64,000 nt of DNA from Methylophaga thalassica MP (GTDB lineage: Bacteria > Pseudomonadota > Gammaproteobacteria > Nitrosococcales > Methylophagaceae): positions 620,001-684,000 of the forward strand of contig NZ_AFIG01000003.1 in NCBI RefSeq assembly GCF_000214595.1. Direction: 5' to 3'. Shown piece by piece: positions 1 to 64,000 of the stretch. The translations under genes and the position numbers were made by a program. Within the stretch, counting starts at the first letter, position 1; every line of letters starts with the position of its first letter. The notes below the pieces were generated by a model that saw nothing but the letters and a program-made list of their open reading frames with translations, was not told the origin of the DNA and searched no databases.

Positions 1-1098
1 TGGATCATATTTTTCAGCCACTAACAGTTCACCCGTGACGCGGTCCATGGTGTAACCAAAACCGTTACGGTCAAAGTGGACAGCGGTTTTACGCATTTTG
101 CCTTTCACTTTTTGATCAGCAAGAATGACTTCGTTGATACCGTCATAATCCCACTCATCATGTGGCGTCATTTGGTAAACCCATTTCGCCATACCGGTGT
201 CTAAGTCACGACCCCATAGAGACATTGACCATTTGTTATCACCAGGACGTTGAACCGGGTTCCAGGTAGATGGATTACCTGAACCATAGTAGAACATGTT
301 CAGATCGGGGTCATAAGAAATCCAGCCCCAAGTGGTACCACCACCAATTTTCCATTGGTCACCTTGCCAGGTTTTCAAAGATGAATCTTTGCCAACTGGT
401 TTCAGCATAGACATGGTTTTGCTTGGATCAACTAACATTTCTTTGTCAGGACCTGTGCTGTATGCCGTGTACTGTTCTTTACCATCCAGGCTATAGGCTT
501 TGATATAACCACGTACACCAAACTCACCGCCTGAGATACCGACTAAGACTTTGTCTTTAACAACAAATGCAGCGCCTGTGCTGGTTTCACCTTTTTTAGG
601 ATCACCACGTTTATCAGACCAAACCACTTTGCCGTCTTCAGCATTTAATGCAACAAGTGTTGTATCGGCTTGGTTCAAGAAAATTTTGCCATCGCCATAG
701 CTTAAACCACGGTTAACCGTGTCACAGCACATAACAGGCACTGTTTCATCGTAGTTTTGTTTGGGTTCATATTTCCATTTCATCGCACCATCGTTGTTTA
801 AGTCCAACGCATAAACGATGTTTGGGAAAGGAGTATGGACATACATAGTGTCACCGATAACCAAAGAGTTACCTTCGTGACCACGTAAAACACCGGTTGA
901 GAAAGACCATGCCATGTTTAAATCTTTGACATTGTCTTTGTTGATTTGAGTTAATTCAGAGTAACGTTGGTTGTTGTAGTTACCTGCTGGCATTACCCAG
1001 TTATTCGGATTTTTTTGCATTTCAAGCAATTCATCGGCAGCAGCCAAGCCTGGCACTGCCAATGTCATCATTGCTAATGACAAAGTTTTCAGCTTCAT
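1..1098 (-). CDS. xoxF: Lanthanide-dependent methanol dehydrogenase XoxF (partial, C-terminus off the window)
   Basis: PQQ-dependent periplasmic alcohol dehydrogenase that oxidises methanol to formaldehyde or formate. Only the first 366 codons are present; the reading frame is open to base 1, and the full family length is about 600 residues. Residues 1-20 form a signal peptide. The adjacent cysteines C124-C125 match the vicinal disulfide over PQQ. E192 (GGEFG) and N275 (GSGNP) match metal ligands. The active-site segment HDEWDYDG places the catalytic Asp at D317 and a second Asp at D319. That extra Asp separates lanthanide XoxF enzymes from calcium MxaF enzymes, which have Ala there. The sequence reads like the XoxF5 type, from memory of the family. 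A GGGA ribosome site precedes ATG 1098. It lies downstream of two kinase/regulator pairs and pqqA on the same strand, which fits co-regulation. Confidence 0.95.
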
Positions 1099-1282
1099 TT
1101 TTAATCCCTAGTGTTTGATTACAGAACATGTCGAGAGGAATAACAACGACATGGTTCCCACACTTTATGCTCGTTATGCCCAAGAATCATTACCAAAGAT
1201 TCCCGATTTTAGCGGGAACAAATCGACACAACTTAAGGAAGTAAAACCTAAACTGATGAAATAATTGTCATTTAATCAAAAA
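1099..1282 (-). promoter_or_regulatory. xoxF leader / promoter region
   Basis: This 184-base gap separates the response regulator stop from the xoxF start, both on the minus strand. It holds a 6-bp inverted repeat (TTCCCG/CGGGAA, 1200-1218) with no strong T-run, and the xoxF ribosome site. The gap is long enough for a dedicated xoxF promoter. I cannot fix a -35/-10 pair with confidence. The inverted repeat could be a weak terminator for the upstream regulator or an operator. Confidence 0.35.
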
Positions 1283-1927
1283 TCACTGCTCCGTAATTAC
1301 ACCATATTTCATGGCCAATCTGACCAATTCAACCGGAGAATGAATATCTAGCTTCTGTTTGAGACTTGTTTGGTAATTAGCTACTGTTTTTTGACCGATA
1401 TTTAATCGTCCCGCAATTTCTTCTACTAACTTTCCTTCCGCCAATAAACGGAAAACTTCAAATTCCCGTGAAGTTAATCTTTGCGTCGGGTTATCATCGC
1501 CAGTCAAACTTTGCAAAGCGACTTTTTGTGCCATATCTGCACTCAAAAAGCTTTTGCCTGACGCGACTTCTTTTACTGCCTTAACAAGATCCTCAGCATT
1601 ACCCGATTTTGCTACGTAACCCATGGCGCCAGCGGTCAGCGACTGAATTGCATAGGTCGCATTTTCATGCATAGAGAACATAATGACTCGTGCATCAGGC
1701 CAACGATGAAGAATCCTGCGTAATGCCTCAAGCCCCCCCATACCAGGCATCGACATATCCATCACTAAAACATCCGGACGATTCTCCGGATAAGTTTGAT
1801 AGGCCTGTTCTCCACTCTCCGCTTCAGCAATCACTTTTATGTCTGAATTTTGTTCGAGTAATCGACATAAACCTGATCTGACTACGGCATGGTCATCAGT
1901 CAGCATGACTTTAATTAACTGGCTCAC
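1283..1927 (-). CDS. NarL/LuxR-family response regulator (pair 1)
   Basis: Two-domain cytoplasmic DNA-binding response regulator of 214 residues. The receiver domain spans about residues 5-120, with acidic D11-D12, phospho-acceptor D57 in VMDMSMPG and the conserved lysine in VAKSG. A LuxR-type helix-turn-helix follows at about 150-205 (LTSREFEVFRLLAEGK, then the recognition helix GQKTVANY). It overlaps the upstream kinase gene by four bases (ATGA), so the two are translationally coupled and form a cognate pair. It lies immediately upstream of xoxF and is the best local candidate for a methanol dehydrogenase regulator, comparable to MxaB or MoxX of other methylotrophs; that role is inferred from position. 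It is a clear paralogue of the regulator at 3622-4266. Confidence 0.93.
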   Translation of the reverse strand: MSQLIKVMLTDDHAVVRSGLCRLLEQNSDIKVIAEAESGEQAYQTYPENRPDVLVMDMSMPGMGGLEALRRILHRWPDARVIMFSMHENATYAIQSLTAGAMGYVAKSGNAEDLVKAVKEVASGKSFLSADMAQKVALQSLTGDDNPTQRLTSREFEVFRLLAEGKLVEEIAGRLNIGQKTVANYQTSLKQKLDIHSPVELVRLAMKYGVITEQ

Positions 1928-3267
1928 GCATTATCTCCTTGTTTGGGAACCGTCACATCAATCGTGACGCCTTGATTTAAATTAGATGTAATATCAAAAG
2001 TGCCGCCCACACTGTCTAAGCGTTCTTTCATTCCTGCGAGACCAAAACGCTGTGTGTGCTGTGATGGTTCAAAGCCTTTGCCGTTATCACTCACGGTCAA
2101 ATGAATGGCACGCTTTTCCTCTTTTAAAATGATCCATGCCTGCTTGGCTTTTGAGTGGCGGCTGATATTGGTTAGGCATTCCTGTATGACGCGATATAGT
2201 GTTAATTGGGCATTTTCTTCCAGTGACGAGAACTCACCATCAAATTGATATTCCACTTCAATATTCGGATGTCTTTCACGCCAGCTATCCACTAACTCCT
2301 GCATTGCTGCAATAAAACCTAGTTCATCGAGTCCGCCCGGACGCAAGCGCTGCAGCATGGTTCGCAGAATATCCATCATCAAGCCCACCACTTCATCAAT
2401 CGCCGAAGCACTTTTTTTAGCAGCCTCAAGATCGTTGGTAGACTTAATCACCGAAGCATCAACATGAATTGCCGTCAGATGCTGACCAATTTCATCATGC
2501 AGTTCATGAGCAAGACTTTTTCGCTCAGCTTCCTGCAAACGAATAATCTGTTGTGTCAGGCGATGATTATTACGAATACTGCTTTGTAAGGTTGAAGCCA
2601 TCATGTTGAATTTATGGCTGATACTGGCCATTTCGGGTAATTCAAAAATAGGCAATCTGCTATCCAGATTCCCAGTTTCGATATCAGTCAGCGCAGAAAT
2701 AATCTGATCGATGGGTTTTAAGGCGCGGGCCACTACCAGATAAACCAGAATATTCACAAAGACAAAAAATAATGAAATCATGGTCAATAGTGTTTTCGTC
2801 TCATCCCAGGCCTCGGCTATTTCATTATCAGGCTTAGGTTTTATGACTAACTCACCAATTTTTTGCGAATTCACATAAACCGGCAGTCGCTCAGGTTTTA
2901 AATCATCAAGGGCAGAATACATTTCGCGACCAAACCAGTCAGGATATGGCTTATGGTCGTTACTGGTTTCATCTTCATTACTTTCGATAAGCTGATTATG
3001 CATGCCATAAAATTCGATTCTTAAATGCCTGACTCCCGTGAGTTTATTCAGCATAAAAGGTGACTCAGGCTGCTCTTTAAGCACTTTGTCTTTGAATTTA
3101 AAATGACTTAACTCGGCATTTAGCATGTGTAAGGCGAAGTCCATGGTAGAGGCGACTTCAGCCCTAACATCTTCACGAGCACTATGGATCGCTTTTACTG
3201 CGCCAATCACTAAGATAATTAACAAGACAGCTGTGACGATAAGATTGAGTCTATATCTGAGATTCAT
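1924..3267 (-). CDS. HisKA_3 sensor histidine kinase (pair 1)
   Basis: Membrane sensor kinase of 447 residues, NarX/DegS-like class. A transmembrane helix at about 8-27 and another at about 160-180 bracket a periplasmic sensor domain of about 130 residues. HAMP follows (about 180-235), then the HisKA_3 dimerisation domain with phospho-acceptor H257 in ELHDEIGQ, and a C-terminal HATPase with the G box GLAGMKERL. There is no PAS domain, unlike the paralogous kinase at 4263-5981. It is coupled by ATGA overlap to the response regulator downstream. The ligand cannot be read from the sequence; position next to xoxF and pqqA suggests a C1 or PQQ-related signal. Comparable systems are MoxY of Paracoccus and the Mxb/Mxc kinases. 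Confidence 0.92.
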   Translation of the reverse strand: MNLRYRLNLIVTAVLLIILVIGAVKAIHSAREDVRAEVASTMDFALHMLNAELSHFKFKDKVLKEQPESPFMLNKLTGVRHLRIEFYGMHNQLIESNEDETSNDHKPYPDWFGREMYSALDDLKPERLPVYVNSQKIGELVIKPKPDNEIAEAWDETKTLLTMISLFFVFVNILVYLVVARALKPIDQIISALTDIETGNLDSRLPIFELPEMASISHKFNMMASTLQSSIRNNHRLTQQIIRLQEAERKSLAHELHDEIGQHLTAIHVDASVIKSTNDLEAAKKSASAIDEVVGLMMDILRTMLQRLRPGGLDELGFIAAMQELVDSWRERHPNIEVEYQFDGEFSSLEENAQLTLYRVIQECLTNISRHSKAKQAWIILKEEKRAIHLTVSDNGKGFEPSQHTQRFGLAGMKERLDSVGGTFDITSNLNQGVTIDVTVPKQGDNA

Positions 3268-3360
3268 GCACTAGGACTATGTGAAATAAATAAGCATTCT
3301 AGTATTGCAGTGATGTCTTGGAGATAGGAGAAATTCCCTTTTACAAAAATGACAGACAAA

Positions 3361-3387
3361 AAAAAGCCCCGATTAACGGGGCTTTTT
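3361..3387 (-). terminator. Rho-independent terminator downstream of pqqA
   Basis: A perfect 11-bp stem (AAAAAGCCCCG with CGGGGCTTTTT) around the loop ATTAA. It begins 25 bases after the pqqA stop and lies before the next kinase gene. The A/T tracts make it usable on either strand. It implies a short pqqA transcript and an independent promoter for the kinase/regulator pair downstream. Confidence 0.85.
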
Positions 3388-3411
3388 GACTTTCTTTGAA
3401 AGAAAGGCGTT

Positions 3412-3483
3412 TTAGCGGTTGCAAATATACATTGTTACTTCAAAGCCGAAACGCATGTCTGAGTATTCTGGTTTAGTCCACAT
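3412..3483 (-). CDS. pqqA: PQQ precursor peptide PqqA
   Basis: A 23-codon gene, shorter than usual gene-finder cut-offs. The peptide starts MWTKPEYSDMRF and ends GFEVTMYICNR, the classic PqqA pattern. E15 and Y19 in the EVTMY core are the two residues that PqqE cross-links to build the PQQ skeleton. An AGGAA ribosome site precedes the ATG at 3483. The gene stands alone: no pqqB, pqqC, pqqD or pqqE is next to it, and a strong terminator follows. PQQ is the cofactor of XoxF, whose gene lies 2.3 kb downstream. It sits between two paralogous kinase/regulator pairs. Additional pqqA copies or the pqqBCDE operon are expected elsewhere in the genome. Confidence 0.95.
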   Translation of the reverse strand: MWTKPEYSDMRFGFEVTMYICNR

Positions 3484-3621
3484 AGTCAATTCCTCTTAAT
3501 TGATTCAGTCATTATTGGCTGAATTCCATAGTTCACAGTCTACGGATTTGTGTAAACAATTCAGAGAGGTTTTTACTGGTCATGACTCAGGATTTTTCTG
3601 AATAAACTAAGCAGGATTATC

Positions 3622-4266
3622 TCACGCATCAAGCAAACCACTACGAATTGCCAAACGCGCTAACTCTGCAGAGTTTGAGACATTCAATTTTTGCTTGATA
3701 TTGGTATGATGAGTGCCCACTGTTTTTGGACTTAAATTCAAGATATCCGCAATTTCGTTTACCGTTTTACCTTCCGCCAGCAAACGGAAGACTTCAAACT
3801 CTCGCTGACTCAAAACATCAATCGGATTCTCTGAACCAGTCAGTTTTTGCATGGCTAACTGCTGAGCGATTTCAGGCGCAATACAGGTTTTACCCTGAGC
3901 GACCATTTCTACTGCTCGTAGCATTTCTTCAGGCGCACTGCGTTTGGGAATGAAACCTAACGCCCCTGCCTGCATTGCCCTTGTCGTAAAGACACTATCT
4001 TCATGCACACTGAGGACAAGAATTTTTGCAGAGGGGTCTCTGGCAGTGATCCTTTCTATGGCGCCTACACCACCGATGCCAGGCATAGATATGTCCATAA
4101 CAACAATATCAGGATGATGTTTACTGAAATCCTGAACAGCCTGCTCACCACTACCTGCCTCTGCAATCACCGTAAATTTGTCACCATCTTCCAAAAGTCG
4201 ACGAAATCCTGCTCGCACCAGTTCGTGATCATCAACCAGCAATATTGTTTTTTTATCCAGACTCAT
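3622..4266 (-). CDS. NarL/LuxR-family response regulator (pair 2)
   Basis: A 214-residue response regulator, same length and layout as the one at 1283-1927. The receiver has acidic D12-D13, phospho-acceptor D58 in VMDISMPG and the conserved lysine in IPKRS. The LuxR helix-turn-helix lies at about 150-205 (LSQREFEVFRLLAEGK, SPKTVGTH). It overlaps the upstream kinase by four bases (ATGA). It is the last gene of a run of five translationally coupled or nearly abutting genes (M48 protease, soxY, soxZ, kinase, regulator). It lies just upstream of pqqA, which makes pqqA and xoxF plausible targets; this is inference from position. Confidence 0.93.
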   Translation of the reverse strand: MSLDKKTILLVDDHELVRAGFRRLLEDGDKFTVIAEAGSGEQAVQDFSKHHPDIVVMDISMPGIGGVGAIERITARDPSAKILVLSVHEDSVFTTRAMQAGALGFIPKRSAPEEMLRAVEMVAQGKTCIAPEIAQQLAMQKLTGSENPIDVLSQREFEVFRLLAEGKTVNEIADILNLSPKTVGTHHTNIKQKLNVSNSAELARLAIRSGLLDA

Positions 4267-5981
4267 AATAATCTGTCCGCTCTTAGAGGAATAACCACGC
4301 TGACTTTAACGCCATTGCCTGGCTCACTGGTAAGTTCAAACTCACCCCCGAGGCTGTGAGCACGCTCGCGCATACCCAACAATCCAAAGTCGACGTCAGA
4401 ATGTAGGTCTTTAACAACCATACCTTTACCGTTGTCTTTAATCTCGATAGAAAGATTATCTATATCACTATTACTGGCTTTCTGTGTTTTTACAATAACA
4501 TTGATCTGACTTGCCTCCGCATGTCTGACTGCATTGGTTATTGCTTCCTGCACCACACGGAATACCGTCATATTCATCATTTCATTCAGATTATCTAAAC
4601 GACCTGACACCCGAATATCAAACTGGATATCAGGCTCACGTGCCTGCCAGCTGGTAATCGCTTGCTCAAGTGTCGGCACCAATCCTAAATCATCCAAAGG
4701 ACTCGGGCGTAAACGCGTGATCATATTATGAACTACATCGTATATATGACTCGTCGTATCAATAATAGCCTGGGCACTGTTGAACACTCGCGGTTCGCTC
4801 TGCTCCGTACGATTGCGGATTAATACCGCATCGGTTTTTATCGCTGTCAGGCACTGACCCAACTCATCATGAAGCTCTCTGGCTAAATGACGCCGTTCCG
4901 CTTCTTGTACTTCATCCATATGCTGAGTCAGTAAACGCGTCTCCCTGAGTTGCGTTCTAGCGGCCTCAGCCTGTTTTAGCTCGGTGATATCACGCAGTGT
5001 ACAAATCAGACCAATGACCTGCTGCTCTTTATCAAATAACGGCACCGTTGACATGAGTAAGGCCACTTTTTCGCCATCTGGTCGTAACAGCGTAGTCTCC
5101 ATGTTTTCTGTGATTTCACAGTTTTCTAAAATGGAAGCTATTTTCTGATGAGACTGTTCAAAGCCCAGGTTAGCAAGTGCTTCACCTTTTAACACCAAGG
5201 TTTGTTTGGCAAATAAACGTTCGGCTGTAGAGTTACAAAATGTGATATTACCAGCATGATCCAGTGACAAAATGGCATCGCCGGACTGCCGAACTAACAT
5301 GGCTAAACGTTGATTTTCTGCCATACTCAGTTCCAGCGCCTGACCCATTCTATTGAAGGTATGACTGATTTGATTCATTTCAGTCAGGCTGAAATCCGGC
5401 AGGCGTAAGTGCAAATCGCCTTTCTCAAACGCAGACAAAACTTGCAATAGTCTCTGCAAAGGCCTTAAAAACCAGTCAACACCCCAGTAAAGGAAAATAC
5501 TGACAAATACAAAAGCCACCATACCTAAGGCCAGGATGCTCCGTATATCCATCCAACGGTCACTGATTTCTTGCATTGGCGCAGCATAAATCACCATATG
5601 GCCGGTGCCAAACCGTTTAGAGAGAGGTGTCACTTCGGGAAACAGCACTTTGACAAACCACTCAGGAGGCTCGACTTTGAGTGTTTCATCCGGCTCTCCT
5701 TCGAAAAGAAGCCCCTGCGAATCGAACATCAAAATATGTAAACTTCTTATCTGACTCAGCGCTTTGACCATTTCATGGATTTGCTGGTTGATACCATAAT
5801 CCCGGTTAAGCGGTTTATCGGCTAAGGTCAGAGTAATAAGACGAGCTGCGGCAGCCATCGTATCTTCAACTTCAATCTGAACAGATTTTCGTGCGTTAGT
5901 AATCAGAACACCGGTACTGGCGAGTAATGCCACCAGTAAGAGCACGGTAAAAAACAGATTAACTTTTAACTTAAGACTCAT
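4263..5981 (-). CDS. PAS-containing HisKA_3 sensor histidine kinase (pair 2)
   Basis: A 572-residue membrane sensor kinase. Transmembrane helices at about 8-28 and 148-168 flank a periplasmic domain. HAMP follows (about 170-222), then a PAS domain (about 225-345), HisKA_3 with phospho-acceptor H371 in ELHDELGQ, and a HATPase ending GLLGMRERAHS. It resembles the pair-1 kinase outside the extra PAS domain, so the two pairs look like an old duplication. Its ATG overlaps the soxZ stop by four bases, and its stop overlaps the regulator start by four. This coupling to a SoxYZ carrier is the odd point: the kinase may sense a sulfur or quinoprotein-related state through SoxYZ, which is inference only. 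Confidence 0.92.
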   Translation of the reverse strand: MSLKLKVNLFFTVLLLVALLASTGVLITNARKSVQIEVEDTMAAAARLITLTLADKPLNRDYGINQQIHEMVKALSQIRSLHILMFDSQGLLFEGEPDETLKVEPPEWFVKVLFPEVTPLSKRFGTGHMVIYAAPMQEISDRWMDIRSILALGMVAFVFVSIFLYWGVDWFLRPLQRLLQVLSAFEKGDLHLRLPDFSLTEMNQISHTFNRMGQALELSMAENQRLAMLVRQSGDAILSLDHAGNITFCNSTAERLFAKQTLVLKGEALANLGFEQSHQKIASILENCEITENMETTLLRPDGEKVALLMSTVPLFDKEQQVIGLICTLRDITELKQAEAARTQLRETRLLTQHMDEVQEAERRHLARELHDELGQCLTAIKTDAVLIRNRTEQSEPRVFNSAQAIIDTTSHIYDVVHNMITRLRPSPLDDLGLVPTLEQAITSWQAREPDIQFDIRVSGRLDNLNEMMNMTVFRVVQEAITNAVRHAEASQINVIVKTQKASNSDIDNLSIEIKDNGKGMVVKDLHSDVDFGLLGMRERAHSLGGEFELTSEPGNGVKVSVVIPLRADRLL

Positions 5982-6295
5982 CGTAACTCAGTTTCTGTTA
6001 CGCCCTTAGCGCCCAGATTATCGACCCAGCGAATCATAATCTTATCGCCAACGGCTCCTCCCGCCAATTGAAAAGAGAAATAAGGATTACGAGCCGTTGC
6101 CGTGCCACATTTTATCGCCATCACCTCGTTACCATTTCGCCAGCAACGAATATCCTGAATAAATTGGGCTGGAATCAACTCACCGTTTTCATCCTTACCT
6201 CTACCGGTATGCATCGGATGGGCGAGTAATACTCTAACGGTCGTATCGCCTTCTTTTAGTTTGGCACGAATCCGGTCTCGGGCAGTTATGGCCAT
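5978..6295 (-). CDS. soxZ: SoxZ-family sulfur carrier subunit
   Basis: A 105-residue SoxZ homologue with the immunoglobulin-like fold of SoxYZ, including HPMHTGRGKDENG and GTATARNPYFSF, typical of SoxZ. SoxZ pairs with SoxY in the periplasm and holds the carrier that bears sulfur intermediates. I chose ATG 6295, which shares one base with the soxY stop (TGATG), over an in-frame ATG at 6304 inside soxY. There is no signal peptide; SoxZ is normally exported as a complex with SoxY. No soxAX, soxB or soxCD lies in the window, so a full thiosulfate pathway is not shown here. The following kinase gene overlaps its stop by four bases. Confidence 0.92.
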   Translation of the reverse strand: MAITARDRIRAKLKEGDTTVRVLLAHPMHTGRGKDENGELIPAQFIQDIRCWRNGNEVMAIKCGTATARNPYFSFQLAGGAVGDKIMIRWVDNLGAKGVTETELR

Positions 6296-6783
6296 CAGGC
6301 ACATCCTCCAATATCAACTGAGATGTCACGTGAGGTTTGATAAAGCTTGCCATCGGCACGAATGACAGCAATGATTTTTGAATCTTCCGCCACTTTTATC
6401 ATGCTTTTGAATGGCAGTTTTACACCTTCTGTGAGTTCGATACTCATTGCTAATGGATTGGGATTTTTATCCACGAGAATAGCAATCCGTTCTATATTCT
6501 CCAAACTGGATATCACCTCAAATGGCACAGAGGCGCCATTAACGGCGTAGCTAGGTGGTGAGCCCACTTTAAAACTCACTTTATCTTCTGGAATATCTTG
6601 TGCCTGTCCTAATAAGGCAAGCAGCGCATCCTCAACCGTATCCGCCGTAAAGGCATCAGAGGGCCAATGTGCCAGTACGCGTTTTGGAGCCAGCAAGCCA
6701 GTACTGGCCACCAATGCCAATGTAGATGCTGAAATAGCACTTTTCAAAAACTGTCTGCGTCGCTTGTCGGCATTCTCCGTCAT
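6295..6783 (-). CDS. soxY: SoxY-family sulfur carrier protein, Tat-exported
   Basis: A 162-residue SoxY homologue. The N-terminus has a twin-arginine signal (RRRQFLK, then a hydrophobic stretch to about residue 38). The last residues are DIGGCA, placing the carrier cysteine at C161. Canonical SoxY ends GGCGG, so this tail is shortened and altered, though the Cys remains. SoxYZ carries sulfur species covalently on that Cys. A related family of SoxYZ-like carriers occurs beside quinoprotein dehydrogenases, and that context exists here. It starts 4 bases after the M48 protease gene and overlaps soxZ by one base. The operon mates point to signalling or quinoprotein support as much as to thiosulfate oxidation. 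Confidence 0.92.
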   Translation of the reverse strand: MTENADKRRRQFLKSAISASTLALVASTGLLAPKRVLAHWPSDAFTADTVEDALLALLGQAQDIPEDKVSFKVGSPPSYAVNGASVPFEVISSLENIERIAILVDKNPNPLAMSIELTEGVKLPFKSMIKVAEDSKIIAVIRADGKLYQTSRDISVDIGGCA

Positions 6784-6786
6784 TAT

Positions 6787-8229
6787 TTAATTTTCCATCT
6801 CACTCATCGCATTCTCAACTTCCCGCAATCTTGAAGCAATTTTGGAAAGTTGATATTCATCATGACCAGCCGCCTCTGCAGCCAGGTGCAATTGATCTGC
6901 AGCGGCCTTCAGTAAGCCTGACTGATAGTAATACTCAGCAAGCCATGCATGCGACTCGCTTTTTTGCCCCATATCACCTTTCGCCTGGGCCATTAGCTTA
7001 TATATCTGCCGTCCTGTCTCACCCAGCTCAATCTGGGTCTGTAATAGCTTAGCCGCTTTATCGGGTCTGCCTGTTGTTAACAAGGCATGCACCTCATTCA
7101 GCGTCAATGCACGATCGTCAGGATATAGACGCTGATTGTCTTCATAAATCGCCAGGGCTGCATCGACACGACCTATTGATAATTCAATATCTGCCAACGC
7201 CAATTGATAGGCCAAACGATCAGGCTCTTTCTCAATCAATGGCATCAAACGCTGACGCGCTAGGGTGTATTGTGCACTCTTCATTAATGCCAGCACATAA
7301 CCATAATTCAGCGGATCTTTATTTTCTGGTTTATCTTCCGTTAATTGCTGTTGATAATACTTAATCAAATCCTGACTATCCTGCGCCGTCATCACACGAA
7401 GCTTTTCTCTGACTAAGTAAAACTGCTCATGATCTGAAAGCCTTGGTTTTACCTTATATTGAGATGCACGACCTCTAGCATCGGCTATACGTGATGTGGT
7501 GACTGGGTGAGTTCGTAAAAACTCTGGAATCGCATCGCCACCATAAAAGCGACTCGCTTGCTGGAGCTTTTCAAAAAAACTGGGCATCGCATCAGGATTA
7601 AACCCTGATTTAACTAATGTCTGCATCCCTATATTGTCAGCTTCTGCCTCATTCGCCCTGGTATAGTCAATCTGACTCTGAATACTCCCTGCCTGCACTG
7701 CCATGATCGCCGCCGAACCGGCTTTAGGATCAGCGGCACCCAACAGTGCTGCAGCAATCATGGCAGCTGTTCGGGGAATCGTCATCCGTTTTGAATTTTC
7801 AAAGCTTCTCAATATATGGCGTTGCGTGATATGCGCAATCTCATGCGACATTACCGAAGCCAGCTCATCTTCATTTGCTGCGGTCAGAATCAAGCCTGAA
7901 TTGACACCTACATACCCACCTGGCGTAGCAAACGCATTTACAGTAGCGTCAGGAACAACAAAAAAAGTGTAGTTCAAATTAGGTTCATTACTATTAGAAG
8001 CCAATCGGTAACCTAAGGACTGAATATAACTATTCACCTCAGGATCTTCTACCAAGTCAGTGCTTTGTTGTAAGCGCCAGAAAAACGCCTGACCAATCTC
8101 CTGCTCTTCTCGAGGAGAAATCAATTCACCTGCGCTATCCCCCATTTCAGGTAAGGCAATATCCAGCGCCCAGCCACTACTAAGATGACTGAAAAAAACT
8201 AAACTTACGATTTGAAATATTGTTCTCAT
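6787..8229 (-). CDS. bepA: Periplasmic M48 metalloprotease with TPR domain (BepA-like)
   Basis: A zinc metalloprotease of the BepA/YfgC group, which handles outer-membrane protein assembly in the periplasm. A signal peptide covers about residues 1-22, ending in a GWALD-type cleavage region. The M48 catalytic motif HEIAH lies in the N-terminal half, with the second glutamate in the NEAEAD segment. The C-terminal 200 residues form TPR-like repeats. I chose ATG 8229 because it opens a clean signal peptide; a GTG at 8259 adds ten non-signal residues. The length, 480 residues, suits the family. It is the first gene of the soxYZ-kinase-regulator run, with a 3-base gap to soxY. Why a protease heads this operon is not clear. 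Confidence 0.88.
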   Translation of the reverse strand: MRTIFQIVSLVFFSHLSSGWALDIALPEMGDSAGELISPREEQEIGQAFFWRLQQSTDLVEDPEVNSYIQSLGYRLASNSNEPNLNYTFFVVPDATVNAFATPGGYVGVNSGLILTAANEDELASVMSHEIAHITQRHILRSFENSKRMTIPRTAAMIAAALLGAADPKAGSAAIMAVQAGSIQSQIDYTRANEAEADNIGMQTLVKSGFNPDAMPSFFEKLQQASRFYGGDAIPEFLRTHPVTTSRIADARGRASQYKVKPRLSDHEQFYLVREKLRVMTAQDSQDLIKYYQQQLTEDKPENKDPLNYGYVLALMKSAQYTLARQRLMPLIEKEPDRLAYQLALADIELSIGRVDAALAIYEDNQRLYPDDRALTLNEVHALLTTGRPDKAAKLLQTQIELGETGRQIYKLMAQAKGDMGQKSESHAWLAEYYYQSGLLKAAADQLHLAAEAAGHDEYQLSKIASRLREVENAMSEMEN

Positions 8230-8330
8230 AAGCCAAATAGACCCGCCAGTAAGGTACACGGTTCCAGTGAGACACTGAATATAAATCCGTTTATCATTGC
8301 ATCATTCTAAGAAAAAATGGGATAAGTAGT

Positions 8331-8561
8331 ATGTCAGAATTTCAAAAAGAAATTGATACCTCCGGCCTCAATTGCCCTCTTCCTGTGTTAAAAGCCCGGA
8401 AAGCACTCGCCGATATGTCACCTGGACAACGGCTTTTATTGATTGCCACCGACAAAGGTGCAAATAAAGATATTCCTACTTTTTGTAAAATGACAGGCAA
8501 TACATTAATAGAAATGTCTGAAGTCGACGATAAATATCATTTTGTTGTTGAGAAAGCCTAA
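8331..8561 (+). CDS. tusA: TusA-family sulfurtransferase
   Basis: A 76-residue cytoplasmic sulfur carrier of the TusA/SirA family. The N-terminal motif GLNCPLPVLKARKAL places the persulfide-carrying cysteine at C15, in the diagnostic CPxP setting. TusA proteins relay sulfur for tRNA thiolation, molybdenum cofactor assembly or dissimilatory sulfur oxidation. It is transcribed divergently from the M48-soxYZ operon, so a shared control region of about 100 bases lies between them. The sulfur theme on both sides of that region suggests a functional link. The sequence cannot tell the tRNA role from the oxidative role. Confidence 0.9.
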   Translation: MSEFQKEIDTSGLNCPLPVLKARKALADMSPGQRLLLIATDKGANKDIPTFCKMTGNTLIEMSEVDDKYHFVVEKA

Positions 8562-8795
8562 TTTGACATCGTACTGAATGGTGGCGATTCATCACACTAC
8601 GCGCCAATATTGATCACTTGCTCAGTTATGATCCGAAACAGCACATCGCCAAATACTGCTGAATAAGCGCTGAACAGAATTTACTCTATAAAAAACAGTA
8701 ACTAATATCTGTTTTAATGCCAGAGTAAAAGGTGGCACCTTATCTGCTTGTTTTTAAAATGTTTTTTCATTTTAAATAATATGGAGCAGTTATTA

Positions 8796-10166
8796 ATGAA
8801 CAACATCAGTCCACTCAAACACACAGGATTCATTGCCAGTTCTATCTTTTTCACGATATTAAGCAGCCCGGCATTTGCGGAAATAAGCTGTGATTCAGAA
8901 TCAACAGAAGCGAAACATCATTACATTCCGGCTAATAATAAAACGGTCCACTGGGGCTACTTTAGTAAAAATAAAGCACCACAGGCAGTTGTTCAATCTG
9001 GTGATTTTGTGACTCTGGAAACATTGACACATCATGCTAATGACGACGCAGAAAGAATGGTAAAGGGCGATCCCGGTGCTGAGAGCGTTTTTAAATGGGA
9101 AAAAAATGATAAAGGTGTGGATCGACGCGGTGCTGGCCCCATGGATGCGTCAATCTATGGTCGTGGTGCCGGTGAAGGTTTCGGAGTTCATGTTTTAACT
9201 GGTCCGGTCTATGTCTGTGGTGCAGAGCCAGGTGACGTTCTTGAAGTACGCATTCTGGATATGTACCCACGTCCCTCTGGAAACCCTAAGTATGCTGGCA
9301 AAACATATGGGGTCAATGCTGCAGCATGGTGGGGATATCACTACAACGATATGATCGAAGATCCAAAACCGCGTGAAGTCATTACTATTTTTGAGCTTGA
9401 CGCAACAGGTGAGAAAGACTGGGCAAAAGCTATCTACAACTATCGATGGGTACCACAGACAGACCCAAATGGGGTTGTCCATGAAAAAATTGACTACCCT
9501 GGTGTTCCCGTTGATCACAGCACCATCACAAAAAACACAAAAGTCCTTGAGAATATTCGCGTTCCTGTCAGATTACATTTTGGAACAATGGGGGTAGCTC
9601 CGGTCGAAACTGATTATGTCGACTCTATTCCTCCAGGCTATTTTGGCGGCAACATTGATGACTGGCGTATTGGTAAAGGTGGCACCATGTACTATCCGGT
9701 TGCGGTTGAAGGCGCCTTACTCAGTGCCGGCGATCCGCATGCAGCACAAGGTGACTCAGAACTTGCTGGAACCGCTATCGAAACCTCAATGACAGGCGTC
9801 GTTCAAGTTATTCTTCACAAACAAAATGAGTTGCAAGATACGGTTTTGCAAGGCCTGGATTATCCTCTACTGGAAACAGACACCGAATGGGTTGTTCACG
9901 GCTTTAGTTATCCTAATTACCTTGAAGCACTTGGGGAAAAAGCACAGAGCGAGATTTACGCAAAATCCTCTATCGACAATGCCATGCGCGATGCTTTTAG
10001 AAAAATGCGCCACTTCCTGATGACGGCTAAGGGACTCACTGAAGATGAGGCCATTTCATTAATGTCAGTATCCGCTGACTTCGGTATTACACAAGTGGTA
10101 GATGGTAATTGGGGCGTTCATGGTGTCATTGAAAAACGCGTCTTTGCTGGCGATTCAATAAACTGA
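8796..10166 (+). CDS. Exported acetamidase/formamidase-family protein
   Basis: A 456-residue protein of the FmdA/AmdA family, which hydrolyses formamide or short amides to the acid and ammonia. I chose ATG 8796, which follows a GGAG site by 9 bases; it begins a signal peptide ending near SSPAFAE (about residue 31). Most family members are cytoplasmic, so export is unusual. Family-type blocks visible are YIPANNKTVHWG near the start, GPVYVCGAEPGD, GYFGGNIDDWRIGKGGTMYYPV and GALLSAGDPHAAQGDSE. The last block resembles the conserved GDxHxxQGDGE segment. Formamide could provide C1 and nitrogen for a methylotroph. The substrate is not proven. It stands alone, with a terminator just after it. Confidence 0.85.
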   Translation: MNNISPLKHTGFIASSIFFTILSSPAFAEISCDSESTEAKHHYIPANNKTVHWGYFSKNKAPQAVVQSGDFVTLETLTHHANDDAERMVKGDPGAESVFKWEKNDKGVDRRGAGPMDASIYGRGAGEGFGVHVLTGPVYVCGAEPGDVLEVRILDMYPRPSGNPKYAGKTYGVNAAAWWGYHYNDMIEDPKPREVITIFELDATGEKDWAKAIYNYRWVPQTDPNGVVHEKIDYPGVPVDHSTITKNTKVLENIRVPVRLHFGTMGVAPVETDYVDSIPPGYFGGNIDDWRIGKGGTMYYPVAVEGALLSAGDPHAAQGDSELAGTAIETSMTGVVQVILHKQNELQDTVLQGLDYPLLETDTEWVVHGFSYPNYLEALGEKAQSEIYAKSSIDNAMRDAFRKMRHFLMTAKGLTEDEAISLMSVSADFGITQVVDGNWGVHGVIEKRVFAGDSIN

Positions 10167-10198
10167 TTAGCTTTAATATTTTTATCCATCAGAACACC

Positions 10199-10226
10199 AA
10201 AAAGGCTATCTACAGATAGCCTTTTT
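10199..10226 (+). terminator. Rho-independent terminator after the amidase gene
   Basis: A 12-bp stem AAAAAGGCTATC / GATAGCCTTTTT around the loop TACA, 33 bases after the amidase stop. It ends in a T-run on the plus strand. Confidence 0.85.
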
Positions 10227-10484
10227 AATGGAACACTCCTGCTCGATGACCAGGAATAAAATTGTGATGAGGTATTTTGTTCTTCTATTTCGATTTACTA
10301 ATGATGCCTGACATTAGCCAGACAGTTTTATCTGGTAAAAATGAGTCTGAAACCATAATGCTGAATCATCCATTATCACGTCAGTATCATTTTGTTAGTG
10401 TCCCAAAATTGTCCCAAATGGGCATTTTTAGGATCTGACGCTGAAACCAGATTAATGTAACTTATTGAAAAAATGAAGATTAAT
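10227..10484. other. Non-coding stretch with GTCCCAAA direct repeat next to tRNA-Arg
   Basis: About 260 bases hold no convincing gene. Near 10400-10420 there is a direct repeat TGTCCCAAA-attn-TGTCCCAAA followed by TGGGCA, which can also fold back on TGTCCCA. It lies about 65 bases beyond the tRNA 3' end. Such short repeats can be integrase arm sites near tRNA integration targets, but no integrase or duplicated tRNA end was seen. Confidence 0.3.
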
Positions 10485-10561
10485 TGGCGTCCCCGGCAGG
10501 AGTCGAACCTGCGACCTTCCCCTTAGGAGGGGGACGCTCTATCCTGCTGAGCTACGGGGAC
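10485..10561 (-). tRNA. tRNA-Arg(CCT)
   Basis: A 77-base tRNA folds cleanly on the minus strand. The acceptor stem is GTCCCCG/CGGGGAC, the D stem GCTC/GAGC, the anticodon stem TCCCC/GGGGA with loop CTCCTAA (anticodon CCT, reading AGG), and the T arm GCAGG-TTCGACT-CCTGC. The discriminator G and the CCA tail are encoded. Confidence 0.97.
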
Positions 10562-10705
10562 ATTGGGCAGGCATTATAACAGCGATAAGCCTGAAGCCTA
10601 AAACTCAATATTGTTTCTGAGTCATCATCACTAAAACGCGATACGCCACTGGTCAAATTAGTCTGGATTATGTGTTTTAACTCAACGTGATTTTAAACAG
10701 ACAAA

Positions 10706-10730
10706 AAAGCCGTCACTCTATGACGGCTTT
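10706..10730 (-). terminator. Rho-independent terminator after the PEP-CTERM-like gene
   Basis: A 10-bp stem AAAGCCGTCA / TGACGGCTTT around the loop CTCTA, followed on the minus strand by a T6 run. It lies 25 bases after the stop of the gene at 10755-11249. Confidence 0.82.
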
Positions 10731-10754
10731 AAACGTTTGAAATACTGAAATTAA

Positions 10755-11249
10755 TTAGACAGCTAGTTTTGCTTTACGGCGTAAGCCCATAAAACCCAGT
10801 AGTGCAGGTGCAAACAGCAAGACAGCTGGTGGTAAAGGAACCGCAGAAACTTCGAAAGAAGTAAAGCGAACTTCACCCAGGATGTTAGTATTTATCGATT
10901 GTCCTCTGTCATCCCAAGTTATGTAAGCTAAATCGTCTGCTCCAACCCAGCTTATGCCATTAGCCAACCAAGTTTGTGTGCTAATGACAATATCGCCAGT
11001 ATCAAACAGGTCAGATAAAGTGAATGAGCTAGAAGCAGAGCTCCAGTTAAAAACGGAAAACTCTCCGAAAGACAATACGCCGTCGTTATTCAGATCTTCT
11101 CCCACAAAATTCCCAGAAAACGTAAATTCACCACCGTCATAAGTCGGCCATCCTGCATCAAAATTAGCTTTAACAACAGTCGCAGCAGAAGCTGTCAGAG
11201 ATAACGTCAATAAACCCAGGCTTAATAGCATCCACACTATTTTTTTCAT
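10755..11249 (-). CDS. Secreted PEP-CTERM-like sorting-signal protein
   Basis: A 164-residue exported protein of unknown function. I chose ATG 11249, six bases after a GGAG site; residues 1-22 are a signal peptide. The C-terminus has the tripartite PEP-CTERM form: VPLPPA, a hydrophobic helix (about 143-156), then GLRRKAK. PEP-CTERM tails are recognised by exosortase and are linked to exopolysaccharide and biofilm. The motif here is the VPLPPA variant seen in Gammaproteobacteria. The central part is Ser/Asp/Trp-rich, with an EF-hand-like DLNNDGVLSFGEF at about residues 53-65 that could bind calcium. No exosortase gene is in the window. A GEMM-like structured leader lies just upstream. Confidence 0.8.
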   Translation of the reverse strand: MKKIVWMLLSLGLLTLSLTASAATVVKANFDAGWPTYDGGEFTFSGNFVGEDLNNDGVLSFGEFSVFNWSSASSSFTLSDLFDTGDIVISTQTWLANGISWVGADDLAYITWDDRGQSINTNILGEVRFTSFEVSAVPLPPAVLLFAPALLGFMGLRRKAKLAV

Positions 11250-11265
11250 AAAAATCTCCATTTCA

Positions 11266-11340
11266 TGCAGCCCAGCCCTGATGCCACTAATGCACAGCTG
11301 TAGGTTTTCCGTCCCTGACTCACATCAGGTTTGGCGATAA
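11266..11340 (-). ncRNA. Possible GEMM (cyclic-di-GMP-I) riboswitch, divergent
   Basis: The leader of the PEP-CTERM-like gene carries GCCAAACC, then a perfect stem CCTGAT/GTCAGG closed by the GNRA loop GTGA (11314-11329), then GGGACGGAAAACC. This order matches the c-di-GMP-I core (GCAAACC, GNRA hairpin, GGGACGCAAAGCC) except for two changes. Further on, GGGCTGGGCTGC resembles the closing AGCCGGGTTGCC strand. The second helix is hard to pair in full. It ends about 15 bases before the start codon, so translational control is the likely mode. I treat it as a candidate, not a certain call. Confidence 0.45.
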
Positions 11341-11730
11341 TATGTTGAACAAAATTAATAAATTAAAGTTAACTTGCTATGGCGAGTAACAGATGAACAC
11401 TTATATTCTGTTGTTAACAGGTTACTTAAATCGAATTAGAAAAAAAATCATCCTTAAGTATGATTTTTTTAAAAATTGACTTTAAATTCATAGTAAAAAT
11501 TGAGTCAAAAAAATGTTCAGAGAGAATATTAACTCACGTCAACATATCTCTAATTGAGTTTAGATTCAGTAGAGCGAACAAATCCTCTACAAAAGATATG
11601 TTGAATCGCTAACACACTGTTTACCCTTAATTAAGCAGCAATTCTTTGGAACTCCAAAGTCACTATCGCCCATTCATAATCATTAACTTACCAGTAACGT
11701 GATAGACATCATGCTTTCGTATAAAAGCAG
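11341..11730. other. AT-rich intergenic region between divergent genes
   Basis: About 390 bases without a supported gene. It contains long A/T tracts near 11430-11480 (possibly bent DNA) and a perfect 10-bp inverted repeat, CAACATATCT at 11540-11549 and AGATATGTTG at 11594-11603, 44 bases apart. The repeat could be a paired operator. The promoter of the PEP-CTERM-like gene should lie at its left end. Confidence 0.4.
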
Positions 11731-11757
11731 TTAACTTTCACTTTTCACTGCCGATAT
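11731..11757 (+). promoter_or_regulatory. Sigma-28 (FliA)-type promoter for the PAS chemoreceptor gene
   Basis: TTAA, 15 bases, then GCCGATAT. The FliA consensus is TAAA-N15-GCCGATAA; the spacing is exact and the -10 matches 7 of 8. It lies 53 bases before the chemoreceptor ATG. The same form occurs before flgM and cheV in this window, which raises confidence. Confidence 0.7.
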
Positions 11758-11809
11758 AAGATGCATACAATTAAATTGCACACTATTTGCGAAGAGGCGA
11801 AAAAAAGAC

Positions 11810-13126
11810 ATGTTTGGTAAAACAAAACAGTTAATCACCGAGAATGCGGTATTAAAAAACGAACTCACTCCCTTGCTGGAGATTTTCACCGCAATGCAGT
11901 CATCACTCGCCATTATTGAGTTCACACCTGAAGGTATCATCACCACAGTAAACGACAATTTTTCTCGGGTAACAGGTTATTCCTCTTCTGAACTGATAGG
12001 ACAGCATCATCAACTGTTATGCGATAAATCCGAAGTTGAATCTTCCCGATATAAAGATTTTTGGAAGCATCTAAAGAACGGTGAGTATTTTTCAGGGGAA
12101 GTATTACGCAAGCATAAAAACGGCCATGATATATGGCTGGAAGCCAATTATTTCCCAATAAAAAATGGTGAAGGCCGTGTCGTTAAAATTTTTAAGATTG
12201 CTAACGATGTGACCGAACGTGTAGAACATTCTCGTAGTAATGATAGTTTGCTATCTGCAATCGATCGTTCAATGGCTATCATAGAGTTTGATATGGGAGG
12301 TCGTGTCACCAATGCCAATCAAAATTTTCTGAGCCTTATGGGATATAAGCTTGATGAAGTGAAAGGACAGCACCATAGAATTTTTTGTGACTCAGACTAT
12401 GTAAAAAGTCCTGAATATGCCAAGTTCTGGGAACAATTGAATGAGGGACGTTTTATTGCAGACAATTTTAAACGGATAAATAAATATCAATCTGCTGTTT
12501 GGTTGGAAGCCACCTATAACCCTATATTCGATAGTAATGGCAAGCCCTATCGAGTCATTAAATTTGCCACTGACATTACTGAAAAAGTTCGCCGTTCCGA
12601 GGAAGAAAAAGCGGCCGCTAACACAGCCTATACAATATCACTGGAGACAGAAAAGTTATCCTCGACAGGTGAAGATATTATTTTTAAAACCATTGATAAA
12701 CTTGAAGAATTGAAACAACAATTCAGTCATTCATCAACCGAGTTGGAACAGCTAGGTGTAGAAACCGCACAAATATCATTTATCGTTAAAACGATCAGCG
12801 ATATCACTGAACAAACAAACTTACTCGCCTTAAATGCCGCAATAGAAGCTGCAAGAGCGGGTGATAGTGGGCGTGGTTTTGCTGTTGTGGCTGATGAAGT
12901 TCGCTCACTGGCTACACGGACCTCACAATCAACGGCCGAAATAGCGAGCATGATTAATAAAATCCAGTCTAAAAGTGATTCCGTCATAAAAAGTATGTCC
13001 GGAAGCATGTCGGGTGTCGAATCAGGCGTTGAGTTTGCTAATACCGCAGGGAATACCATCAGCCAAATCAGAAGCGGTGCAAAAAAAGTCGTGGAAGTGG
13101 TAGAAAATTTATCGAATCTTCACTAA
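11810..13126 (+). CDS. Soluble PAS-PAS methyl-accepting chemotaxis protein (BdlA-like)
   Basis: A 438-residue cytoplasmic signal transducer. Two PAS domains follow in tandem (about residues 20-140 and 143-265). Each has the sequence logic GY..(D/S)E(L/V).GQHH..(L/F)CD, so they look like a duplication. The signalling domain at about 270-430 carries the MCP tip [28 protein letters not shown] that contacts CheA/CheW. There is no transmembrane segment. Length and order match BdlA, the biofilm dispersion protein of Pseudomonas, and Aer-like energy sensors. The methyl-accepting helices are short, as in BdlA. A FliA-type promoter precedes it. The PAS ligand (FAD, heme or other) is not evident. Confidence 0.9.
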
Positions 13127-13146
13127 CACTATTAGTGATAAACCAT

Positions 13147-13172
13147 CGAGCCGCACACAGGTGTGTGGCTCG
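13147..13172 (+). terminator. Rho-independent terminator after the chemoreceptor gene
   Basis: A 12-base-arm hairpin, CGAGCCGCACAC / GTGTGTGGCTCG (one G-T pair), with a very small AG loop, starting 20 bases after the chemoreceptor stop. The tail is ATAATATTTATT, T-rich but interrupted. Confidence 0.65.
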
Positions 13173-13202
13173 ATAATATTTATTGTGCCCTTGTCACAGG
13201 GT

Positions 13203-13757
13203 TTACCATGGAATAATGGTTAAACCAACAATAACAAATACTAGGGAAGCAGCCCATCTAGCCACATTCAAAGGGATCACTTTCAACATGGCTTCTCCTG
13301 CGTATACTACTGGAACATTGGCTAATAACATGCCAATTGTCGTGCCCAGTGTCACCATAAAAATATTTTGGTAGGTTGCAGCAAGCGCAATAGTAGCGAC
13401 TTGCGTTTTATCACCAATCTCAGCAATGAAAAATAACACGGTGGTAACGACAAACGCCCCGTATCTAGCATATTTAATCGCATCATCATCTTCCTTGTCT
13501 GGTATCAATAACCAAGCGGCCATCGCAATAAAACTCAAGCCCAGTATCCACTGACCTGTTGGACCAAGAATAAATTGTCCAAGCCAGGTGCCCAGCCAGG
13601 CAGATGCAGCATGATTGAGGAGTGTAGCAACAAGGATTCCAGCCACGATGGCTGATTTATGGCTAAAACGTGCAGCTAGCATTAAAGATAAAAGCTGGGT
13701 TTTATCACCGATTTCCGCTAGCGAAACCGTGAGAACAGAAGTAAAGAAAGCATCCAT
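13203..13757 (-). CDS. TMEM165/GDT1-family (UPF0016) manganese exporter
   Basis: A 184-residue inner-membrane protein with about six transmembrane helices in two halves. Each half carries the family motif E-x-G-D-K-T (EIGDKTQ near residues 14 and 116). Bacterial members such as MneA export Mn2+. I chose ATG 13757, eight bases after a GGAG site; the longer frame has a poor N-terminus that overlaps the leader RNA. The upstream leader matches the yybP-ykoY manganese riboswitch, which independently supports a manganese role. It is monocistronic. Confidence 0.9.
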   Translation of the reverse strand: MDAFFTSVLTVSLAEIGDKTQLLSLMLAARFSHKSAIVAGILVATLLNHAASAWLGTWLGQFILGPTGQWILGLSFIAMAAWLLIPDKEDDDAIKYARYGAFVVTTVLFFIAEIGDKTQVATIALAATYQNIFMVTLGTTIGMLLANVPVVYAGEAMLKVIPLNVARWAASLVFVIVGLTIIPW

Positions 13758-13765
13758 TAAATAAA

Positions 13766-13942
13766 CTCCGGCGGGATAACAATACCAAGACAAACAACGA
13801 TCTCCCGCCAAGAGGAATCATTATTTGTCTTAGGTCTTGTCAATACCAGCAAGCTGGTACGAAACTGCCATGGACCTTGAGGGTCCAATTATGTTGACAG
13901 CTTCAAACACCGGTAGGTGAGTAGACTACTCCCCCAAGACGA
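13766..13942 (-). ncRNA. yybP-ykoY-type manganese riboswitch
   Basis: The leader begins CTTGGGGGAGTAG, the characteristic opening of gammaproteobacterial yybP-ykoY RNAs. Further on come CTGTCAACAT and ATTGACAAGACCT, which match the conserved internal loops of the motif. Downstream, AAGACAAA can pair with TTTGTCTT, and GGCGGGA with TCCCGCC right beside the GGAG ribosome site, giving a plausible expression platform that hides the ribosome site. The family binds Mn2+ and turns on exporters. Exact ends are estimated. Confidence 0.8.
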
Positions 13943-14091
13943 TGACAATATTCTAGCTGTTATCTAATTATTTGCCTATGGTTAATCTGCATTTTTTATT
14001 GGCGGCTTTTATCCAATGAGCGCATTATCCAATCGCAGGTAACAACACTCATCAACTTAATTAATCTGCTATAAACGTATACTGAAATACA

Positions 14092-14724
14092 ATGTCTGAC
14101 ATGGTTATCAAACTTGCAGAGCAAAGCTACCTTCTTAAAGGAGTAGCAAAACAGATTGCAGAAAACTTGCTCACTGAAATAAATCAGATAAGCGCACTCT
14201 CCCCTTTTCGACAAATGTCGACTAAGCGCGGATATTATGTAGGAGCAAAAATGACCAATTGTGGTGACTTAGGCTGGGTAAGTGATAACAAGGGATACCG
14301 TTATACAGCTATTGACCCACTGACAAATATGCCGTGGCCATCCATGCCTGAGTTATTTGAATCGCTGGCAGAAGAAAATGCCTCATTGGTAGAGTTTCAA
14401 CATTTCCAGCCTAATGCTTGTCTTATCAATCAGTACACTCCCGGTGTCGGTATGGGCTTGCACCAGGATAAGGACGAAAAAGACTTCACTCAGCCTATTG
14501 TTTCCGTCTCTCTCGGCGTACCGGCCATATTTCAATTTGGTAGTAATAAACGCAATGAAACACCTAATTACCATTTACTTGAGCATGGTGATATCGTCAT
14601 CTGGGGAGGCGTTGACCGTTTACGCTTTCATGGTATAAAACCGATCAAACTCGCTCATCACCCTCTAACCGGTCAATTTAGATATAACCTGACATTTCGC
14701 AATACAGGGACGACTATCGACTAG
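14092..14724 (+). CDS. alkB: DNA oxidative demethylase AlkB
   Basis: Fe(II)/2-oxoglutarate dioxygenase that repairs 1-methyladenine and 3-methylcytosine by oxidative demethylation. The protein is 210 residues, the usual size. Iron ligands are H124 and D126 (LHQDKDEKDF) and H180 (RFHGI). R198 and R203 in RYNLTFR bind 2-oxoglutarate. IVSVSLGVPAIFQFG matches the family core. No ada gene is adjacent and no Ada box is obvious, so alkylation control cannot be shown. A cell that handles methylated C1 compounds and formaldehyde could need this repair constantly, which is inference. Confidence 0.94.
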   Translation: MSDMVIKLAEQSYLLKGVAKQIAENLLTEINQISALSPFRQMSTKRGYYVGAKMTNCGDLGWVSDNKGYRYTAIDPLTNMPWPSMPELFESLAEENASLVEFQHFQPNACLINQYTPGVGMGLHQDKDEKDFTQPIVSVSLGVPAIFQFGSNKRNETPNYHLLEHGDIVIWGGVDRLRFHGIKPIKLAHHPLTGQFRYNLTFRNTGTTID

Positions 14725-14893
14725 ACTAAAAAAAACGTTATACGCATAATGATTAGATTTAGAGTCTGAAAGCCAAGTTTAATTGAGGCATTTTGATACT
14801 TTTAACTAGCAGCCTACAGGTTTCGTAAGCTGTCTTTAGTGGCTTTATTGCAGGATGCGCGGTCAGAAGTGCCACATAATCAGGTAAACCATC

Positions 14894-16027
14894 TTGATTC
14901 GCGAAGACAAACTAATCACTCAGAGTCCCTATGCAAAAGCCAGGAGGCAAAGCATTCTGAAAAAATCAAAACACGTATTGATCATTGATGACCAATCTAC
15001 AGGGCGCACAATTCTAGAACGCATTATTCAACAAATTGCTGACAATATTGTTGTTACGTCGTTAAGTAGTCCGGGAGAAGGTCTAATATGGCTTAACGAT
15101 AATGAACCGGATCTCATCGTCACCGACTATCGTATGCCGAATATGAATGGTGTGGAATTTATTCAAAAAATTCGCGTCATGCCTCATTGTCAGACTGTAC
15201 CTATTGTGATGATCACTGTTGTTAGTGAAAAATCTGTTCGCTACGATGCTCTTGAAGCAGGTACTACCGCATTCCTAACCCGACCAATAGATCAGATTGA
15301 ATGCCGAACCACTTGCCGAAATCTACTTCAAATGCAGGAACAGCACCTGATTATTCAAGACCGTGCAGACTGGCTGGCAAGGCAAGTTGAGATTGCCACA
15401 AAGAAAGTGGTCGATCGCGAAAAAGAAACCTTATTACGATTAGCTCGTGCTGGCGAATATCGAGATGAAGGCACAGGAAATCATGTTATTCGTATGGCGA
15501 AGTATGCACGCGTGATTGCTGAGTCGCTTAATACTTTCAGTCAGAGAGAGTGTGAGGAATTAGAATATACCGCTCCCATGCATGATATTGGGAAAATTGG
15601 TATTCCTGACGGTATATTGCTTAAAGCAGGCCCGCTAAGTGAACATGAGTGGGGAATCATGCAAACCCATACGACTATTGGACATGCCATTTTATCGGAC
15701 AGCCAGTCTCGCTACATGCAAACGGGCGCTATCATCGCCTTGAATCATCATGAACGTTTCGATGGAAAAGGTTATCCGAATGGATTAAAGGGTGATGAAA
15801 TTCCCCTCATCGCACGTGTTGTTGCTGTAGCCGATGTATTTGATGCCCTTGTCTCTGAAAGACCATACAAAGTGGCATGGCCATTTCAAGACGCCATTGA
15901 CTATATAAGAAAACAATCTGGCAGCCATTTTGACCCTGAATGTGTTGATGCGTTTATCGAAAGTCTCGATAAGATAAAAGCAATTCAGGCTGAGTATGCG
16001 GATGAACCTAATGAACGATTCAGATAA
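14894..16027 (+). CDS. rpfG: RpfG-type response regulator with HD-GYP phosphodiesterase domain
   Basis: A 377-residue cytoplasmic regulator that should degrade c-di-GMP. The receiver domain (about 25-145) has acidic D32-D33 and phospho-acceptor D78 in VTDYRMPN. The HD-GYP domain (about 180-370) has the metal pair H230-D231 in HDIGKIG, then HHE at 285-287 and GYP at 293-295. The start is TTG 14894: an in-frame TAA at 14885 blocks any extension and no ATG precedes the receiver domain. A weak AGG site lies upstream. The gene overlaps rpfC by 17 bases in the layout chosen here. The kinase partner and the nearby rpfF identify it as the output of a DSF system. Confidence 0.9.
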   Translation: MIREDKLITQSPYAKARRQSILKKSKHVLIIDDQSTGRTILERIIQQIADNIVVTSLSSPGEGLIWLNDNEPDLIVTDYRMPNMNGVEFIQKIRVMPHCQTVPIVMITVVSEKSVRYDALEAGTTAFLTRPIDQIECRTTCRNLLQMQEQHLIIQDRADWLARQVEIATKKVVDREKETLLRLARAGEYRDEGTGNHVIRMAKYARVIAESLNTFSQRECEELEYTAPMHDIGKIGIPDGILLKAGPLSEHEWGIMQTHTTIGHAILSDSQSRYMQTGAIIALNHHERFDGKGYPNGLKGDEIPLIARVVAVADVFDALVSERPYKVAWPFQDAIDYIRKQSGSHFDPECVDAFIESLDKIKAIQAEYADEPNERFR

Positions 16028-18584
16028 CGCTAAGCCCAATCGTAAACACCGTTTTTTAGCTCGCTTAGAACACTTTCGTTCCATCCTAAATAACACCGGT
16101 GACAGTGAGCCTGAGCAAGCCATCAAAGTACGCTTAACTATTGGTCTTGGTATTCTTTTCTATTTCGCCTTGCCATGGAATGATGGTGAGCAGCTACAAG
16201 ATACGTTGCTTTCTCATCCCACCTTAGTCACTTTAATTTATTATGCTGGCGCTATGGCCATTGCCATAGCGATATTGCGCCATCCTCATCCCTCTCCTTT
16301 CAGACGCTTTGCCGGTATCCTCTTAGATCTGGGCTCTTTGTCGATTCTGATGTTTTATTCAGGCGATGAGAGTGTGTTTCTGTTTATTCTCTATCTCTGG
16401 GTAATTTTGGGTAATGGCTTCCGCTATGGCACTCGATACCTTTATCTTTCACTCTGCGTGGGATTGATTGGCTTTAGTATCGCGGTGGTTTACGGTCCTT
16501 ATTGGCAGGATCTCCAGCACAAACCCATTGGGTTTAGCTTACTGTTGTTATTGCTGGTCATCCCTGTCTACTCGGCATTTTTAATCAATAAACTGCATGT
16601 CGCTATAAAAACGGCAAAACTTGCCAATGAAGCTAAAAGCCGTTTTCTAGCGAATATGTCCCATGAATTAAGGACACCCCTAAACGGTGTAATAGGCATT
16701 GCAGACTTGCTAGGTGAAACCAAGCTAAGCCCACAACAGTACGAATTCGTTAATATCATGCGTAATTCAGCGCAGACCTTATCGGGTTTAATTGAAAATG
16801 TGCTGGATATTTCAAAAATCGAAGCTGGCAAGATACATATTGCTAAAGAGAGTTTTGATTTACATTCTTTGATTAATAACATTATCGAATTACAGGCCGT
16901 AATGGGTGAGTCTAAGGACCTCCGCGTCAGTTATCATATCGACTCAAATATTGATTATCGACTGATAGGCGATCCACAACATTTACGTCAAGTTCTAATT
17001 AATCTATTGGGAAATGCCATTAAATTTACGGACTCTGGTTCGGTAAAATTACTGTTAGAAAAATTAGCGACTGATACAATAAGTCAAAAAATAACGATAC
17101 GGTTCGAAGTACGTGATACTGGCATCGGCATAGCTGAAGAATATCTGGATAAGATATTTGATAACTTCACGCAAGCCAATATGTCAAACACGTCGAAATA
17201 CCAGGGTACAGGGCTCGGAACCACGATCTCTAAACAGCTCGTAGAACTCATGGGAGGAGAGATAGGTGTAAAAAGTGAACTCGGCAGAGGAACAACGTTC
17301 TGGTTTGAACTGCCTTTTGACACCCACTCTGAATATGAATTGGAATTAAACGAACATAAAGTACTCGTTCTCGCTACAGAAAAAATCACTTCATCTTTAT
17401 GCCAAAGCTTTGACACATGGAATTTGGAATATCAATGTGTACAGTCTTCAGCTCAGGCAATGTCAGCCTTAATGACCGCAGCAGAAAATGAACAACCTTT
17501 TTCTACTTTAGTCATCGATAGTGATTGTATGGCTGGAATCAGCCCCGTTCAATATGCACAACTTTTAACTCAAGAAGACAGTCTTCAACATTTGTCGTTA
17601 GTGTTAGTCAATCATAATGAAGATGTGCTTCAGGACGAAGAGCTTAACCAGTTTTATCGTTCTTCAGTAAAAGATGTGTTGGATAAAAGAGCTTTATTTA
17701 ATGCGCTGCATTCAGCTGAGTCTACATTCTATAACGCTGATAAGGTGGTTAAGCTCAATGAATACTATCAATCCGAAGCTAACTCCCAGACTCAATTAAC
17801 TATTCTTATCGCAGAAGATAATGTTGTTAATCAGCGGGTATTATCAGGCATCTTGAGTCAAATAGGACACAAGCTTATCTTAGCCAATACCGGTGAAGAA
17901 GCGATGAGTCTTATCAGCGAGCATTACGACGAGATTGATTTAATGCTACTGGATATGAATATGCCCGGTTATTCTGGAATTGATATCATCAAAGCAACTC
18001 AATTCATGGACACATCAAGAAAAATACCGTCCATAATCCTTACCGCTGATGCCACACCTGAAGCTAGACAAAACAGCATTGACGCCGGTGCTGATATTTT
18101 TCTGACAAAACCTATCAATTCAAAAGCACTATTGTCAGAGATAGCAAGTTTCACAAAACAATCAAAACAAAAGCAGTCATCGCCTCCGTTCAGTGAGAGT
18201 ATTTCAACACCAGACAATGAACAATTACTCGATTACAGCCTCATCTCCGAATTAGAACAACTTGGCGGAGGTGAACAATTTATCAATAGCCTCGTCAGTG
18301 GCTTTGAGTACGATGGCCGCAAGCACATTGATATTATCAACAGTGCCGTCTTCGATGACTATTATCAATATCGTGAAAGTTTACATGCCCTTAAGGGCTC
18401 TTCCACTGAAATTGGCGCCATCAAACTTGCCGGGTTAACACGTCAGGCTGAACAGATAAAACCCGATCAAATCAACAGTCACGAGATCAAACAAATCGCC
18501 CGAGATATCAGCCAGGTATTTAATGACTCATTAGTTGCCCTCAAAAAAACCATTACCGACCATAATTATGAAACTAAACATTAG
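16011..18584 (+). CDS. rpfC: RpfC-type hybrid sensor kinase for DSF
   Basis: An 857-residue hybrid kinase. About five transmembrane helices fill residues 40-195, the RpfC input module. HisKA follows with H218 in SHELRTPLNG, then a HATPase (NLLGNAIKFTD, DTGIGI, GTGLGTTISKQL). A degenerate receiver-like stretch comes at about 445-580, a true receiver with D648 in LLDMNMPG, and a C-terminal HPt with H792 in HALKGSSTEIG. This is the RpfC order. I chose ATG 16011, preceded by GGA at good spacing; in-frame ATGs at 15996 and 16002 would add up to five residues. It shares an operon with rpfG. Its 3' end overlaps the convergent rpfF by 11 bases. Confidence 0.9.
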   Translation: MNDSDNAKPNRKHRFLARLEHFRSILNNTGDSEPEQAIKVRLTIGLGILFYFALPWNDGEQLQDTLLSHPTLVTLIYYAGAMAIAIAILRHPHPSPFRRFAGILLDLGSLSILMFYSGDESVFLFILYLWVILGNGFRYGTRYLYLSLCVGLIGFSIAVVYGPYWQDLQHKPIGFSLLLLLLVIPVYSAFLINKLHVAIKTAKLANEAKSRFLANMSHELRTPLNGVIGIADLLGETKLSPQQYEFVNIMRNSAQTLSGLIENVLDISKIEAGKIHIAKESFDLHSLINNIIELQAVMGESKDLRVSYHIDSNIDYRLIGDPQHLRQVLINLLGNAIKFTDSGSVKLLLEKLATDTISQKITIRFEVRDTGIGIAEEYLDKIFDNFTQANMSNTSKYQGTGLGTTISKQLVELMGGEIGVKSELGRGTTFWFELPFDTHSEYELELNEHKVLVLATEKITSSLCQSFDTWNLEYQCVQSSAQAMSALMTAAENEQPFSTLVIDSDCMAGISPVQYAQLLTQEDSLQHLSLVLVNHNEDVLQDEELNQFYRSSVKDVLDKRALFNALHSAESTFYNADKVVKLNEYYQSEANSQTQLTILIAEDNVVNQRVLSGILSQIGHKLILANTGEEAMSLISEHYDEIDLMLLDMNMPGYSGIDIIKATQFMDTSRKIPSIILTADATPEARQNSIDAGADIFLTKPINSKALLSEIASFTKQSKQKQSSPPFSESISTPDNEQLLDYSLISELEQLGGGEQFINSLVSGFEYDGRKHIDIINSAVFDDYYQYRESLHALKGSSTEIGAIKLAGLTRQAEQIKPDQINSHEIKQIARDISQVFNDSLVALKKTITDHNYETKH

Positions 18585-19464
18585 CCGATGCTAAGACATC
18601 TGTTTTACTGGATTGACGATGGACTAGACGTTGCATCATACGTAAATCACGAGGTTGCAATTTCAATGCTGACTCAGCCCAAATTTTAGTGATCGTCAAT
18701 AATTCGTCATAACTAACCGCACTACAGGCATCCTTAACCTGTCTCATAGCCCGATGGCTATTCGCATTTTTGTTCGATTTTTCAATATAACGATAAACTT
18801 CCCATTCGCCTTGTCCAGGCTCAGCGAGAATATCGACAACGCCCATCTCGTAAAGCTCTTCAGCAGAATATAACTTACCGGCCAGAATCATTTTTTCTGC
18901 TTTTGATGCGCCAATTTTTCTTGATAAAAGTGAGAATGCACCCATACCAGGGAATAAATTAAATAAGACCTCGGGAAGCCCGAGTTTGGCGCCCTTTTCA
19001 GCAATCAATACATTACTTGATAGCGCTGACTCGAAGCCCCCTCCCAGTGCATCACCTTTGACTAAAGCGATAGTGGTCAGATCGCTATCGAGATGGGACA
19101 TATTGGCATATAAAACGTCAATGCAGCTCACTGCATACGCCAGCAAACCATCGGCATCTTGCTGCTCAATAAGATTTGCAAACAGCCCCAGATCACCTCC
19201 CAAATTAAAGATGCCATCAACATCTGAGGCTAGCACCAGGTAATCGTATTTTTGCCCCTGAGATAATCGCATGTCTTGTTTAACACTCGAAAAATAGCTA
19301 GCAATTTCACTCAGTAAGGTCGGTGTAAAACAAGGTCTGGGCTCTCCATGCATACGAAACCAGCCTGTACGATATTTTTTATCATAATGTGTAGATAGTT
19401 GTGAAAACTGATTTTGCTCCTGTTGTAATTGAGCGGCGTCATCCATTTTTGCCAGGGCATTCAT
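18574..19464 (-). CDS. rpfF: DSF synthase RpfF (crotonase family)
   Basis: A 296-residue crotonase-fold enzyme that makes cis-2-unsaturated fatty acids of the diffusible signal factor family, by dehydration and thioester cleavage of 3-hydroxyacyl-ACP. GDALGGGFESALS and GLPEVLFNLFPGMGA match RpfF closely. The two glutamates E145 and E165 line up with the catalytic pair (E141/E161 in Xanthomonas), which ordinary enoyl-CoA hydratases do not present in this setting. Placement beside rpfG-rpfC supports the call. It is convergent with rpfC, with an 11-base tail overlap, so expression of one may disturb the other. An rpfB homologue is not in the window. Confidence 0.93.
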   Translation of the reverse strand: MNALAKMDDAAQLQQEQNQFSQLSTHYDKKYRTGWFRMHGEPRPCFTPTLLSEIASYFSSVKQDMRLSQGQKYDYLVLASDVDGIFNLGGDLGLFANLIEQQDADGLLAYAVSCIDVLYANMSHLDSDLTTIALVKGDALGGGFESALSSNVLIAEKGAKLGLPEVLFNLFPGMGAFSLLSRKIGASKAEKMILAGKLYSAEELYEMGVVDILAEPGQGEWEVYRYIEKSNKNANSHRAMRQVKDACSAVSYDELLTITKIWAESALKLQPRDLRMMQRLVHRQSSKTDVLASANV

Positions 19465-19686
19465 ACATCATCTCCTATACAGACTTAATTACCAAAAAAG
19501 TAAAACATGCTGGATAGTTAAGCTTTTGCAGGAACCATGCCCAAACAACAAGATAGCAATAAAATATATTTTTATATAATTATCAATAACTTAAATTAAA
19601 AATAAAGCGATAGCAATCGATTATGTAACTGTCAATTATCTGACTAGAAATATCACGCGCAACTTTCTTGCTAGAGTCTTATCAAA

Positions 19687-22080
19687 TTATGCTACAGGCT
19701 CAATGGTTTGAGTATGATGAAGAATGCCATCAATAGGTTCAGGTTTTCCTAAATGATATCCCTGACCATAATCAACGCCAATGGCTTTTAACTTTTGCCA
19801 GATTTTTTCATCCTCAACAAATTCAGCAATAGTTACCAATCCCATAACATGACCGATATCATTAATCGATTTAACCATTTCATAATCAAGTGGGTCGATG
19901 TGCATATCTTTCACAAACATTCCATCAATTTTAATACTTTGTACGGGTAAATTTTTCAGATAGGCAAACGATGACAAGCCACTACCAAAGTCATCCAAAG
20001 AGAATTTGCAGCCTAACTCCAATAAGCTTTTAATGAAGTAGTGAGCTTGTTTCAAATTACCAATAGCGGCGGTTTCAGTAATTTCAAACTTAATCATTTC
20101 CCGACGAAAAGACGCTGAGGATAATTTTGTCTTGATAAAGTCCAACATATCCTCATTACCTAGGCTCGTACCTGAAAGGTTAATAGCTAAGTATTTTAAA
20201 TGGGGTACGGAAGTGTAATGTTCCTCCAACCATTCAAATACATGGCTTACAACCCATTTATCAATTCGTTCAGACAAATTGTAACGCTCTGCCGAGGATA
20301 GAAATGCGCCCGGTGGGAATAATCGACCCGCTCTGTTTCTCAGTCGGACGAGTACTTCATACATGTCCAGTGAGCCTGTTGCAGTGCTAACAATAGGTTG
20401 TGCATACAACTCGAATCTATTCTCGGTCAATGCATCCTTTATCTCATTGACCCATTTAAACTCTCCCTTCTGAGTGGTTAACTGCTGATCTTGTTCCTGA
20501 TAAATGTAAACGCGGTTTCTGCCAGAATTTTTGGCCGCATAGCATGCACTGTCGGCCTGTTTAAGCGCCTCAGTTCTATCTCGAGTGTGGGAGGTCACCA
20601 TCGTGACACCAATACTGACACCGACAGTAAAAACTTGAGACTCCCAGATAAACTGGAATTGCGATATCAATTCTTTAATTTCATTTGCAATAAACTCGGC
20701 TTTTTCCAGCTCACAATCTTCCACAAGAATCGCAAACTCATCACCGCCAAGTCTTGCTAACGTGTCGCTTTTTCGTGTGGAATTACCGAGTAACGATCCT
20801 AACTGCCGAAGCAGTTCATCTCCTGCAATATGACCACAGGTATCGTTAATGACTTTAAATTGGTCCAAATCAAGGAAACATAAGGCATGTTCAGTTCCTA
20901 TTCGCTGAGCATCATTCACCAGCATCGACAATCGTCGCTCAAATTCAGTACGATTAATCAAACCAGTCAAATCATCATGTGTTGCTTGAAATGACAATTT
21001 CTTCGCTAGTTTTCTTGACTCGGTGATATCCTCATAAATAGCGACATAGTGACTAATCTGTTGTTTGTCATCATAAACTGCTGCGAGATAAAGCTTAACC
21101 CAGTAGAGACTGCCATCTTTCCGGCGGTTTTCGATTTCTCCTGACCATTGCCCATCAGAAGCAACCTGATGCCAGATTTCGTCAAAAAATGCTGAAACCA
21201 TTTTGTTCGATTTGTAGCTCTCGAGTCTCTGGCCAATCATATCGGTGGCAGAATAACCTGATACCTGTTCGCATTTTTTGTTGACATACTCAATCGTACC
21301 CTTTGCATCCATAATCAGAATAGAATTTGGACTTGACTCTACCGCCCGAGATAACTTGAGCATGTGCGCCTGACTGGCTTGTAATTTTTCATTACTCAGT
21401 TGTAACGCTTTGGTTCGCTCTTCAATAAGCTCTTCGCGTTTTATCATTTCATCATTAAGTTGATCTACTAAATACTGATTTTTCTCTTGCAGGTTCAAGC
21501 TTCTGATCAGATTGTGGTTCGCCCGCTTCGCCATAGAAAACATCAAGGCATAAAAAGCAATAAAACCAAACATTAGGATGTAAACCAATTTATCCGCTGA
21601 CGTAGTCTCGATCTGATAAATTGACATACTGGTAAGTAATACTAATTGGGGAAGGGTGTACGCCAGAAAAGTAGCGAAATAAGCACTTAGTACAGGCACA
21701 GCAGCAGCTATCACAGTGCTGATTAGAATATAGAATAAGGTATTGATTTGAACATCGTCGATAATGACATAAAAAATACTTGCCAACCCCCAAACGATCC
21801 CAACACACCCCGTCAGAAAGGTATAGAGAATAATCCATTTTTTTGGCGTAAAACCAAAAATATCATTATGTTTTTTATATAGAAACAGAACTATCAGCCG
21901 TATTGAAGACAATAGGCAAATAGTAAGACTCCAGCTAAATAATAATATTGAGTGGGACTGGACATGATCAAAAAACACGATAAAAACCAGTATGGAGACG
22001 CCCATTACTGTGAGGTTAGAAAACAACACTTCGTCGTATAAGCGATCAGCTTGTTTTCTTAGTATAACTTGAGCATCCAT
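19687..22080 (-). CDS. PAS-GGDEF-EAL membrane protein
   Basis: A 797-residue c-di-GMP enzyme. The N-terminal 180 residues hold five or six transmembrane helices, followed by a short coiled coil and a PAS domain (about 240-365, with NSILIMDAKGTIEYVN). The GGDEF domain has an intact GGDEF at 445-449 and the inhibitory I-site RKSD just before it. The EAL domain has EVLVR at about 575 in place of EALVR; the catalytic Glu is kept, as are DDFGSG, KIDG and the closing GYHLGKP. Both activities are therefore possible. It lies about 220 bases beyond rpfF on the same strand, separated by an AT-rich gap. A link to DSF signalling is likely but inferred. Confidence 0.93.
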   Translation of the reverse strand: MDAQVILRKQADRLYDEVLFSNLTVMGVSILVFIVFFDHVQSHSILLFSWSLTICLLSSIRLIVLFLYKKHNDIFGFTPKKWIILYTFLTGCVGIVWGLASIFYVIIDDVQINTLFYILISTVIAAAVPVLSAYFATFLAYTLPQLVLLTSMSIYQIETTSADKLVYILMFGFIAFYALMFSMAKRANHNLIRSLNLQEKNQYLVDQLNDEMIKREELIEERTKALQLSNEKLQASQAHMLKLSRAVESSPNSILIMDAKGTIEYVNKKCEQVSGYSATDMIGQRLESYKSNKMVSAFFDEIWHQVASDGQWSGEIENRRKDGSLYWVKLYLAAVYDDKQQISHYVAIYEDITESRKLAKKLSFQATHDDLTGLINRTEFERRLSMLVNDAQRIGTEHALCFLDLDQFKVINDTCGHIAGDELLRQLGSLLGNSTRKSDTLARLGGDEFAILVEDCELEKAEFIANEIKELISQFQFIWESQVFTVGVSIGVTMVTSHTRDRTEALKQADSACYAAKNSGRNRVYIYQEQDQQLTTQKGEFKWVNEIKDALTENRFELYAQPIVSTATGSLDMYEVLVRLRNRAGRLFPPGAFLSSAERYNLSERIDKWVVSHVFEWLEEHYTSVPHLKYLAINLSGTSLGNEDMLDFIKTKLSSASFRREMIKFEITETAAIGNLKQAHYFIKSLLELGCKFSLDDFGSGLSSFAYLKNLPVQSIKIDGMFVKDMHIDPLDYEMVKSINDIGHVMGLVTIAEFVEDEKIWQKLKAIGVDYGQGYHLGKPEPIDGILHHTQTIEPVA

Positions 22081-22167
22081 ATCTAGCTTATCTATCCGTA
22101 ACGTTATGAATACATGAGAATATCATTGATTAGAATCTCATTACTAACCCCATGTCACCGGAATAAA

Positions 22168-22248
22168 CTAAGCAGCAGAAGTTTTTGCTAAATTCTCCAT
22201 CACTAAACGGAACTCACCCTCATCATAATTCATCATTAATAACGTCAA
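22168..22248 (-). CDS. Possible small ORF coupled to the TudS-like gene
   Basis: A 26-codon frame starting at TTG and overlapping the upstream stop as TTGA, with AAGGA seven bases before the TTG. It encodes MTLLMMNYDEGEFR and a short helix-like tail ending NLAKTSAA. The four-base overlap and the spacing look like translational coupling. I do not recognise the peptide. It may be a chance frame. Confidence 0.22.
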   Translation of the reverse strand: MTLLMMNYDEGEFRLVMENLAKTSAA

Positions 22249-23189
22249 ATAGCATTCCTTAAGCTTAAATCATCTGGATAAGGCTGCAAGTATGCCTGTT
22301 TGTTTATGTATGGATCTGGATGATTGTTAAAATGATGCCGTAACAGTGTCACAGGCACTATCAAAGGAATTTGCGCAGTTCTGTATTGTTCAATTATCGT
22401 CGCCAGCTCTTGTTTTTCAGAGCTCGAAATTTTTTTCTTCAAGTACCCCTGTAAATGCATCAATACATTTGTGTGGGTTTTTCTTGATGCTAATGTTTTC
22501 AGTGTCGTCATTAACTCTGCAAAATAACGCTCACCCAATGCATCTGGTTCATGATTACCCGCATCCGCTAACATACGGCCCAACTCGGCATACTTCGATG
22601 GAGAATGTGCCATCAAGGTATATTTATAACGGACATGGAAATCTAAAATGGCTTTTACCGTTAAGCCCTGCTTTTTGAGCTGAAGCCAGTTCGCATAAGC
22701 AAAAACACGTGTTACAAAGTTCTCTCTTAGTAAAGGCTCACATAATCGCCCCGACTCTTCCACCGGTAATAAAGGATGTAAATTGGTAAACGCTTTGGCA
22801 TACAAGCCTCGTCCAGGAGTAGCAGAAGGATAACCATTTTCCTGATAAACCTTTACCCTGAACAAACCACAGCTCGGTGAATTTTTCATAAAGATATATC
22901 CACACAAGTCTTGATGTTCTGCTGCTTTTTTTTCTCCAAAAGCCGTCAGTGCATGACTGTAATCTAACGTCTCATCATGAACGGCAACCGCATCCGGGCT
23001 CTCAGGGTTACCCACCAAACGTATTGGTTTGCGTGGAATAGTCATGCCTATTCCCACCTCTGGACACTCAGGTACAAAATCAAAATAACGCGACAAACTC
23101 TCTGTAGCCAGACGCAAATGTTTATGCGTACCGTCATAACGTACTTCATGACCTAGCAAACAACTACTGATGCCGACTTTAATTTTCAT
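22245..23189 (-). CDS. DUF523 (TudS-like) - DUF1722 fusion protein (YbgA type)
   Basis: A 314-residue two-domain protein. The N-terminal DUF523 domain (about 1-150) has three conserved cysteines: SSCLLG, PECPEVG and SPSCGLF. In TudS, three such cysteines hold a [4Fe-4S] cluster that removes sulfur from thiouracil. The C-terminal DUF1722 domain (about 190-310, with the pattern HVRYKYTLMAHS) is of unknown function and is often found near photolyase genes. The fused form is common in Gammaproteobacteria. The role is not settled: thio-nucleobase salvage or repair is inferred from the TudS domain. A 26-codon frame overlaps its stop. Confidence 0.86.
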   Translation of the reverse strand: MKIKVGISSCLLGHEVRYDGTHKHLRLATESLSRYFDFVPECPEVGIGMTIPRKPIRLVGNPESPDAVAVHDETLDYSHALTAFGEKKAAEHQDLCGYIFMKNSPSCGLFRVKVYQENGYPSATPGRGLYAKAFTNLHPLLPVEESGRLCEPLLRENFVTRVFAYANWLQLKKQGLTVKAILDFHVRYKYTLMAHSPSKYAELGRMLADAGNHEPDALGERYFAELMTTLKTLASRKTHTNVLMHLQGYLKKKISSSEKQELATIIEQYRTAQIPLIVPVTLLRHHFNNHPDPYINKQAYLQPYPDDLSLRNAI

Positions 23190-23282
23190 CTCTTCACGTC
23201 CATCTCATCTTGTGTAAATTATATTAGCATTGGAATTACTAAAAAATGTGAAGGTCTGGCGAAGATTATTAAGGACATCAAT

Positions 23283-24182
23283 ATGCATTATCTAATTACT
23301 GGTGGTACAGGACTCATTGGCTCATCACTCTGCCAGCATCTCTTAACATCGGGTAATGATGTCACTGTTCTAAGCCGAGACAGACAAAAAGTCTACAACC
23401 TCTTTAGTGACAAGGTAAAAACCGTAGAATCTCTTGATGAAATCGATCAGAAACATGCTGTAGATATTGTCATTAATCTTGCCGGTGAACCTATTGCGAA
23501 TAAGAGATGGAGTGAAAAACAAAAAACAATTTTGGAAAAAAGCCGAATCGACTTGACCAGAAATTTAGTCAACTGGATAAAAAGTCTTCAGCATAAGCCA
23601 CATACATTAATCAGCGGCTCAGCCGTTGGCTGGTATGGCGATCAGGGGGCTCAACCGTTGACTGAGGATAGCGCTTACAAAAGTGACTATGCTCACGAAC
23701 TTTGTGAGAAGTGGGAGCAAGCCGCATTAGCCGCTGCGGATGATATCAGAGTCTGTATCATTCGTACCGGACTCGTTCTGAGCATGGATGGTGGTGTTCT
23801 TCAACGTATGCTATTACCCTTTAGACTCGGGTTTGGCTGCACGCTCGGAGATGGACACCAGTTTATGCCATGGATTCATATTACTGACATCGTTCAACTT
23901 ATTATTTATATCAGCCAGAATCCTTCAGCAACAGGGGTATTCAATGCTACAGCTCCTCATCCGGTCACAAATAAAACGTTTACCCACACTCTGGCCGAGC
24001 AGCTACATCGCCCCACATTCCTAAAAGCACCCGAATCAATTTTAAAATTGGCATTAGGTGAAATGTCTCAACTTTTATTAGGGGGGCAAAGAGCGTATCC
24101 GGAAAAAGCCAAGGAAATTGGTTATCAATTCCAATATACTGAGCTAGATAATGCTCTCTACAATCTTTTGAATAAACCGTAA
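23283..24182 (+). CDS. yfcH: TIGR01777-family NAD(P)-dependent epimerase
   Basis: A 299-residue member of the extended short-chain dehydrogenase family (SDR39U1). The N-terminal nucleotide-binding motif is TGGTGLIGSSL at about 6-16. NLAGEPIANKRW and SAVGWYGDQG are the signature blocks of YfcH proteins. A DUF1731 region closes the protein (ILKLALGEMSQLLLGGQRAYPEK). The substrate is unknown. It runs into hemH with a gap of nine bases, so the two are probably cotranscribed. Confidence 0.9.
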   Translation: MHYLITGGTGLIGSSLCQHLLTSGNDVTVLSRDRQKVYNLFSDKVKTVESLDEIDQKHAVDIVINLAGEPIANKRWSEKQKTILEKSRIDLTRNLVNWIKSLQHKPHTLISGSAVGWYGDQGAQPLTEDSAYKSDYAHELCEKWEQAALAAADDIRVCIIRTGLVLSMDGGVLQRMLLPFRLGFGCTLGDGHQFMPWIHITDIVQLIIYISQNPSATGVFNATAPHPVTNKTFTHTLAEQLHRPTFLKAPESILKLALGEMSQLLLGGQRAYPEKAKEIGYQFQYTELDNALYNLLNKP

Positions 24183-24191
24183 ACTAATCCT

Positions 24192-25202
24192 ATGACAAAA
24201 CGTGCCATCTTATTAGCTAACCTTGGTTCTCCTGACGCACCTACGACAACAGCCGTACGCCGATATCTTAATCAGTTTTTAATGGATCCATATGTGATTC
24301 AACTGCCCTGGATACTACGCAGGATGATTGTCAGCCTGTTTGTCTTGCCCACTCGGCCAAAGGCATCAGCAGAAGCCTATCAAAGTGTATGGATGCCTGA
24401 AGGTTCTCCGCTAATCGTTTTATCAGAAAAGTTGAAAAATGCACTTCAGGCTAGACTAACAATGCCTGTAGAAATGGCAATGCGTTATGGCAATCCTAGT
24501 ATTGAACAGCAGCTATTAAAAATTACCGCAGATAAATCGATAGAAGAAGTACTCTATATCCCACTTTACCCGCATTACGCAGACAGCACGGTGACCACAT
24601 CTATAGAGGAAGCTAAGCGTGTTATCAAAAAACATGGATTAGATATTACGCTGACGATCATCCCTCCCTTTTACGATCACCCTCAATACATAGAAGCTTT
24701 AGTGACAAGTGCTCAGCCTTATCTCGAACAACCTTATGACCACGTGGTATTTAGTTATCATGGGCTGCCCGAGTCACATATCACTAAATTGGATAGTTCG
24801 GGTTCACACTGTCTAAAACAGAATAATTGCTGCCAGGGGAGTCATCCCGCTCATAAAACCTGCTATCGACATCAGGTTATGAGAACCACTGAATGTTTCG
24901 CCACGCAAGCCGGTTTAGAAAGACAGCGTTATTCCGTCGCATTCCAGTCTAGATTAGGCCGGGCAAAATGGTTAGGACCAAATACAGAAGACACCTTGCG
25001 AGATTTAGCTCAACAAGGTGCAAAACATGTCATGGTTTTATGTCCGGCATTTGTCACCGATTGTCTCGAAACATTAGAAGAAATTGCCATTCGTGGCGAA
25101 GAAGTCTTTAAAGAAGCCGGCGGCGAGAAATTGACGCTCATTCCATGTATGAATGATGATCCGGCATGGGTAAATGTGCTAGCAGATTGGTGTCAAAATT
25201 AG
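24192..25202 (+). CDS. hemH: Ferrochelatase
   Basis: A 336-residue ferrochelatase that inserts Fe2+ into protoporphyrin IX, the last step of protoheme synthesis. ANLGSPDAPTT opens the protein. The catalytic histidine lies in FSYHGLPESH at about residue 194, and the downstream conserved block is FQSRLGRAKWLGPNTEDTL. The middle contains a cysteine cluster (HCLKQNNCCQGSH, KTCYRHQ) that is typical of several proteobacterial homologues. The stop overlaps the convergent flgN stop by four bases. Heme supply fits an organism using c-type cytochromes for methanol oxidation. Confidence 0.95.
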   Translation: MTKRAILLANLGSPDAPTTTAVRRYLNQFLMDPYVIQLPWILRRMIVSLFVLPTRPKASAEAYQSVWMPEGSPLIVLSEKLKNALQARLTMPVEMAMRYGNPSIEQQLLKITADKSIEEVLYIPLYPHYADSTVTTSIEEAKRVIKKHGLDITLTIIPPFYDHPQYIEALVTSAQPYLEQPYDHVVFSYHGLPESHITKLDSSGSHCLKQNNCCQGSHPAHKTCYRHQVMRTTECFATQAGLERQRYSVAFQSRLGRAKWLGPNTEDTLRDLAQQGAKHVMVLCPAFVTDCLETLEEIAIRGEEVFKEAGGEKLTLIPCMNDDPAWVNVLADWCQN

Positions 25203-25687
25203 ACGCGACCAATTAAAGGTTGTCTGACAACTTGGCTGGTATATTCACCACCGGGTCCGTAAGCGCCAGTTTCGGGATCGCGTCCACGGAGAATAGATAA
25301 AGCCCTGACCAAATATTGCCGGTTTACATTGATAATGCCACCGTTTATTTGATTAAACTCCCGGCAAGTTTTTGCCACTTCACGAAGCCGCGATACCTGC
25401 ATAGACATACGAGTTGCGTCGGCTTCTTCCTGGTTTGCAATAAAGGCCTCTAAACCAGACTTTCCTGCTGGGAAACCGACAGCAGACAGTAACTGCTCAC
25501 GCTGTCGGGCAAGTTGCTCCAGCTTTAACAGGTACGGCTGTTTGAGTTTGGTTATTTCAGAGACTTTATCAACATCTGAAATTTTTAACGCATCACGTTC
25601 CTGCTTTAACAGGCTTGCAAGTGCAGTACTATTGCTGATTTCAGATTGTAAAATCGTACTCAGCTGCTGCATGGCATTCATTGACAT
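25199..25687 (-). CDS. flgN: Flagellar chaperone FlgN
   Basis: A 162-residue, mostly helical cytoplasmic protein that escorts the hook-filament junction proteins FlgK and FlgL to the export apparatus. I chose ATG 25687, which follows AAAGGA by a good distance; the longer frame runs into the flgM tail. The first 110 residues are coiled-coil-like (SEISNSTALASLLKQERDAL). The C-terminus contains GGIINVNRQYLVRALSILRG, typical of FlgN. It follows flgM by 13 bases in the usual flgA-flgM-flgN order. Confidence 0.9.
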   Translation of the reverse strand: MSMNAMQQLSTILQSEISNSTALASLLKQERDALKISDVDKVSEITKLKQPYLLKLEQLARQREQLLSAVGFPAGKSGLEAFIANQEEADATRMSMQVSRLREVAKTCREFNQINGGIINVNRQYLVRALSILRGRDPETGAYGPGGEYTSQVVRQPLIGRV

Positions 25688-25700
25688 GAGGATGTCCTTT

Positions 25701-26003
25701 CTACAAGTTACCCTCAAAATCAATCATTTTTCGTGCCAACTGTTGACTGTCCACCTGATAAGTGCCGTTATCAATTGCCGCTTTAATACTATCGACTTTA
25801 GTCTGATTTACAGTAGGGACATCAGCTAAGCTTTTTTCTACCTGCGACAGTGTATCGCTTAAACTCACTTTATCACTTTCCGTGTTTGGGCTTGATGTTG
25901 TCACTGACGGTGATTTTTCTGCCGTCTCATTGCGTTCACCTACATTTCGTGACGGGTTATATTCCGTCTGAGATGGTGGTTTAATACTATTAATATCAGA
26001 CAT
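25701..26003 (-). CDS. flgM: Anti-sigma-28 factor FlgM
   Basis: A 100-residue protein that binds and inhibits FliA until the hook is complete, then leaves through the flagellar export channel. The N-terminal half is Ser/Thr/Asn-rich and disordered. The C-terminal half holds the FliA-binding helices (VDSIKAAIDNGTYQVDSQQLARKM). A GGAG site lies nine bases before the ATG. A FliA-type promoter lies just upstream, giving the expected feedback loop. Confidence 0.93.
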   Translation of the reverse strand: MSDINSIKPPSQTEYNPSRNVGERNETAEKSPSVTTSSPNTESDKVSLSDTLSQVEKSLADVPTVNQTKVDSIKAAIDNGTYQVDSQQLARKMIDFEGNL

Positions 26004-26034
26004 ATAAGCTGTCTCCGTTTATCTTATGTTTGTT

Positions 26035-26061
26035 GTATCGGCAGCAAAGAAAGAAAGTTGA
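26035..26061 (-). promoter_or_regulatory. Sigma-28 (FliA)-type promoter for flgM
   Basis: On the minus strand: TCAA, 15 bases, GCCGATAC. The spacing is exact for FliA, the -10 matches 7 of 8 and the -35 core 3 of 4. It lies between flgA and flgM, 31 bases before the flgM ATG. Confidence 0.75.
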
Positions 26062-26068
26062 GAATTTT

Positions 26069-26767
26069 TTACATTGTCACCTGAACAATGCCTGGCGCCT
26101 GTACGACACCTTCTACCACCCGGTTTGAAGAATTATTTTTTACTTTAATTTTATCACCTAAAACGGCATCTTCCATCGCCATGCCATTCATCCTCACTTC
26201 CATGGATCCTGCTTGCGCAACAAGTATGACTTGTTCACCTCGCTGAACGACTTTCTGTTGCTTGAGACTACGTGGAGTCAGCGCTGTTCCCAAAGCAACG
26301 GGATACTTTAACTGTTGACCCAATACCTTGTTAGTTGAAAGTAAAAAACCTTGCCGTAAGTCACTAATATCCTGCATAACAATTTTAACATCGGATGCTT
26401 TCAAAGTCTGATTTGCTGACAACGCTTTCGCTGCCACAACGACAGGGCGCATGACTTTGACTTGAACAGCTACGTATACAGTCCACTCTATTGGCGCAAG
26501 ACAGCGGATGCCGATAGTTCTTTTTCCGACTGTATTAGCATTGGATGTAGAAAAAGCTTCTAAATCACCAGAACAGGCTTGCAGTCGTAAGCGTTTATCC
26601 ATAGCATCAACAATCACTTGAGGATTGTCGTAATAGGCTTGTGCATCGTTCATGGCAAAAACGTAAGCAGTTTGCTCAATTCCGGCTAAAGCTTGTAAAG
26701 ATTCGGCATTTACAGAAGGCGTCAAAAAAACGACACTTAGAAAGCATAAAAAAAATCTACGAATCAT
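26069..26767 (-). CDS. flgA: Flagellar P-ring chaperone FlgA
   Basis: A 232-residue periplasmic protein needed to assemble the P ring from FlgI. Residues 1-21 are a signal peptide (MIRRFFLCFL, ending VNAES). The C-terminal SAF domain includes AAKALSANQTLKASDVKI, and the end has the pattern VLGDKIKVKNNSSNRVVEG seen in FlgA proteins. AGG lies nine bases before the ATG. It is divergent from cheV across about 130 bases. Confidence 0.92.
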   Translation of the reverse strand: MIRRFFLCFLSVVFLTPSVNAESLQALAGIEQTAYVFAMNDAQAYYDNPQVIVDAMDKRLRLQACSGDLEAFSTSNANTVGKRTIGIRCLAPIEWTVYVAVQVKVMRPVVVAAKALSANQTLKASDVKIVMQDISDLRQGFLLSTNKVLGQQLKYPVALGTALTPRSLKQQKVVQRGEQVILVAQAGSMEVRMNGMAMEDAVLGDKIKVKNNSSNRVVEGVVQAPGIVQVTM

Positions 26768-26849
26768 GCGAGTTTACCTAATATGTGAGGTTAAAAAACT
26801 TCTTGATTTCAATGCTGCAAGTTATATGCCTAGACTCAATCGCAAAAAC

Positions 26850-26876
26850 TCAAGACTTGTTAAGCATTGCCGATAG
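26850..26876 (+). promoter_or_regulatory. Sigma-28 (FliA)-type promoter for cheV
   Basis: TCAA, 15 bases, GCCGATAG, 25 bases before the cheV ATG. The same -35 core and spacing occur at the flgM promoter. It lies inside an upstream extension of the open frame, which supports the shorter cheV start. Confidence 0.75.
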
Positions 26877-26901
26877 CATCATTAAGTATAGAGGAGTCAA
26901 C

Positions 26902-27822
26902 ATGAGCAGCATTATTGATGGTGTAGACCAACGTACCAACCTTGCCGGTACGAATCGTCTGGAGTTATTGTTATTTCGTCTAGGCACCGCTCAGCTTTAC
27001 GGCATTAACGTTTTTAAAGTTCGTGAAGCGATTGCTTGTCCGGCCTTAACCAAGCTTCCACAGTCTCATCCTAATATTAAAGGTATGGCCTCTATACGTG
27101 GACAGACCGTCAGCATTGTTGATTTATCACAAAGCATCGGACGTCGACCTATACAAGATATGGCAGAGAGTTTTGTCATCCTCGCCGAATATAACCGTTC
27201 TGTTCAAGGATTTTTAGTCACCTCTGTTGAACGTATTATTAATATCAGTTGGTCTGATGTATTACCGCCACCAGCAGCATCGGGTGCCAGCAGTTATCTG
27301 ACTGCTATTACCAAATTTGAAGACAAGTTAGTCCAGATTATTGATGTTGAGCAAGTTTTAGCCGAGGTGATGGGTATTCAGGCTGACGTATCTTCTGAGT
27401 TGGTCAATAATTATTCTGAACATAACCAAGAGATACGACAACATATTCTGGTGGTTGATGACTCCAGTGTGGCCAGAAATCAGATTAAACGCACGCTTGA
27501 GCAAATTGGTTTAGAAATTACCTTAGCTAAAAATGGTAAGGAAGCTCTGGATATGCTCAAGGCGTGGAAAGCGAATGGTGAAGATATCTATGAAAAAATC
27601 GCCTTAATGATATCCGATATCGAAATGCCAGAGATGGATGGTTATACACTGACATCTGAAGTTAGAAATGACCCGGCAATGAAGAGCTTGCCCATTCTAT
27701 TACATACCTCAATGAGCGGCACATTTAATCAGGCACTGGTTTCAAAAGTCGGTGCAGATAAATTTATCCCTAAATTTTCTGCTGATGAACTAGCGGCAGC
27801 AGTACAGTCAATGCTGAAATAA
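26902..27822 (+). CDS. cheV: Chemotaxis coupling/response protein CheV
   Basis: A 306-residue protein with a CheW-like domain (about 15-165) that couples chemoreceptors to CheA, and a receiver domain (about 180-305) with acidic DD in VVDDSSVARN and the phospho-acceptor Asp in MISDIEMPEMDG. I chose ATG 26902, seven bases after GGAG and just behind a FliA-type promoter; the open frame upstream is not coding-like. CheV can act as a phosphate sink or an adaptation module. It is followed directly by a strong terminator. Confidence 0.95.
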   Translation: MSSIIDGVDQRTNLAGTNRLELLLFRLGTAQLYGINVFKVREAIACPALTKLPQSHPNIKGMASIRGQTVSIVDLSQSIGRRPIQDMAESFVILAEYNRSVQGFLVTSVERIINISWSDVLPPPAASGASSYLTAITKFEDKLVQIIDVEQVLAEVMGIQADVSSELVNNYSEHNQEIRQHILVVDDSSVARNQIKRTLEQIGLEITLAKNGKEALDMLKAWKANGEDIYEKIALMISDIEMPEMDGYTLTSEVRNDPAMKSLPILLHTSMSGTFNQALVSKVGADKFIPKFSADELAAAVQSMLK

Positions 27823-27849
27823 AAAAAGGCTCTTTTCAGAGCCTTTTTT
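27822..27849. terminator. Bidirectional terminator between cheV and the DUF4340 gene
   Basis: An 11-bp stem AAAAAAGGCTC / GAGCCTTTTTT with the loop TTTTCA. It begins on the last base of the cheV stop and ends four bases before the convergent DUF4340 stop, so it can serve both. Confidence 0.88.
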
Positions 27850-27853
27850 ATGC

Positions 27854-28987
27854 CTAGCGGAGTGGTCCAAAACCATTTAAATCAGCCGGCATTGGGATAA
27901 CATTATTTTTTTCTGTAACAATATCGGCTTTCGCTCTCATCAGATTAGTCCCTGTAAAACCACTTACACGATATACCCAGTCAGACAGTTTTTTATTTAA
28001 GGCTTCCGCTTCAGTTTTGACTTGTTCTTCTGATTTCAGTACATCAAGCGCTTTAATATCATCAGATGCTTCGCTGATCAGTTCCGGCTGATAATCCGCA
28101 GATAACGTTGAATAGTAGAAACCATCAATAAATGACGTTTTGGTGGTTATCACCAAACCATCAAATGTAATAAACCGCGCAATGACCACGTCCGCGTCGC
28201 CCCGATTAAAATCTTTTTTCGGTAACACGTCTTCCATACGCAACTGGTGTAATGATCCCGCTATGTCGTACCCCAACTGAGGATATTTAAATACGGTTTT
28301 TTCACCCGACTCAGGTGTGCCAAATTTGTCTTTTTTGCCTAAATTTACCAGCGTAGCAATATCACCATTAGGCTGAATAATTTCCACCCGAGCAATACGT
28401 TCACGCGCTAAATCAATAACCTGACTATCAATCCAGTTCAACATCACTGGACTAATCAGCAAGTAGCCTTCGGCTAACCAGCTTTGCTCGTCACCTACAC
28501 GCCTGACATAAAACTGTTTAGGGCCAGCACTGGCGACAGTCACGTCACGTTGCTTACCTAATAGTAAGCCTGCAATGTCATTATCTCCATGCTTTAACAA
28601 CACTTTGATCGAATCACCATCAGGCGTTTCAGGCTTAGCACCATCCACGCCCAGCACAGCATATTGCTCTGGATTAGAGGTCTTTTTCTCCATCAGCTTT
28701 GCTTCTGATAGATCAATCAACATACGCTTCACTTCATCAAAGTTTGCTGGATAGTTGTAGTGATCAGGAATAAACCAGTCTTCCCCTTCTCGATGCAGTG
28801 AAAACTGATCTTCACCACTGCTGAATTGAATATTATCTACCTGACTCAATTCACTGAATAAATCAGGAAACAACAATCCATAATCATCATCATTATCATC
28901 AGTTCGATAAATGGTTACTAACATCAGCAATACCATCACGACCGTAATAATGAAAAGAATAGTCAAACTGTTGAATTTTTTTGTCAT
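27854..28987 (-). CDS. DUF4340-domain protein of the Gld-like ABC operon
   Basis: A 377-residue protein with one N-terminal membrane helix (about 8-27) and a large extracytoplasmic part of the DUF4340 family. Its biochemical role is unknown. It is the last gene of a four-gene minus-strand operon: ATPase, permease, GldG-like protein, DUF4340 protein. DUF4340 genes often follow GldG-like genes in Proteobacteria, which supports a shared machine. The region 40-130 reads like the usual DUF4340 opening (FPDLFSELSQVDNIQF, then a LLIDLSEAKLME block). Confidence 0.85.
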   Translation of the reverse strand: MTKKFNSLTILFIITVVMVLLMLVTIYRTDDNDDDYGLLFPDLFSELSQVDNIQFSSGEDQFSLHREGEDWFIPDHYNYPANFDEVKRMLIDLSEAKLMEKKTSNPEQYAVLGVDGAKPETPDGDSIKVLLKHGDNDIAGLLLGKQRDVTVASAGPKQFYVRRVGDEQSWLAEGYLLISPVMLNWIDSQVIDLARERIARVEIIQPNGDIATLVNLGKKDKFGTPESGEKTVFKYPQLGYDIAGSLHQLRMEDVLPKKDFNRGDADVVIARFITFDGLVITTKTSFIDGFYYSTLSADYQPELISEASDDIKALDVLKSEEQVKTEAEALNKKLSDWVYRVSGFTGTNLMRAKADIVTEKNNVIPMPADLNGFGPLR

Positions 28988-29025
28988 GTTATAAACCTAT
29001 TATCGAGTCGACTAAAACAGCATCG

Positions 29026-30939
29026 TTATTGCTGGCTACGTGCTTTATTGCGTTTCCGGATACGCATCCAGCCAGTGAAAACCGCTAATAATCCGACTAA
29101 TATCGGTACCAAACCTATATTGAAAAACTTCAGCTGTGCATCAAGTTTATCAATATCTTTACGCAAGTTAGCCTGTACATCACGAAGTTGTTGCTGAGTC
29201 TTATTGGCGGTAAGACGGAATTCAGCAATTTCCTTTTGTTGCTCAGGAGATAATATTTGTTGTCCTGAACCACTACGCTGGACTTGCATACGGGCGATAC
29301 GTTGCTGCGTTTCTTTCAGCTTGTTCTGTAATTCACGCTCTTTGGTACGGAAGCGTTTTTCGGCATCACGTTGCAGCTCAATTACCTTGTAAAAAGGTCT
29401 GGAAAAACCTGCTCGGGAACGGATACTGATTAACCCTTCACTGCCAGTCATATCCTCAATAGCATTAATCAGAAAATCAATGTTATTTGATGTATTAAAG
29501 GCTAATTGCTTGCCATAAAAGTCCTGAGTTTCGACCCAAAAACGATCATCCAGCATATCGACATCAGCAATGGCGATAACATCAATATCACTCTTAGCTT
29601 TATCTAAATGGCCTGGCATTTTTTTCAACTCACCAGACACCGTTTTCGCGCCATCAGGGAACGCTGTTTTTACCTCGCCTTGGGCGCGAATAGCCATTGG
29701 ATAACTAATTGTCCCCGGTTGATATTTGGTCAACAGGGCAACAGGATCATTACGGAATTGAACCACCCGCTTATCCACCAGCATCGCTTCGTTGCTTGAT
29801 GAGAATAAAGGCGTAATTTTTGTGGTATGACCATCCAGAATCTCAAAACGCCCTGGAGTGGCAACATTCAATTGACGTAAAGCTGAGGTGATACGCTCAT
29901 CTTTATTAAAGTTGCCTTTGGTCAACTTCTGCCAGAGTACATAATCGATGGGCTGATAATCTGTCTTAGCACCAAAATCCACTTTCGTTGCGGTTTTACG
30001 ATCCGCTACGACATCAGTATTGGAACGCTTAAAGCCCCATGCCTCAAATAATTCATCCATATTTGAGCTGCGAGGCGCCAACATGGCACTCATTGGATTG
30101 TCCGGATCCTTTTTCGGCTTATCGACTTCTGCGTAAGGATCAACAAAGGTAATCAACTTACCACCAGCCAACACGTACTGATCGATCGCATAGAGTGTAC
30201 TTTCAGACAGCTCTTTGGGATGAATCACCACTAAAGCATCCATACTTGAGGGAATACGGCGAACGTCGGTAGGTAGCATAGAGACATTAAACATCTGACG
30301 TAACTCAGCCATCATAGCCCAAGGTTTGGCACCATCAGCAGAGGCGACTTCACCTTTTAAAGGATCGTACTGCTCACCATCAACTTCCAGAGAGCTAATC
30401 ACACCCACCGTTTTTCTGTTGTTGTTAGACAGTTTGTATATCAATTTTGTCAGATCATATTCCAGCGTATCTTCTTTTTCTGGCTGAAAGAAAGGAATCG
30501 TCTCAACACCATCTACTTCATTGGTACCAGCCAAACCAAAATATAATGGATCTGATTCGCCATCAATCGGCACAGACTGCAAACCATATTGATCAGCACG
30601 CTGTTCATCGGATGAAAAAGGTTCAGGGTTCATCACAAACAAACGAATCTTGCCATTCGAAGCTCGTTGATATTCAAGCAATAGTTCCTGCACACGTTGT
30701 GCATAGGATTTCAAACTAGGCAACGCCTGAGCTGCTTTTTCTGTGTAGTAAAAACGCAGACTAATCGGCTCTTTCATCGATTTGAGAATGTTAACCGTGC
30801 CATCGGATAAGGTGTAAAGATTATCCTCAGTCAAATCAACACGTGCTGATTTGAAGTTGCCATTGACCACAATATTGAATGATACAAACAGAATGATGGC
30901 CAGAATCAGACCTGTTGCAGATAATAGTTGTTTATTCAT
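29026..30939 (-). CDS. GldG-family ABC transporter accessory protein
   Basis: A 637-residue protein with membrane helices at both ends (about 7-26 and 605-625) and a large extracytoplasmic region between. The N-terminal part reads VDLTEDNLYTLSDGT, a hallmark of GldG/ABC-2 auxiliary proteins, and a DUF4350-like fold follows with LVVIHPKELSE and GGKLITFVDPYAE. A coiled coil covers about 530-600. In Bacteroidetes GldG works with GldA and GldF in gliding motility or secretion. In Proteobacteria the substrate is unknown. It lies 15 bases after the permease gene. Confidence 0.87.
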   Translation of the reverse strand: MNKQLLSATGLILAIILFVSFNIVVNGNFKSARVDLTEDNLYTLSDGTVNILKSMKEPISLRFYYTEKAAQALPSLKSYAQRVQELLLEYQRASNGKIRLFVMNPEPFSSDEQRADQYGLQSVPIDGESDPLYFGLAGTNEVDGVETIPFFQPEKEDTLEYDLTKLIYKLSNNNRKTVGVISSLEVDGEQYDPLKGEVASADGAKPWAMMAELRQMFNVSMLPTDVRRIPSSMDALVVIHPKELSESTLYAIDQYVLAGGKLITFVDPYAEVDKPKKDPDNPMSAMLAPRSSNMDELFEAWGFKRSNTDVVADRKTATKVDFGAKTDYQPIDYVLWQKLTKGNFNKDERITSALRQLNVATPGRFEILDGHTTKITPLFSSSNEAMLVDKRVVQFRNDPVALLTKYQPGTISYPMAIRAQGEVKTAFPDGAKTVSGELKKMPGHLDKAKSDIDVIAIADVDMLDDRFWVETQDFYGKQLAFNTSNNIDFLINAIEDMTGSEGLISIRSRAGFSRPFYKVIELQRDAEKRFRTKERELQNKLKETQQRIARMQVQRSGSGQQILSPEQQKEIAEFRLTANKTQQQLRDVQANLRKDIDKLDAQLKFFNIGLVPILVGLLAVFTGWMRIRKRNKARSQQ

Positions 30940-30954
30940 CGTCGCAATTCTCTC

Positions 30955-31695
30955 CTAGTCAGCCTTACGAGCATTGACGATAAGGGCGTTAGCAAACAGC
31001 CAGATAACGATTAATGAAATGAAATACATCATATCTCGCATATCAATTACGCCTTTGCTGATAGCGTCAAAATGGGTCAAGAAACTAAACGAGCTCACTG
31101 TTTCCACTAATGTCTTAGGTGCCCAGCCGCTGAAAAAGTCAATGACGATACCATAGCCGCTCAGTACAAATACCAAGCTAATAATCAGGCTAATCACAAA
31201 GGCAATCACCTGATTTTTGGTAATCGCTGAGATACATGAGCCAATGGCCAGAAAACCGCCCGCCATTAATAAACTGCCTAAGAAACTCGCCACAATGACA
31301 CCATTATCAGGATTACCCAGATAATTCACGGTAATCCACAATGGAAAATTCAAAAACAACGCTAAGCCAGTAAACGCCCAGGCCGCGAGGAATTTACCAA
31401 TAACGGCTTCAAAAACAGAAACAGGTAAGGTCATCAATAACTCAATTGAGCCACTCTTACGTTCTTCGGCCCATAAACGCATTGATATGGCCGGAATCAA
31501 CAAGATGTACAACCATGGATGCATGGAGAAGAAAGGATAAAGGTCGGCTTCACCGCGTTCGAAAAAGTTACCAACATAGAATGTTGAAAAGCCGGTTAAC
31601 AACAAGAAAATGATAATGAAAACATAAGCCACCGGTGTAGCAAAATAGCCATTAAACTCACGTTTCATAATGAACCAGATATTACGCATATTCAT
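30955..31695 (-). CDS. ABC-2 type transport permease (GldF-like)
   Basis: A 246-residue inner-membrane permease with six predicted helices. The stretch MRLWAEERKSGSIELLMTLPV is the standard ABC-2 coupling-helix block, which contacts the ATPase. Its ATG shares one base with the ATPase stop. The membrane protein probably forms a homodimer with the ATPase of the same operon. The transported substrate is unknown. Confidence 0.9.
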   Translation of the reverse strand: MNMRNIWFIMKREFNGYFATPVAYVFIIIFLLLTGFSTFYVGNFFERGEADLYPFFSMHPWLYILLIPAISMRLWAEERKSGSIELLMTLPVSVFEAVIGKFLAAWAFTGLALFLNFPLWITVNYLGNPDNGVIVASFLGSLLMAGGFLAIGSCISAITKNQVIAFVISLIISLVFVLSGYGIVIDFFSGWAPKTLVETVSSFSFLTHFDAISKGVIDMRDMMYFISLIVIWLFANALIVNARKAD

Positions 31696-32642
31696 CAGTT
31701 TTTGGCTCCCGTACTAGGCATGGTAATACTACGGAAAACTTCATCCAGGCGACCTGCTTCCGCATGCAAGGCATCAATGCTCCAGCCATTCTCACGAATT
31801 TTCTCTGATAAGTCGGCGGTAATTTGCTGTCCATCTTTTGGATAGACTCTGAAGCCAGCCCCTTCCACAGGTTCAACTTGAGCAACAAACGGCAATGAGT
31901 TCAAGAAGGTCTCGAATGCCTTTTGTTCGACATTAGCGACATTGACCACAACTGCATGGTAATAGCGTGATTTTGATTCCAGTTGTTGAGGTGTGCCGTC
32001 AAACTTCACTTTACCGTTAGCAATAACGACGTTACGCGTACACAGAGCGTGTACTTCTTCGAGAATATGGGTAGAGATGATAATGGCTTTATCTTCCGCC
32101 ATTTCGTTAATTAATGTTCTGACTTCGTGTTTTTGATTCGGATCGAGACCATCTGTAGGTTCATCAAGAATTAACACCGGCGGATTATGCAAAATAGACT
32201 GAGCCAGACCAACACGACGCTTGTACCCTTTCGACAGGGTTTCAATCGGTTGATACATGACATTGGTAATTCTTGCCCGCTCAGCTGCACTGTCTACAGC
32301 ACGACGTCTGTCAGCCCCTTTAATACCTCGAATTTCAGCAATAAACTTCAGGAAACTATCCGGCGTCATATCCGCGTAAGCCGGTGCCCCCTCAGGAAGA
32401 TATCCTAAATGTGCTTTCACCGAAATAGGGTCTGTCAGCACGTCATAACCACAAACTCTTACCGTACCTCTTGTTGGTGTCAAAAACCCGGTAATCATTT
32501 TCATCGTCGTTGATTTGCCGGCACCATTCGGGCCTAAAAACCCTAGCACTTCGCCTTTACTGACAGAAAATGACACACCATCAACGGCTTTGATCGCACC
32601 AAAATATTTGGCCAGATCATCGATCTCAATTCTCAATGTCAT
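31695..32642 (-). CDS. ABC transporter ATP-binding protein (GldA-like)
   Basis: A 315-residue ABC ATPase. The Walker A is GPNGAGKSTT at about 38-47, the signature LSKGYKRRVGLAQ, the Walker B VLILDEPTDGLDP and the H-loop ISTHILEE. The C-terminal extension of about 80 residues is typical of ABC-2 exporter ATPases. It is the first gene of the four-gene Gld-like operon and overlaps the permease by one base. Confidence 0.92.
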   Translation of the reverse strand: MTLRIEIDDLAKYFGAIKAVDGVSFSVSKGEVLGFLGPNGAGKSTTMKMITGFLTPTRGTVRVCGYDVLTDPISVKAHLGYLPEGAPAYADMTPDSFLKFIAEIRGIKGADRRRAVDSAAERARITNVMYQPIETLSKGYKRRVGLAQSILHNPPVLILDEPTDGLDPNQKHEVRTLINEMAEDKAIIISTHILEEVHALCTRNVVIANGKVKFDGTPQQLESKSRYYHAVVVNVANVEQKAFETFLNSLPFVAQVEPVEGAGFRVYPKDGQQITADLSEKIRENGWSIDALHAEAGRLDEVFRSITMPSTGAKN

Positions 32643-32804
32643 AACAAAAGCGTCCCCCGCTTCCTAATCATTTTTGCAAACCTGTCATTATTCTGAGGTG
32701 AAGCAATTTAAGTCAAGCTTGAATTGTCTTTCATCAACCCCATTGTCTTAAAGATTCATAGCGCATAAGCTGTCACATAACACTCCCACTTATTCAGATA
32801 TGAG

Positions 32805-33866
32805 ATGTCAATGAAACGCTTAACACATAAAATCCGTGATTTCGGCTGGTCAGTCAGCGACAGTTTTGCCGATACCACAACTCGTCAACGTATCATTAAG
32901 ACCACCGGCGTCATCATAGGTGTGATTGCATCCATTATGGTCATTCTGATGGTGTGGTGGAGCATCGCCCCCAGTGAATTTGACCCCACTGAAAATGCCC
33001 GAATTATGGCATCTCAACAGCAACAACAACTGGTAACCGGTTATACATCCACAGCGACACTCATCACACTCGCTGAAAAGCTACTGGATAAACCGGGTGG
33101 CTACTTGAGCAATGATGTCATGCCACCATCCGTGTGGATGGACAATATCCCTCGCTGGGAGTTCGGTGTGCTGGTGCAGATTCGTGATTTTGCTCGGGTC
33201 TTGCGCAATGACATCAGTCGTTCACAATCACAATCACGTGAAGATGAGGATCTGGCGATTGCTGAACCTCAGTTTAACTTTAATTCCAACTCCTGGTTAT
33301 TCCCGCCCACTGAACGTGAATACCGTGCAGGCATTAAGTCTCTTAAATCCTACTTAGCGAGATTGAGCAGTAATCAGGATGATGCTCAATTTTATGCCAG
33401 GGCCGATAACTTAGTCGCCTGGTTATCCGTGGCAGAAAAACGTCTTGGTAGCTTGTCACAGCGCTTAACCGCCAGTGTGGGTCAGGTCCGGATTAATACT
33501 GACTTAGCCGGTGATGCTGAGGCGCTGCAATCAACCCCTTTAGCAGATGAAGTGGTGACAAAAACGCCTTGGAATAAAATCGACGACGTATTCTACGAAG
33601 CGCGAGGAACAACCTATGCCCTCATCCATTTATTGAAAGCCGTCGAATATGATTTTTCTGATGTCTTAAGGAAGAAAAACGCTCTAGTCAGCCTTCGTCA
33701 GATCATTCGCGAACTGGAAGCCACACAGGAGCCGGTGTTAAGCCCGGTCATTTTGAATGGGAATGGTTTTGGCTTATTCGCTAATCATTCATTAGTGATG
33801 GCTTCTTACGTGTCTCGGGCCAATGCGGCTTTGATTGATTTAAGAGATCTGTTAAATCGAGGATAA
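32805..33866 (+). CDS. DUF2333-family membrane protein
   Basis: A 353-residue protein with one N-terminal transmembrane helix (about 30-52) and a mostly helical periplasmic part. It matches the DUF2333 family of Gammaproteobacteria in length and in features such as GGYLSNDVMPPSVWMDN and RDFARVLRND. Function is unknown. It is divergent from the ABC operon. A weak hairpin (about 33953-33974) lies behind it without a clear T-run. Confidence 0.85.
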   Translation: MSMKRLTHKIRDFGWSVSDSFADTTTRQRIIKTTGVIIGVIASIMVILMVWWSIAPSEFDPTENARIMASQQQQQLVTGYTSTATLITLAEKLLDKPGGYLSNDVMPPSVWMDNIPRWEFGVLVQIRDFARVLRNDISRSQSQSREDEDLAIAEPQFNFNSNSWLFPPTEREYRAGIKSLKSYLARLSSNQDDAQFYARADNLVAWLSVAEKRLGSLSQRLTASVGQVRINTDLAGDAEALQSTPLADEVVTKTPWNKIDDVFYEARGTTYALIHLLKAVEYDFSDVLRKKNALVSLRQIIRELEATQEPVLSPVILNGNGFGLFANHSLVMASYVSRANAALIDLRDLLNRG

Positions 33867-33999
33867 AATCCTACAAAAGAAAGGTATTTGACCTATACAT
33901 CATGGCAAATCACCCAACCAGGTCAAAAAATAACATCTTATTATTGAATTATCCGGCCCCGAAACAGGGGCTGGAAGTTCAGATTTAATGGAGATGTTC

Positions 34000-34407
34000 A
34001 TGTTGTTTCAACTTAAATCAATTAAGCCAGTTTTGCTTTCAGCAACACTGCTGCTTATTTCAGCACCATCAGTTTTTGCTGATGACAAACCTTACACCGT
34101 AACGAATGGCAATGAACTTGATGCCTCAAGTTATGCTGGCTTCAAACTGTATAGAAACTTCTGCGCCCGCTGTCATGGCACCTATGGTCAAGGTATGGTT
34201 GGGCCTAACTTAGCGGAAAGCCTGAAGGTAATTTCCAAAGACGAATTTTTTAATACGGTAGAGCATGGGAAAACGGGCACTATCGGCAGCATGCCGGCCT
34301 GGTCATCAAATGCAAAAGTCATGAAAGGCAGAGAAGACATTTATAACTATCTTAAAGCCAGAGCAGACGGCGCAATTGGCGAAGTAAAACCTAAAAAAGC
34401 CAATTAA
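34000..34407 (+). CDS. Periplasmic monoheme cytochrome c
   Basis: A 135-residue class I cytochrome c. A signal peptide covers about 1-27 (ending SVFAD). The single heme site is C55-x-x-C58-H59 (CARCHG). M98 in GSMPAWS is the likely sixth iron ligand. I chose ATG 34000, six bases after GGAG; an upstream in-frame ATG overlaps that site. Small cytochromes of this type accept electrons from methanol dehydrogenase or feed terminal oxidases. It is not next to xoxF, so a partner cannot be assigned from context. Confidence 0.88.
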   Translation: MLFQLKSIKPVLLSATLLLISAPSVFADDKPYTVTNGNELDASSYAGFKLYRNFCARCHGTYGQGMVGPNLAESLKVISKDEFFNTVEHGKTGTIGSMPAWSSNAKVMKGREDIYNYLKARADGAIGEVKPKKAN

Positions 34408-34420
34408 AACCAGAAACAGC

Positions 34421-34446
34421 ATTGAGGGCTGTAAACAGCCCTCAAT
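34421..34446. terminator. Bidirectional terminator between the cytochrome c and porin genes
   Basis: A perfect 11-bp stem ATTGAGGGCTG / CAGCCCTCAAT with the loop TAAA between two convergent genes. The T-runs are short on both sides, so it may be helped by other factors. Confidence 0.7.
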
Positions 34447-34458
34447 AGTTAAGTTATC

Positions 34459-35799
34459 TTAGAACGCCCATTGGCTTCGAACCTGAAATACGGATGGTTC
34501 ATCATTATCATTCGGCCCACCATCGACTTCCAGCACGTCCACATAGTTAGCAGAGAAACGTAATGTTGGTGTTGGATACCAGTTCACACCATACGTCATT
34601 GCATCCGCTTCCCCACCATCAATACCGGCATCACTTAAATCAAGCGAGCTATAGCGCAAGGCCAACTCCCAAGCACCATAACCACCTTCACCGACAATCG
34701 AGCTTGGTTTCACGCCACCCATCACACCATTTTTGTATTGGCGGGTCTCGCCGGTCAGGATATAACCCGCTTGCAGATACCAGCCATCAAAGTCGGCATC
34801 TTTACCGTTATTGCGATTCACCTTTGTGGTGATATATTCACCTTGTACAGAGTATGGCCCGTGACCAGCAGCCAGTTCAGCACCGATATTGTAATAATCT
34901 GCAACTGAAGTAATATCTCCGGTATCAATAATGCTCACACCAGATACATGTGATTCAGCCTCACTATCGAAGCCCACTTTTCCACTATCGCCAGTATCAC
35001 GGTAGTTAAGGCCAAGACCTAAATGCACAAAATGCACACCATCGTTAATGGGAGCCCAGGTGCCACGAGCCGTTGCCCCCCAGCCTTCATCATTTTGACC
35101 ACCTTTATTAGTGATGGAGTCACCGAAGATGCCTGTCGCCCATGACCAGTGCGTTGTTTCATTACTCGCCATGATTCCCATCTTTCTTCCTGAAGAAAAA
35201 GCGTTAGGCAGCGCGCGTTCCATAAATAATGTGTTATTTGCACTGGTCAGATAATCTAAGCTGAACGGTGTTTTAAAATTACCGACAGTGATATCCATTG
35301 GCTCAAAGCCTGTATAGGCCAGGTAAGCATCCGTTATCCCCCTGCCATTTGACCCGGTACTGGCAAAATCATATTCGAGCTTAAAGTCCCACACGTTATA
35401 CATTGTGCCCGAATAGGAAATCCTGGCACGGCGAAATTCTGAACCATCCCCCATTTCAGGTTGACCACTATAGCTTGCCGCATCGGCTTGTAAGCGACCA
35501 CCTAACTTACTTTCAAACTTACCGTCACGGGTCTTAACACCAATCCCTCCCTTGACGGTGACTTCAACATCTGAAGGCTTGGTCGCTTCAGCGAGTTTGG
35601 CATCGACTTGTTGTTTTTCTTGTTTTGCCTGAGCCTGATTTTGTTTTAATTCTGCCATCAAGCGACCATACTGGTCATCATTGACCATACCGTTTTCATG
35701 CAGCATATTAATCAGAGTTTCAATTTCAGATCCCGCATAGGCAGGACCCGATAATGCCGCCAGAACACCGGCAGCCAGCAGGCTTCTCTTTATCGTCAT
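34459..35799 (-). CDS. OprO/OprP-family (phosphate-selective type) porin
   Basis: A 446-residue outer-membrane beta-barrel. A signal peptide covers 1-22 (ending PAYAG). A coiled coil (about 35-75, Gln/Lys-rich) follows, as in many trimeric OprO/OprP relatives. Barrel strands then run to a terminal phenylalanine (SQWAF), the outer-membrane assembly signal. Family blocks include KGGIGVKTRDGKFESKLGGRLQADA and FRRARISYSGTMYNVWDFKLEYDF. I chose ATG 35799, behind AAGGAG. A Pho-box-like site about 85 bases upstream supports phosphate control. Substrate selectivity is inferred from family and site. Confidence 0.88.
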   Translation of the reverse strand: MTIKRSLLAAGVLAALSGPAYAGSEIETLINMLHENGMVNDDQYGRLMAELKQNQAQAKQEKQQVDAKLAEATKPSDVEVTVKGGIGVKTRDGKFESKLGGRLQADAASYSGQPEMGDGSEFRRARISYSGTMYNVWDFKLEYDFASTGSNGRGITDAYLAYTGFEPMDITVGNFKTPFSLDYLTSANNTLFMERALPNAFSSGRKMGIMASNETTHWSWATGIFGDSITNKGGQNDEGWGATARGTWAPINDGVHFVHLGLGLNYRDTGDSGKVGFDSEAESHVSGVSIIDTGDITSVADYYNIGAELAAGHGPYSVQGEYITTKVNRNNGKDADFDGWYLQAGYILTGETRQYKNGVMGGVKPSSIVGEGGYGAWELALRYSSLDLSDAGIDGGEADAMTYGVNWYPTPTLRFSANYVDVLEVDGGPNDNDEPSVFQVRSQWAF

Positions 35800-35882
35800 G
35801 TTCTTCTCCTTGTCTGAATTTTTAACACTACATAGCTGCAAAACAGCTTGTAATCTTAGTTAGCGGTTAAAAGGCGCTTATC

Positions 35883-35900
35883 ATGACAGTTTTGTTACAA
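35883..35900 (-). promoter_or_regulatory. Pho-box-like site upstream of the porin gene
   Basis: On the minus strand: TTGTAAC, AAAA, CTGTCAT. The Pho box is two 7-base repeats (CTGTCAT and CTGTMAY) split by a 4-base A/T spacer. The second repeat matches in full and the first in part. It lies about 85 bases before the porin ATG. Confidence 0.45.
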
Positions 35901-35919
35901 CAATTACCCGATGTAAATC

Positions 35920-36990
35920 ATGGAAATTAAAATAGACTTTCACTGGCAACTGACCCAGCACGGAAAACCGCATCACATTGATGACATTCTGTTTCAGATG
36001 CTGGAAGCCATTCAGCAGGAAGGATCGTTAAAACAAGCCACCGACAAACTTGGCGTGTCATATCGCTTTGCCTGGGGCTTATTGAATAAATGGGAAGCGT
36101 TACTTGGCCAGCCTTTAGTTATTCTTGAGCGAGGCCGAGGTGCGCGATTAGCTGTTGTCGGGGAGAAACTAATGCATGCGAACCGGCATCTCAGCGCCTC
36201 ATTTTCTCCGGAATTGGATAACTTTTCCACCGAATTGAAACGTGAATTTGAAGCCATCTTGGATCATAGCCCCCGCGATACATTTAAAATTTTTACCAGT
36301 CATGGTCTAGCCGTTGGTGCACTAAAAGAATTACTCGATCAGCAATCTGACTTTTTATTGGATTTACATTTTCACGGCAGTCAGGAAAGTCTGAAAGCAT
36401 TAAAAGCTGGTGATTGTCATATTGCAGGCTTCCATCTTCCGATTGGCGAGTTAAGACGTCACTTAATGAGCGACTATTTAAAACTACTTGATGAAAAACA
36501 ACATCAATTGATCTATGTGGTTCGTCGGAATCAAGGTCTGATGGTTACCAGGGATAACCCGAAACACATCAACGATCTCAGCTCGCTGACTCAGGATGGG
36601 GTCACTTTTATCAACCGGCAAACGGGGTCGGCCACCCGCACATTATTTGATCAACTTCTTGTAGCGAATGCTATTTCCAGTGACCATATTAAAGGCTACT
36701 CACATGAAGAGTTCACACACATGGCAGTGGCAGCCATGGTGGCTAGTGGTGCTGCCGATATTGGCTTTGGTATCGCTCCCATTGCCGATAAATTCAATCT
36801 GGAGTTTATCCCCTTGGTATGGGAACACTACTGCTTGGCAGTACCGCAGCTATTAGTGGATGACCCAAGAGTACAGGCCATTATCAGTTTATTGAAAAGC
36901 CCGTCTTTCCATCGAAAAGTGAAAGATTTTAAAGGCTATGACACAACACGTTCTGGTCAGCTTGTGAGCTTTGATGAAATCTTCGCTTAA
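35920..36990 (+). CDS. ModE-like transcriptional regulator with periplasmic-binding-type domain
   Basis: A 356-residue one-component regulator. The N-terminal winged helix (about 20-105) resembles Mod[34 protein letters not shown], then RGRGARL. The C-terminal half (about 130-345) is a periplasmic-binding-protein-like sensor domain (PBP_like), with [18 protein letters not shown] near its end. Such proteins are found beside molybdate or molybdopterin genes, and moaC starts at its 3' end, overlapping by four bases on the other strand. The likely signal is molybdate, tungstate or a cofactor precursor; the sequence does not decide. It is divergent from the porin across 120 bases that include the Pho-box-like site. 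Confidence 0.85.
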
Positions 36991-37463
36991 CTACGCTGCC
37001 AGTGCCCGCTTTTCCCACCTGCTTTTTCCAATAGACGAATATTGGTCATCGTCATACCTTTATCAACCGCTTTACACATATCGTAAATGGTCAGAAGCGT
37101 GACTTGTACCGCGGTAAGCGCTTCCATTTCTACGCCCGTTTGACCACTGGTTCCCACTGTTGCCCGGCAATGTATAGAAGCTGTTTCACTGTCTAATACA
37201 AAATCGACTGACACCTTGGTCAACGCCAATGGATGACATAATGGCACTAAATCCGCTGTTTTTTTCGCCGCCATAATCCCAGCAATCCGGGCAATCCCTA
37301 ATACATCGCCTTTTTTATGTCCGCCCTGTTCTACTAAATTAAATGTCTCCGGTAACATAACGATGGTGCCCTCAGCAATGGCAACACGGTCTGTCGTGGC
37401 TTTACCGCCAACATCAACCATATGTGCTTCACCTGCTTGATTAAAATGGGTCAAATCCGTCAT
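36987..37463 (-). CDS. moaC: Cyclic pyranopterin monophosphate synthase MoaC
   Basis: A 158-residue enzyme that converts the MoaA product into cyclic pyranopterin monophosphate, the first stable intermediate of molybdenum cofactor synthesis. Active-site blocks are LVPLCHPL and the C-terminal [27 protein letters not shown] with its catalytic lysines. The length is normal. It is divergent from moaD-moaE across 47 bases and converges on the ModE-like regulator with a four-base overlap. moaA is not in the window. Confidence 0.95.
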
Positions 37464-37510
37464 CGCAAATGTTATCCTCTAACTTTAAATTAGCTGAAAC
37501 GATCAACCAG

Positions 37511-37738
37511 ATGAGTATTCAAGTCAAATTTTTTGCCAGTCTTCGAGAAAAACTCGGTCAAGCCGATATGGAACTGACTACTGCCAGTACCGCTCTAGAT
37601 GCATGGAATCAGGCCACCCAAAATAAGCCTGTGCCGGATAATCTGCTTGTCGCTATCAATTTAGACTACGCAAAACTCAACACACCAGTACAAGACGGCG
37701 ATGAAGTCGCCTTTTTCCCACCGGTAACCGGAGGCTAA
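37511..37738 (+). CDS. moaD: Molybdopterin synthase small subunit MoaD
   Basis: A 75-residue ubiquitin-like sulfur carrier. The C-terminus is PPVTGG; the double glycine is the site of thiocarboxylate formation. I chose ATG 37511 because it opens the normal MoaD start (MSIQVKFFASLREKLG); the longer frame reaches back into the moaC start. moaE follows after one base. Confidence 0.95.
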   Translation: MSIQVKFFASLREKLGQADMELTTASTALDAWNQATQNKPVPDNLLVAINLDYAKLNTPVQDGDEVAFFPPVTGG

Positions 37739-37739
37739 T

Positions 37740-38177
37740 ATGGCGAGTTGGGTAAGTGACCATCTTATTGAGCCGTGGCAAATCATTGCTGAGCAACAGT
37801 CAGCGCAGAACTTAGCAGGTCAGTATGGCGCGACGGCCAGCTTTATCGGTTCTATGCGAGACTTTAGTGATCGTACTGATATAAAAAAGATGGTGCTTGA
37901 ACATTACCCAGCGATGACCGCCCGCTACCTGGAAAAGTTAGAAGATATGGCGAGGCAAAAATGGCCATTACTCGATTGTCTGATAGTTCATCGTGTCGGG
38001 GAAGTCCATCCCGGAGATGCCATTGTCGTCATTGCTTGCTGGTCAGCGCATCGTCGTGCCGCGCTGGATGCTTGTGACTGGTTAATTGAAGAGCTGAAGT
38101 ACAAAGCACCGTTCTGGAAAAAAGAGTTTACGAATGAAGGTGGACATTGGGTCACAGGGAACACTGATGGCCACTAA
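37740..38177 (+). CDS. moaE: Molybdopterin synthase catalytic subunit MoaE
   Basis: A 145-residue large subunit that, with MoaD, adds two sulfurs to the pyranopterin to make molybdopterin. The C-terminal KYKAPFWKKE contains the catalytic lysines. VHRVGEVHPGDAIVVIACWSAHRRAA is the family core. It follows moaD with one base between, so the two are translationally linked. The TAA stop is followed 18 bases later by a MAPEG gene. Confidence 0.95.
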   Translation: MASWVSDHLIEPWQIIAEQQSAQNLAGQYGATASFIGSMRDFSDRTDIKKMVLEHYPAMTARYLEKLEDMARQKWPLLDCLIVHRVGEVHPGDAIVVIACWSAHRRAALDACDWLIEELKYKAPFWKKEFTNEGGHWVTGNTDGH

Positions 38178-38195
38178 CAAACAAGGAAAGTCATT

Positions 38196-38591
38196 ATGAT
38201 TACAGCATTGTATGCCAGCCTCTGCGCCTTACTGATTGTTAAATTATCACTGGGCGTTATCGCCGTCCGTCGCAAGCATAAAATCGGCTTGGGCGACGGT
38301 GGTAATGATGAATTACAAGCCGCTGTCCGTGCCCAGGGAAATGCTACCGAATATATTCCGATCACCTTAATTTTGATGTTTCTACTGGAAAATATTGTGG
38401 TGTATAACTGGATAATTCACCTTGCTGGCATCACATTGCTAACCGGTCGGATCATTCATGCTATTGGCATCAAAAACCAGGATATAAAGAAGCGTGTTCT
38501 TGGCATGAAAATCACGCTTTATCTGATTATTGCCTTATCGATATTAAATATCGTCTATTTTGCTTTAGCCTATTTGATGCCGATCAATTGA
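38196..38591 (+). CDS. MAPEG-family membrane protein
   Basis: A 131-residue membrane protein with about four transmembrane helices. It fits the MAPEG superfamily (membrane-associated eicosanoid and glutathione metabolism) by length and by AVRAQGNATEYIPITLILMFLLE, the conserved second-helix segment. Bacterial members often have glutathione transferase or peroxidase activity; the activity here is unknown. It is close behind moaE and may share its transcript. It converges on ubiD with a two-base gap and no clear terminator. Confidence 0.85.
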   Translation: MITALYASLCALLIVKLSLGVIAVRRKHKIGLGDGGNDELQAAVRAQGNATEYIPITLILMFLLENIVVYNWIIHLAGITLLTGRIIHAIGIKNQDIKKRVLGMKITLYLIIALSILNIVYFALAYLMPIN

Positions 38592-38593
38592 CT

Positions 38594-40066
38594 TTAATCG
38601 CTACTTAAACCGAGCTCATCCCATATAGCATCAATGCGTTTGACCACTTCAGCATCTCGCACGATCGGCCGTCCCCATTCTCTATCGGTTTCACCAGGCA
38701 GTTTATTGGTGGCATCCATACCCATTTTAGAACCCAGTCCTGAGACCGGCGAAGCAAAGTCTAAATAATCGATGGGTGTATTTTCTACCAGCGTGGTATC
38801 CCGGGCAGGATCCATCCGCGTGGTGATCGCCCAAATCACATCTTTCCAGTCTCTTACATTGACATCATCATCCACCACAATCACAAACTTGGTGTACATA
38901 AACTGACGCAGGAAAGACCATACGCCCATCATCACGCGTTTGGCATGGCCGGGATACTGTTTTTTCATACTCACCACCGCCATTCGGTAAGAACAGCCTT
39001 CTGGTGGTAGATAGAAATCAACAATTTCTGGAAATTGTTTTTGTAATATCGGCACAAACACTTCATTCAGGGCAACACCAAGAATAGCCGGTTCATCTGG
39101 TGGGCGACCGGTATAGGTACTGTGGTAAATCGGATTCTGGCGTTGTGTTATTCGTTCGATAGTAAAGACAGGAAAGCTATCCACTTCATTGTAATAACCC
39201 GTATGATCGCCATACGGCCCTTCTGGTGCCATATCATCGGGATAAATAAAGCCTTCCAGTACAATTTCCGCATTAGCCGGTACTTGTAAATCATTACCCA
39301 TACATTTGACTAATTCGGTTTTACTGCCACGCAGTAACCCTGCAAAAGCATATTCGGACAAAGTATCAGGCACAGGTGTGACAGCACCTAAAATGGTGGC
39401 TGGATCGCAACCCAAAACCACGCTAATAGGAAACGGCTCTCCCGGATGGGTCTGTTGCCACTCTTTAAAATCCAGTGCACCGCCACGATGTGATAACCAG
39501 CGCATAATCACTCGATTTTTGCCGATGACTTGTTGGCGATAAATGCCCAAGTTCTGCCGTTCCTTGTGCGGGCCTTTGGTCACCACCAGCCCCCAGGTAA
39601 TTAAAGGCGCGGCATCTTCCGGCCAACATAGTTGGATTGGATACTTTGCCAAATCAATATCATCGCCTTGAAGCACCAACTCCTGACACGCTGCCTTTTT
39701 GACTAGCTTGGGTGACATGGTCAGCACTTTTTTAAAGATGGGGAGTTTCTCCCACGCATCTTTCATGCCCTTGGGTGGTTCAGGTTCTTTCAGAAAAGCG
39801 AGTAACTTACCGATTTCACGTAAAGCCTCGACAGAGTCTTCTCCCATTCCCATCGCCACTCGTTTGGGTGTACCAAACAGATTCACTAACGCAGGAATAT
39901 TAGATCCTTTCGGATTTTCAAACAGTAATGCCGGACCACCGGCTCGTAATACGCGATCAGCAATTTCCGTCATTTCCAGTGCTGGATCGACTTCGGTTTT
40001 AATCCGTTTTAATTCACCCTGCTGCTCCAGGCCATTGATAAAGTCACGTAAATCGGTGTATTTCAT
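38594..40066 (-). CDS. ubiD: 4-hydroxy-3-polyprenylbenzoate decarboxylase UbiD
   Basis: A 490-residue decarboxylase of ubiquinone synthesis that uses prenylated FMN made by UbiX. The conserved opening is [22 protein letters not shown], and the catalytic Glu lies in [14 protein letters not shown] at about residue 280. [13 protein letters not shown] provides the arginine and cofactor contacts. Length matches E. coli UbiD (about 497). It is monocistronic. Confidence 0.95.
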
Positions 40067-40281
40067 TCAGATACTCAGTTAACTACAGATTCAAGCTCTG
40101 ATGAGCTTACGTCAGAATCTTACTGGATAACAAAGATCGGCTAAAGCCATAATACTAAAGTATCTATCTAAAACACGCCTTTTTGCTACTCAACTCATAT
40201 TAGAGTCGTCGCTAAGCATATTGAAGAAATTCAGTAATACCGACATTATGTCTGCCAAGTTTAATAATCTCAGCTCAAATC

Positions 40282-41444
40282 ATGACAGAACATTACCAAT
40301 ATCAATCGAGACAGATTGAAAAAAATCCAGCGAAAGAATTCCGTTTTGGCGAGGGTCGAATTAGCTGTTATTTATCGTTTACACTCAGTGTATTAAGCCT
40401 TTTGGCCGTACTGGCCTATCTATATCCAGCTTATTTAACAACCGCCGCTCTGCGCGAGGTCTATGATGCTGAGCAGTTACAACAAGTTTTGAAATACGCT
40501 ATGTATTTCTCATTATTTTTTGCTGTATTGACCTTTGTCTTAAACAAGGGCAAATACAAAGCGTATGGTTTAGGCGCTATCACTTTAACCTTAATCGGCT
40601 TTGCTTTAGGTGGTTACAGCATCCCTATCGGTAATGTAGAGCCAAAAGAATTATCTTTGGGCATCGATTGGTTAATCCTGGCCTTTTTGGGTTCCGTTGC
40701 TATTTTCATGACAATGGAAAAGCTGTTTCCCAAATATCGAGATCAAGTTATCACCCGCCTGAGTGGGGAATCGATATGTTTTATTTCTGCTTTAACCATC
40801 TGGCTATCTCCGCGATTTTGATTTTTGCCAACTATCATGCCAGCCATTTTGATTGGGCCGTGAGTCCATCGGTGCAGTCTGCCGTTCAAGCTATGCCCGT
40901 TTGGTTGCAAGTCATATTAATCGTCCTGGCAGCAGACTTTGTATTGTATTGGGAGCATCGGGCCTATCATGAAGTTAAAAGTCTCTGGCCTATTCATGCA
41001 GTTCATCACTCTGTTGAACATCTGGACTGGTTAGCAGGATCTCGTGGTCATTTTGTGCAGGTATTTTCCGAACGTGCCATGGTAATGATCCCACTCTATT
41101 TACTGGGTGCGGATGAGTCGGCATTAAATATATACGTCACCTTTGCTGCTCTTCAGGCCATTCTGATTCACTGTAATGTGGATATTCCTTTTGGCCCCCT
41201 CAAGTATCTTTTTGTCACACCACAATTCCATCATTGGCATCACAGCTCAGAGAAACCGGCTATTGATACCAACTACTCAGCTCACACAGTGTTGTTTGAT
41301 CGCTTATTCGGTACCTATCATCTCTCAGGAAATTACTGGCCTGCCGAATACGGCACAACAGTTCGGCTACCACGACATATTCTCGGACAGACTTGGTACC
41401 CGATCTATCGCTGGAAACAACGGCTAGGCAAAAAAGTCTCTTGA
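40282..41444 (+). pseudogene. Frameshifted sterol desaturase / fatty acid hydroxylase family gene
   Basis: Two overlapping frames together encode one protein of about 385 residues. The first frame (from ATG 40282) gives a membrane domain ending EKLFPKYRDQVITR, then reads out of frame to a stop at 40821. The second frame continues PEWGIDMFYFCFNHL to 41444. A single extra C at 40758-40759 (CGC-CT to CGC-CCT) restores one frame. The second part carries the di-iron histidine boxes: HRAYH, HAVHHS and HWHH. The family hydroxylates or desaturates lipids. No slippery heptamer is present, so programmed frameshifting is unlikely. It may be a real mutation, a sequencing error, or two separate peptides. 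An internal ATG at 40776 could start the catalytic half alone. Confidence 0.82.
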
Positions 41445-41517
41445 ATAATGACTATTGGGTCTAAGATAACTTAGGCCTATAATGAAAAATAATTAAATCA
41501 GTCAGTTGGAGGTTGTT

Positions 41518-41784
41518 ATGGCTGGAGGATGGTCCCGAGATGGGGCAGTACAAGATCAAATAGATGCCAGTGTTGATGACGCGATTCAACAAGCGCGCTC
41601 ACGTTTACCACAAGGCGAAAGTCTGACGCATTGTGAAGAATGCGATGCTGAAATACCTGAAGGTCGCCGTAAAGCCATTCCAGGCGTTTACCTGTGTGTA
41701 AAATGCCAGCAGGAAATAGATAACGAAAATAAAGCCGCTAGTATGTTTAACCGGCGAGGCAGTAAAGACAGTCAACTACGCTGA
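41518..41784 (+). CDS. DksA/TraR-family C4 zinc-finger protein (YbiI type)
   Basis: An 88-residue protein with one zinc finger: C-x2-C (HCEECD) and C-x2-C (YLCVKCQQ), 17 residues between the pairs. It has the MAGGWSRDGAVQDQID opening shared with YbiI proteins. Unlike DksA it lacks the long coiled-coil tip, so a ppGpp or RNA polymerase role is unproven. I chose ATG 41518, six bases after GGAGG; an upstream in-frame ATG overlaps that site. A strong terminator follows. Confidence 0.92.
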   Translation: MAGGWSRDGAVQDQIDASVDDAIQQARSRLPQGESLTHCEECDAEIPEGRRKAIPGVYLCVKCQQEIDNENKAASMFNRRGSKDSQLR

Positions 41785-41802
41785 GTAGAAATGTACTCAA
41801 AT

Positions 41803-41827
41803 AAAAAAGGGCAAATAGCCCTTTTTT
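41803..41827 (+). terminator. Rho-independent terminator after the zinc-finger gene
   Basis: A 10-bp stem AAAAAAGGGC / GCCCTTTTTT with the loop AAATA, 18 bases after the stop. Confidence 0.88.
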
Positions 41828-41958
41828 AATGCCAGTAAACAATTAAGTTTTTCTCACCATTTCATTTGTCACAAAAATGTCATACGCTTCATTCATAATC
41901 GTAATATTTTGATATAGCCGCTATTTAGTTCTTTTTCGGTCACTTTATGGAGTTGACA

Positions 41959-42396
41959 ATGACAAGCACAGAACAGGTAAGCAGTCCCCGCAAAAAATTA
42001 CTCACCCCAGCCCAGGTTAAACGCTGTAAAACGATAGCTGCTTCCACCAATGACTATAGTGCTCGAGCCAATGTTTTACTTGCTCTCCATAGCGGTGCCA
42101 GTCAAATGCAGGCAGCAACACAAACTGGACTGACTATCGGTCAGGTACGTTATTGGGCTGCTCGGTTTCGTCAACTCGGTATGGATGCCTTCCCTTCCAG
42201 CTCAAATGAAAATCCAGCCCAAAGTGCTCAAACAGCAGATGCCTTAACTGAAGAAAAACCTAAAAAAGTCAAAAGCAAAGATAAGAAAAAATCAAAAGCC
42301 GACAAAACCAAAAATAAAGATAAAAAATCTAAAAAAGATAAGTCCGCTAAAAAAGACAAGAAAAAAGCCAAAGATAAAAAGAAAACTAAAAAATAG
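41959..42396 (+). CDS. Helix-turn-helix protein with lysine-rich H1-like tail
   Basis: A 145-residue protein in two parts. Residues about 12-75 form a homeodomain-like helix-turn-helix (LTPAQVKRCKTIA, then GASQMQAATQTGLTIGQVRYWAARF), like the N-terminal domain of IS630-type transposases. Residues about 95-145 are a low-complexity tail built on KDKK, KKSK and KKAK repeats, rich in lysine, resembling histone H1-like or AlgP-type tails. No transposase catalytic domain follows. I chose ATG 41959, six bases after GGAG. A chromatin or DNA-architecture role is a guess. The tail could also bind RNA. Confidence 0.78.
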   Translation: MTSTEQVSSPRKKLLTPAQVKRCKTIAASTNDYSARANVLLALHSGASQMQAATQTGLTIGQVRYWAARFRQLGMDAFPSSSNENPAQSAQTADALTEEKPKKVKSKDKKKSKADKTKNKDKKSKKDKSAKKDKKKAKDKKKTKK

Positions 42397-42616
42397 TCGC
42401 ATTTTTCAGTACCGTAATTACTACGGAGAAACAAACTCAGTTGGGCGAAATCTTCGACGTCTGTTTTTCAAAGACGCTGACGATCATAGTATTTGGTTTT
42501 CATTATTGATATCACTTGAGCTTGAGCATGCAAATATAAATTGACTGTGAGCGATTTATTGTTCAGCCTGATCAGTCTCTAGCTGAAAATGACCTATATT
42601 TAAGAGAGAATAGATA

Positions 42617-43033
42617 ATGAAAAAATACCTTGCTTTAATCCCTCTGCTTTTTCTTGCACAACAGGCGTTTGCTGTAGATGCAGAGCATGAAGAAGCCTAC
42701 AAAAAACACTACAGTGAGCAACTCCGTCCCATGGTGATCAAAAAGCTCGGTATGGACAGACCCGATCTGAGTGCAGCGGCAATTAAAAGAGAAGCCGATG
42801 CTTATGTGCAGAAAATGGCAGGATGTCAGCTGGAAGGCTTAGGCATCTTCCCTGAAAAATATCGCGAAAAAGCGATTATGCCTGTTGCGAAAGGCGGTGA
42901 TGTCGCACAAGCCACACAAGCCCTGAATGAAGAACTTAAAAAAGATATTGATGCTGGCAAAATTTCTAAAGATGAAGTGATGACCATTATCCAGTCAGCA
43001 CAACAAACTGTGCAGATTTGTGCAAACTCTTAA
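42617..43033 (+). CDS. Small secreted helical protein, function unknown
   Basis: A 138-residue protein with a clear signal peptide (MKKYLALIPLLFLAQQAFA, cleaved after about residue 19). The mature part is charged and helical. It has two cysteines (in AGCQLEG and QICANS) that could form a disulfide. I do not recognise the family. A GAGAGA-like site precedes the ATG and a terminator follows the stop. It is a single-gene unit. Confidence 0.8.
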   Translation: MKKYLALIPLLFLAQQAFAVDAEHEEAYKKHYSEQLRPMVIKKLGMDRPDLSAAAIKREADAYVQKMAGCQLEGLGIFPEKYREKAIMPVAKGGDVAQATQALNEELKKDIDAGKISKDEVMTIIQSAQQTVQICANS

Positions 43034-43053
43034 TAAAAATAACGCGATAGAAT

Positions 43054-43080
43054 AAAAAAGGGCCTTTCGGCCCTTTTTTT
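43054..43080. terminator. Bidirectional terminator between the secreted protein gene and prlC
   Basis: An 11-bp stem AAAAAAGGGCC / GGCCCTTTTTT with the loop TTTC, 20 bases after one stop and two bases before the convergent prlC stop. Confidence 0.9.
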
Positions 43081-43082
43081 AT

Positions 43083-45122
43083 TTATGCAGCAATACCAGA
43101 ATGTCTTAATAAGGCATCTATTTCAGGCTCGCGGCCACGGAATGCAATAAATAATTCCATCGGTTCTTTTGAACCGCCCTGCTCCAGAATATTATTCAAA
43201 AATTCCAGCCCCGTTTCGCGATCAAAAATGCCTTTTTCTTCAAACTTAGAAAATGCATCGGCTGATAATACTTCTGCCCACTTATAGCTGTAATAACCAG
43301 CGGCATAACCACCAGCAAAGATATGACCAAAGCTATGAGCAAAGCGATTAAATTTTGGTGGCTGTACCACGGCAACCTGATCGCGTACTTCGGCCAGAAT
43401 TTTATCCACTTGATTTCCACCTTCTGGATCAAATTCCAGATGCAAACGGAAATCAAAAATAGAGAATTCGAGCTGACGCACCATCATCATCGCTGACTGG
43501 AAATTACGCGCCGCAATCATTTTTTCATACAGTTCTTCAGGCAGTTTTTCACCGGTTTCATAATGACCAGAAATGAGATCTAAGGCTTCTCTTTCCCAAC
43601 ACCAGTTTTCCATAAACTGACTAGGTAACTCGACCGCATCCCAAGCCACACCATTAATTCCTGACACACCCGCATAATCAATTTTTGTCAGCATATGATG
43701 CAGACCATGACCAAATTCATGGAATAAGGTCGTAACTTCATCATGGGTAAATAAGGCTGGTTTATCACCGACAGGCTCAGAGAAATTACAGGTCAGGAAA
43801 GCCACTGGCGTTTGCAGCCCCTTGGCCGTTTTCCGACGCACCAGACATTCATCCATCCAAGCGCCACCACGTTTGTGCTGGCGAGCATATAAATCCAGAT
43901 AAAACTGACCACGTAAGTTGCCGTTTGATTCGCGAATTTCAAAGAAGCGGACATCTTTATGCCAGGTATCAATATCGGTACGTTCACTGATAACCAAACC
44001 ATATAGGCGGTTGACGACAGCAAATAAGCCACTGACGACTTTATCTTCGGGAAAGTATGGCTTTAACTCTTCCTGAGAAATGCTGTAGCGCTGCTGGCGT
44101 AATTTCTCAGCAAAGTAAGTGACATCCCAAGCTTGTAATTCATCCATGCCTGCTGTTTCTTTTGCGAAGACTTTCAGTTCTTCAAATTCTTTAACCGCAA
44201 TCGGTTTACTACGCTCGGCCAGATCAGTCAGAAAGTCCATGACTTGTTCCGGACTTTGTGCCATTTTTGTTGCCAGTGATCGCTCAGCATGGTTAGCAAA
44301 GCCAAGTAAGTTAGCTAAACGATGACGAAGTTTGAGAATATCCGCCATGACCTGCGTATTGTCCCACTGTCCGGCATTCGGTCCCTGGTCAGAGGCTTTG
44401 GTCGCAAATGCGGTGTACATTTCTTCGCGGAATTCACGATTATCCGCATAAGACATGACCGGCATATAAGACGGGAAATCCAGTGTGAACACCCAGCCAT
44501 CAACATTATCACGTTTGGCGAATTGCTCTGCCATGGCAATGGTGGATTCGGGTAATCCAGATAACAATTCTTTATCCGTAACATGCTTTTTCCAACCGTG
44601 TGTCGCATCCATCAGATTTTCTTCAAACTTAGCACTCAATTCGGTCAGTTTTTGCGTGATATTTTTATATTCATCGCGATCGGCCTGATTTAGCTCAACC
44701 CCGGATAAACGGAAATCCCTGACCGCATTATCAATGACTTTTTTCTGAGCCGTATCGAGTGACTGATAAGCCTCACTCTCAGCCAATTGTTTATATGCGC
44801 GATACAGGTCTTCATTCTGACCCAGCTCGGTACCGAACTCACTCAGCATAGGCAAACACGCATTGTAGGCTTTTCTTAACTCATCAGAATTCACCACTGA
44901 ATTCATGTGACTCACCGGCGACCAGACACGATCAATTGATACATCGATATCTTCCATCGGCTCGACAAGGGTTTCCCATGTCGGATGACTGACTTGAGTG
45001 AGTAGTTTATCTACTGCTTGCCGAGCCTGACTGATGGCTTGCGTCACCGCAGGCTCAACATGCTCAGGTTTAATCTCAGAGAAAGGCGGTAATACATAAT
45101 TTTCTAATAATGGATTGCTCAT
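43083..45122 (-). CDS. prlC: Oligopeptidase A (M3 family)
   Basis: A 679-residue cytoplasmic zinc metallopeptidase that degrades short peptides, including cleaved signal peptides. The zinc motif HEFGH is at about 468-472 (LFHEFGHGLHHML), and the third ligand Glu follows in WDAVELPSQFMENW. I chose ATG 45122 (MSNPLLENY); a TTG four codons upstream is weaker. E. coli PrlC is 680 residues, so it is full length. Confidence 0.95.
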   Translation of the reverse strand: MSNPLLENYVLPPFSEIKPEHVEPAVTQAISQARQAVDKLLTQVSHPTWETLVEPMEDIDVSIDRVWSPVSHMNSVVNSDELRKAYNACLPMLSEFGTELGQNEDLYRAYKQLAESEAYQSLDTAQKKVIDNAVRDFRLSGVELNQADRDEYKNITQKLTELSAKFEENLMDATHGWKKHVTDKELLSGLPESTIAMAEQFAKRDNVDGWVFTLDFPSYMPVMSYADNREFREEMYTAFATKASDQGPNAGQWDNTQVMADILKLRHRLANLLGFANHAERSLATKMAQSPEQVMDFLTDLAERSKPIAVKEFEELKVFAKETAGMDELQAWDVTYFAEKLRQQRYSISQEELKPYFPEDKVVSGLFAVVNRLYGLVISERTDIDTWHKDVRFFEIRESNGNLRGQFYLDLYARQHKRGGAWMDECLVRRKTAKGLQTPVAFLTCNFSEPVGDKPALFTHDEVTTLFHEFGHGLHHMLTKIDYAGVSGINGVAWDAVELPSQFMENWCWEREALDLISGHYETGEKLPEELYEKMIAARNFQSAMMMVRQLEFSIFDFRLHLEFDPEGGNQVDKILAEVRDQVAVVQPPKFNRFAHSFGHIFAGGYAAGYYSYKWAEVLSADAFSKFEEKGIFDRETGLEFLNNILEQGGSKEPMELFIAFRGREPEIDALLRHSGIAA

Positions 45123-45178
45123 TGGGCGTCTCAATTTTGGCTGTTGTTTAATGATACGACAATTAATTCAATAAGTTA

Positions 45179-45218
45179 TCGTCATCATTCTGCAACATAA
45201 TATTCATCATGCTGCAAT
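45179..45218 (+). promoter_or_regulatory. Tandem Pho-box-like repeats upstream of the PlcP-like operon
   Basis: Four 7-base units at an 11-base period: TCGTCAT, CTGCAAC, TATTCAT, CTGCAAT, with 4-base spacers (CATT, ATAA, CATG). A Pho box is CTGTCAT-N4-CTGTMAY. The even units match 6 of 7, the odd ones 3 to 5 of 7. The helical-turn spacing is what PhoB arrays show. It ends 46 bases before the ATG. Confidence 0.45.
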
Positions 45219-45264
45219 ATTTATTCGATAGTGTGCCCTCAAAATACTAAGGAAACGACACATT

Positions 45265-46059
45265 ATGCAAACACAAGTGAGTCATAAAGAGAAGTTAAAA
45301 GTTCGCAGCGTCTGGATTTCTGATATCCATCTGGGATTTCGTGGTTGCAGCGCAGACTTTTTACTGGATTTTTTGCATAAGGTCGAATGCGATTATTTAT
45401 ACCTGGTAGGAGATATTGTTGACGTCTGGGAAATGAAAAAACGTATGTTTTGGCCTCAGGCACATAACAACGTTGTCCGTACCTTATTAGGTAAAGCAAA
45501 ACATAACACCAAAGTCATCTACGTACCTGGCAATCATGATGAGTTATTGCGTGATTTCAATGGCGCGGTATTCGGTAATATCGAAATTCAAAATGAAATG
45601 ATTCACACCACGGCGGATGGTAAAAAACTGCTCATTCTGCATGGTGATCAATTCGACAGTGTGGTCAAAATTTCTCCCTTACTGGCAAAATTAGGCGGAC
45701 GACTCTATGACTATCTGCTGAGAGCGAACCGGCTTGTTAATTATGTTCGCCGTAAAATGGGTTTCTCTTACTGGTCACTGGCAGCATTCTTAAAACATAA
45801 AGTGAAAAATGCGGTGCAGTACATCAGTAATTTTGAAGAAGCGGTGGCCCATGAAGCAGCCAAACAAGGAGTTGATGGTGTTGTTTGTGGTCATATTCAT
45901 CGCGCAGAAATCACTCGTATTAATAATGTCGATTACTTCAACTGTGGTGACTGGGTAGAAAGCTGTACAGCTTTAGTTGAACACCCTAATGGCAAAATGG
46001 AAATTTTGTACTGGGCCGACATCATCGAACAACCACAAGCCATCGCTCAGGCAGCCTAA
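45265..46059 (+). CDS. PlcP-like metallophosphoesterase (COG2908 family)
   Basis: A 264-residue calcineurin-type phosphoesterase. Metal motifs are DIHLGFRG (about 19-26), GDIVDVWE, PGNHDE, LHGDQFD and CGHIHRAE, in the right order. This family is often annotated as UDP-2,3-diacylglucosamine diphosphatase. Here the coupled glycosyltransferase points instead to PlcP, the phospholipase C that, under phosphate starvation, turns phospholipids into diacylglycerol. That pairing is known from marine and soil bacteria. Length suits PlcP. Its stop shares a base with the next start (TAATG). Pho-box-like repeats lie upstream. Confidence 0.85.
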   Translation: MQTQVSHKEKLKVRSVWISDIHLGFRGCSADFLLDFLHKVECDYLYLVGDIVDVWEMKKRMFWPQAHNNVVRTLLGKAKHNTKVIYVPGNHDELLRDFNGAVFGNIEIQNEMIHTTADGKKLLILHGDQFDSVVKISPLLAKLGGRLYDYLLRANRLVNYVRRKMGFSYWSLAAFLKHKVKNAVQYISNFEEAVAHEAAKQGVDGVVCGHIHRAEITRINNVDYFNCGDWVESCTALVEHPNGKMEILYWADIIEQPQAIAQAA

Positions 46060-47111
46060 TGAAAATCGTCATCATCACCGATGCCTGGGAACCTCAGGTA
46101 AATGGGGTGGTACGCACCCTGAAGCAGACCCGTAAACATTTAATCGAGCTGGGTCACGATGTTCATCTAATTACCCCTGAACAGTTTAAGACTGTCCCCT
46201 GCCCGACTTATCCGAGCATTCCATTATCGTTATTTCCAGGCAGAAAGGTTAGTAAATTACTCGATTCCTATCAGGCTAATGCCGTCCATATTGCTACTGA
46301 AGGTCCTTTAGGGATGGCAGCAAGAAGATGGTGTATTAAAAACGATGTGCAATTTACCACCTCTTATCATACGCAGTTCCCTGAATATGTCCGTTTGCGC
46401 CTTCCCATTCCATTGAGATGGAGTTATGCCTGGTTTCGACGTTTTCATGGCAAAGCCGTGCATACACTGGTTCCAACAGCCTCTCAAAAGCAACGTCTGA
46501 TTTCTCATGGTTTCAAGAATGTTGAAGTATGGGGACGAGGTGTGGACACAGATATATTCTCACCTGATAATCCAAAACAGCTTGGTTTAACCGGTCCTGT
46601 GTTTATGAATATGGGACGCGTAGCTATTGAGAAAAATATTGAAGCCTTTCTGCAGTTAGACATTGACGGTAATAAGGTGGTGGTGGGTGATGGCCCGGAT
46701 CTCGAACACCTGCAGCAAAAATATCCTGACGTTACCTTTACTGGAGCTAAATTTGGCAGAGAGCTCGCCTCTTATGTCGCTGCAGCAGATGTCTTTGTTT
46801 TCCCAAGTAAGACAGATACTTTCGGTCTGGTATTACTGGAAGCGATGGCCTGCGGAGTTCCCATCGCAGCCTACCCTGTCACAGGACCGGCTGACATCGT
46901 ACAACAGGGGGTGACCGGATTTCTTGATGACGATCTCACAACAGCTGCGAAAAAAGCCTTAACACTGTCTGCTGACGATTGTATTGAGTATGCAAAAAAT
47001 CATAGCTGGATGGCCTGTACAAGAGTATTTTCAGACTTCATGTTCAATAATCAGCAGAGCAGTAAACTGGAAGATACCGATATCACAAATCACTCATTTT
47101 GGTGTCTTTAA
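46059..47111 (+). CDS. GT4 glycosyltransferase, probable diacylglycerol glycosyltransferase
   Basis: A 350-residue GT-B fold enzyme. The N-terminus has TDAWEPQVNGVVRTL, typical of SqdX/MgtA/Agt-like glycosyltransferases. The C-terminal nucleotide-sugar site has PSKTDTFGLVLLEAMACGVP, with the conserved E-x7-E type arrangement. With the PlcP-like enzyme it could build glyco-lipids (glucosyl- or glucuronosyl-diacylglycerol) from released diacylglycerol when phosphate is short. The sugar is unknown. It overlaps the upstream gene by one base. Confidence 0.87.
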   Translation: MKIVIITDAWEPQVNGVVRTLKQTRKHLIELGHDVHLITPEQFKTVPCPTYPSIPLSLFPGRKVSKLLDSYQANAVHIATEGPLGMAARRWCIKNDVQFTTSYHTQFPEYVRLRLPIPLRWSYAWFRRFHGKAVHTLVPTASQKQRLISHGFKNVEVWGRGVDTDIFSPDNPKQLGLTGPVFMNMGRVAIEKNIEAFLQLDIDGNKVVVGDGPDLEHLQQKYPDVTFTGAKFGRELASYVAAADVFVFPSKTDTFGLVLLEAMACGVPIAAYPVTGPADIVQQGVTGFLDDDLTTAAKKALTLSADDCIEYAKNHSWMACTRVFSDFMFNNQQSSKLEDTDITNHSFWCL

Positions 47112-47247
47112 AATCCGTCCTGTTGTTTTTTTGCAACTCAGTTCACATTACCATGTCATAAACGCAACAGATGACTTGCATTGCTATAAGTCCGCGTGCG
47201 ATTATTTCTCGGGTCGATAAGAATAAAATTTAAAGGATCATAATTCG

Positions 47248-47973
47248 ATGTCTACCCTGAGCTCAGTTTTCAAACTCGGTTTTTTGGCAACAGTATTGCT
47301 GCTCACTGGCTGTGCCACAAGCAACAATCCCAAAGACCCTCTTGAGGGATATAACCGTGCAATGTACAAGTTTAACGACACAGTGGATAAAGCCATCCTG
47401 AAACCTGTAGCTAAGGGATACGACACGGTAATGCCTGCCCCACTTAGCCAAGGCGTGAGCAACTTTTTTAGTAACCTCAACGACATCACTGTGATTATCA
47501 ACGATTTATTACAGTTCAAATTTAAACAAGCGGCTAACGATACTGGCCGTTTTGTATTGAATACAACGGTTGGTGTCGCCGGTATTTTTGATGTGGCTAG
47601 CCTCAGTGGTAACTACAAAAATAATGAAGATTTTGGCCAAACGTTAGGAGCTTGGGGAGTAGAACCAGGTGCTTATATCGTGCTGCCATTTTTCGGACCA
47701 AGAACGGTACGTGACTCATTTGGTCTGGTAGGTGATTACTACACTGATCCCGTGACCTATGTTGAGGGTCCTGGTGCTCGTAATGCATTCCGTGGTGTTC
47801 GCATAGTTGATAACCGTGCCAATTTATTAAAAGCTGAAAAAGTACTTGATGAAGCAGCAGCTTCAGATGAATACAGCTATGTAAGAGATGCCTATCTTCA
47901 GCATCGAGAATATCTTGTCCATGACGGTCATCCTCCAACTAGTGATGATGATTTTGATTTGTTTGACGAATGA
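47248..47973 (+). CDS. mlaA: Outer-membrane lipid asymmetry lipoprotein MlaA (VacJ)
   Basis: A 241-residue outer-membrane lipoprotein that removes misplaced phospholipids from the outer leaflet. The lipobox is LLTGC with C22 as the acylated cysteine. Family blocks are DPLEGYNRAMYKFND, GRFVLNTTVGVAGIFDVA and GVEPGAYIVLPFFGPRTVRDS. The acidic C-terminus (DDDFDLFDE) is common. mlaBCDEF are not in the window. A hairpin terminator follows. The phospholipid theme with the PlcP-like operon just upstream is notable. Confidence 0.95.
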   Translation: MSTLSSVFKLGFLATVLLLTGCATSNNPKDPLEGYNRAMYKFNDTVDKAILKPVAKGYDTVMPAPLSQGVSNFFSNLNDITVIINDLLQFKFKQAANDTGRFVLNTTVGVAGIFDVASLSGNYKNNEDFGQTLGAWGVEPGAYIVLPFFGPRTVRDSFGLVGDYYTDPVTYVEGPGARNAFRGVRIVDNRANLLKAEKVLDEAAASDEYSYVRDAYLQHREYLVHDGHPPTSDDDFDLFDE

Positions 47974-48010
47974 TCTAACGACAAGTCGCAAGCGAGTCCT
48001 TATAATGATT

Positions 48011-48033
48011 AGCCGGGTATATCCCGGCTTTTT
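48011..48033 (+). terminator. Rho-independent terminator after mlaA
   Basis: A 7-bp GC-rich stem AGCCGGG / CCCGGCT with the loop TATAT and a TTTT tail, 38 bases after the stop. Confidence 0.82.
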
Positions 48034-48070
48034 CATATCTAAAATTAACATTTAATCCACATGGAAACTC

Positions 48071-49057
48071 ATGACAACTATTCTGTTTATATCAGCCATT
48101 ATCGCTGGATTCGTGATTTTGATTTGGGGAGCAGATCGATTTGTTGATGGAGCCGCAAACATCGCCACCAATTTTGGTGTATCACCGCTAATCGTTGGTC
48201 TTACCATTGTTGGTTTTGGCACATCCGCCCCAGAAATGTTGGTTTCAGCACTGGCTGCTATCGACGGTGCTCCGGCTTTGGGTATTGGTAATGCCATTGG
48301 CTCTAACATTACCAATATTGGTCTGGTACTGGCTATCACCTTACTTATTGCCCCTTTGACCGTGCATTCTGACACTTTAAAACGTGAATTTCCCGTCTTA
48401 TTGTTCGTGATGGCATTGTCATTAGTATTATTACTCGATGGTGAATTGAATAGGATGGACGGCATTATCCTATTCAGCGGATTTATTATTACCTTGGCCG
48501 GAATGGCTTGGTTAGCTATCAAAGGGAGTAATAAGCAGGATCCGTTGGAAGCAGAGTTTGAAGCAGAATACGGCACCACTAAAATGACCGGGAAACAGGC
48601 GACATTTTATTTTGTGATTGGCCTTATCGCGTTGTTAATCGGATCTAAATCCCTAGTATGGGGTGCAACAGGTATTGCTCACCTGCTTGGCGTCAGTGAC
48701 TTAATCATTGGTCTGACAGTGGTCGCTATTGGTACCAGCTTACCTGAGCTGGCCGCATCTGTTGTGTCGGCATTGAAAAATGAACATGACATCGCCGTCG
48801 GTAACATTCTGGGTTCTAATATATTTAATATTCTCGCGGTATTGGCCATGCCTGGATTGATTGCGCCTTCCCACATTGATCCTATGTTACTTTACAGAGA
48901 TATTCCTTTCATGATTGGATTATCCGTCGGCCTATACTGCTTCGCCCGTTTCAGCCAGAATGGGCGAATTGGCCGTGTTGCCGGTGTACTGATGTTAGTC
49001 GTTTATGTCACATACAATGGCTTGCTTGTTTATCAAAACACACCAGGATTAAGTTAA
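48071..49057 (+). CDS. yrbG: Calcium/sodium antiporter YrbG (CaCA family)
   Basis: A 328-residue inner-membrane exchanger of about ten helices with two inverted repeats. Each alpha repeat is visible: TIVGFGTSAPEMLVS and TVVAIGTSLPELAAS, followed by GNAIGSNITNIGL and GNILGSNIFNILA. The glutamates in both PE(M/L) motifs coordinate cations. It is the first gene of the conserved yrbG-kdsD-kdsC-lptC-lptA-lptB block and is followed by kdsD after two bases. Confidence 0.94.
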   Translation: MTTILFISAIIAGFVILIWGADRFVDGAANIATNFGVSPLIVGLTIVGFGTSAPEMLVSALAAIDGAPALGIGNAIGSNITNIGLVLAITLLIAPLTVHSDTLKREFPVLLFVMALSLVLLLDGELNRMDGIILFSGFIITLAGMAWLAIKGSNKQDPLEAEFEAEYGTTKMTGKQATFYFVIGLIALLIGSKSLVWGATGIAHLLGVSDLIIGLTVVAIGTSLPELAASVVSALKNEHDIAVGNILGSNIFNILAVLAMPGLIAPSHIDPMLLYRDIPFMIGLSVGLYCFARFSQNGRIGRVAGVLMLVVYVTYNGLLVYQNTPGLS

Positions 49058-49059
49058 AC

Positions 49060-50034
49060 GTGATCGATAAAGAAAAACTCAGCACACTTGCCAAAGCTGT
49101 GATTGATACGGAAATTGAGGCTATTCAGGCATTACATGAACGTATCAATGAAGACTTCATGCGTGCCTGTGAGTTTATGCTCAACTGCCAGGGACGCGTA
49201 GTCGTCATTGGTATGGGCAAATCAGGTCATATTGGCAGTAAATTAGCTGCGACGCTTGCTAGCACCGGCACTCCCGCGTTTTTTGTTCATCCCGGCGAAG
49301 CCAGCCATGGTGATTTGGGGATGATTACCGATAAAGACGTCGTCCTTGCTCTATCCAACTCTGGTGAAACCAGTGAAATTCTGACCATCCTGCCATTGAT
49401 TAAACGCCTGGGCATTCCATTTATCGCCATGACAGGCAGACCTGAATCGACTTTAGCGACCTGTGCGACAGCGCATATAGATGTGAGTGTTGCGCGAGAA
49501 GCCTGTCCACTAGGTCTTGCCCCAACCTCAAGCACCACAGCAGCTTTGGTAATGGGAGATGCCCTGGCAGTAGCTTTACTCGAAACCCGTGGTTTTACAG
49601 CTGAAGATTTTGCCCGCTCTCACCCGGGCGGCTTGTTAGGACGTCGTTTATTACTTCGCGTTTCTGACATTATGCATACTGGAGATGCTATCCCCGAAAT
49701 CAATGAACATGCTCTCATCAGTGAAGCATTGATTGAAATGACCAACAAAGGTCTGGGCATGACGGCAGTGGTCGATGAAAAACAACACATTCTGGGCGTA
49801 TTCACTGATGGCGACTTACGCCGGGTGTTATCTCAGGAAATAAACATTCATACAGAAAAATTGTCAGACTATATGACGCGGCAGTGTAAAACGGGGACGG
49901 CTGAGATGCTGGCCGCCGAAGCATTAGAATTAATGCAGCGGTTTAAAATTAATGCCTTACTGATAGTGGATAAACAGCAGCAATTATGTGGTGCGATTAA
50001 TATGCACGATCTGCTTCGGGCAGGCGTCGTTTAA
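49060..50034 (+). CDS. kdsD: Arabinose 5-phosphate isomerase KdsD
   Basis: A 324-residue enzyme that makes arabinose 5-phosphate from ribulose 5-phosphate, the first step to KDO for LPS. A SIS domain covers about 35-190 (GMGKSGHIGSKLAATLASTGTP, LSNSGETSEI). Two CBS domains follow (about 205-320). The start is GTG 49060. It lies two bases after yrbG and nine before kdsC. Confidence 0.95.
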   Translation: MIDKEKLSTLAKAVIDTEIEAIQALHERINEDFMRACEFMLNCQGRVVVIGMGKSGHIGSKLAATLASTGTPAFFVHPGEASHGDLGMITDKDVVLALSNSGETSEILTILPLIKRLGIPFIAMTGRPESTLATCATAHIDVSVAREACPLGLAPTSSTTAALVMGDALAVALLETRGFTAEDFARSHPGGLLGRRLLLRVSDIMHTGDAIPEINEHALISEALIEMTNKGLGMTAVVDEKQHILGVFTDGDLRRVLSQEINIHTEKLSDYMTRQCKTGTAEMLAAEALELMQRFKINALLIVDKQQQLCGAINMHDLLRAGVV

Positions 50035-50043
50035 GAGAAACTC

Positions 50044-50565
50044 ATGCAAGATATTTTAGAAAAAGCAAAAAAGGTAAAACTCGTCGTATTCGATGTGGAC
50101 GGTGTGTTAACCAATGGTCAAATCATCATTGGTGATAATGGTGAAGAATACAAAGCCTTCCATTCACGCGACGGACATGGGATGAAACTGTTGCAATATA
50201 CTGGTGTTGAAATTGCCATTATTACTGGCCGCACCTCCCGTACAGTTGAACATCGAATGCAAAGTTTAGGTATAAAATACGTTTATCAGGGCCAACGAGT
50301 AAAACTGCCGGTTTTCCAGCAACTGATAAAAGAACTTAAATTATCGCCGGAAGAATGTGCCTATGTTGGCGATGATTGGGTAGACTTATCTATCATGAGT
50401 CGTGTTGGACTCGCCATAGCGGTTCAAGATGCTGACCCGATTGTAAAAAAACATGCTCACTTTATTACCACCTCAAAAGGGGGGCACGGTGCTGCTCGTG
50501 AAGTGTGTGAGTTGATAATGGAAGGACAGGGAAACCTGCAAGACCAAATTGAACGCCATTTTTAA
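50044..50565 (+). CDS. kdsC: KDO-8-phosphate phosphatase KdsC
   Basis: A 173-residue HAD-superfamily phosphatase that yields free KDO. The nucleophile motif is FDVDGVLTNG (about residues 17-26), and the Mg2+ site is GDDWVDLSIM. No cap domain is present, as in tetrameric KdsC. The end overlaps lptC by 17 bases. Confidence 0.95.
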   Translation: MQDILEKAKKVKLVVFDVDGVLTNGQIIIGDNGEEYKAFHSRDGHGMKLLQYTGVEIAIITGRTSRTVEHRMQSLGIKYVYQGQRVKLPVFQQLIKELKLSPEECAYVGDDWVDLSIMSRVGLAIAVQDADPIVKKHAHFITTSKGGHGAAREVCELIMEGQGNLQDQIERHF

Positions 50566-51121
50566 TCTACCTCGTTATCTACGCATCTTATTGCCTCTGG
50601 TAGCCATCCTGAGCATCTGGCTCCTATTGTCAGGCGAAAACGAACCTGTTGAAGCTGAAAAGAACGATATTCATCGCAGCAGTGATTACGCAATGACTGA
50701 TTTTACAATGACGATCATGGATATCAATGGCACACCGGCCAGGGTTATCAAAGGTAAAGAAATGGCTCATTATCCAGCCGATGACAGTACTGAAATCATT
50801 GATCCCATTGCAGAATTCTTAAAACCGGGTAAAGACTCGTGGGTCATCACCTCAGATCATGGTCACACCCAGGGTGATAACAAAACTATCCTGTTAACAG
50901 GAAATGTTATTATCACTAATGAGAACGATCCGGCATTTAAAATGCTGACCGATAAGTTAACTTTAGACACACAATACAATACTGCATATACCGACCATGC
51001 TGTCACCATCAAAACCCCAAATGGCGATACTGACTCAGTAGGTTTACATGCAGATATGAATGATGAAACCATTAACCTGCATTCCAGGGTGAAAGGACAA
51101 TATGATGCACCTGCTAACTAA
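50549..51121 (+). CDS. lptC: LPS transport protein LptC
   Basis: A 190-residue bitopic inner-membrane protein with one N-terminal helix (about 10-27) and a periplasmic beta-jellyroll that takes LPS from LptBFG and passes it to LptA. The start is TTG 50549 within the kdsC tail; no ATG gives the full membrane helix. YAMTDFTMTIMDINGTPARVIKG is typical of the LptC fold. It overlaps lptA by 20 bases. Confidence 0.92.
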   Translation: MNAIFNLPRYLRILLPLVAILSIWLLLSGENEPVEAEKNDIHRSSDYAMTDFTMTIMDINGTPARVIKGKEMAHYPADDSTEIIDPIAEFLKPGKDSWVITSDHGHTQGDNKTILLTGNVIITNENDPAFKMLTDKLTLDTQYNTAYTDHAVTIKTPNGDTDSVGLHADMNDETINLHSRVKGQYDAPAN

Positions 51122-51971
51122 GTTATTAACGGTATGTTTGATGTTACCAGCAATCAGTTGGGCGTTGCCGAGTGACCGTGAAAAGCCGATTAATATCGAA
51201 GCCGACCATGCTCAGATGGATGATCAGGAAGGTGTAACCCAATACAAAGGGGATGCTATCCTCACGCAGGGTACATTAAAAATCACTGGTGATATCATCA
51301 CGTTTTACTACAATGAAAATAAACAGCTGACCAAGGCTGTCGCAGTAGGGAAACTGGCCACCTATCAACAAGTTCACAAGCCAGGCGAATCACCTGTCAA
51401 AGCGAAAGCGATTCGTATGGAATATTATGCAGATAAGCAAAAAATTTATCTGATTGGTGAAGGTCACGTCTGGCAAAATGGTGATGAATTCATCGGTAAT
51501 CGTATAGAGTATGACATCGCTAAAAATGTTGTTAGTGCTAACTCTGCACCTGTGAATGTGGGTGGCGAAACGCATGATTCAGGTCGTATCCACATGATCA
51601 TCCAACCCATGACGCAGCAGAAAAAAGCTAAGCCAACCACGCCTAATCCTAAACCGGTTGACACGCCTGAAGTAGCCGCGCCTGCTGAAAAAGCACCCGT
51701 TCAAGCTGAAGATGCCACACCGACAACACCCAAACCTGCTGCTGAAGCACCATTGTCAGTTAAGGAATACCCTGAAGTTATTACCACCAGCCGTTTGAAT
51801 GTCCGCACAGGTCCAGGAACAGGTTATCAACGTCTGGGCACTCTCGACCAAAATCTTCGTGTGATCGTTTTAAGCCGCCAACAAGGCTGGGCCCAAGTCA
51901 GAGGTACGCTCAATGGAGAGACCGTGATTGGTTGGGTGAATGATTATTATCTAGAAGCGATTGACAACTAA
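51102..51971 (+). CDS. lptA: LPS transport periplasmic protein LptA with C-terminal SH3 domain
   Basis: A 289-residue protein, well above the usual 170-190. A signal peptide (about 1-21) and the LptA/OstA domain (about 22-165: [35 protein letters not shown]) build the periplasmic LPS bridge. A Pro/Ala/Thr-rich linker (about 165-225) leads to a bacterial SH3 domain (about 230-285: [26 protein letters not shown]). SH3b domains often bind peptidoglycan, so the extension may tether the bridge to the cell wall; that is inference. The lptB start shares a base with its stop. Confidence 0.92.
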
Positions 51972-52696
51972 TGAGTATCCTTTCAGCCCATCAGCTTGCT
52001 AAGCAATATGGCGATAGGCAAGTCGTTAAAGATATATCACTGGACGTTAATAGTGGTGAAATTGTAGGTTTGTTGGGCCCTAATGGCGCCGGTAAAACAA
52101 CCAGCTTTTATATGATTGTTGGTTTAGTGCCCGTTGATCACGGTTATATTTATCTCGATCAACAAGAACTTACCCATTATGCCATCCATGATCGAGCTAA
52201 ACTGGGCATTGGTTATTTGCCTCAGGAAGCCTCGGTTTTTCGTAAGCTCAGTGTGGAAGATAACCTTTATGGCATCATTGAGACCCGCACTGAACTGAAT
52301 GATCTCTCCAAACAACAACTACTCGAACAGTTACTAAAAGACTTCCATATTGAACATATCCGTCACTCAAAAGGCATGGCTTTATCAGGGGGTGAACGAA
52401 GACGTGTAGAGATTGCCCGTGCACTCGCGATGGATCCTCAATTCATTTTATTAGACGAACCTTTTGCTGGCGTAGACCCGATTTCAGTTCTGGATATTCA
52501 AGGTATCATTCAAGAATTGGCAGCACGAGGGATTGGTATATTAATCACTGATCATAACGTCCGTGAAACGCTCAAAGTTTGTCAACGAGCTTATATCTTT
52601 AACGAAGGTGAAGTAATTGCCCGTGGAACGCCTGAAGACATTCTTAAAGATAAAAATGTGTTAAGTGTCTATCTGGGCCGTGATTTCAGGATGTGA
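51971..52696 (+). CDS. lptB: LPS export ATPase LptB
   Basis: A 241-residue ABC ATPase that drives LPS extraction with LptF and LptG. Walker A is GPNGAGKTT, the Q-loop lies in YLPQEASVF, the signature is [15 protein letters not shown] and Walker B is [12 protein letters not shown]. It follows lptA by one-base overlap. In many Gammaproteobacteria rpoN follows lptB; here a sensor kinase follows instead. Confidence 0.96.
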
Positions 52697-52753
52697 CATT
52701 ACTAGCGGAAGAGTAATCTGTTCAGTTACCATAGAAACAGATCTACTTTGGCT

Positions 52754-55450
52754 ATGTCTATGAATTTAAAATGGCTTTTCATTATTTCTGTATTTTTTTA
52801 CAGTAGTGCAGCATACGCTGAAGAAAATACAAAAAATAACGATCTTAAGCATGTCACGATAAAACTTCACTGGGAACATCAGTTTCAGTTCGCAGGAATC
52901 TATGCTGCCAAAGAGAAAGGATTTTACCGTCAGGCAGGGTTGGATGTAGAGATACTTAGCGGTTATAACCATCCCTACGATGAAGTGGAAAATGGAAATG
53001 TCGACTTTGGCATATCCGGCACCGGAATAGTGATGGAATATATGAAAGGCCGTCCCTTTGTCGCATTGGGAGCCACCTTTCAAAGTAGTCCATATGTATG
53101 GTTAGTTAAAGCTGACTCTGGTATTTATTCTGCAGCAGATTTTATCGGCAGAACCATCACCCGGCAATCTGAAGCTGATGATTTAACAGCTATTTTTCTG
53201 CAGCAGCATGTTGATACGTCTAAGATAAATTTTGTTCCCCCCAGTAAAAACTACCTCAATGATCTGATCAGTGGTCGCATCGATGGTGTCACAGCCTATA
53301 TTTCCAATGAACCCTTTTACATGCAAGAACAGAATGAACCCTATAGGGTTATTTCACCAAGGGATTATGGCATTAATTTCTACAGTGACATCCTCTTTAC
53401 AACTGAACAATATATTGATGACAACCCAGATCTGGTAGATGCGTTTCGAAACGCGACCTATCAAGGGTGGACATACACCGCCGAACACACTGATGAAATC
53501 ATCGATTTGGTTCTGGAGAAATATAATCCTCAACATAAAACACCTGCTCATGTTCACTATGAAGCAGAACAATTATTAAAGCTTAGTCTTTATCCAACGG
53601 TCGAGTTTGGTCATATCACGGTCAGTCGCTGGAAACAAATTGCTGACGTTTACGAGAGCTTGGGAATTAACAAGAAACAACGAGATCTGGATGAGTTTAT
53701 CTACACAGAACCTGACAATGAAGTTCTGATGTTTAAATGGCTGGTGATGATCCTTGGCAGTCTTAGCCTTGTCATCATTATTTTCTATTTGTTCAAACGC
53801 CACCATAACCGGATATTAACAGAAGAGATCCAAACCAAAACTGAATCAATAAAACAAGAGTTGGAGAACCGTTCTGCTTTAGAAGCGACCGCGAAACAGG
53901 AAAGTCTCAAACTGCAGACATTACTCGACAATACTATTGATAGTGTCATTACTATCGATGGTAATGGCATTATTGTCAGCTTCAATAAAGCATCGGTACA
54001 GCTCTATGGTTACGAAGCCGATGAAATTATCGGCCAGAACATAACGGCATTAATGCCTGCCAGTTATCGAGATATGCATCAATTGGGAATGTCACGGTTT
54101 TTATCCACCGATGAAAGCCGGATTATTGGCAAACCGATAGAATTAGAAGCACTTCATAAAAGTGGCACCATTTTTCCCATTGAATTAACCATCAGCCATT
54201 TCAAATGGGATGAAAAACATTTTTTTACCGGTATTGCTCGGGATATTTCCAGACAAAAAGCGGAACAAAAGGCCTTAATCCAAGCCAAATTAGAAGCTGA
54301 ACGTGCTAATAAAGCTAAATCTGAATTTTTATCCGCCATGAGTCATGAACTCAGAACCCCTTTAAACGGTATTTTAGGTTTTTCTCAACTGCTTCTGACA
54401 GATAATGATACGCCAGCTTCAGAACAACAACGCCATCAAATCAAACAGATCATTGAAAGTGGCGAACACTTGTTAAATCTGATTAATGACGTACTCGAAC
54501 TATCAAAAATCGAGTCAGGTAATATTCAGTTATCTACTGAGCATATTCCGATCAAACATATTTTTGATGCTTGTTTACCAATGTTGGAAACGATGGCAAA
54601 AAAATATAATGTAGACATCACCCTGCCAGAACACAATGACACCGTGGTAGTTGCCGATCTGACCAAACTAAAGCAAGTCTTCATCAATTTAGTCAGTAAC
54701 GCCATTAAATACAATAAAGCCGGTGGGCAGGTCATTATCAGCACACGACTGCTGCCACAAAATGGCTGTTTAAAAATGACAATCACCGATACCGGTCATG
54801 GCATTCCAATCAGCAAACAAGCCCATGTATTCACCGCCTTTGAACGATTGGGGCAAGAATATGCCAATATTGAAGGTAGTGGCGTGGGCCTCAGTATCAG
54901 TAAACGCCTCATCGAAGCGATGGGGGGTAAAATTGACTTTGCCAGTACGGAAAGTCAAGGCAGTAGCTTCTGGATCGAGCTTCCTTTATCCACACAGCAA
55001 CCAGCCTGGCAATCAGATCAGCGTCCAGCTTTAGAGCCCGTCAAAAAGCCAGTTTCATCACGCCGAAAAGATACAAACATTAATACAAAACCCCGGCACG
55101 TGCTTTACATCGAAGACAATCCGGCAAACATTCGTCTGATAGAAGTCTTCTTCTCACGCTACCCTAATGTAACCTTTCATAATTGTATATCCGCTGAAGA
55201 AGGCCTCGACTTCATCAAACAACAGCGCCCTGATCTCATATTAATGGATATTAATTTACCTGGAATGTCAGGTATTGAAGCAACAAAAATACTCAAAAAT
55301 TCAGCTGAATTTAAAGATATCGCTGTTATTGCCCTAACGGCTGCGGCTATGCAAGAAAATAAAGACTCTGCACAAGGTCTATTTACAGCCTATGTGACCA
55401 AACCGATCGACTTCGCTCAGCTAACCCAACTATTGCTCCCTTATCTCTGA
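52754..55450 (+). CDS. Hybrid sensor kinase with NMT1/THI5-like periplasmic sensor
   Basis: A protein of about 898 residues. A signal sequence (about 1-22) leads into a periplasmic NMT1/THI5-like binding domain (about 35-320: KLHWEHQFQFAGIYAAKEKGF, VDFGISGTGIVMEY). This fold binds thiamine precursors, taurine or sulfonates in ABC systems. A membrane helix follows (about 325-350), a PAS domain (about 385-505), HisKA with the phospho-His near 531 (SHELRTPLNG), a HATPase and a receiver (about 775-895, DINLPGMSG). Related binding-domain kinases sense solutes directly. The start is one of two close ATGs (52754, 52760). No output regulator is adjacent, so the receiver or a distant partner must act. 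Confidence 0.9.
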   Translation: MSMNLKWLFIISVFFYSSAAYAEENTKNNDLKHVTIKLHWEHQFQFAGIYAAKEKGFYRQAGLDVEILSGYNHPYDEVENGNVDFGISGTGIVMEYMKGRPFVALGATFQSSPYVWLVKADSGIYSAADFIGRTITRQSEADDLTAIFLQQHVDTSKINFVPPSKNYLNDLISGRIDGVTAYISNEPFYMQEQNEPYRVISPRDYGINFYSDILFTTEQYIDDNPDLVDAFRNATYQGWTYTAEHTDEIIDLVLEKYNPQHKTPAHVHYEAEQLLKLSLYPTVEFGHITVSRWKQIADVYESLGINKKQRDLDEFIYTEPDNEVLMFKWLVMILGSLSLVIIIFYLFKRHHNRILTEEIQTKTESIKQELENRSALEATAKQESLKLQTLLDNTIDSVITIDGNGIIVSFNKASVQLYGYEADEIIGQNITALMPASYRDMHQLGMSRFLSTDESRIIGKPIELEALHKSGTIFPIELTISHFKWDEKHFFTGIARDISRQKAEQKALIQAKLEAERANKAKSEFLSAMSHELRTPLNGILGFSQLLLTDNDTPASEQQRHQIKQIIESGEHLLNLINDVLELSKIESGNIQLSTEHIPIKHIFDACLPMLETMAKKYNVDITLPEHNDTVVVADLTKLKQVFINLVSNAIKYNKAGGQVIISTRLLPQNGCLKMTITDTGHGIPISKQAHVFTAFERLGQEYANIEGSGVGLSISKRLIEAMGGKIDFASTESQGSSFWIELPLSTQQPAWQSDQRPALEPVKKPVSSRRKDTNINTKPRHVLYIEDNPANIRLIEVFFSRYPNVTFHNCISAEEGLDFIKQQRPDLILMDINLPGMSGIEATKILKNSAEFKDIAVIALTAAAMQENKDSAQGLFTAYVTKPIDFAQLTQLLLPYL

Positions 55451-55451
55451 T

Positions 55452-56288
55452 CTATTTTTTCAGTTCAGACTCCGGCGGGAAAAATAGCCGTGGCTCAACA
55501 CGCTCGTCATTAAGGCTAACACCAAGATGTAAGTGAGGCCCTGTTACTCGGCCGGTTGCCCCTACGGCACCGATAATATCGCCCTGTTTAACTGTCTCAC
55601 CATCTTTCACATTAATACGGCTTAAGTGACAAAACATAGTTATCAACCCTTGGCCGTGATCAATAAATACCGTATTACCATTAAAAAAGTAATTGCCCGT
55701 TCCTCTGACAATTCCCGCAGCAGGTGCATGAATTGGGGTTCCGGTTTTAGCAGCGATATCCATTCCACGATGCGGATTTCTGGGTTCGCCATTAAAGACC
55801 CGACGACGACCAAATAAGCCACTTACCCGGCCTTTTATTGGCCAGACAAAGTTAACAGGTTCATTATTGGTCTCAGTCCATGCTGTTAACGCTTGATGAA
55901 TACGGCTGGATTCCTGATTAATACGTTTCATATCTAATGAATTCGGATTTACTTTCCGCTCATCCTTCACCGTAATGTATTGCGTCGGATACTGTTTATC
56001 CTTAATCGAAAATAACTGAGTACTTCTCTCTTCTCCACGCTTTACTACGATACGTAAAGTACCTGCTTTGGCCGATAATGGAATGCCAACAACGGCATGC
56101 CAGAGTCCATCCGCTTTCACGACCATGACCGGCTTATCTTCAAAATACACATCTGGTTTTGTTTGTTGACTATTCCCTACAGATAAAATCATTACTCCGC
56201 CCGGCACGGCAGATTGCTCGGGTAATTTAGCCAAAACGTCCGAGCAGATTAATAATAAAACTGAAAATAACCATGCTCTACTTTTCAT
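55452..56288 (-). CDS. M23-family metallopeptidase
   Basis: A 278-residue periplasmic protein of the LytM/M23 peptidoglycan endopeptidase type. A signal peptide covers 1-20 (ending VLAK). The catalytic domain (about 150-270) has HRGMD and the HLH pair in GPHLHLGVS, so it looks active. The N-terminal half is a beta-rich domain. I chose ATG 56288; a TTG lies one codon upstream. It overlaps the xseA 3' end by 11 bases and is probably cotranscribed with it. Confidence 0.92.
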   Translation of the reverse strand: MKSRAWLFSVLLLICSDVLAKLPEQSAVPGGVMILSVGNSQQTKPDVYFEDKPVMVVKADGLWHAVVGIPLSAKAGTLRIVVKRGEERSTQLFSIKDKQYPTQYITVKDERKVNPNSLDMKRINQESSRIHQALTAWTETNNEPVNFVWPIKGRVSGLFGRRRVFNGEPRNPHRGMDIAAKTGTPIHAPAAGIVRGTGNYFFNGNTVFIDHGQGLITMFCHLSRINVKDGETVKQGDIIGAVGATGRVTGPHLHLGVSLNDERVEPRLFFPPESELKK

Positions 56289-57786
56289 CAACTTTCTTCA
56301 CCTCACAACTCAGCAGTCCTTTATGTAAACGTATTAACACTTCATCACCGGGGCTGACGGCCGCCGCCGTTGTAATGACTTCGCCGGAATCACGCTTGCT
56401 CGTAATGCTATATCCACGATCCAAGGTATTTAATGGACTAACAGCGGCCAATGTTCGCATCTGCTGTGCCAGAAACTGTTTTGCTTGCTGAAGTTGTTGC
56501 AGGATCAAGCGTTGATTCTGTTTCGCCAACGTTTGCACCAACTTCTGTTGTTCATCTATCTGTGGTAGTGGCACTTGTCTCTGCAATCTGAATTGCAAAG
56601 ACTGAAATTGTTGGTAGACGCTTTTTTGTTGTGTTCTGAAGGCAGTCTGTAAACGGTGAGACAGACTGTTGAGTGCAGATCGCTGTTTATCAATCTGCGC
56701 TTTGGGATGTTTTAATCTGACGGATAAATAGTCCAGCTTCTGCTGATAGTTGAGCAGGTACCGGCGCCAGGCAGAATCCAGCATGCGCTTTTGTTGCGTT
56801 AGCCACTGAGTTTGTTGACGTAATATCAGCTCAGGTCTGGGTAATGCTCTATGCAAATGTTGTAAATGACGTTGATCAGTGATCAGGCGTTGGCGAATAA
56901 TATGCGTTAATTGCTGCTGATAGCGCTGAAAACTCAACACATATTGTTGCGCATCCGGCACGGCTAACTCTGCAGCAGCTGATGGTGTTGGCGCCCTGAC
57001 ATCTGCGACAAAATCACAAATCGTAAAATCAATCTCATGTCCAACAGCAGAAATAATGGGCAACTCACAAGCAAAAATGGCCCTTGCTAACTGCTCATCA
57101 TTAAAGCTCCATAGATCTTCCAGCGAGCCACCACCCCGACCAATAATGATGACATCACAATCACGTCGCTGGTCCGCGAGTTTAACGGCGGCCACTAATT
57201 GTCCTGCTGCATTTTCGCCTTGAACTGCGACGGGATATAACACCACATCAACGGCTGGAAAACGGCGTTTCAGCACACTGACGATATCATGCACAGCCGC
57301 GCCGTCTGGCGATGAAATAATGCCTATGGATTTAGGTAATATTGGTAATGTTTTTTTGTGCGCCTGATCAAACAGACCTTCTTGCCCAAGCCGATGTTTT
57401 AGAGCTTCATAAGCTCGCTGTAAAGCACCACTCCCCGCCTCTTCCATATGCTCAATAATGAGCTGAAACTCACCACGCCCCTCGTATAAGCTAACCCGCA
57501 CCCGCAACAAAACCTGCATGCCATTTTCAGGCGTGAAGCGCAGTTGATTATTACGATTACGAAACATGGCACAACGAACTTGCGCGGCTTCGTCTTTTAA
57601 AGTGAAGTAAATGTGTCCTGAGGCGGGCATGGCCAAATTTGATATCTCGCCTTCAACCCAAATCAATGGAAATGAGCCTTCCAGCAGCACACGGGCTTCT
57701 CTGACTAAACGTGAAACCGGGTACACATCTTTCACTGCGCGATTTGCTAATGCGCTTGTTTGATTAGATGTAGATTGTACTGCCAT
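56278..57786 (-). CDS. xseA: Exodeoxyribonuclease VII large subunit
   Basis: A 502-residue subunit with an N-terminal OB fold (about 20-120: LVREARVLLEGSFPLIWVEGEISN), the catalytic core (GRGGGSLEDLWSFNDE, FVADVRAPTPSAAAE) and a long Gln/Arg-rich coiled coil (about 290-440) that binds XseB. The enzyme cuts single-stranded DNA from both ends. It is divergent from guaB across 63 bases. Confidence 0.96.
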   Translation of the reverse strand: MAVQSTSNQTSALANRAVKDVYPVSRLVREARVLLEGSFPLIWVEGEISNLAMPASGHIYFTLKDEAAQVRCAMFRNRNNQLRFTPENGMQVLLRVRVSLYEGRGEFQLIIEHMEEAGSGALQRAYEALKHRLGQEGLFDQAHKKTLPILPKSIGIISSPDGAAVHDIVSVLKRRFPAVDVVLYPVAVQGENAAGQLVAAVKLADQRRDCDVIIIGRGGGSLEDLWSFNDEQLARAIFACELPIISAVGHEIDFTICDFVADVRAPTPSAAAELAVPDAQQYVLSFQRYQQQLTHIIRQRLITDQRHLQHLHRALPRPELILRQQTQWLTQQKRMLDSAWRRYLLNYQQKLDYLSVRLKHPKAQIDKQRSALNSLSHRLQTAFRTQQKSVYQQFQSLQFRLQRQVPLPQIDEQQKLVQTLAKQNQRLILQQLQQAKQFLAQQMRTLAAVSPLNTLDRGYSITSKRDSGEVITTAAAVSPGDEVLIRLHKGLLSCEVKKVDEK

Positions 57787-57849
57787 AACACTAGATATTC
57801 CTGATATAATTGCACGATCATATTACAGGTAATTTCAGGAACGTGCCCG

Positions 57850-59313
57850 ATGAGAATTGCTCAAGAAGCCCTGACGTTTGATGACGTATTACTCCTACCT
57901 GCGTACTCAAACGTTCTCCCACGTGATGTCAATTTAACCACCAAGTTAACACGTGATATCACTATTAACATCCCCTTGCTCTCTGCAGCTATGGATACCG
58001 TCACCGAAAGTCGTTTAGCTATCGCTATGGCTCAGGAAGGTGGTTTGGGGATTCTGCATAAAAACATGACTATCGAACAACAGGCTAATGAAGTCCGTAA
58101 GGTCAAAAAATTTGAAAGCGGTGTTGTTCGTAATCCCATCACTGTGTCACCAAACACTACCATTGGTGAAGTGGTTGAACTGACCCGTTCACATAATATC
58201 TCTGGTGTACCTGTTGTTGATGGTGATGATCTGGTTGGTATTGTTACAAGTCGTGATCTGCGTTTTGAAACGCATTACGACAACCCTGTTTCTGAAATCA
58301 TGACTAAAAAAGACAAACTGGTCACCGTAAAAGAAGACGCTTCGCGTGAAGAAGTATTAAGTCTTTTACATACCAACCGTATAGAGAAAGTGCTGGTTAC
58401 TGATGATAACTTCCATCTGACTGGCATGATTACTGTCAAAGATATCCAAAAACAAACAGATAACCCACTGGCGTCTAAAGATGATCAGGAGCGTTTACGT
58501 GTAGGTGCTGCTGTCGGTATTGGTGCGGAAAGTAATACACGCGTTGAAGCCTTAGCCGCTGCTGGTGTTGATGTTATCGTTGTCGATACCGCTCATGGCC
58601 ATTCACAAGGTGTTCTGGATCAGGTCAAATGGGTAAAACAAAATTTCCCTCAGGTTCAGGTCATTGGTGGCAACATTGCTACTGCTGAAGCGGCTTTGGC
58701 CTTGGTTGAAGCGGGTGCCGATGCAGTTAAAGTGGGTATTGGTCCTGGCTCAATTTGTACAACACGTATTGTTGCGGGTGTCGGCGTTCCTCAAATCAGC
58801 GCCATCAGTAATGTAGCAAAAGCGTTAGAAGGTACAGGTATTCCAGTTATCGCTGACGGTGGTATTCGTTTCTCAGGTGATATAGCAAAAGCACTGGTTG
58901 CCGGTGCACACACCATCATGATCGGCGGTATGTTTGCCGGTACTGAAGAAGCACCGGGTGAAGTCGAACTTTATCAAGGTCGTTCATACAAGTCCTACCG
59001 CGGTATGGGTTCGATGGGCGCTATGCAGCAAAAACAAGGCTCAAGTGATCGTTACTTCCAGGAATCCAGCGAAGCAGACAAACTTGTCCCAGAAGGTATT
59101 GAAGGCCGCGTACCGTTTAAAGGCAGCCTGAGCGCCGTCATTCATCAGCTTATCGGTGGCATCCGTGCCAGCATGGGTTACACCGGTTCAGCGACGATTG
59201 AAGATATGCGCACCAAACCGCAATTCGTTAAAGTCACTTCTGCCGGAATGAGTGAAAGTCATGTTCATGACGTCACCATCATCAAAGAAGCACCGAACTA
59301 CCGCGTTAACTAA
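57850..59313 (+). CDS. guaB: Inosine-5'-monophosphate dehydrogenase GuaB
   Basis: A 487-residue enzyme converting IMP to XMP with NAD+, the committed step of GMP synthesis. The catalytic Cys lies in [15 protein letters not shown] (about residue 303). Two CBS domains are inserted at about 95-205. The flap region [10 protein letters not shown] is intact. A guaA gene follows after 60 bases with a hairpin between. Confidence 0.97.
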
Positions 59314-59321
59314 ACCATTCA

Positions 59322-59346
59322 CAACTGCCCCTTTCTGGGGCTGTTG
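59322..59346 (+). terminator. Hairpin between guaB and guaA (weak terminator or attenuator)
   Basis: CAAC-t-GCCCC / GGGGC-t-GTTG around TTTCT, followed by TTATTT. The stem is good but the T-run is broken, so readthrough into guaA is likely. Confidence 0.45.
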
Positions 59347-59373
59347 TTATTTAACAGAGTTGAAAATACCTCA

Positions 59374-60951
59374 ATGACCAGCAATATTCACGACCATCGT
59401 ATTCTTATCCTTGATTTTGGCTCGCAGTACACGCAATTAATCGCGCGTCGTATTCGTGAAGCCGGCGTGTATTGTGAACTTCGTAATCCGGAAATCACCG
59501 AAGCCGAGATTCGTGAATTCAATCCTAAAGGCATTATTCTGTCGGGTGGCCCGGACTCAACCATCGGCGAAGCCGCGCCAAGTGCCCCACAAATCGTCTT
59601 TGAAATGGGACTGCCGGTATTCGGCATTTGTTATGGCATGCAAACCATGGCTGCCCAGCTGGGCGGCGCTGTAGAGTCATCAAATCATCGTGAATTCGGT
59701 TATGCACAGATTCGTGCTCGAGGCCATTCTGAATTACTTCGCGATATTGAAGATCATACTACTGCTGAAGGCTGGGGCATGTTGGATGTCTGGATGAGTC
59801 ATGGTGATCGCGTTTCTGAATTACCTGAAGGTTTTAAAGTCATCGCCAGCACCGATAGCGCACCTATCGCCGGTATGGCCGATGAAGATCGTCGCTTTTA
59901 TGGTGTTCAATTCCATCCCGAAGTCACGCATACCACACAAGGTCAGCGTATGATTGAGCGTTTCCTTGTCGATATCTGTGGCTGTGAATGTTTATGGACT
60001 TCAGCCAATATCATCGAAGACAGCATCAAAGCTATCCGCGAACAGGTCGGTGATGACGAAGTATTGCTTGGATTATCAGGTGGCGTCGACTCATCCGTTG
60101 TGGCTGCTCTTCTGCATAAAGCCATTGGTGACCAGTTAACCTGTGTCTTCGTTGATAATGGTCTGCTTCGTGAAAACGAAGGTGATCAGGTTATGGCGAT
60201 GTTTGCTAAACACATGGGTATTCGAGTGATTCGTGTCGATGCCGAAGATCGTTTCCTGAATGAGTTAGCGGGTGAAGCAGATCCGGAGAAGAAACGTAAA
60301 ATTATTGGCCGTGTCTTTGTTGAAGTATTTGATGAAGAATCAGCAAAATTAAAAAATGTGAAATGGCTGGCTCAAGGCACTATCTATCCAGATGTCATTG
60401 AGTCTGCAGCAGCCAAAACCGGTAAAGCTCACGTTATCAAGACTCACCATAATGTCGGTGGCCTGCCTGAACATATGAAACTCAAACTGGTTGAACCGTT
60501 ACGTGAGTTGTTCAAAGATGAAGTACGTAAACTGGGTGTGGAACTTGGTCTGCCTTCAGATATGGTTTACCGTCACCCCTTCCCAGGTCCGGGGTTAGGT
60601 GTACGTATTCTTGGTGAAGTGAAAAAAGAATTTGCGGATTTATTACGTAAAGCAGACAACATCTTTATCGAAGAACTACGTAAACACGACCTGTACGATA
60701 AGACCAGCCAGGCATTTGCTGTATTCCTTCCTGTGAAATCAGTCGGTGTGATGGGTGATGGTCGCCGTTACGACTATGTCGTATCACTACGCGCTGTAGA
60801 AACGATTGATTTCATGACAGCCCGCTGGGCCAATCTGCCTTATGATTTTCTGGATCTTGTTTCACGTCGTATCATTAATGAAACAGCCGGTATTTCTAGG
60901 GTTGTTTATGATATCTCAGGCAAGCCACCCGCCACGATTGAATGGGAATAA
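59374..60951 (+). CDS. guaA: GMP synthase (glutamine-hydrolysing) GuaA
   Basis: A 525-residue enzyme that amidates XMP to GMP. The class I glutamine amidotransferase half (about 1-205) has FGICYGMQ with the catalytic Cys, and HPEVTHT. The ATP-pyrophosphatase half has the P-loop LSGGVDSSV. The C-terminal dimerisation domain ends [10 protein letters not shown] chose ATG 59374 ([10 protein letters not shown]) over a frame extension with no homology. It overlaps acyP by ten bases. Confidence 0.97.
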
Positions 60952-61217
60952 AGCAAAAACATTGTTTAATCAGTGGCCGGGTTCAAGGCGTCAGTTACCG
61001 CTACTCGGCCCAGCAACAAGCGCATAAACTCGGTGTAACCGGCTGGGTCAGAAATCTAGCTGATGGTCGGGTAGAATTACTCATTCAAGGTGAAACTCAG
61101 CAACTGGAAGACATGCTCAACTGGGCCAATCAAGGCCCGCGGTTTGCTGAGGTCACATTAATTGAAGTCACAGAACAATCTGCTGACCTGACATTCACTG
61201 ATTTTGAGATTCACTGA
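60942..61217 (+). CDS. acyP: Acylphosphatase
   Basis: A 91-residue enzyme that hydrolyses acyl phosphates. The active-site Arg lies in [12 protein letters not shown] (R20) and the Asn in [10 protein letters not shown] (N38); both are kept. It starts inside the guaA tail (ten-base overlap), so it is coupled to it. Confidence 0.94.
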
Positions 61218-61322
61218 TCTTTACGTTTCACTCTTATATTGCTTAGCTCAGGATTGCTAAACATAAAACAAACGCTATGATGTATTCCCAATCACCAAAA
61301 CGATAAATAAAAAGGAAATCAC

Positions 61323-61754
61323 ATGGCTCAACGCTTTAACTTCCAGAGCTTTTTACTTCGTTTTCTATTTGCTTTGCTTTTAGTTTTTGTCAGTTATAAC
61401 CCAAGCGGCTATAGCTATTACCACTGGGCACAAGACGCTTTCTTTGGTCAGGGCACATTTAAAACTCCACCGTTTGCGATGACAACAGTGTTATTGCTAA
61501 TTGGCTGGACGATTTACCTTAGAGCGACCTTCCGTTCTTTAGGCGGACTTGGCTTGTTACTGGCTTTAGCCTTTTTTGCCATTATCATCTGGTGGCTGGT
61601 TGATCTGGGTTTATTAGGTATCAACGATTTCTCGATTCTTAGCTATATCGCCTTATTCCTGATTGCCGCGGTTTTAGCAGTAGGAATGTCTTGGTCACAT
61701 ATTCGTCGTCGTATCTCAGGTCAAATTGATACAGATGACGTCGATGAAGATTAA
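61323..61754 (+). CDS. DUF6524-type membrane protein
   Basis: A 143-residue protein with about four transmembrane helices and an acidic C-terminus (DTDDVDED). The opening FLLRFLFALLLVFVSYNPSGYSYYHW is the recognisable family block. Function is unknown. AAAGGA lies eight bases before the ATG. An MFS gene follows three bases after the stop. Confidence 0.82.
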   Translation: MAQRFNFQSFLLRFLFALLLVFVSYNPSGYSYYHWAQDAFFGQGTFKTPPFAMTTVLLLIGWTIYLRATFRSLGGLGLLLALAFFAIIIWWLVDLGLLGINDFSILSYIALFLIAAVLAVGMSWSHIRRRISGQIDTDDVDED

Positions 61755-61757
61755 AAC

Positions 61758-63104
61758 TTGCCCTTAAAACAGGAACGCCTCTTAACCGTGTCAAAACAAG
61801 AACAAGATTTCACTGAAACGGCTGCACAGCTAGCATGGAATACACTCACCTCTGAGGATGATGGGCGAGCATGCAAAGATATACCAGAACAAGCATGTGA
61901 TGAGCAGCCCAGAAATTTCTCAACTCATATTATCTCTCTGTCATTAACAAAATCTGCGGATGCCTTTGTTAATCCAAAACTAATTTTGAGTTGGATTCTG
62001 ACGACGCTAGGTGCACCTGCTTATTTTATCGGTTTATTAGTTCCGATTCGCGAAGCAGGTTCCCTGTTACCACAGTTGTTTATCGCCAATACCATTCGCT
62101 CTTTGCCTTTGCGTAAATATGCCTGGGTCTTAGGGAGTTTTATTCAGGGTATGTGTGCAGCAGGCATGGGCATTGCCGTTCTCAGTCTGGAAGGAACCCT
62201 GCTCGGTATTACAATTGTGTGTTTATTAGGTCTTTTGGCCCTGTCACGCAGTATGTGTTCAGTCTCTTATAAAGACGTATTGGGTAAAACAGTCAGTAAA
62301 TCTAAACGTGGCACAGCAACCGGAACGGCTTCTTCTTTGTCAGCCGGACTGGTTATTGCCTATGCCGTACTGATTTCTCTCAACCTCGTTGATAAATTAA
62401 CGTTGGTCACCATCGGTCTTTTTTTTGCAGCAGGATTTTGGGTCATTGCCAGCGCCTTATTTTCTACATTGGAAGAGCAAAAAGGTGCAACAGAGGGTGG
62501 GGGTAGTCTGTTTATTATCGCTAAACAAAATTTTTCTTATCTCTATAAAGACAGGGAGTTAAGACTTTTTATTGTGACACGAGCGTTGCTTATCGCCACA
62601 GCATTGGCGCCACCGTTTATGCTGGCATTAAACGCTGAACACTTGAATAACAATATCGGCGGCTTAGGAAGCTTATTACTCGCCTCCTCCCTGGCCAGTC
62701 TGGTCAGTGGCTATGTCTGGGGACGTATTGCTGATATTTCCAGCAGGAAGGTTTTACTCTTGTCAGGTTTCAGTGCTGGTTTGGCCTTGTTACTTACCGT
62801 TATTGCAGCCAGTTATCACTTATTAGAAGTTTACTGGGCATTACCGACCTTATTATTTGCGCTTATGGTCTCTTATGAAGGTGTTCGAATGGGCCGCTCA
62901 ATTCACTTAGTCGATATTGCCGATCAGGATAAACGGGCGATTTATACTGCGCTGTCGAATAGCATTATTGGCATTTTTCTATTATTAGGCGGTTTATTCA
63001 GTATTGTTTCACACAGGTATGGTGAACAAGTCGTTTTATTAGTGTTTGCTTTAATGAGTTTTAGCTCAATGATTTCAGCCTATCTAATGAAAGAAGCGCA
63101 ATAA
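61758..63104 (+). CDS. MFS transporter
   Basis: A protein of up to 448 residues with about twelve transmembrane helices and a cytoplasmic N-terminus of some 70 residues. Loop 2-3 contains RKYAWVLGSF, the position of the MFS motif A. LVSGYVWGRIADISSRKVLL in the second half is a clear motif-A repeat. The substrate is unknown. No ATG starts the frame: TTG 61758 and GTG 61788 are both possible, and I kept the longer form with doubt. Confidence 0.82.
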   Translation: MPLKQERLLTVSKQEQDFTETAAQLAWNTLTSEDDGRACKDIPEQACDEQPRNFSTHIISLSLTKSADAFVNPKLILSWILTTLGAPAYFIGLLVPIREAGSLLPQLFIANTIRSLPLRKYAWVLGSFIQGMCAAGMGIAVLSLEGTLLGITIVCLLGLLALSRSMCSVSYKDVLGKTVSKSKRGTATGTASSLSAGLVIAYAVLISLNLVDKLTLVTIGLFFAAGFWVIASALFSTLEEQKGATEGGGSLFIIAKQNFSYLYKDRELRLFIVTRALLIATALAPPFMLALNAEHLNNNIGGLGSLLLASSLASLVSGYVWGRIADISSRKVLLLSGFSAGLALLLTVIAASYHLLEVYWALPTLLFALMVSYEGVRMGRSIHLVDIADQDKRAIYTALSNSIIGIFLLLGGLFSIVSHRYGEQVVLLVFALMSFSSMISAYLMKEAQ

Positions 63105-63225
63105 ATAGTCATTATCACATGGATATATAGGTTGGATTCCTTAACCGTAATTTCACATATTGTTTATGCTTATAAATCGTCTTTCTGGCCTTTAAAGCCA
63201 ACTATAAAATAAAAAGCGAAACCTT

Positions 63226-63534
63226 ATGAGTGAGAGAGATACTGCCTTTTTTGACCGTGCCGATGCGTTTATTCGCATAGCTAATGAACAAATGGAAAAG
63301 GGGGCTGCCGCAGGTGAAGTAAGTGCTTCATTTATGTATGGCCTGGCACGCTATACGGCATGGTTCAGTGCTTCAGGTTGGACCCAAAGCAAAGATATGG
63401 CAGACGCGAAACAGGAAACTATCGACTTTTTTGTGAAAGAATATCGTCAAATGTTGGAAATGAATATGGATGACTATATTCAAAACTTTGACCAGTATAT
63501 TCAAGTATCAGAAGAGCTAAAGCAAAAAGGTTAG
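63226..63534 (+). CDS. DUF3144-domain protein
   Basis: A 102-residue helical cytoplasmic protein of the DUF3144 family (FFDRADAFIRIANEQ, SASFMYGLARYTAWF). Function is unknown. An AGCGAAA-type site precedes the ATG. It stands alone. Confidence 0.85.
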   Translation: MSERDTAFFDRADAFIRIANEQMEKGAAAGEVSASFMYGLARYTAWFSASGWTQSKDMADAKQETIDFFVKEYRQMLEMNMDDYIQNFDQYIQVSEELKQKG

Positions 63535-63649
63535 CTGCAAAATAACCCTCTGTATCAGAATCGGTTTGCGTTGCTGGTAACAAAATTATCGGAAAAACTA
63601 GCTGAATTCATATAGCATCTAATCATTAATGGTGATTGGATTTGTCTCT

Positions 63650-63814
63650 ATGTCAGCTCGTTTTTTTAAACCCGTTAGCGGGATAATATTTACCTGTCTG
63701 CTTCTTGCCTTGAATGGTTGCGCCACCCGATATCTGATGCAATCAGATCGCTATCAAGAGATACCTTCCTCTGAAGCTGGATCAGCCCAGCACATTGATA
63801 CAATCAGTCATTAA
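63650..63814 (+). CDS. Short putative lipoprotein
   Basis: A 54-residue peptide with a lipoprotein signal: basic start, hydrophobic core (IIFTCLLLAL) and lipobox LNGC at about residue 24. The mature part is only about 31 residues. I chose ATG 63650 over an upstream frame extension. No known family. It may be a small envelope protein or a truncated gene. Confidence 0.55.
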   Translation: MSARFFKPVSGIIFTCLLLALNGCATRYLMQSDRYQEIPSSEAGSAQHIDTISH

Positions 63815-63883
63815 CCATATTTTTCACAAGCAGATGACAGTCAGTCATGTTAGTCTTTAAGCGTGTTTATCACGGAGAAACCT

Positions 63884-64000
63884 ATGTTTATTCACGTTTT
63901 AAAGTTGCTTAGTCTTTCTGCATTATTATTTCTCAGTGCCTGTCATCACTACCATCCGCATAAAGTAGTTCCACCAGGCCACGATCCCAATGGGCCGGGT
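63884..64000 (+). CDS. Putative lipoprotein (partial, runs off the window)
   Basis: The first 39 codons of a gene that continues past the right edge. The signal peptide ends in lipobox LSAC (Cys at residue 20). The mature start is His/Pro/Gly-rich (HHYHPHKVVPPGHDPNGPG), which could bind metal or be a flexible linker. GGAG lies six bases before the ATG. The family cannot be named from this part. Confidence 0.75.
   Translation, partial: MFIHVLKLLSLSALLFLSACHHYHPHKVVPPGHDPNGPG

Follow-up and report, generated by a model that had tools for sequence, protein, structure and literature searches.

Canonical bepA-soxX-soxY-soxZ-soxA loci share with the locus described here the SoxY and SoxZ families, a Tat-like signal, a carrier cysteine on a C-terminal GG-C arm and a bepA gene upstream. 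The present locus differs from them in a SoxY arm that reads GGC[AGS] and not GGCGG, and it has neither soxX nor soxA; in addition, the genome gives no SoxB match, the carrier forms a separate clade and a kinase/regulator pair lies downstream. The fused SoxYZ proteins of TIGR04557 are likewise carriers in bacteria with PQQ dehydrogenases and without SoxB, and two copies occur in the same genome; here, however, two genes encode the carrier, which scores far under the cut-off of that model and has different neighbours. In lucinid symbionts (Thiohalomonadales), soxYZ lies near a histidine kinase gene as well, but these organisms oxidise thiosulfate, have retained soxB and soxAX and have a sigma-54 regulator at the locus; the passages on these loci in PMC11237559 do not report a coupling of soxYZ to the kinase gene.

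Kinases of the MxaY/MoxY type resemble the kinase studied here in a weak LapD_MoxY_N sensor match and in their methylotroph setting; for M. buryatense, the part of PMC5018670 on MxaY reports that it acts at least partly via the orphan regulator MxaB. For SoxT1B/SoxR of Hyphomicrobium denitrificans, passages in PMC12423496 propose that sulfane sulfur left on SoxYZ feeds the signal, although there the signal runs via a transporter in the membrane to a repressor of transcription and not via a kinase. PMC6548844, which cites Pyne et al. 2018 for XoxF and Sox in Advenella, treats the orphan soxYZ genes of Methylophaga as belonging to a Sox pathway that lacks SoxAB. The passages on Methylophaga soxYZ in that paper do not mention an operon that also encodes a protease and a kinase, and our literature searches found no paper on such a soxYZ-protease-kinase arrangement.

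Layout and conservation of the locus

The locus lies in a 64,000-nucleotide stretch of Methylophaga DNA, the whole of which is referred to as the window. As the initial annotation had it, five genes run on the minus strand: a BepA-type M48 metalloprotease with a TPR region (6787..8229, alternative start 8259; PF01435, E 6.7e-36), soxY (6295..6783; PF13501, E 2e-23, and family alignment), soxZ (5978..6304, alternative start 6295; TIGR04490 and PF08770), the sensor kinase HK1 (4263..5981), with a LapD/MoxY-like periplasmic domain followed by HAMP, PAS, HisKA_3 and HATPase_c, and the LuxR/NarL-type response regulator RR1 (3622..4266; PF00072 and PF00196). The HisKA_3, HATPase_c, Response_reg and GerE domains of HK1 and RR1 all scored over gathering. 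The gap of 3 bases between bepA and soxY and the 4-base overlaps at SoxZ/HK1 and HK1/RR1 were recovered as annotated, while the annotated 1-base overlap of soxY and soxZ is true only with an ATG nine bases downstream; the first ATG gives 10 bases, and relatives show both spacings. The next genes had been given as pqqA (3412..3483, minus strand; PF08042, E 1.6e-11), which is a candidate member of the unit only, and xoxF (1..1098, minus strand, truncated by the window edge and named from sequence). Both are present, but the annotation had left out the pair between them, the second kinase HK2 (1924..3267, minus strand; weak LapD_MoxY_N match) and the second LuxR-type regulator RR2 (1283..1927, minus strand). 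Also missing from it was a gene for a TusA-like protein (8331..8561, plus strand; PF01206, E 3.6e-24), divergent in front of bepA.

Synteny in relatives had been set beforehand as a test, and the arrangement proved to be conserved across Methylophagaceae. Of the 57 family genomes, 52 carry the bepA-linked SoxY (G015, present as the pieces L087 and L088, was counted once), and the gene order is retained wherever the contig extends far enough; locus L050, for example, ends within HK1 and L054 before it. The gene directly 5' of soxY is bepA in 51 of these 52 genomes; in the remaining one, G043, the contig begins at soxY. With regard to spacing, BepA and SoxY are at most 8 bases apart in 49 of 49 loci, SoxY and SoxZ overlap or abut in 50 of 50, the SoxZ-HK1 overlap is exactly 4 bases in 38 of the 41 loci measured, and HK1 and RR1 are within 5 bases in 39 of 40. 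This near-fixed spacing persists at about 60-70% protein identity. Since the order is the same and the spacing nearly so across the family, the five-gene run is beyond chance, and bepA-soxY-soxZ-HK1-RR1 is a single conserved, tightly spaced unit in Methylophagaceae.

The SoxYZ carrier and its ancestry

SoxY contains the sequence RRRQFLK, which we take to be a Tat-like motif, and ends in IGGCA with the carrier cysteine at C161, both as first described. The cysteine is kept throughout the kinase-bearing group, in which the arm reads GGC[AGS] and not the canonical GGCGG. With TIGR04488 this SoxY reached 108.1 bits, under the curated cut-off of 125, as against 174 bits for a canonical SoxY of Methylophagaceae; SoxZ reached 104.4 bits with TIGR04490, over the cut-off of 76. 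Against the fused TIGR04557 model the two separate gene products gave 48.8 and 47.2 bits, respectively, far under the cut-off of 140. The SoxYZ of the bepA-linked locus forms a clade of its own.

A profile search of the genome gave no SoxB match at E<=1, with a model that exceeds its cut-off in 9 of the 13 family genomes in which it was tried. For SoxA there was no credible match either, the best hit having E 0.9 and 9.3 bits (cut-off 110). At the locus itself soxX and soxA are absent, the absence of soxX referring to the interval between bepA and soxY. Since the genome has neither a SoxB nor a credible SoxA match, the locus is not part of a working Sox system; a complete sox cluster elsewhere, which had been named as a possible refutation, is likewise not indicated by the searches for these two proteins. 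The genome does hold two fused SoxYZ genes elsewhere, both over the TIGR04557 cut-off of 140 and with GGCS, one of them about 2 kb from a XoxF gene.

The protease scored 404.3 bits with NF052400 (M48_BAM_BepA) over its full length, under the cut-off of 570, and is therefore named BepA-type only. Outside the family, 180 genomes gave a SoxY match. Of the 26 loci read in other Gammaproteobacteria, 15 have BepA near canonical soxY, and profiles gave the order bepA-soxX-soxY-soxZ-soxA in the two that were checked, L120 and L124. PMC11237559 places Sedimenticola soxY-S1b next to a BepA gene. The Methylophagaceae locus looks like a stripped gammaproteobacterial sox locus. BepA looks to be an older partner of SoxYZ than the kinase, as the BepA-SoxYZ pair survives without the kinase and the cysteine in eight genomes; its persistence there also means that SoxYZ has some kinase-independent role.

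Carrier cysteine, kinase and pqqA box

All 44 genomes of the kinase-bearing type (that of the window included) have the carrier cysteine, and HK1 was seen behind the Cys-bearing SoxYZ in 43 of these, the contig ending in the remaining one. The cysteine is lost in all eight genomes that are without HK1 and without pqqA at the locus. Seven of the eight have an alignable SoxY, and in them Y79, A80, A84 and P87 have been given up as well, each of which is conserved in 95% or more of the kinase-bearing rows; L087 and L088 were left out of the seven Cys-less rows of this comparison and of the seven rows for which the neighbourhood was read. The Cys-less SoxYZ is under purifying selection beside BepA, and dN/dS of SoxY was 0.08-0.12 in the three pairs computed (only pairs without saturated dS were used). 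A genome-wide search of 15 family genomes revealed full-length HK1 nowhere but behind Cys-bearing SoxYZ, and the same was true of 369 class genomes, with at most three candidates scored per genome. The proposal that SoxYZ is a partner of the kinase is therefore borne out as an association: in these searches full-length HK1 was seen only behind Cys-bearing SoxYZ, and the cysteine is gone where HK1 is gone. However, the eight Cys-less genomes make up one clade, so that the loss of the cysteine and HK1 counts as one event (one independent pair) and the correlation carries no statistical power.

In the same clade the XoxF match is lost as well, none of the eight genomes giving a XoxF-type match at E<=1e-30. 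Canonical SoxY is present in six of the eight, and Cys-less G017 (67% complete) and G018 (81% complete) have no SoxB match. A second, canonical SoxYZ as the cause of the cysteine loss was rejected: G012 and G031 hold canonical SoxY and SoxB yet keep the cysteine and HK1, so a second SoxYZ by itself does not cost the cysteine.

A palindromic box, TCAGAAAAATCCTGAGT (3585..3601, minus strand), lies 5' of pqqA. It is present in all 33 aligned rows and matches AGRAAAATCCTKAG exactly in 27. If up to 2 mismatches are allowed, 0.19 occurrences would be expected in the window. Other pqqA copies of this genome, which lie far from RR1, have the same box in front of them, and so does pqqA in G051, G047, G005 and G026, in all of which a search with HK1 as the query found no full-length HK1. 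RR1 was consequently rejected as the binder of the palindrome, and the box, not being RR1-specific, is a putative pqqA promoter element. The earlier idea that RR1 controls quinoprotein genes thus finds no support here. Three genomes speak against a necessary link to XoxF. This genome has 8 XoxF-type matches, and G047 and G051 of the same genus have such matches, yet neither this SoxY nor a nearby BepA nor full-length HK1 occurs in them; G005 too has XoxF-type matches without BepA-linked SoxY and full-length HK1.

The HK1 sensor matched PF16448 (LapD/MoxY periplasmic domain) with 17.8 bits (E 0.003), under the gathering value of 25. For its structural model (pLDDT 73), the first Foldseek match was 4u64, a periplasmic output domain of LapD (probability 1.00, E 0.033, TM 0.64 by target), and a second alignment gave Z 8.8 over 123 residues for 4u64, where a WalK model scored higher (Z 9.5). 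The HK1 sensor may resemble LapD/MoxY periplasmic domains. LapD recruits the periplasmic protein LapG, according to PMC4359373. HK2, with the same weak match, has no SoxYZ, so this sensor type does not imply SoxYZ, and as the HK1 sensor in the window contains no cysteine, sulfur would not be transferred directly to HK1.

In the tree, HK1-RR1 grouped with L188-L192 (97/95), five pairs from beyond the family, which have the nearest kinase core and regulator found there; the kinase tree, made without the wrongly paired rows L077_5099 and (with RR1) L074_12497, came with a long-branch warning. A sister relation of HK1 and HK2 was rejected at the borderline (constrained tree worse, p-AU 0.04). In L188-L192, a gene for a PhnD-like periplasmic binding protein stands in front of the kinase, the slot taken by SoxYZ in Methylophagaceae, but their N-terminal sensor is of another kind (L190, the one outside kinase tested, has PAS and a 2CSK_N/sCache-like N-terminal region), and the slot argument is therefore an analogy. 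Behind the pairs of L188-L190 and L192 we also considered soxB. The best NCBIfam match was indeed SoxB, but L260, L262 and L263 gave only 183, 156 and 191 bits with TIGR04486 (cut-off 550), compared to 851 bits for a real SoxB of Methylophagaceae. They represent a SoxB-related phosphoesterase of the 5'-nucleotidase type (712-737 aa in L262 and L260); L261, with only the first 79 residues of such a gene, gave no match, and behind the pair of L191 (L264) there was no SoxB-related gene. Since three outside pairs precede a SoxB-related gene that falls short of soxB by the cut-off, an origin of HK1-RR1 in a sox regulator would be conjectural.

Possible roles of SoxYZ beside the kinase

A sensory role for SoxYZ is our best reading of these sequence data. 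The locus would be a stripped and repurposed gammaproteobacterial sox locus in which periplasmic SoxYZ serves as the input protein of HK1, an explanation that we hold tentatively, at somewhat under an even chance. Sulfur compounds in the periplasm, encountered by such bacteria or formed by them from sulfide, methanethiol or dimethylsulfide, would oxidise Cys161 of SoxY or load it with a sulfane-sulfur or thiosulfate group. SoxYZ in one of its states would then dock on the LapD/MoxY-like periplasmic domain of HK1 and change its kinase activity and hence RR1 phosphorylation, and RR1 would adjust putative C1 and sulfur metabolism genes. BepA would remain in the operon as the older partner with an envelope role of its own. 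The stronger statement, that a Sox carrier has become a sensory subunit whose Cys161 load is read by a kinase tuning C1/sulfur metabolism without the thiosulfate-oxidising Sox set, is possible but doubtful.

Regulators commonly adjoin their own targets, and SoxYZ could instead be the regulated product, a carrier co-expressed with its regulators and serving XoxF or periplasmic sulfide/thiosulfate chemistry, with HK1-RR1 alone sensing a C1 or sulfur signal, as MxaY-type kinases may. We consider this a real possibility, though clearly short of probable. It is consistent with the absence of XoxF matches from the Cys-less clade, by which the cysteine may follow XoxF and not HK1, and with SoxYZ carriers beside quinoproteins, known from the fused copy of this genome and from others in print. 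The cited passages add that LuxR, sigma-54 and histidine kinase genes accompany the sox loci of lucinid symbionts (PMC11237559) and that some M. thiooxydans Sox proteins were more abundant on dimethylsulfide (PMC6548844). On the other hand, the genome already has two fused SoxYZ of the quinoprotein type with GGCS, G047, G051 and G005 have XoxF-type matches while lacking this SoxYZ, and full-length HK1 was not seen without SoxYZ in the 15 family and 369 class genomes (at most three candidates each in the class).

A role of SoxYZ chiefly alongside BepA in the quality control of the envelope, as a thiol carrier or scaffold in outer-membrane protein folding, with the kinase reporting the envelope state, appears unlikely, and we know of no BepA-SoxYZ interaction. 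The constant place of BepA before SoxY, even where cysteine, kinase and pqqA are gone and purifying selection continues, would fit such a role, as would BepA near canonical soxY in 15 of 26 class loci and at Sedimenticola soxY-S1b (PMC11237559). In other families, however, the adjacency goes with SoxY ending in GGCGG, so it may be historical, and the cysteine is conserved in the kinase-bearing group only. A non-functional sox relic placed by chance before unrelated regulators might explain the missing soxX and soxA, the lack of credible SoxB and SoxA matches and the sub-cut-off SoxY, but it is very improbable, being largely refuted by dN/dS well below 1 where computable, by the near-fixed spacing at about 60-70% identity and by the cysteine in 44 of 44 kinase-type genomes.

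The orphan soxYZ genes of these bacteria now find their place in an operon that joins them to protease and kinase genes across the family, and the natural contrast between SoxY with the cysteine and the kinase and SoxY with neither allows a single-residue test. If SoxYZ is the sensor input, a sulfur-carrier type would join the periplasmic inputs of kinases, and sulfur chemistry would be tied to regulation in bacteria some of which grow on dimethylsulfide and methanol.

The bepA-soxYZ-kinase-regulator unit in Methylophagaceae

The window corresponds to G000:C1:620001-684000 in the 3.26 Mb genome of M. thalassica MP (G000). The initial annotation had recognised five minus-strand genes, encoding an M48 protease (BepA-type in our analysis), SoxY, SoxZ, a PAS/HisKA_3 sensor kinase (HK1) and a LuxR-type regulator (RR1), and both the gene calls and the family profile matches bore this out. 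The carrier Cys of SoxY (C161) and its GGCA end were likewise confirmed, the protein matching PF13501. SoxY scored under the cut-off for TIGR04488 (canonical type, arm GGCGG) in the profile scan, and SoxZ over that for TIGR04490. Missing from the annotation were a divergent tusA ahead of bepA and a second kinase/regulator pair (HK2/RR2) between pqqA and xoxF, located directly before xoxF (window 1283-3267); a pair of this type adjoins xoxF in several relatives too. SoxY is 94% identical to that of Methylophaga sulfidovorans, 77% to M. thiooxydans, 65% to M. lonarensis and 58% to M. muralis.

Among the 57 family genomes searched, 54 gave a SoxY match and 52 of those contain the window type, 44 with the Cys (G000 counted) and eight without it. 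In G047 all SoxY matches were fused and in G005 all were canonical, and none was obtained in G003, G026 and G051. BepA stands directly ahead of window-type SoxY in 51 of the 52 genomes, the contig of G043 beginning at soxY. Of the 44 Cys-type genomes, 43 have HK1 after SoxYZ, truncated in G025 where the contig breaks off; in the remaining one, G040, the contig stops before the HK1 position. Spacing in the unit is nearly fixed, SoxZ-HK1 being -4 in 38 of 41 loci and BepA-SoxY at most 8 bases in 49 of 49.

Whole-genome searches of G000 gave no SoxB at E<=1 and, for SoxA, a best match of just 9.3 bits; judged by these searches, the strain appears to be without a Sox pathway. Methylophaga soxYZ without SoxAB has already been described (PMC6548844). 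Two fused SoxYZ genes (G000:C3:620210-620896 and G000:C3:1426725-1427414) score over the cut-off for TIGR04557, the quinoprotein-associated type, and have a GGCS motif. One lies about 2 kb from a XoxF gene, and the other adjoins a SoxH-like metallohydrolase (named by eye). MDH-type quinoprotein matches in G000 number eight, seven at least 80% identical to the window XoxF (itself counted) and one 53%.

Origin of SoxYZ and probable loss of the carrier cysteine

A search of 369 gammaproteobacterial genomes gave SoxY in 184, four of which are Methylophagaceae. In the 26 non-family loci read, every SoxY ended in GGCGG, and BepA lay within about 1.5 kb in 15. NCBIfam profiles placed SoxX between bepA and soxY and SoxA after soxZ in L120 and L124; in other non-family loci soxX and soxA were named by eye. 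In a SoxYZ tree with the arm columns excluded, Methylophagaceae SoxYZ formed a clade (100/100) apart from the non-family and the family's own canonical SoxYZ.

The eight Cys-less genomes (G015, G017, G018, G022, G027, G028, G029 and G030), in which the carrier Cys is exchanged for N, D, A or V, form one clade in the BepA tree (100/99) and so count as one event. That Cys was lost rather than gained is the simpler reading, since the first branch in the Methylophagaceae SoxYZ clade is, weakly (93/46), a Cys-bearing row (L079) and all 30 canonical SoxY rows have Cys. In all eight, HK1, RR1 and pqqA were not seen beside bepA-soxY-soxZ in the sequence stretch at the locus. Searches of the eight whole genomes gave an HK1 match at E<=1e-20 in G017 alone (32% identity over the kinase core) and no XoxF-type match at E<=1e-30. 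SoxYZ of this clade is still under purifying selection, with SoxY dN/dS values of 0.086, 0.116 and 0.079 in three pairs. Y79, A80, A84, P87, K106, M128 and C161 of SoxY occur in at least 95% of the 44 kinase-type rows and in none of seven Cys-less rows, T33 being the sole such position in SoxZ. As the seven SoxY positions are absent together, a loop and the arm were released jointly, with much of the remainder kept.

The HK1 sensor and the pqqA palindrome

Among the candidates scored (at most three per genome, 369 class genomes), no match outside the family covered the HK1 sensor region. HK1-RR1 clusters (97/95) with L188-L192, the nearest outside pairs, in which a periplasmic binding protein gene (PF12974 in L190) lies ahead of the kinase and whose five genomes all have a SoxY match. 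In L188, L190 and L192 a SoxB-related 5'-nucleotidase-type gene then follows, under the SoxB cut-off. A weak profile match, together with structure comparison, suggests a LapD/MoxY type for the HK1 sensor, and HK2 shares the same weak LapD_MoxY_N match. We infer that HK1 may be a core of one origin joined to a MoxY-type sensor.

At L188-L192, L260, L262 and L263, in several SoxY-bearing Gammaproteobacteria, the gene for a PhnD-like periplasmic binding protein is followed by those for a kinase and a LuxR regulator; the SoxB-related phosphoesterase behind three such rows has about 710-740 aa. These rows look like a binding-protein/kinase sensor.

A palindrome like TCAGGAAAATCCTGA precedes each of the three pqqA copies seen in G000 (window 3585-3601, minus strand; G000:C3:449094; G000:C1:610095). 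It also lies ahead of pqqA in relatives, including genomes where HK1 was not found, and is read as a pqqA promoter box. A pqqA-type box at 1189-1202 of L243 (G056:C35) likewise precedes a gene that by eye resembles those for TonB receptors, a possible uptake target.

Genomes without the unit and the proposed role of SoxYZ

Window-type SoxY, a close BepA and full-length HK1 were absent from G047 (83% complete), G051 (99%), G026 (69%) and G005 (82%), all incomplete except G051, and the best BepA matches there had 30-32% identity. G047 has two XoxF matches (81-82%), G005 has XoxF pieces of 76% and 83% on one contig, and G051 has a stretch of 89% identity at residues 1-141, within a frame of 174 residues, plus a 54% full-length match; the 69% of G026 available gave no XoxF-type match. 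XoxF matches in genomes without the unit suggest that PQQ-dependent methylotrophy can do without it.

The bepA-soxYZ-kinase-regulator arrangement was not found described in the open literature, a scope with most subscription journals outside it. Published work places soxYZ close to a histidine kinase gene in lucinid symbionts (PMC11237559), and PMC12423496 provides a precedent of a different type, from Hyphomicrobium, for a link from SoxYZ to a signal. The linkage of soxYZ to HK1 and RR1 suggests that SoxYZ would have a sensing role. The reading that we prefer is that the locus is a sox remnant that has become a signalling unit, with SoxYZ as its likely periplasmic input. Hardly less probable is the rival in which SoxYZ is a mere product under the control of HK1-RR1.
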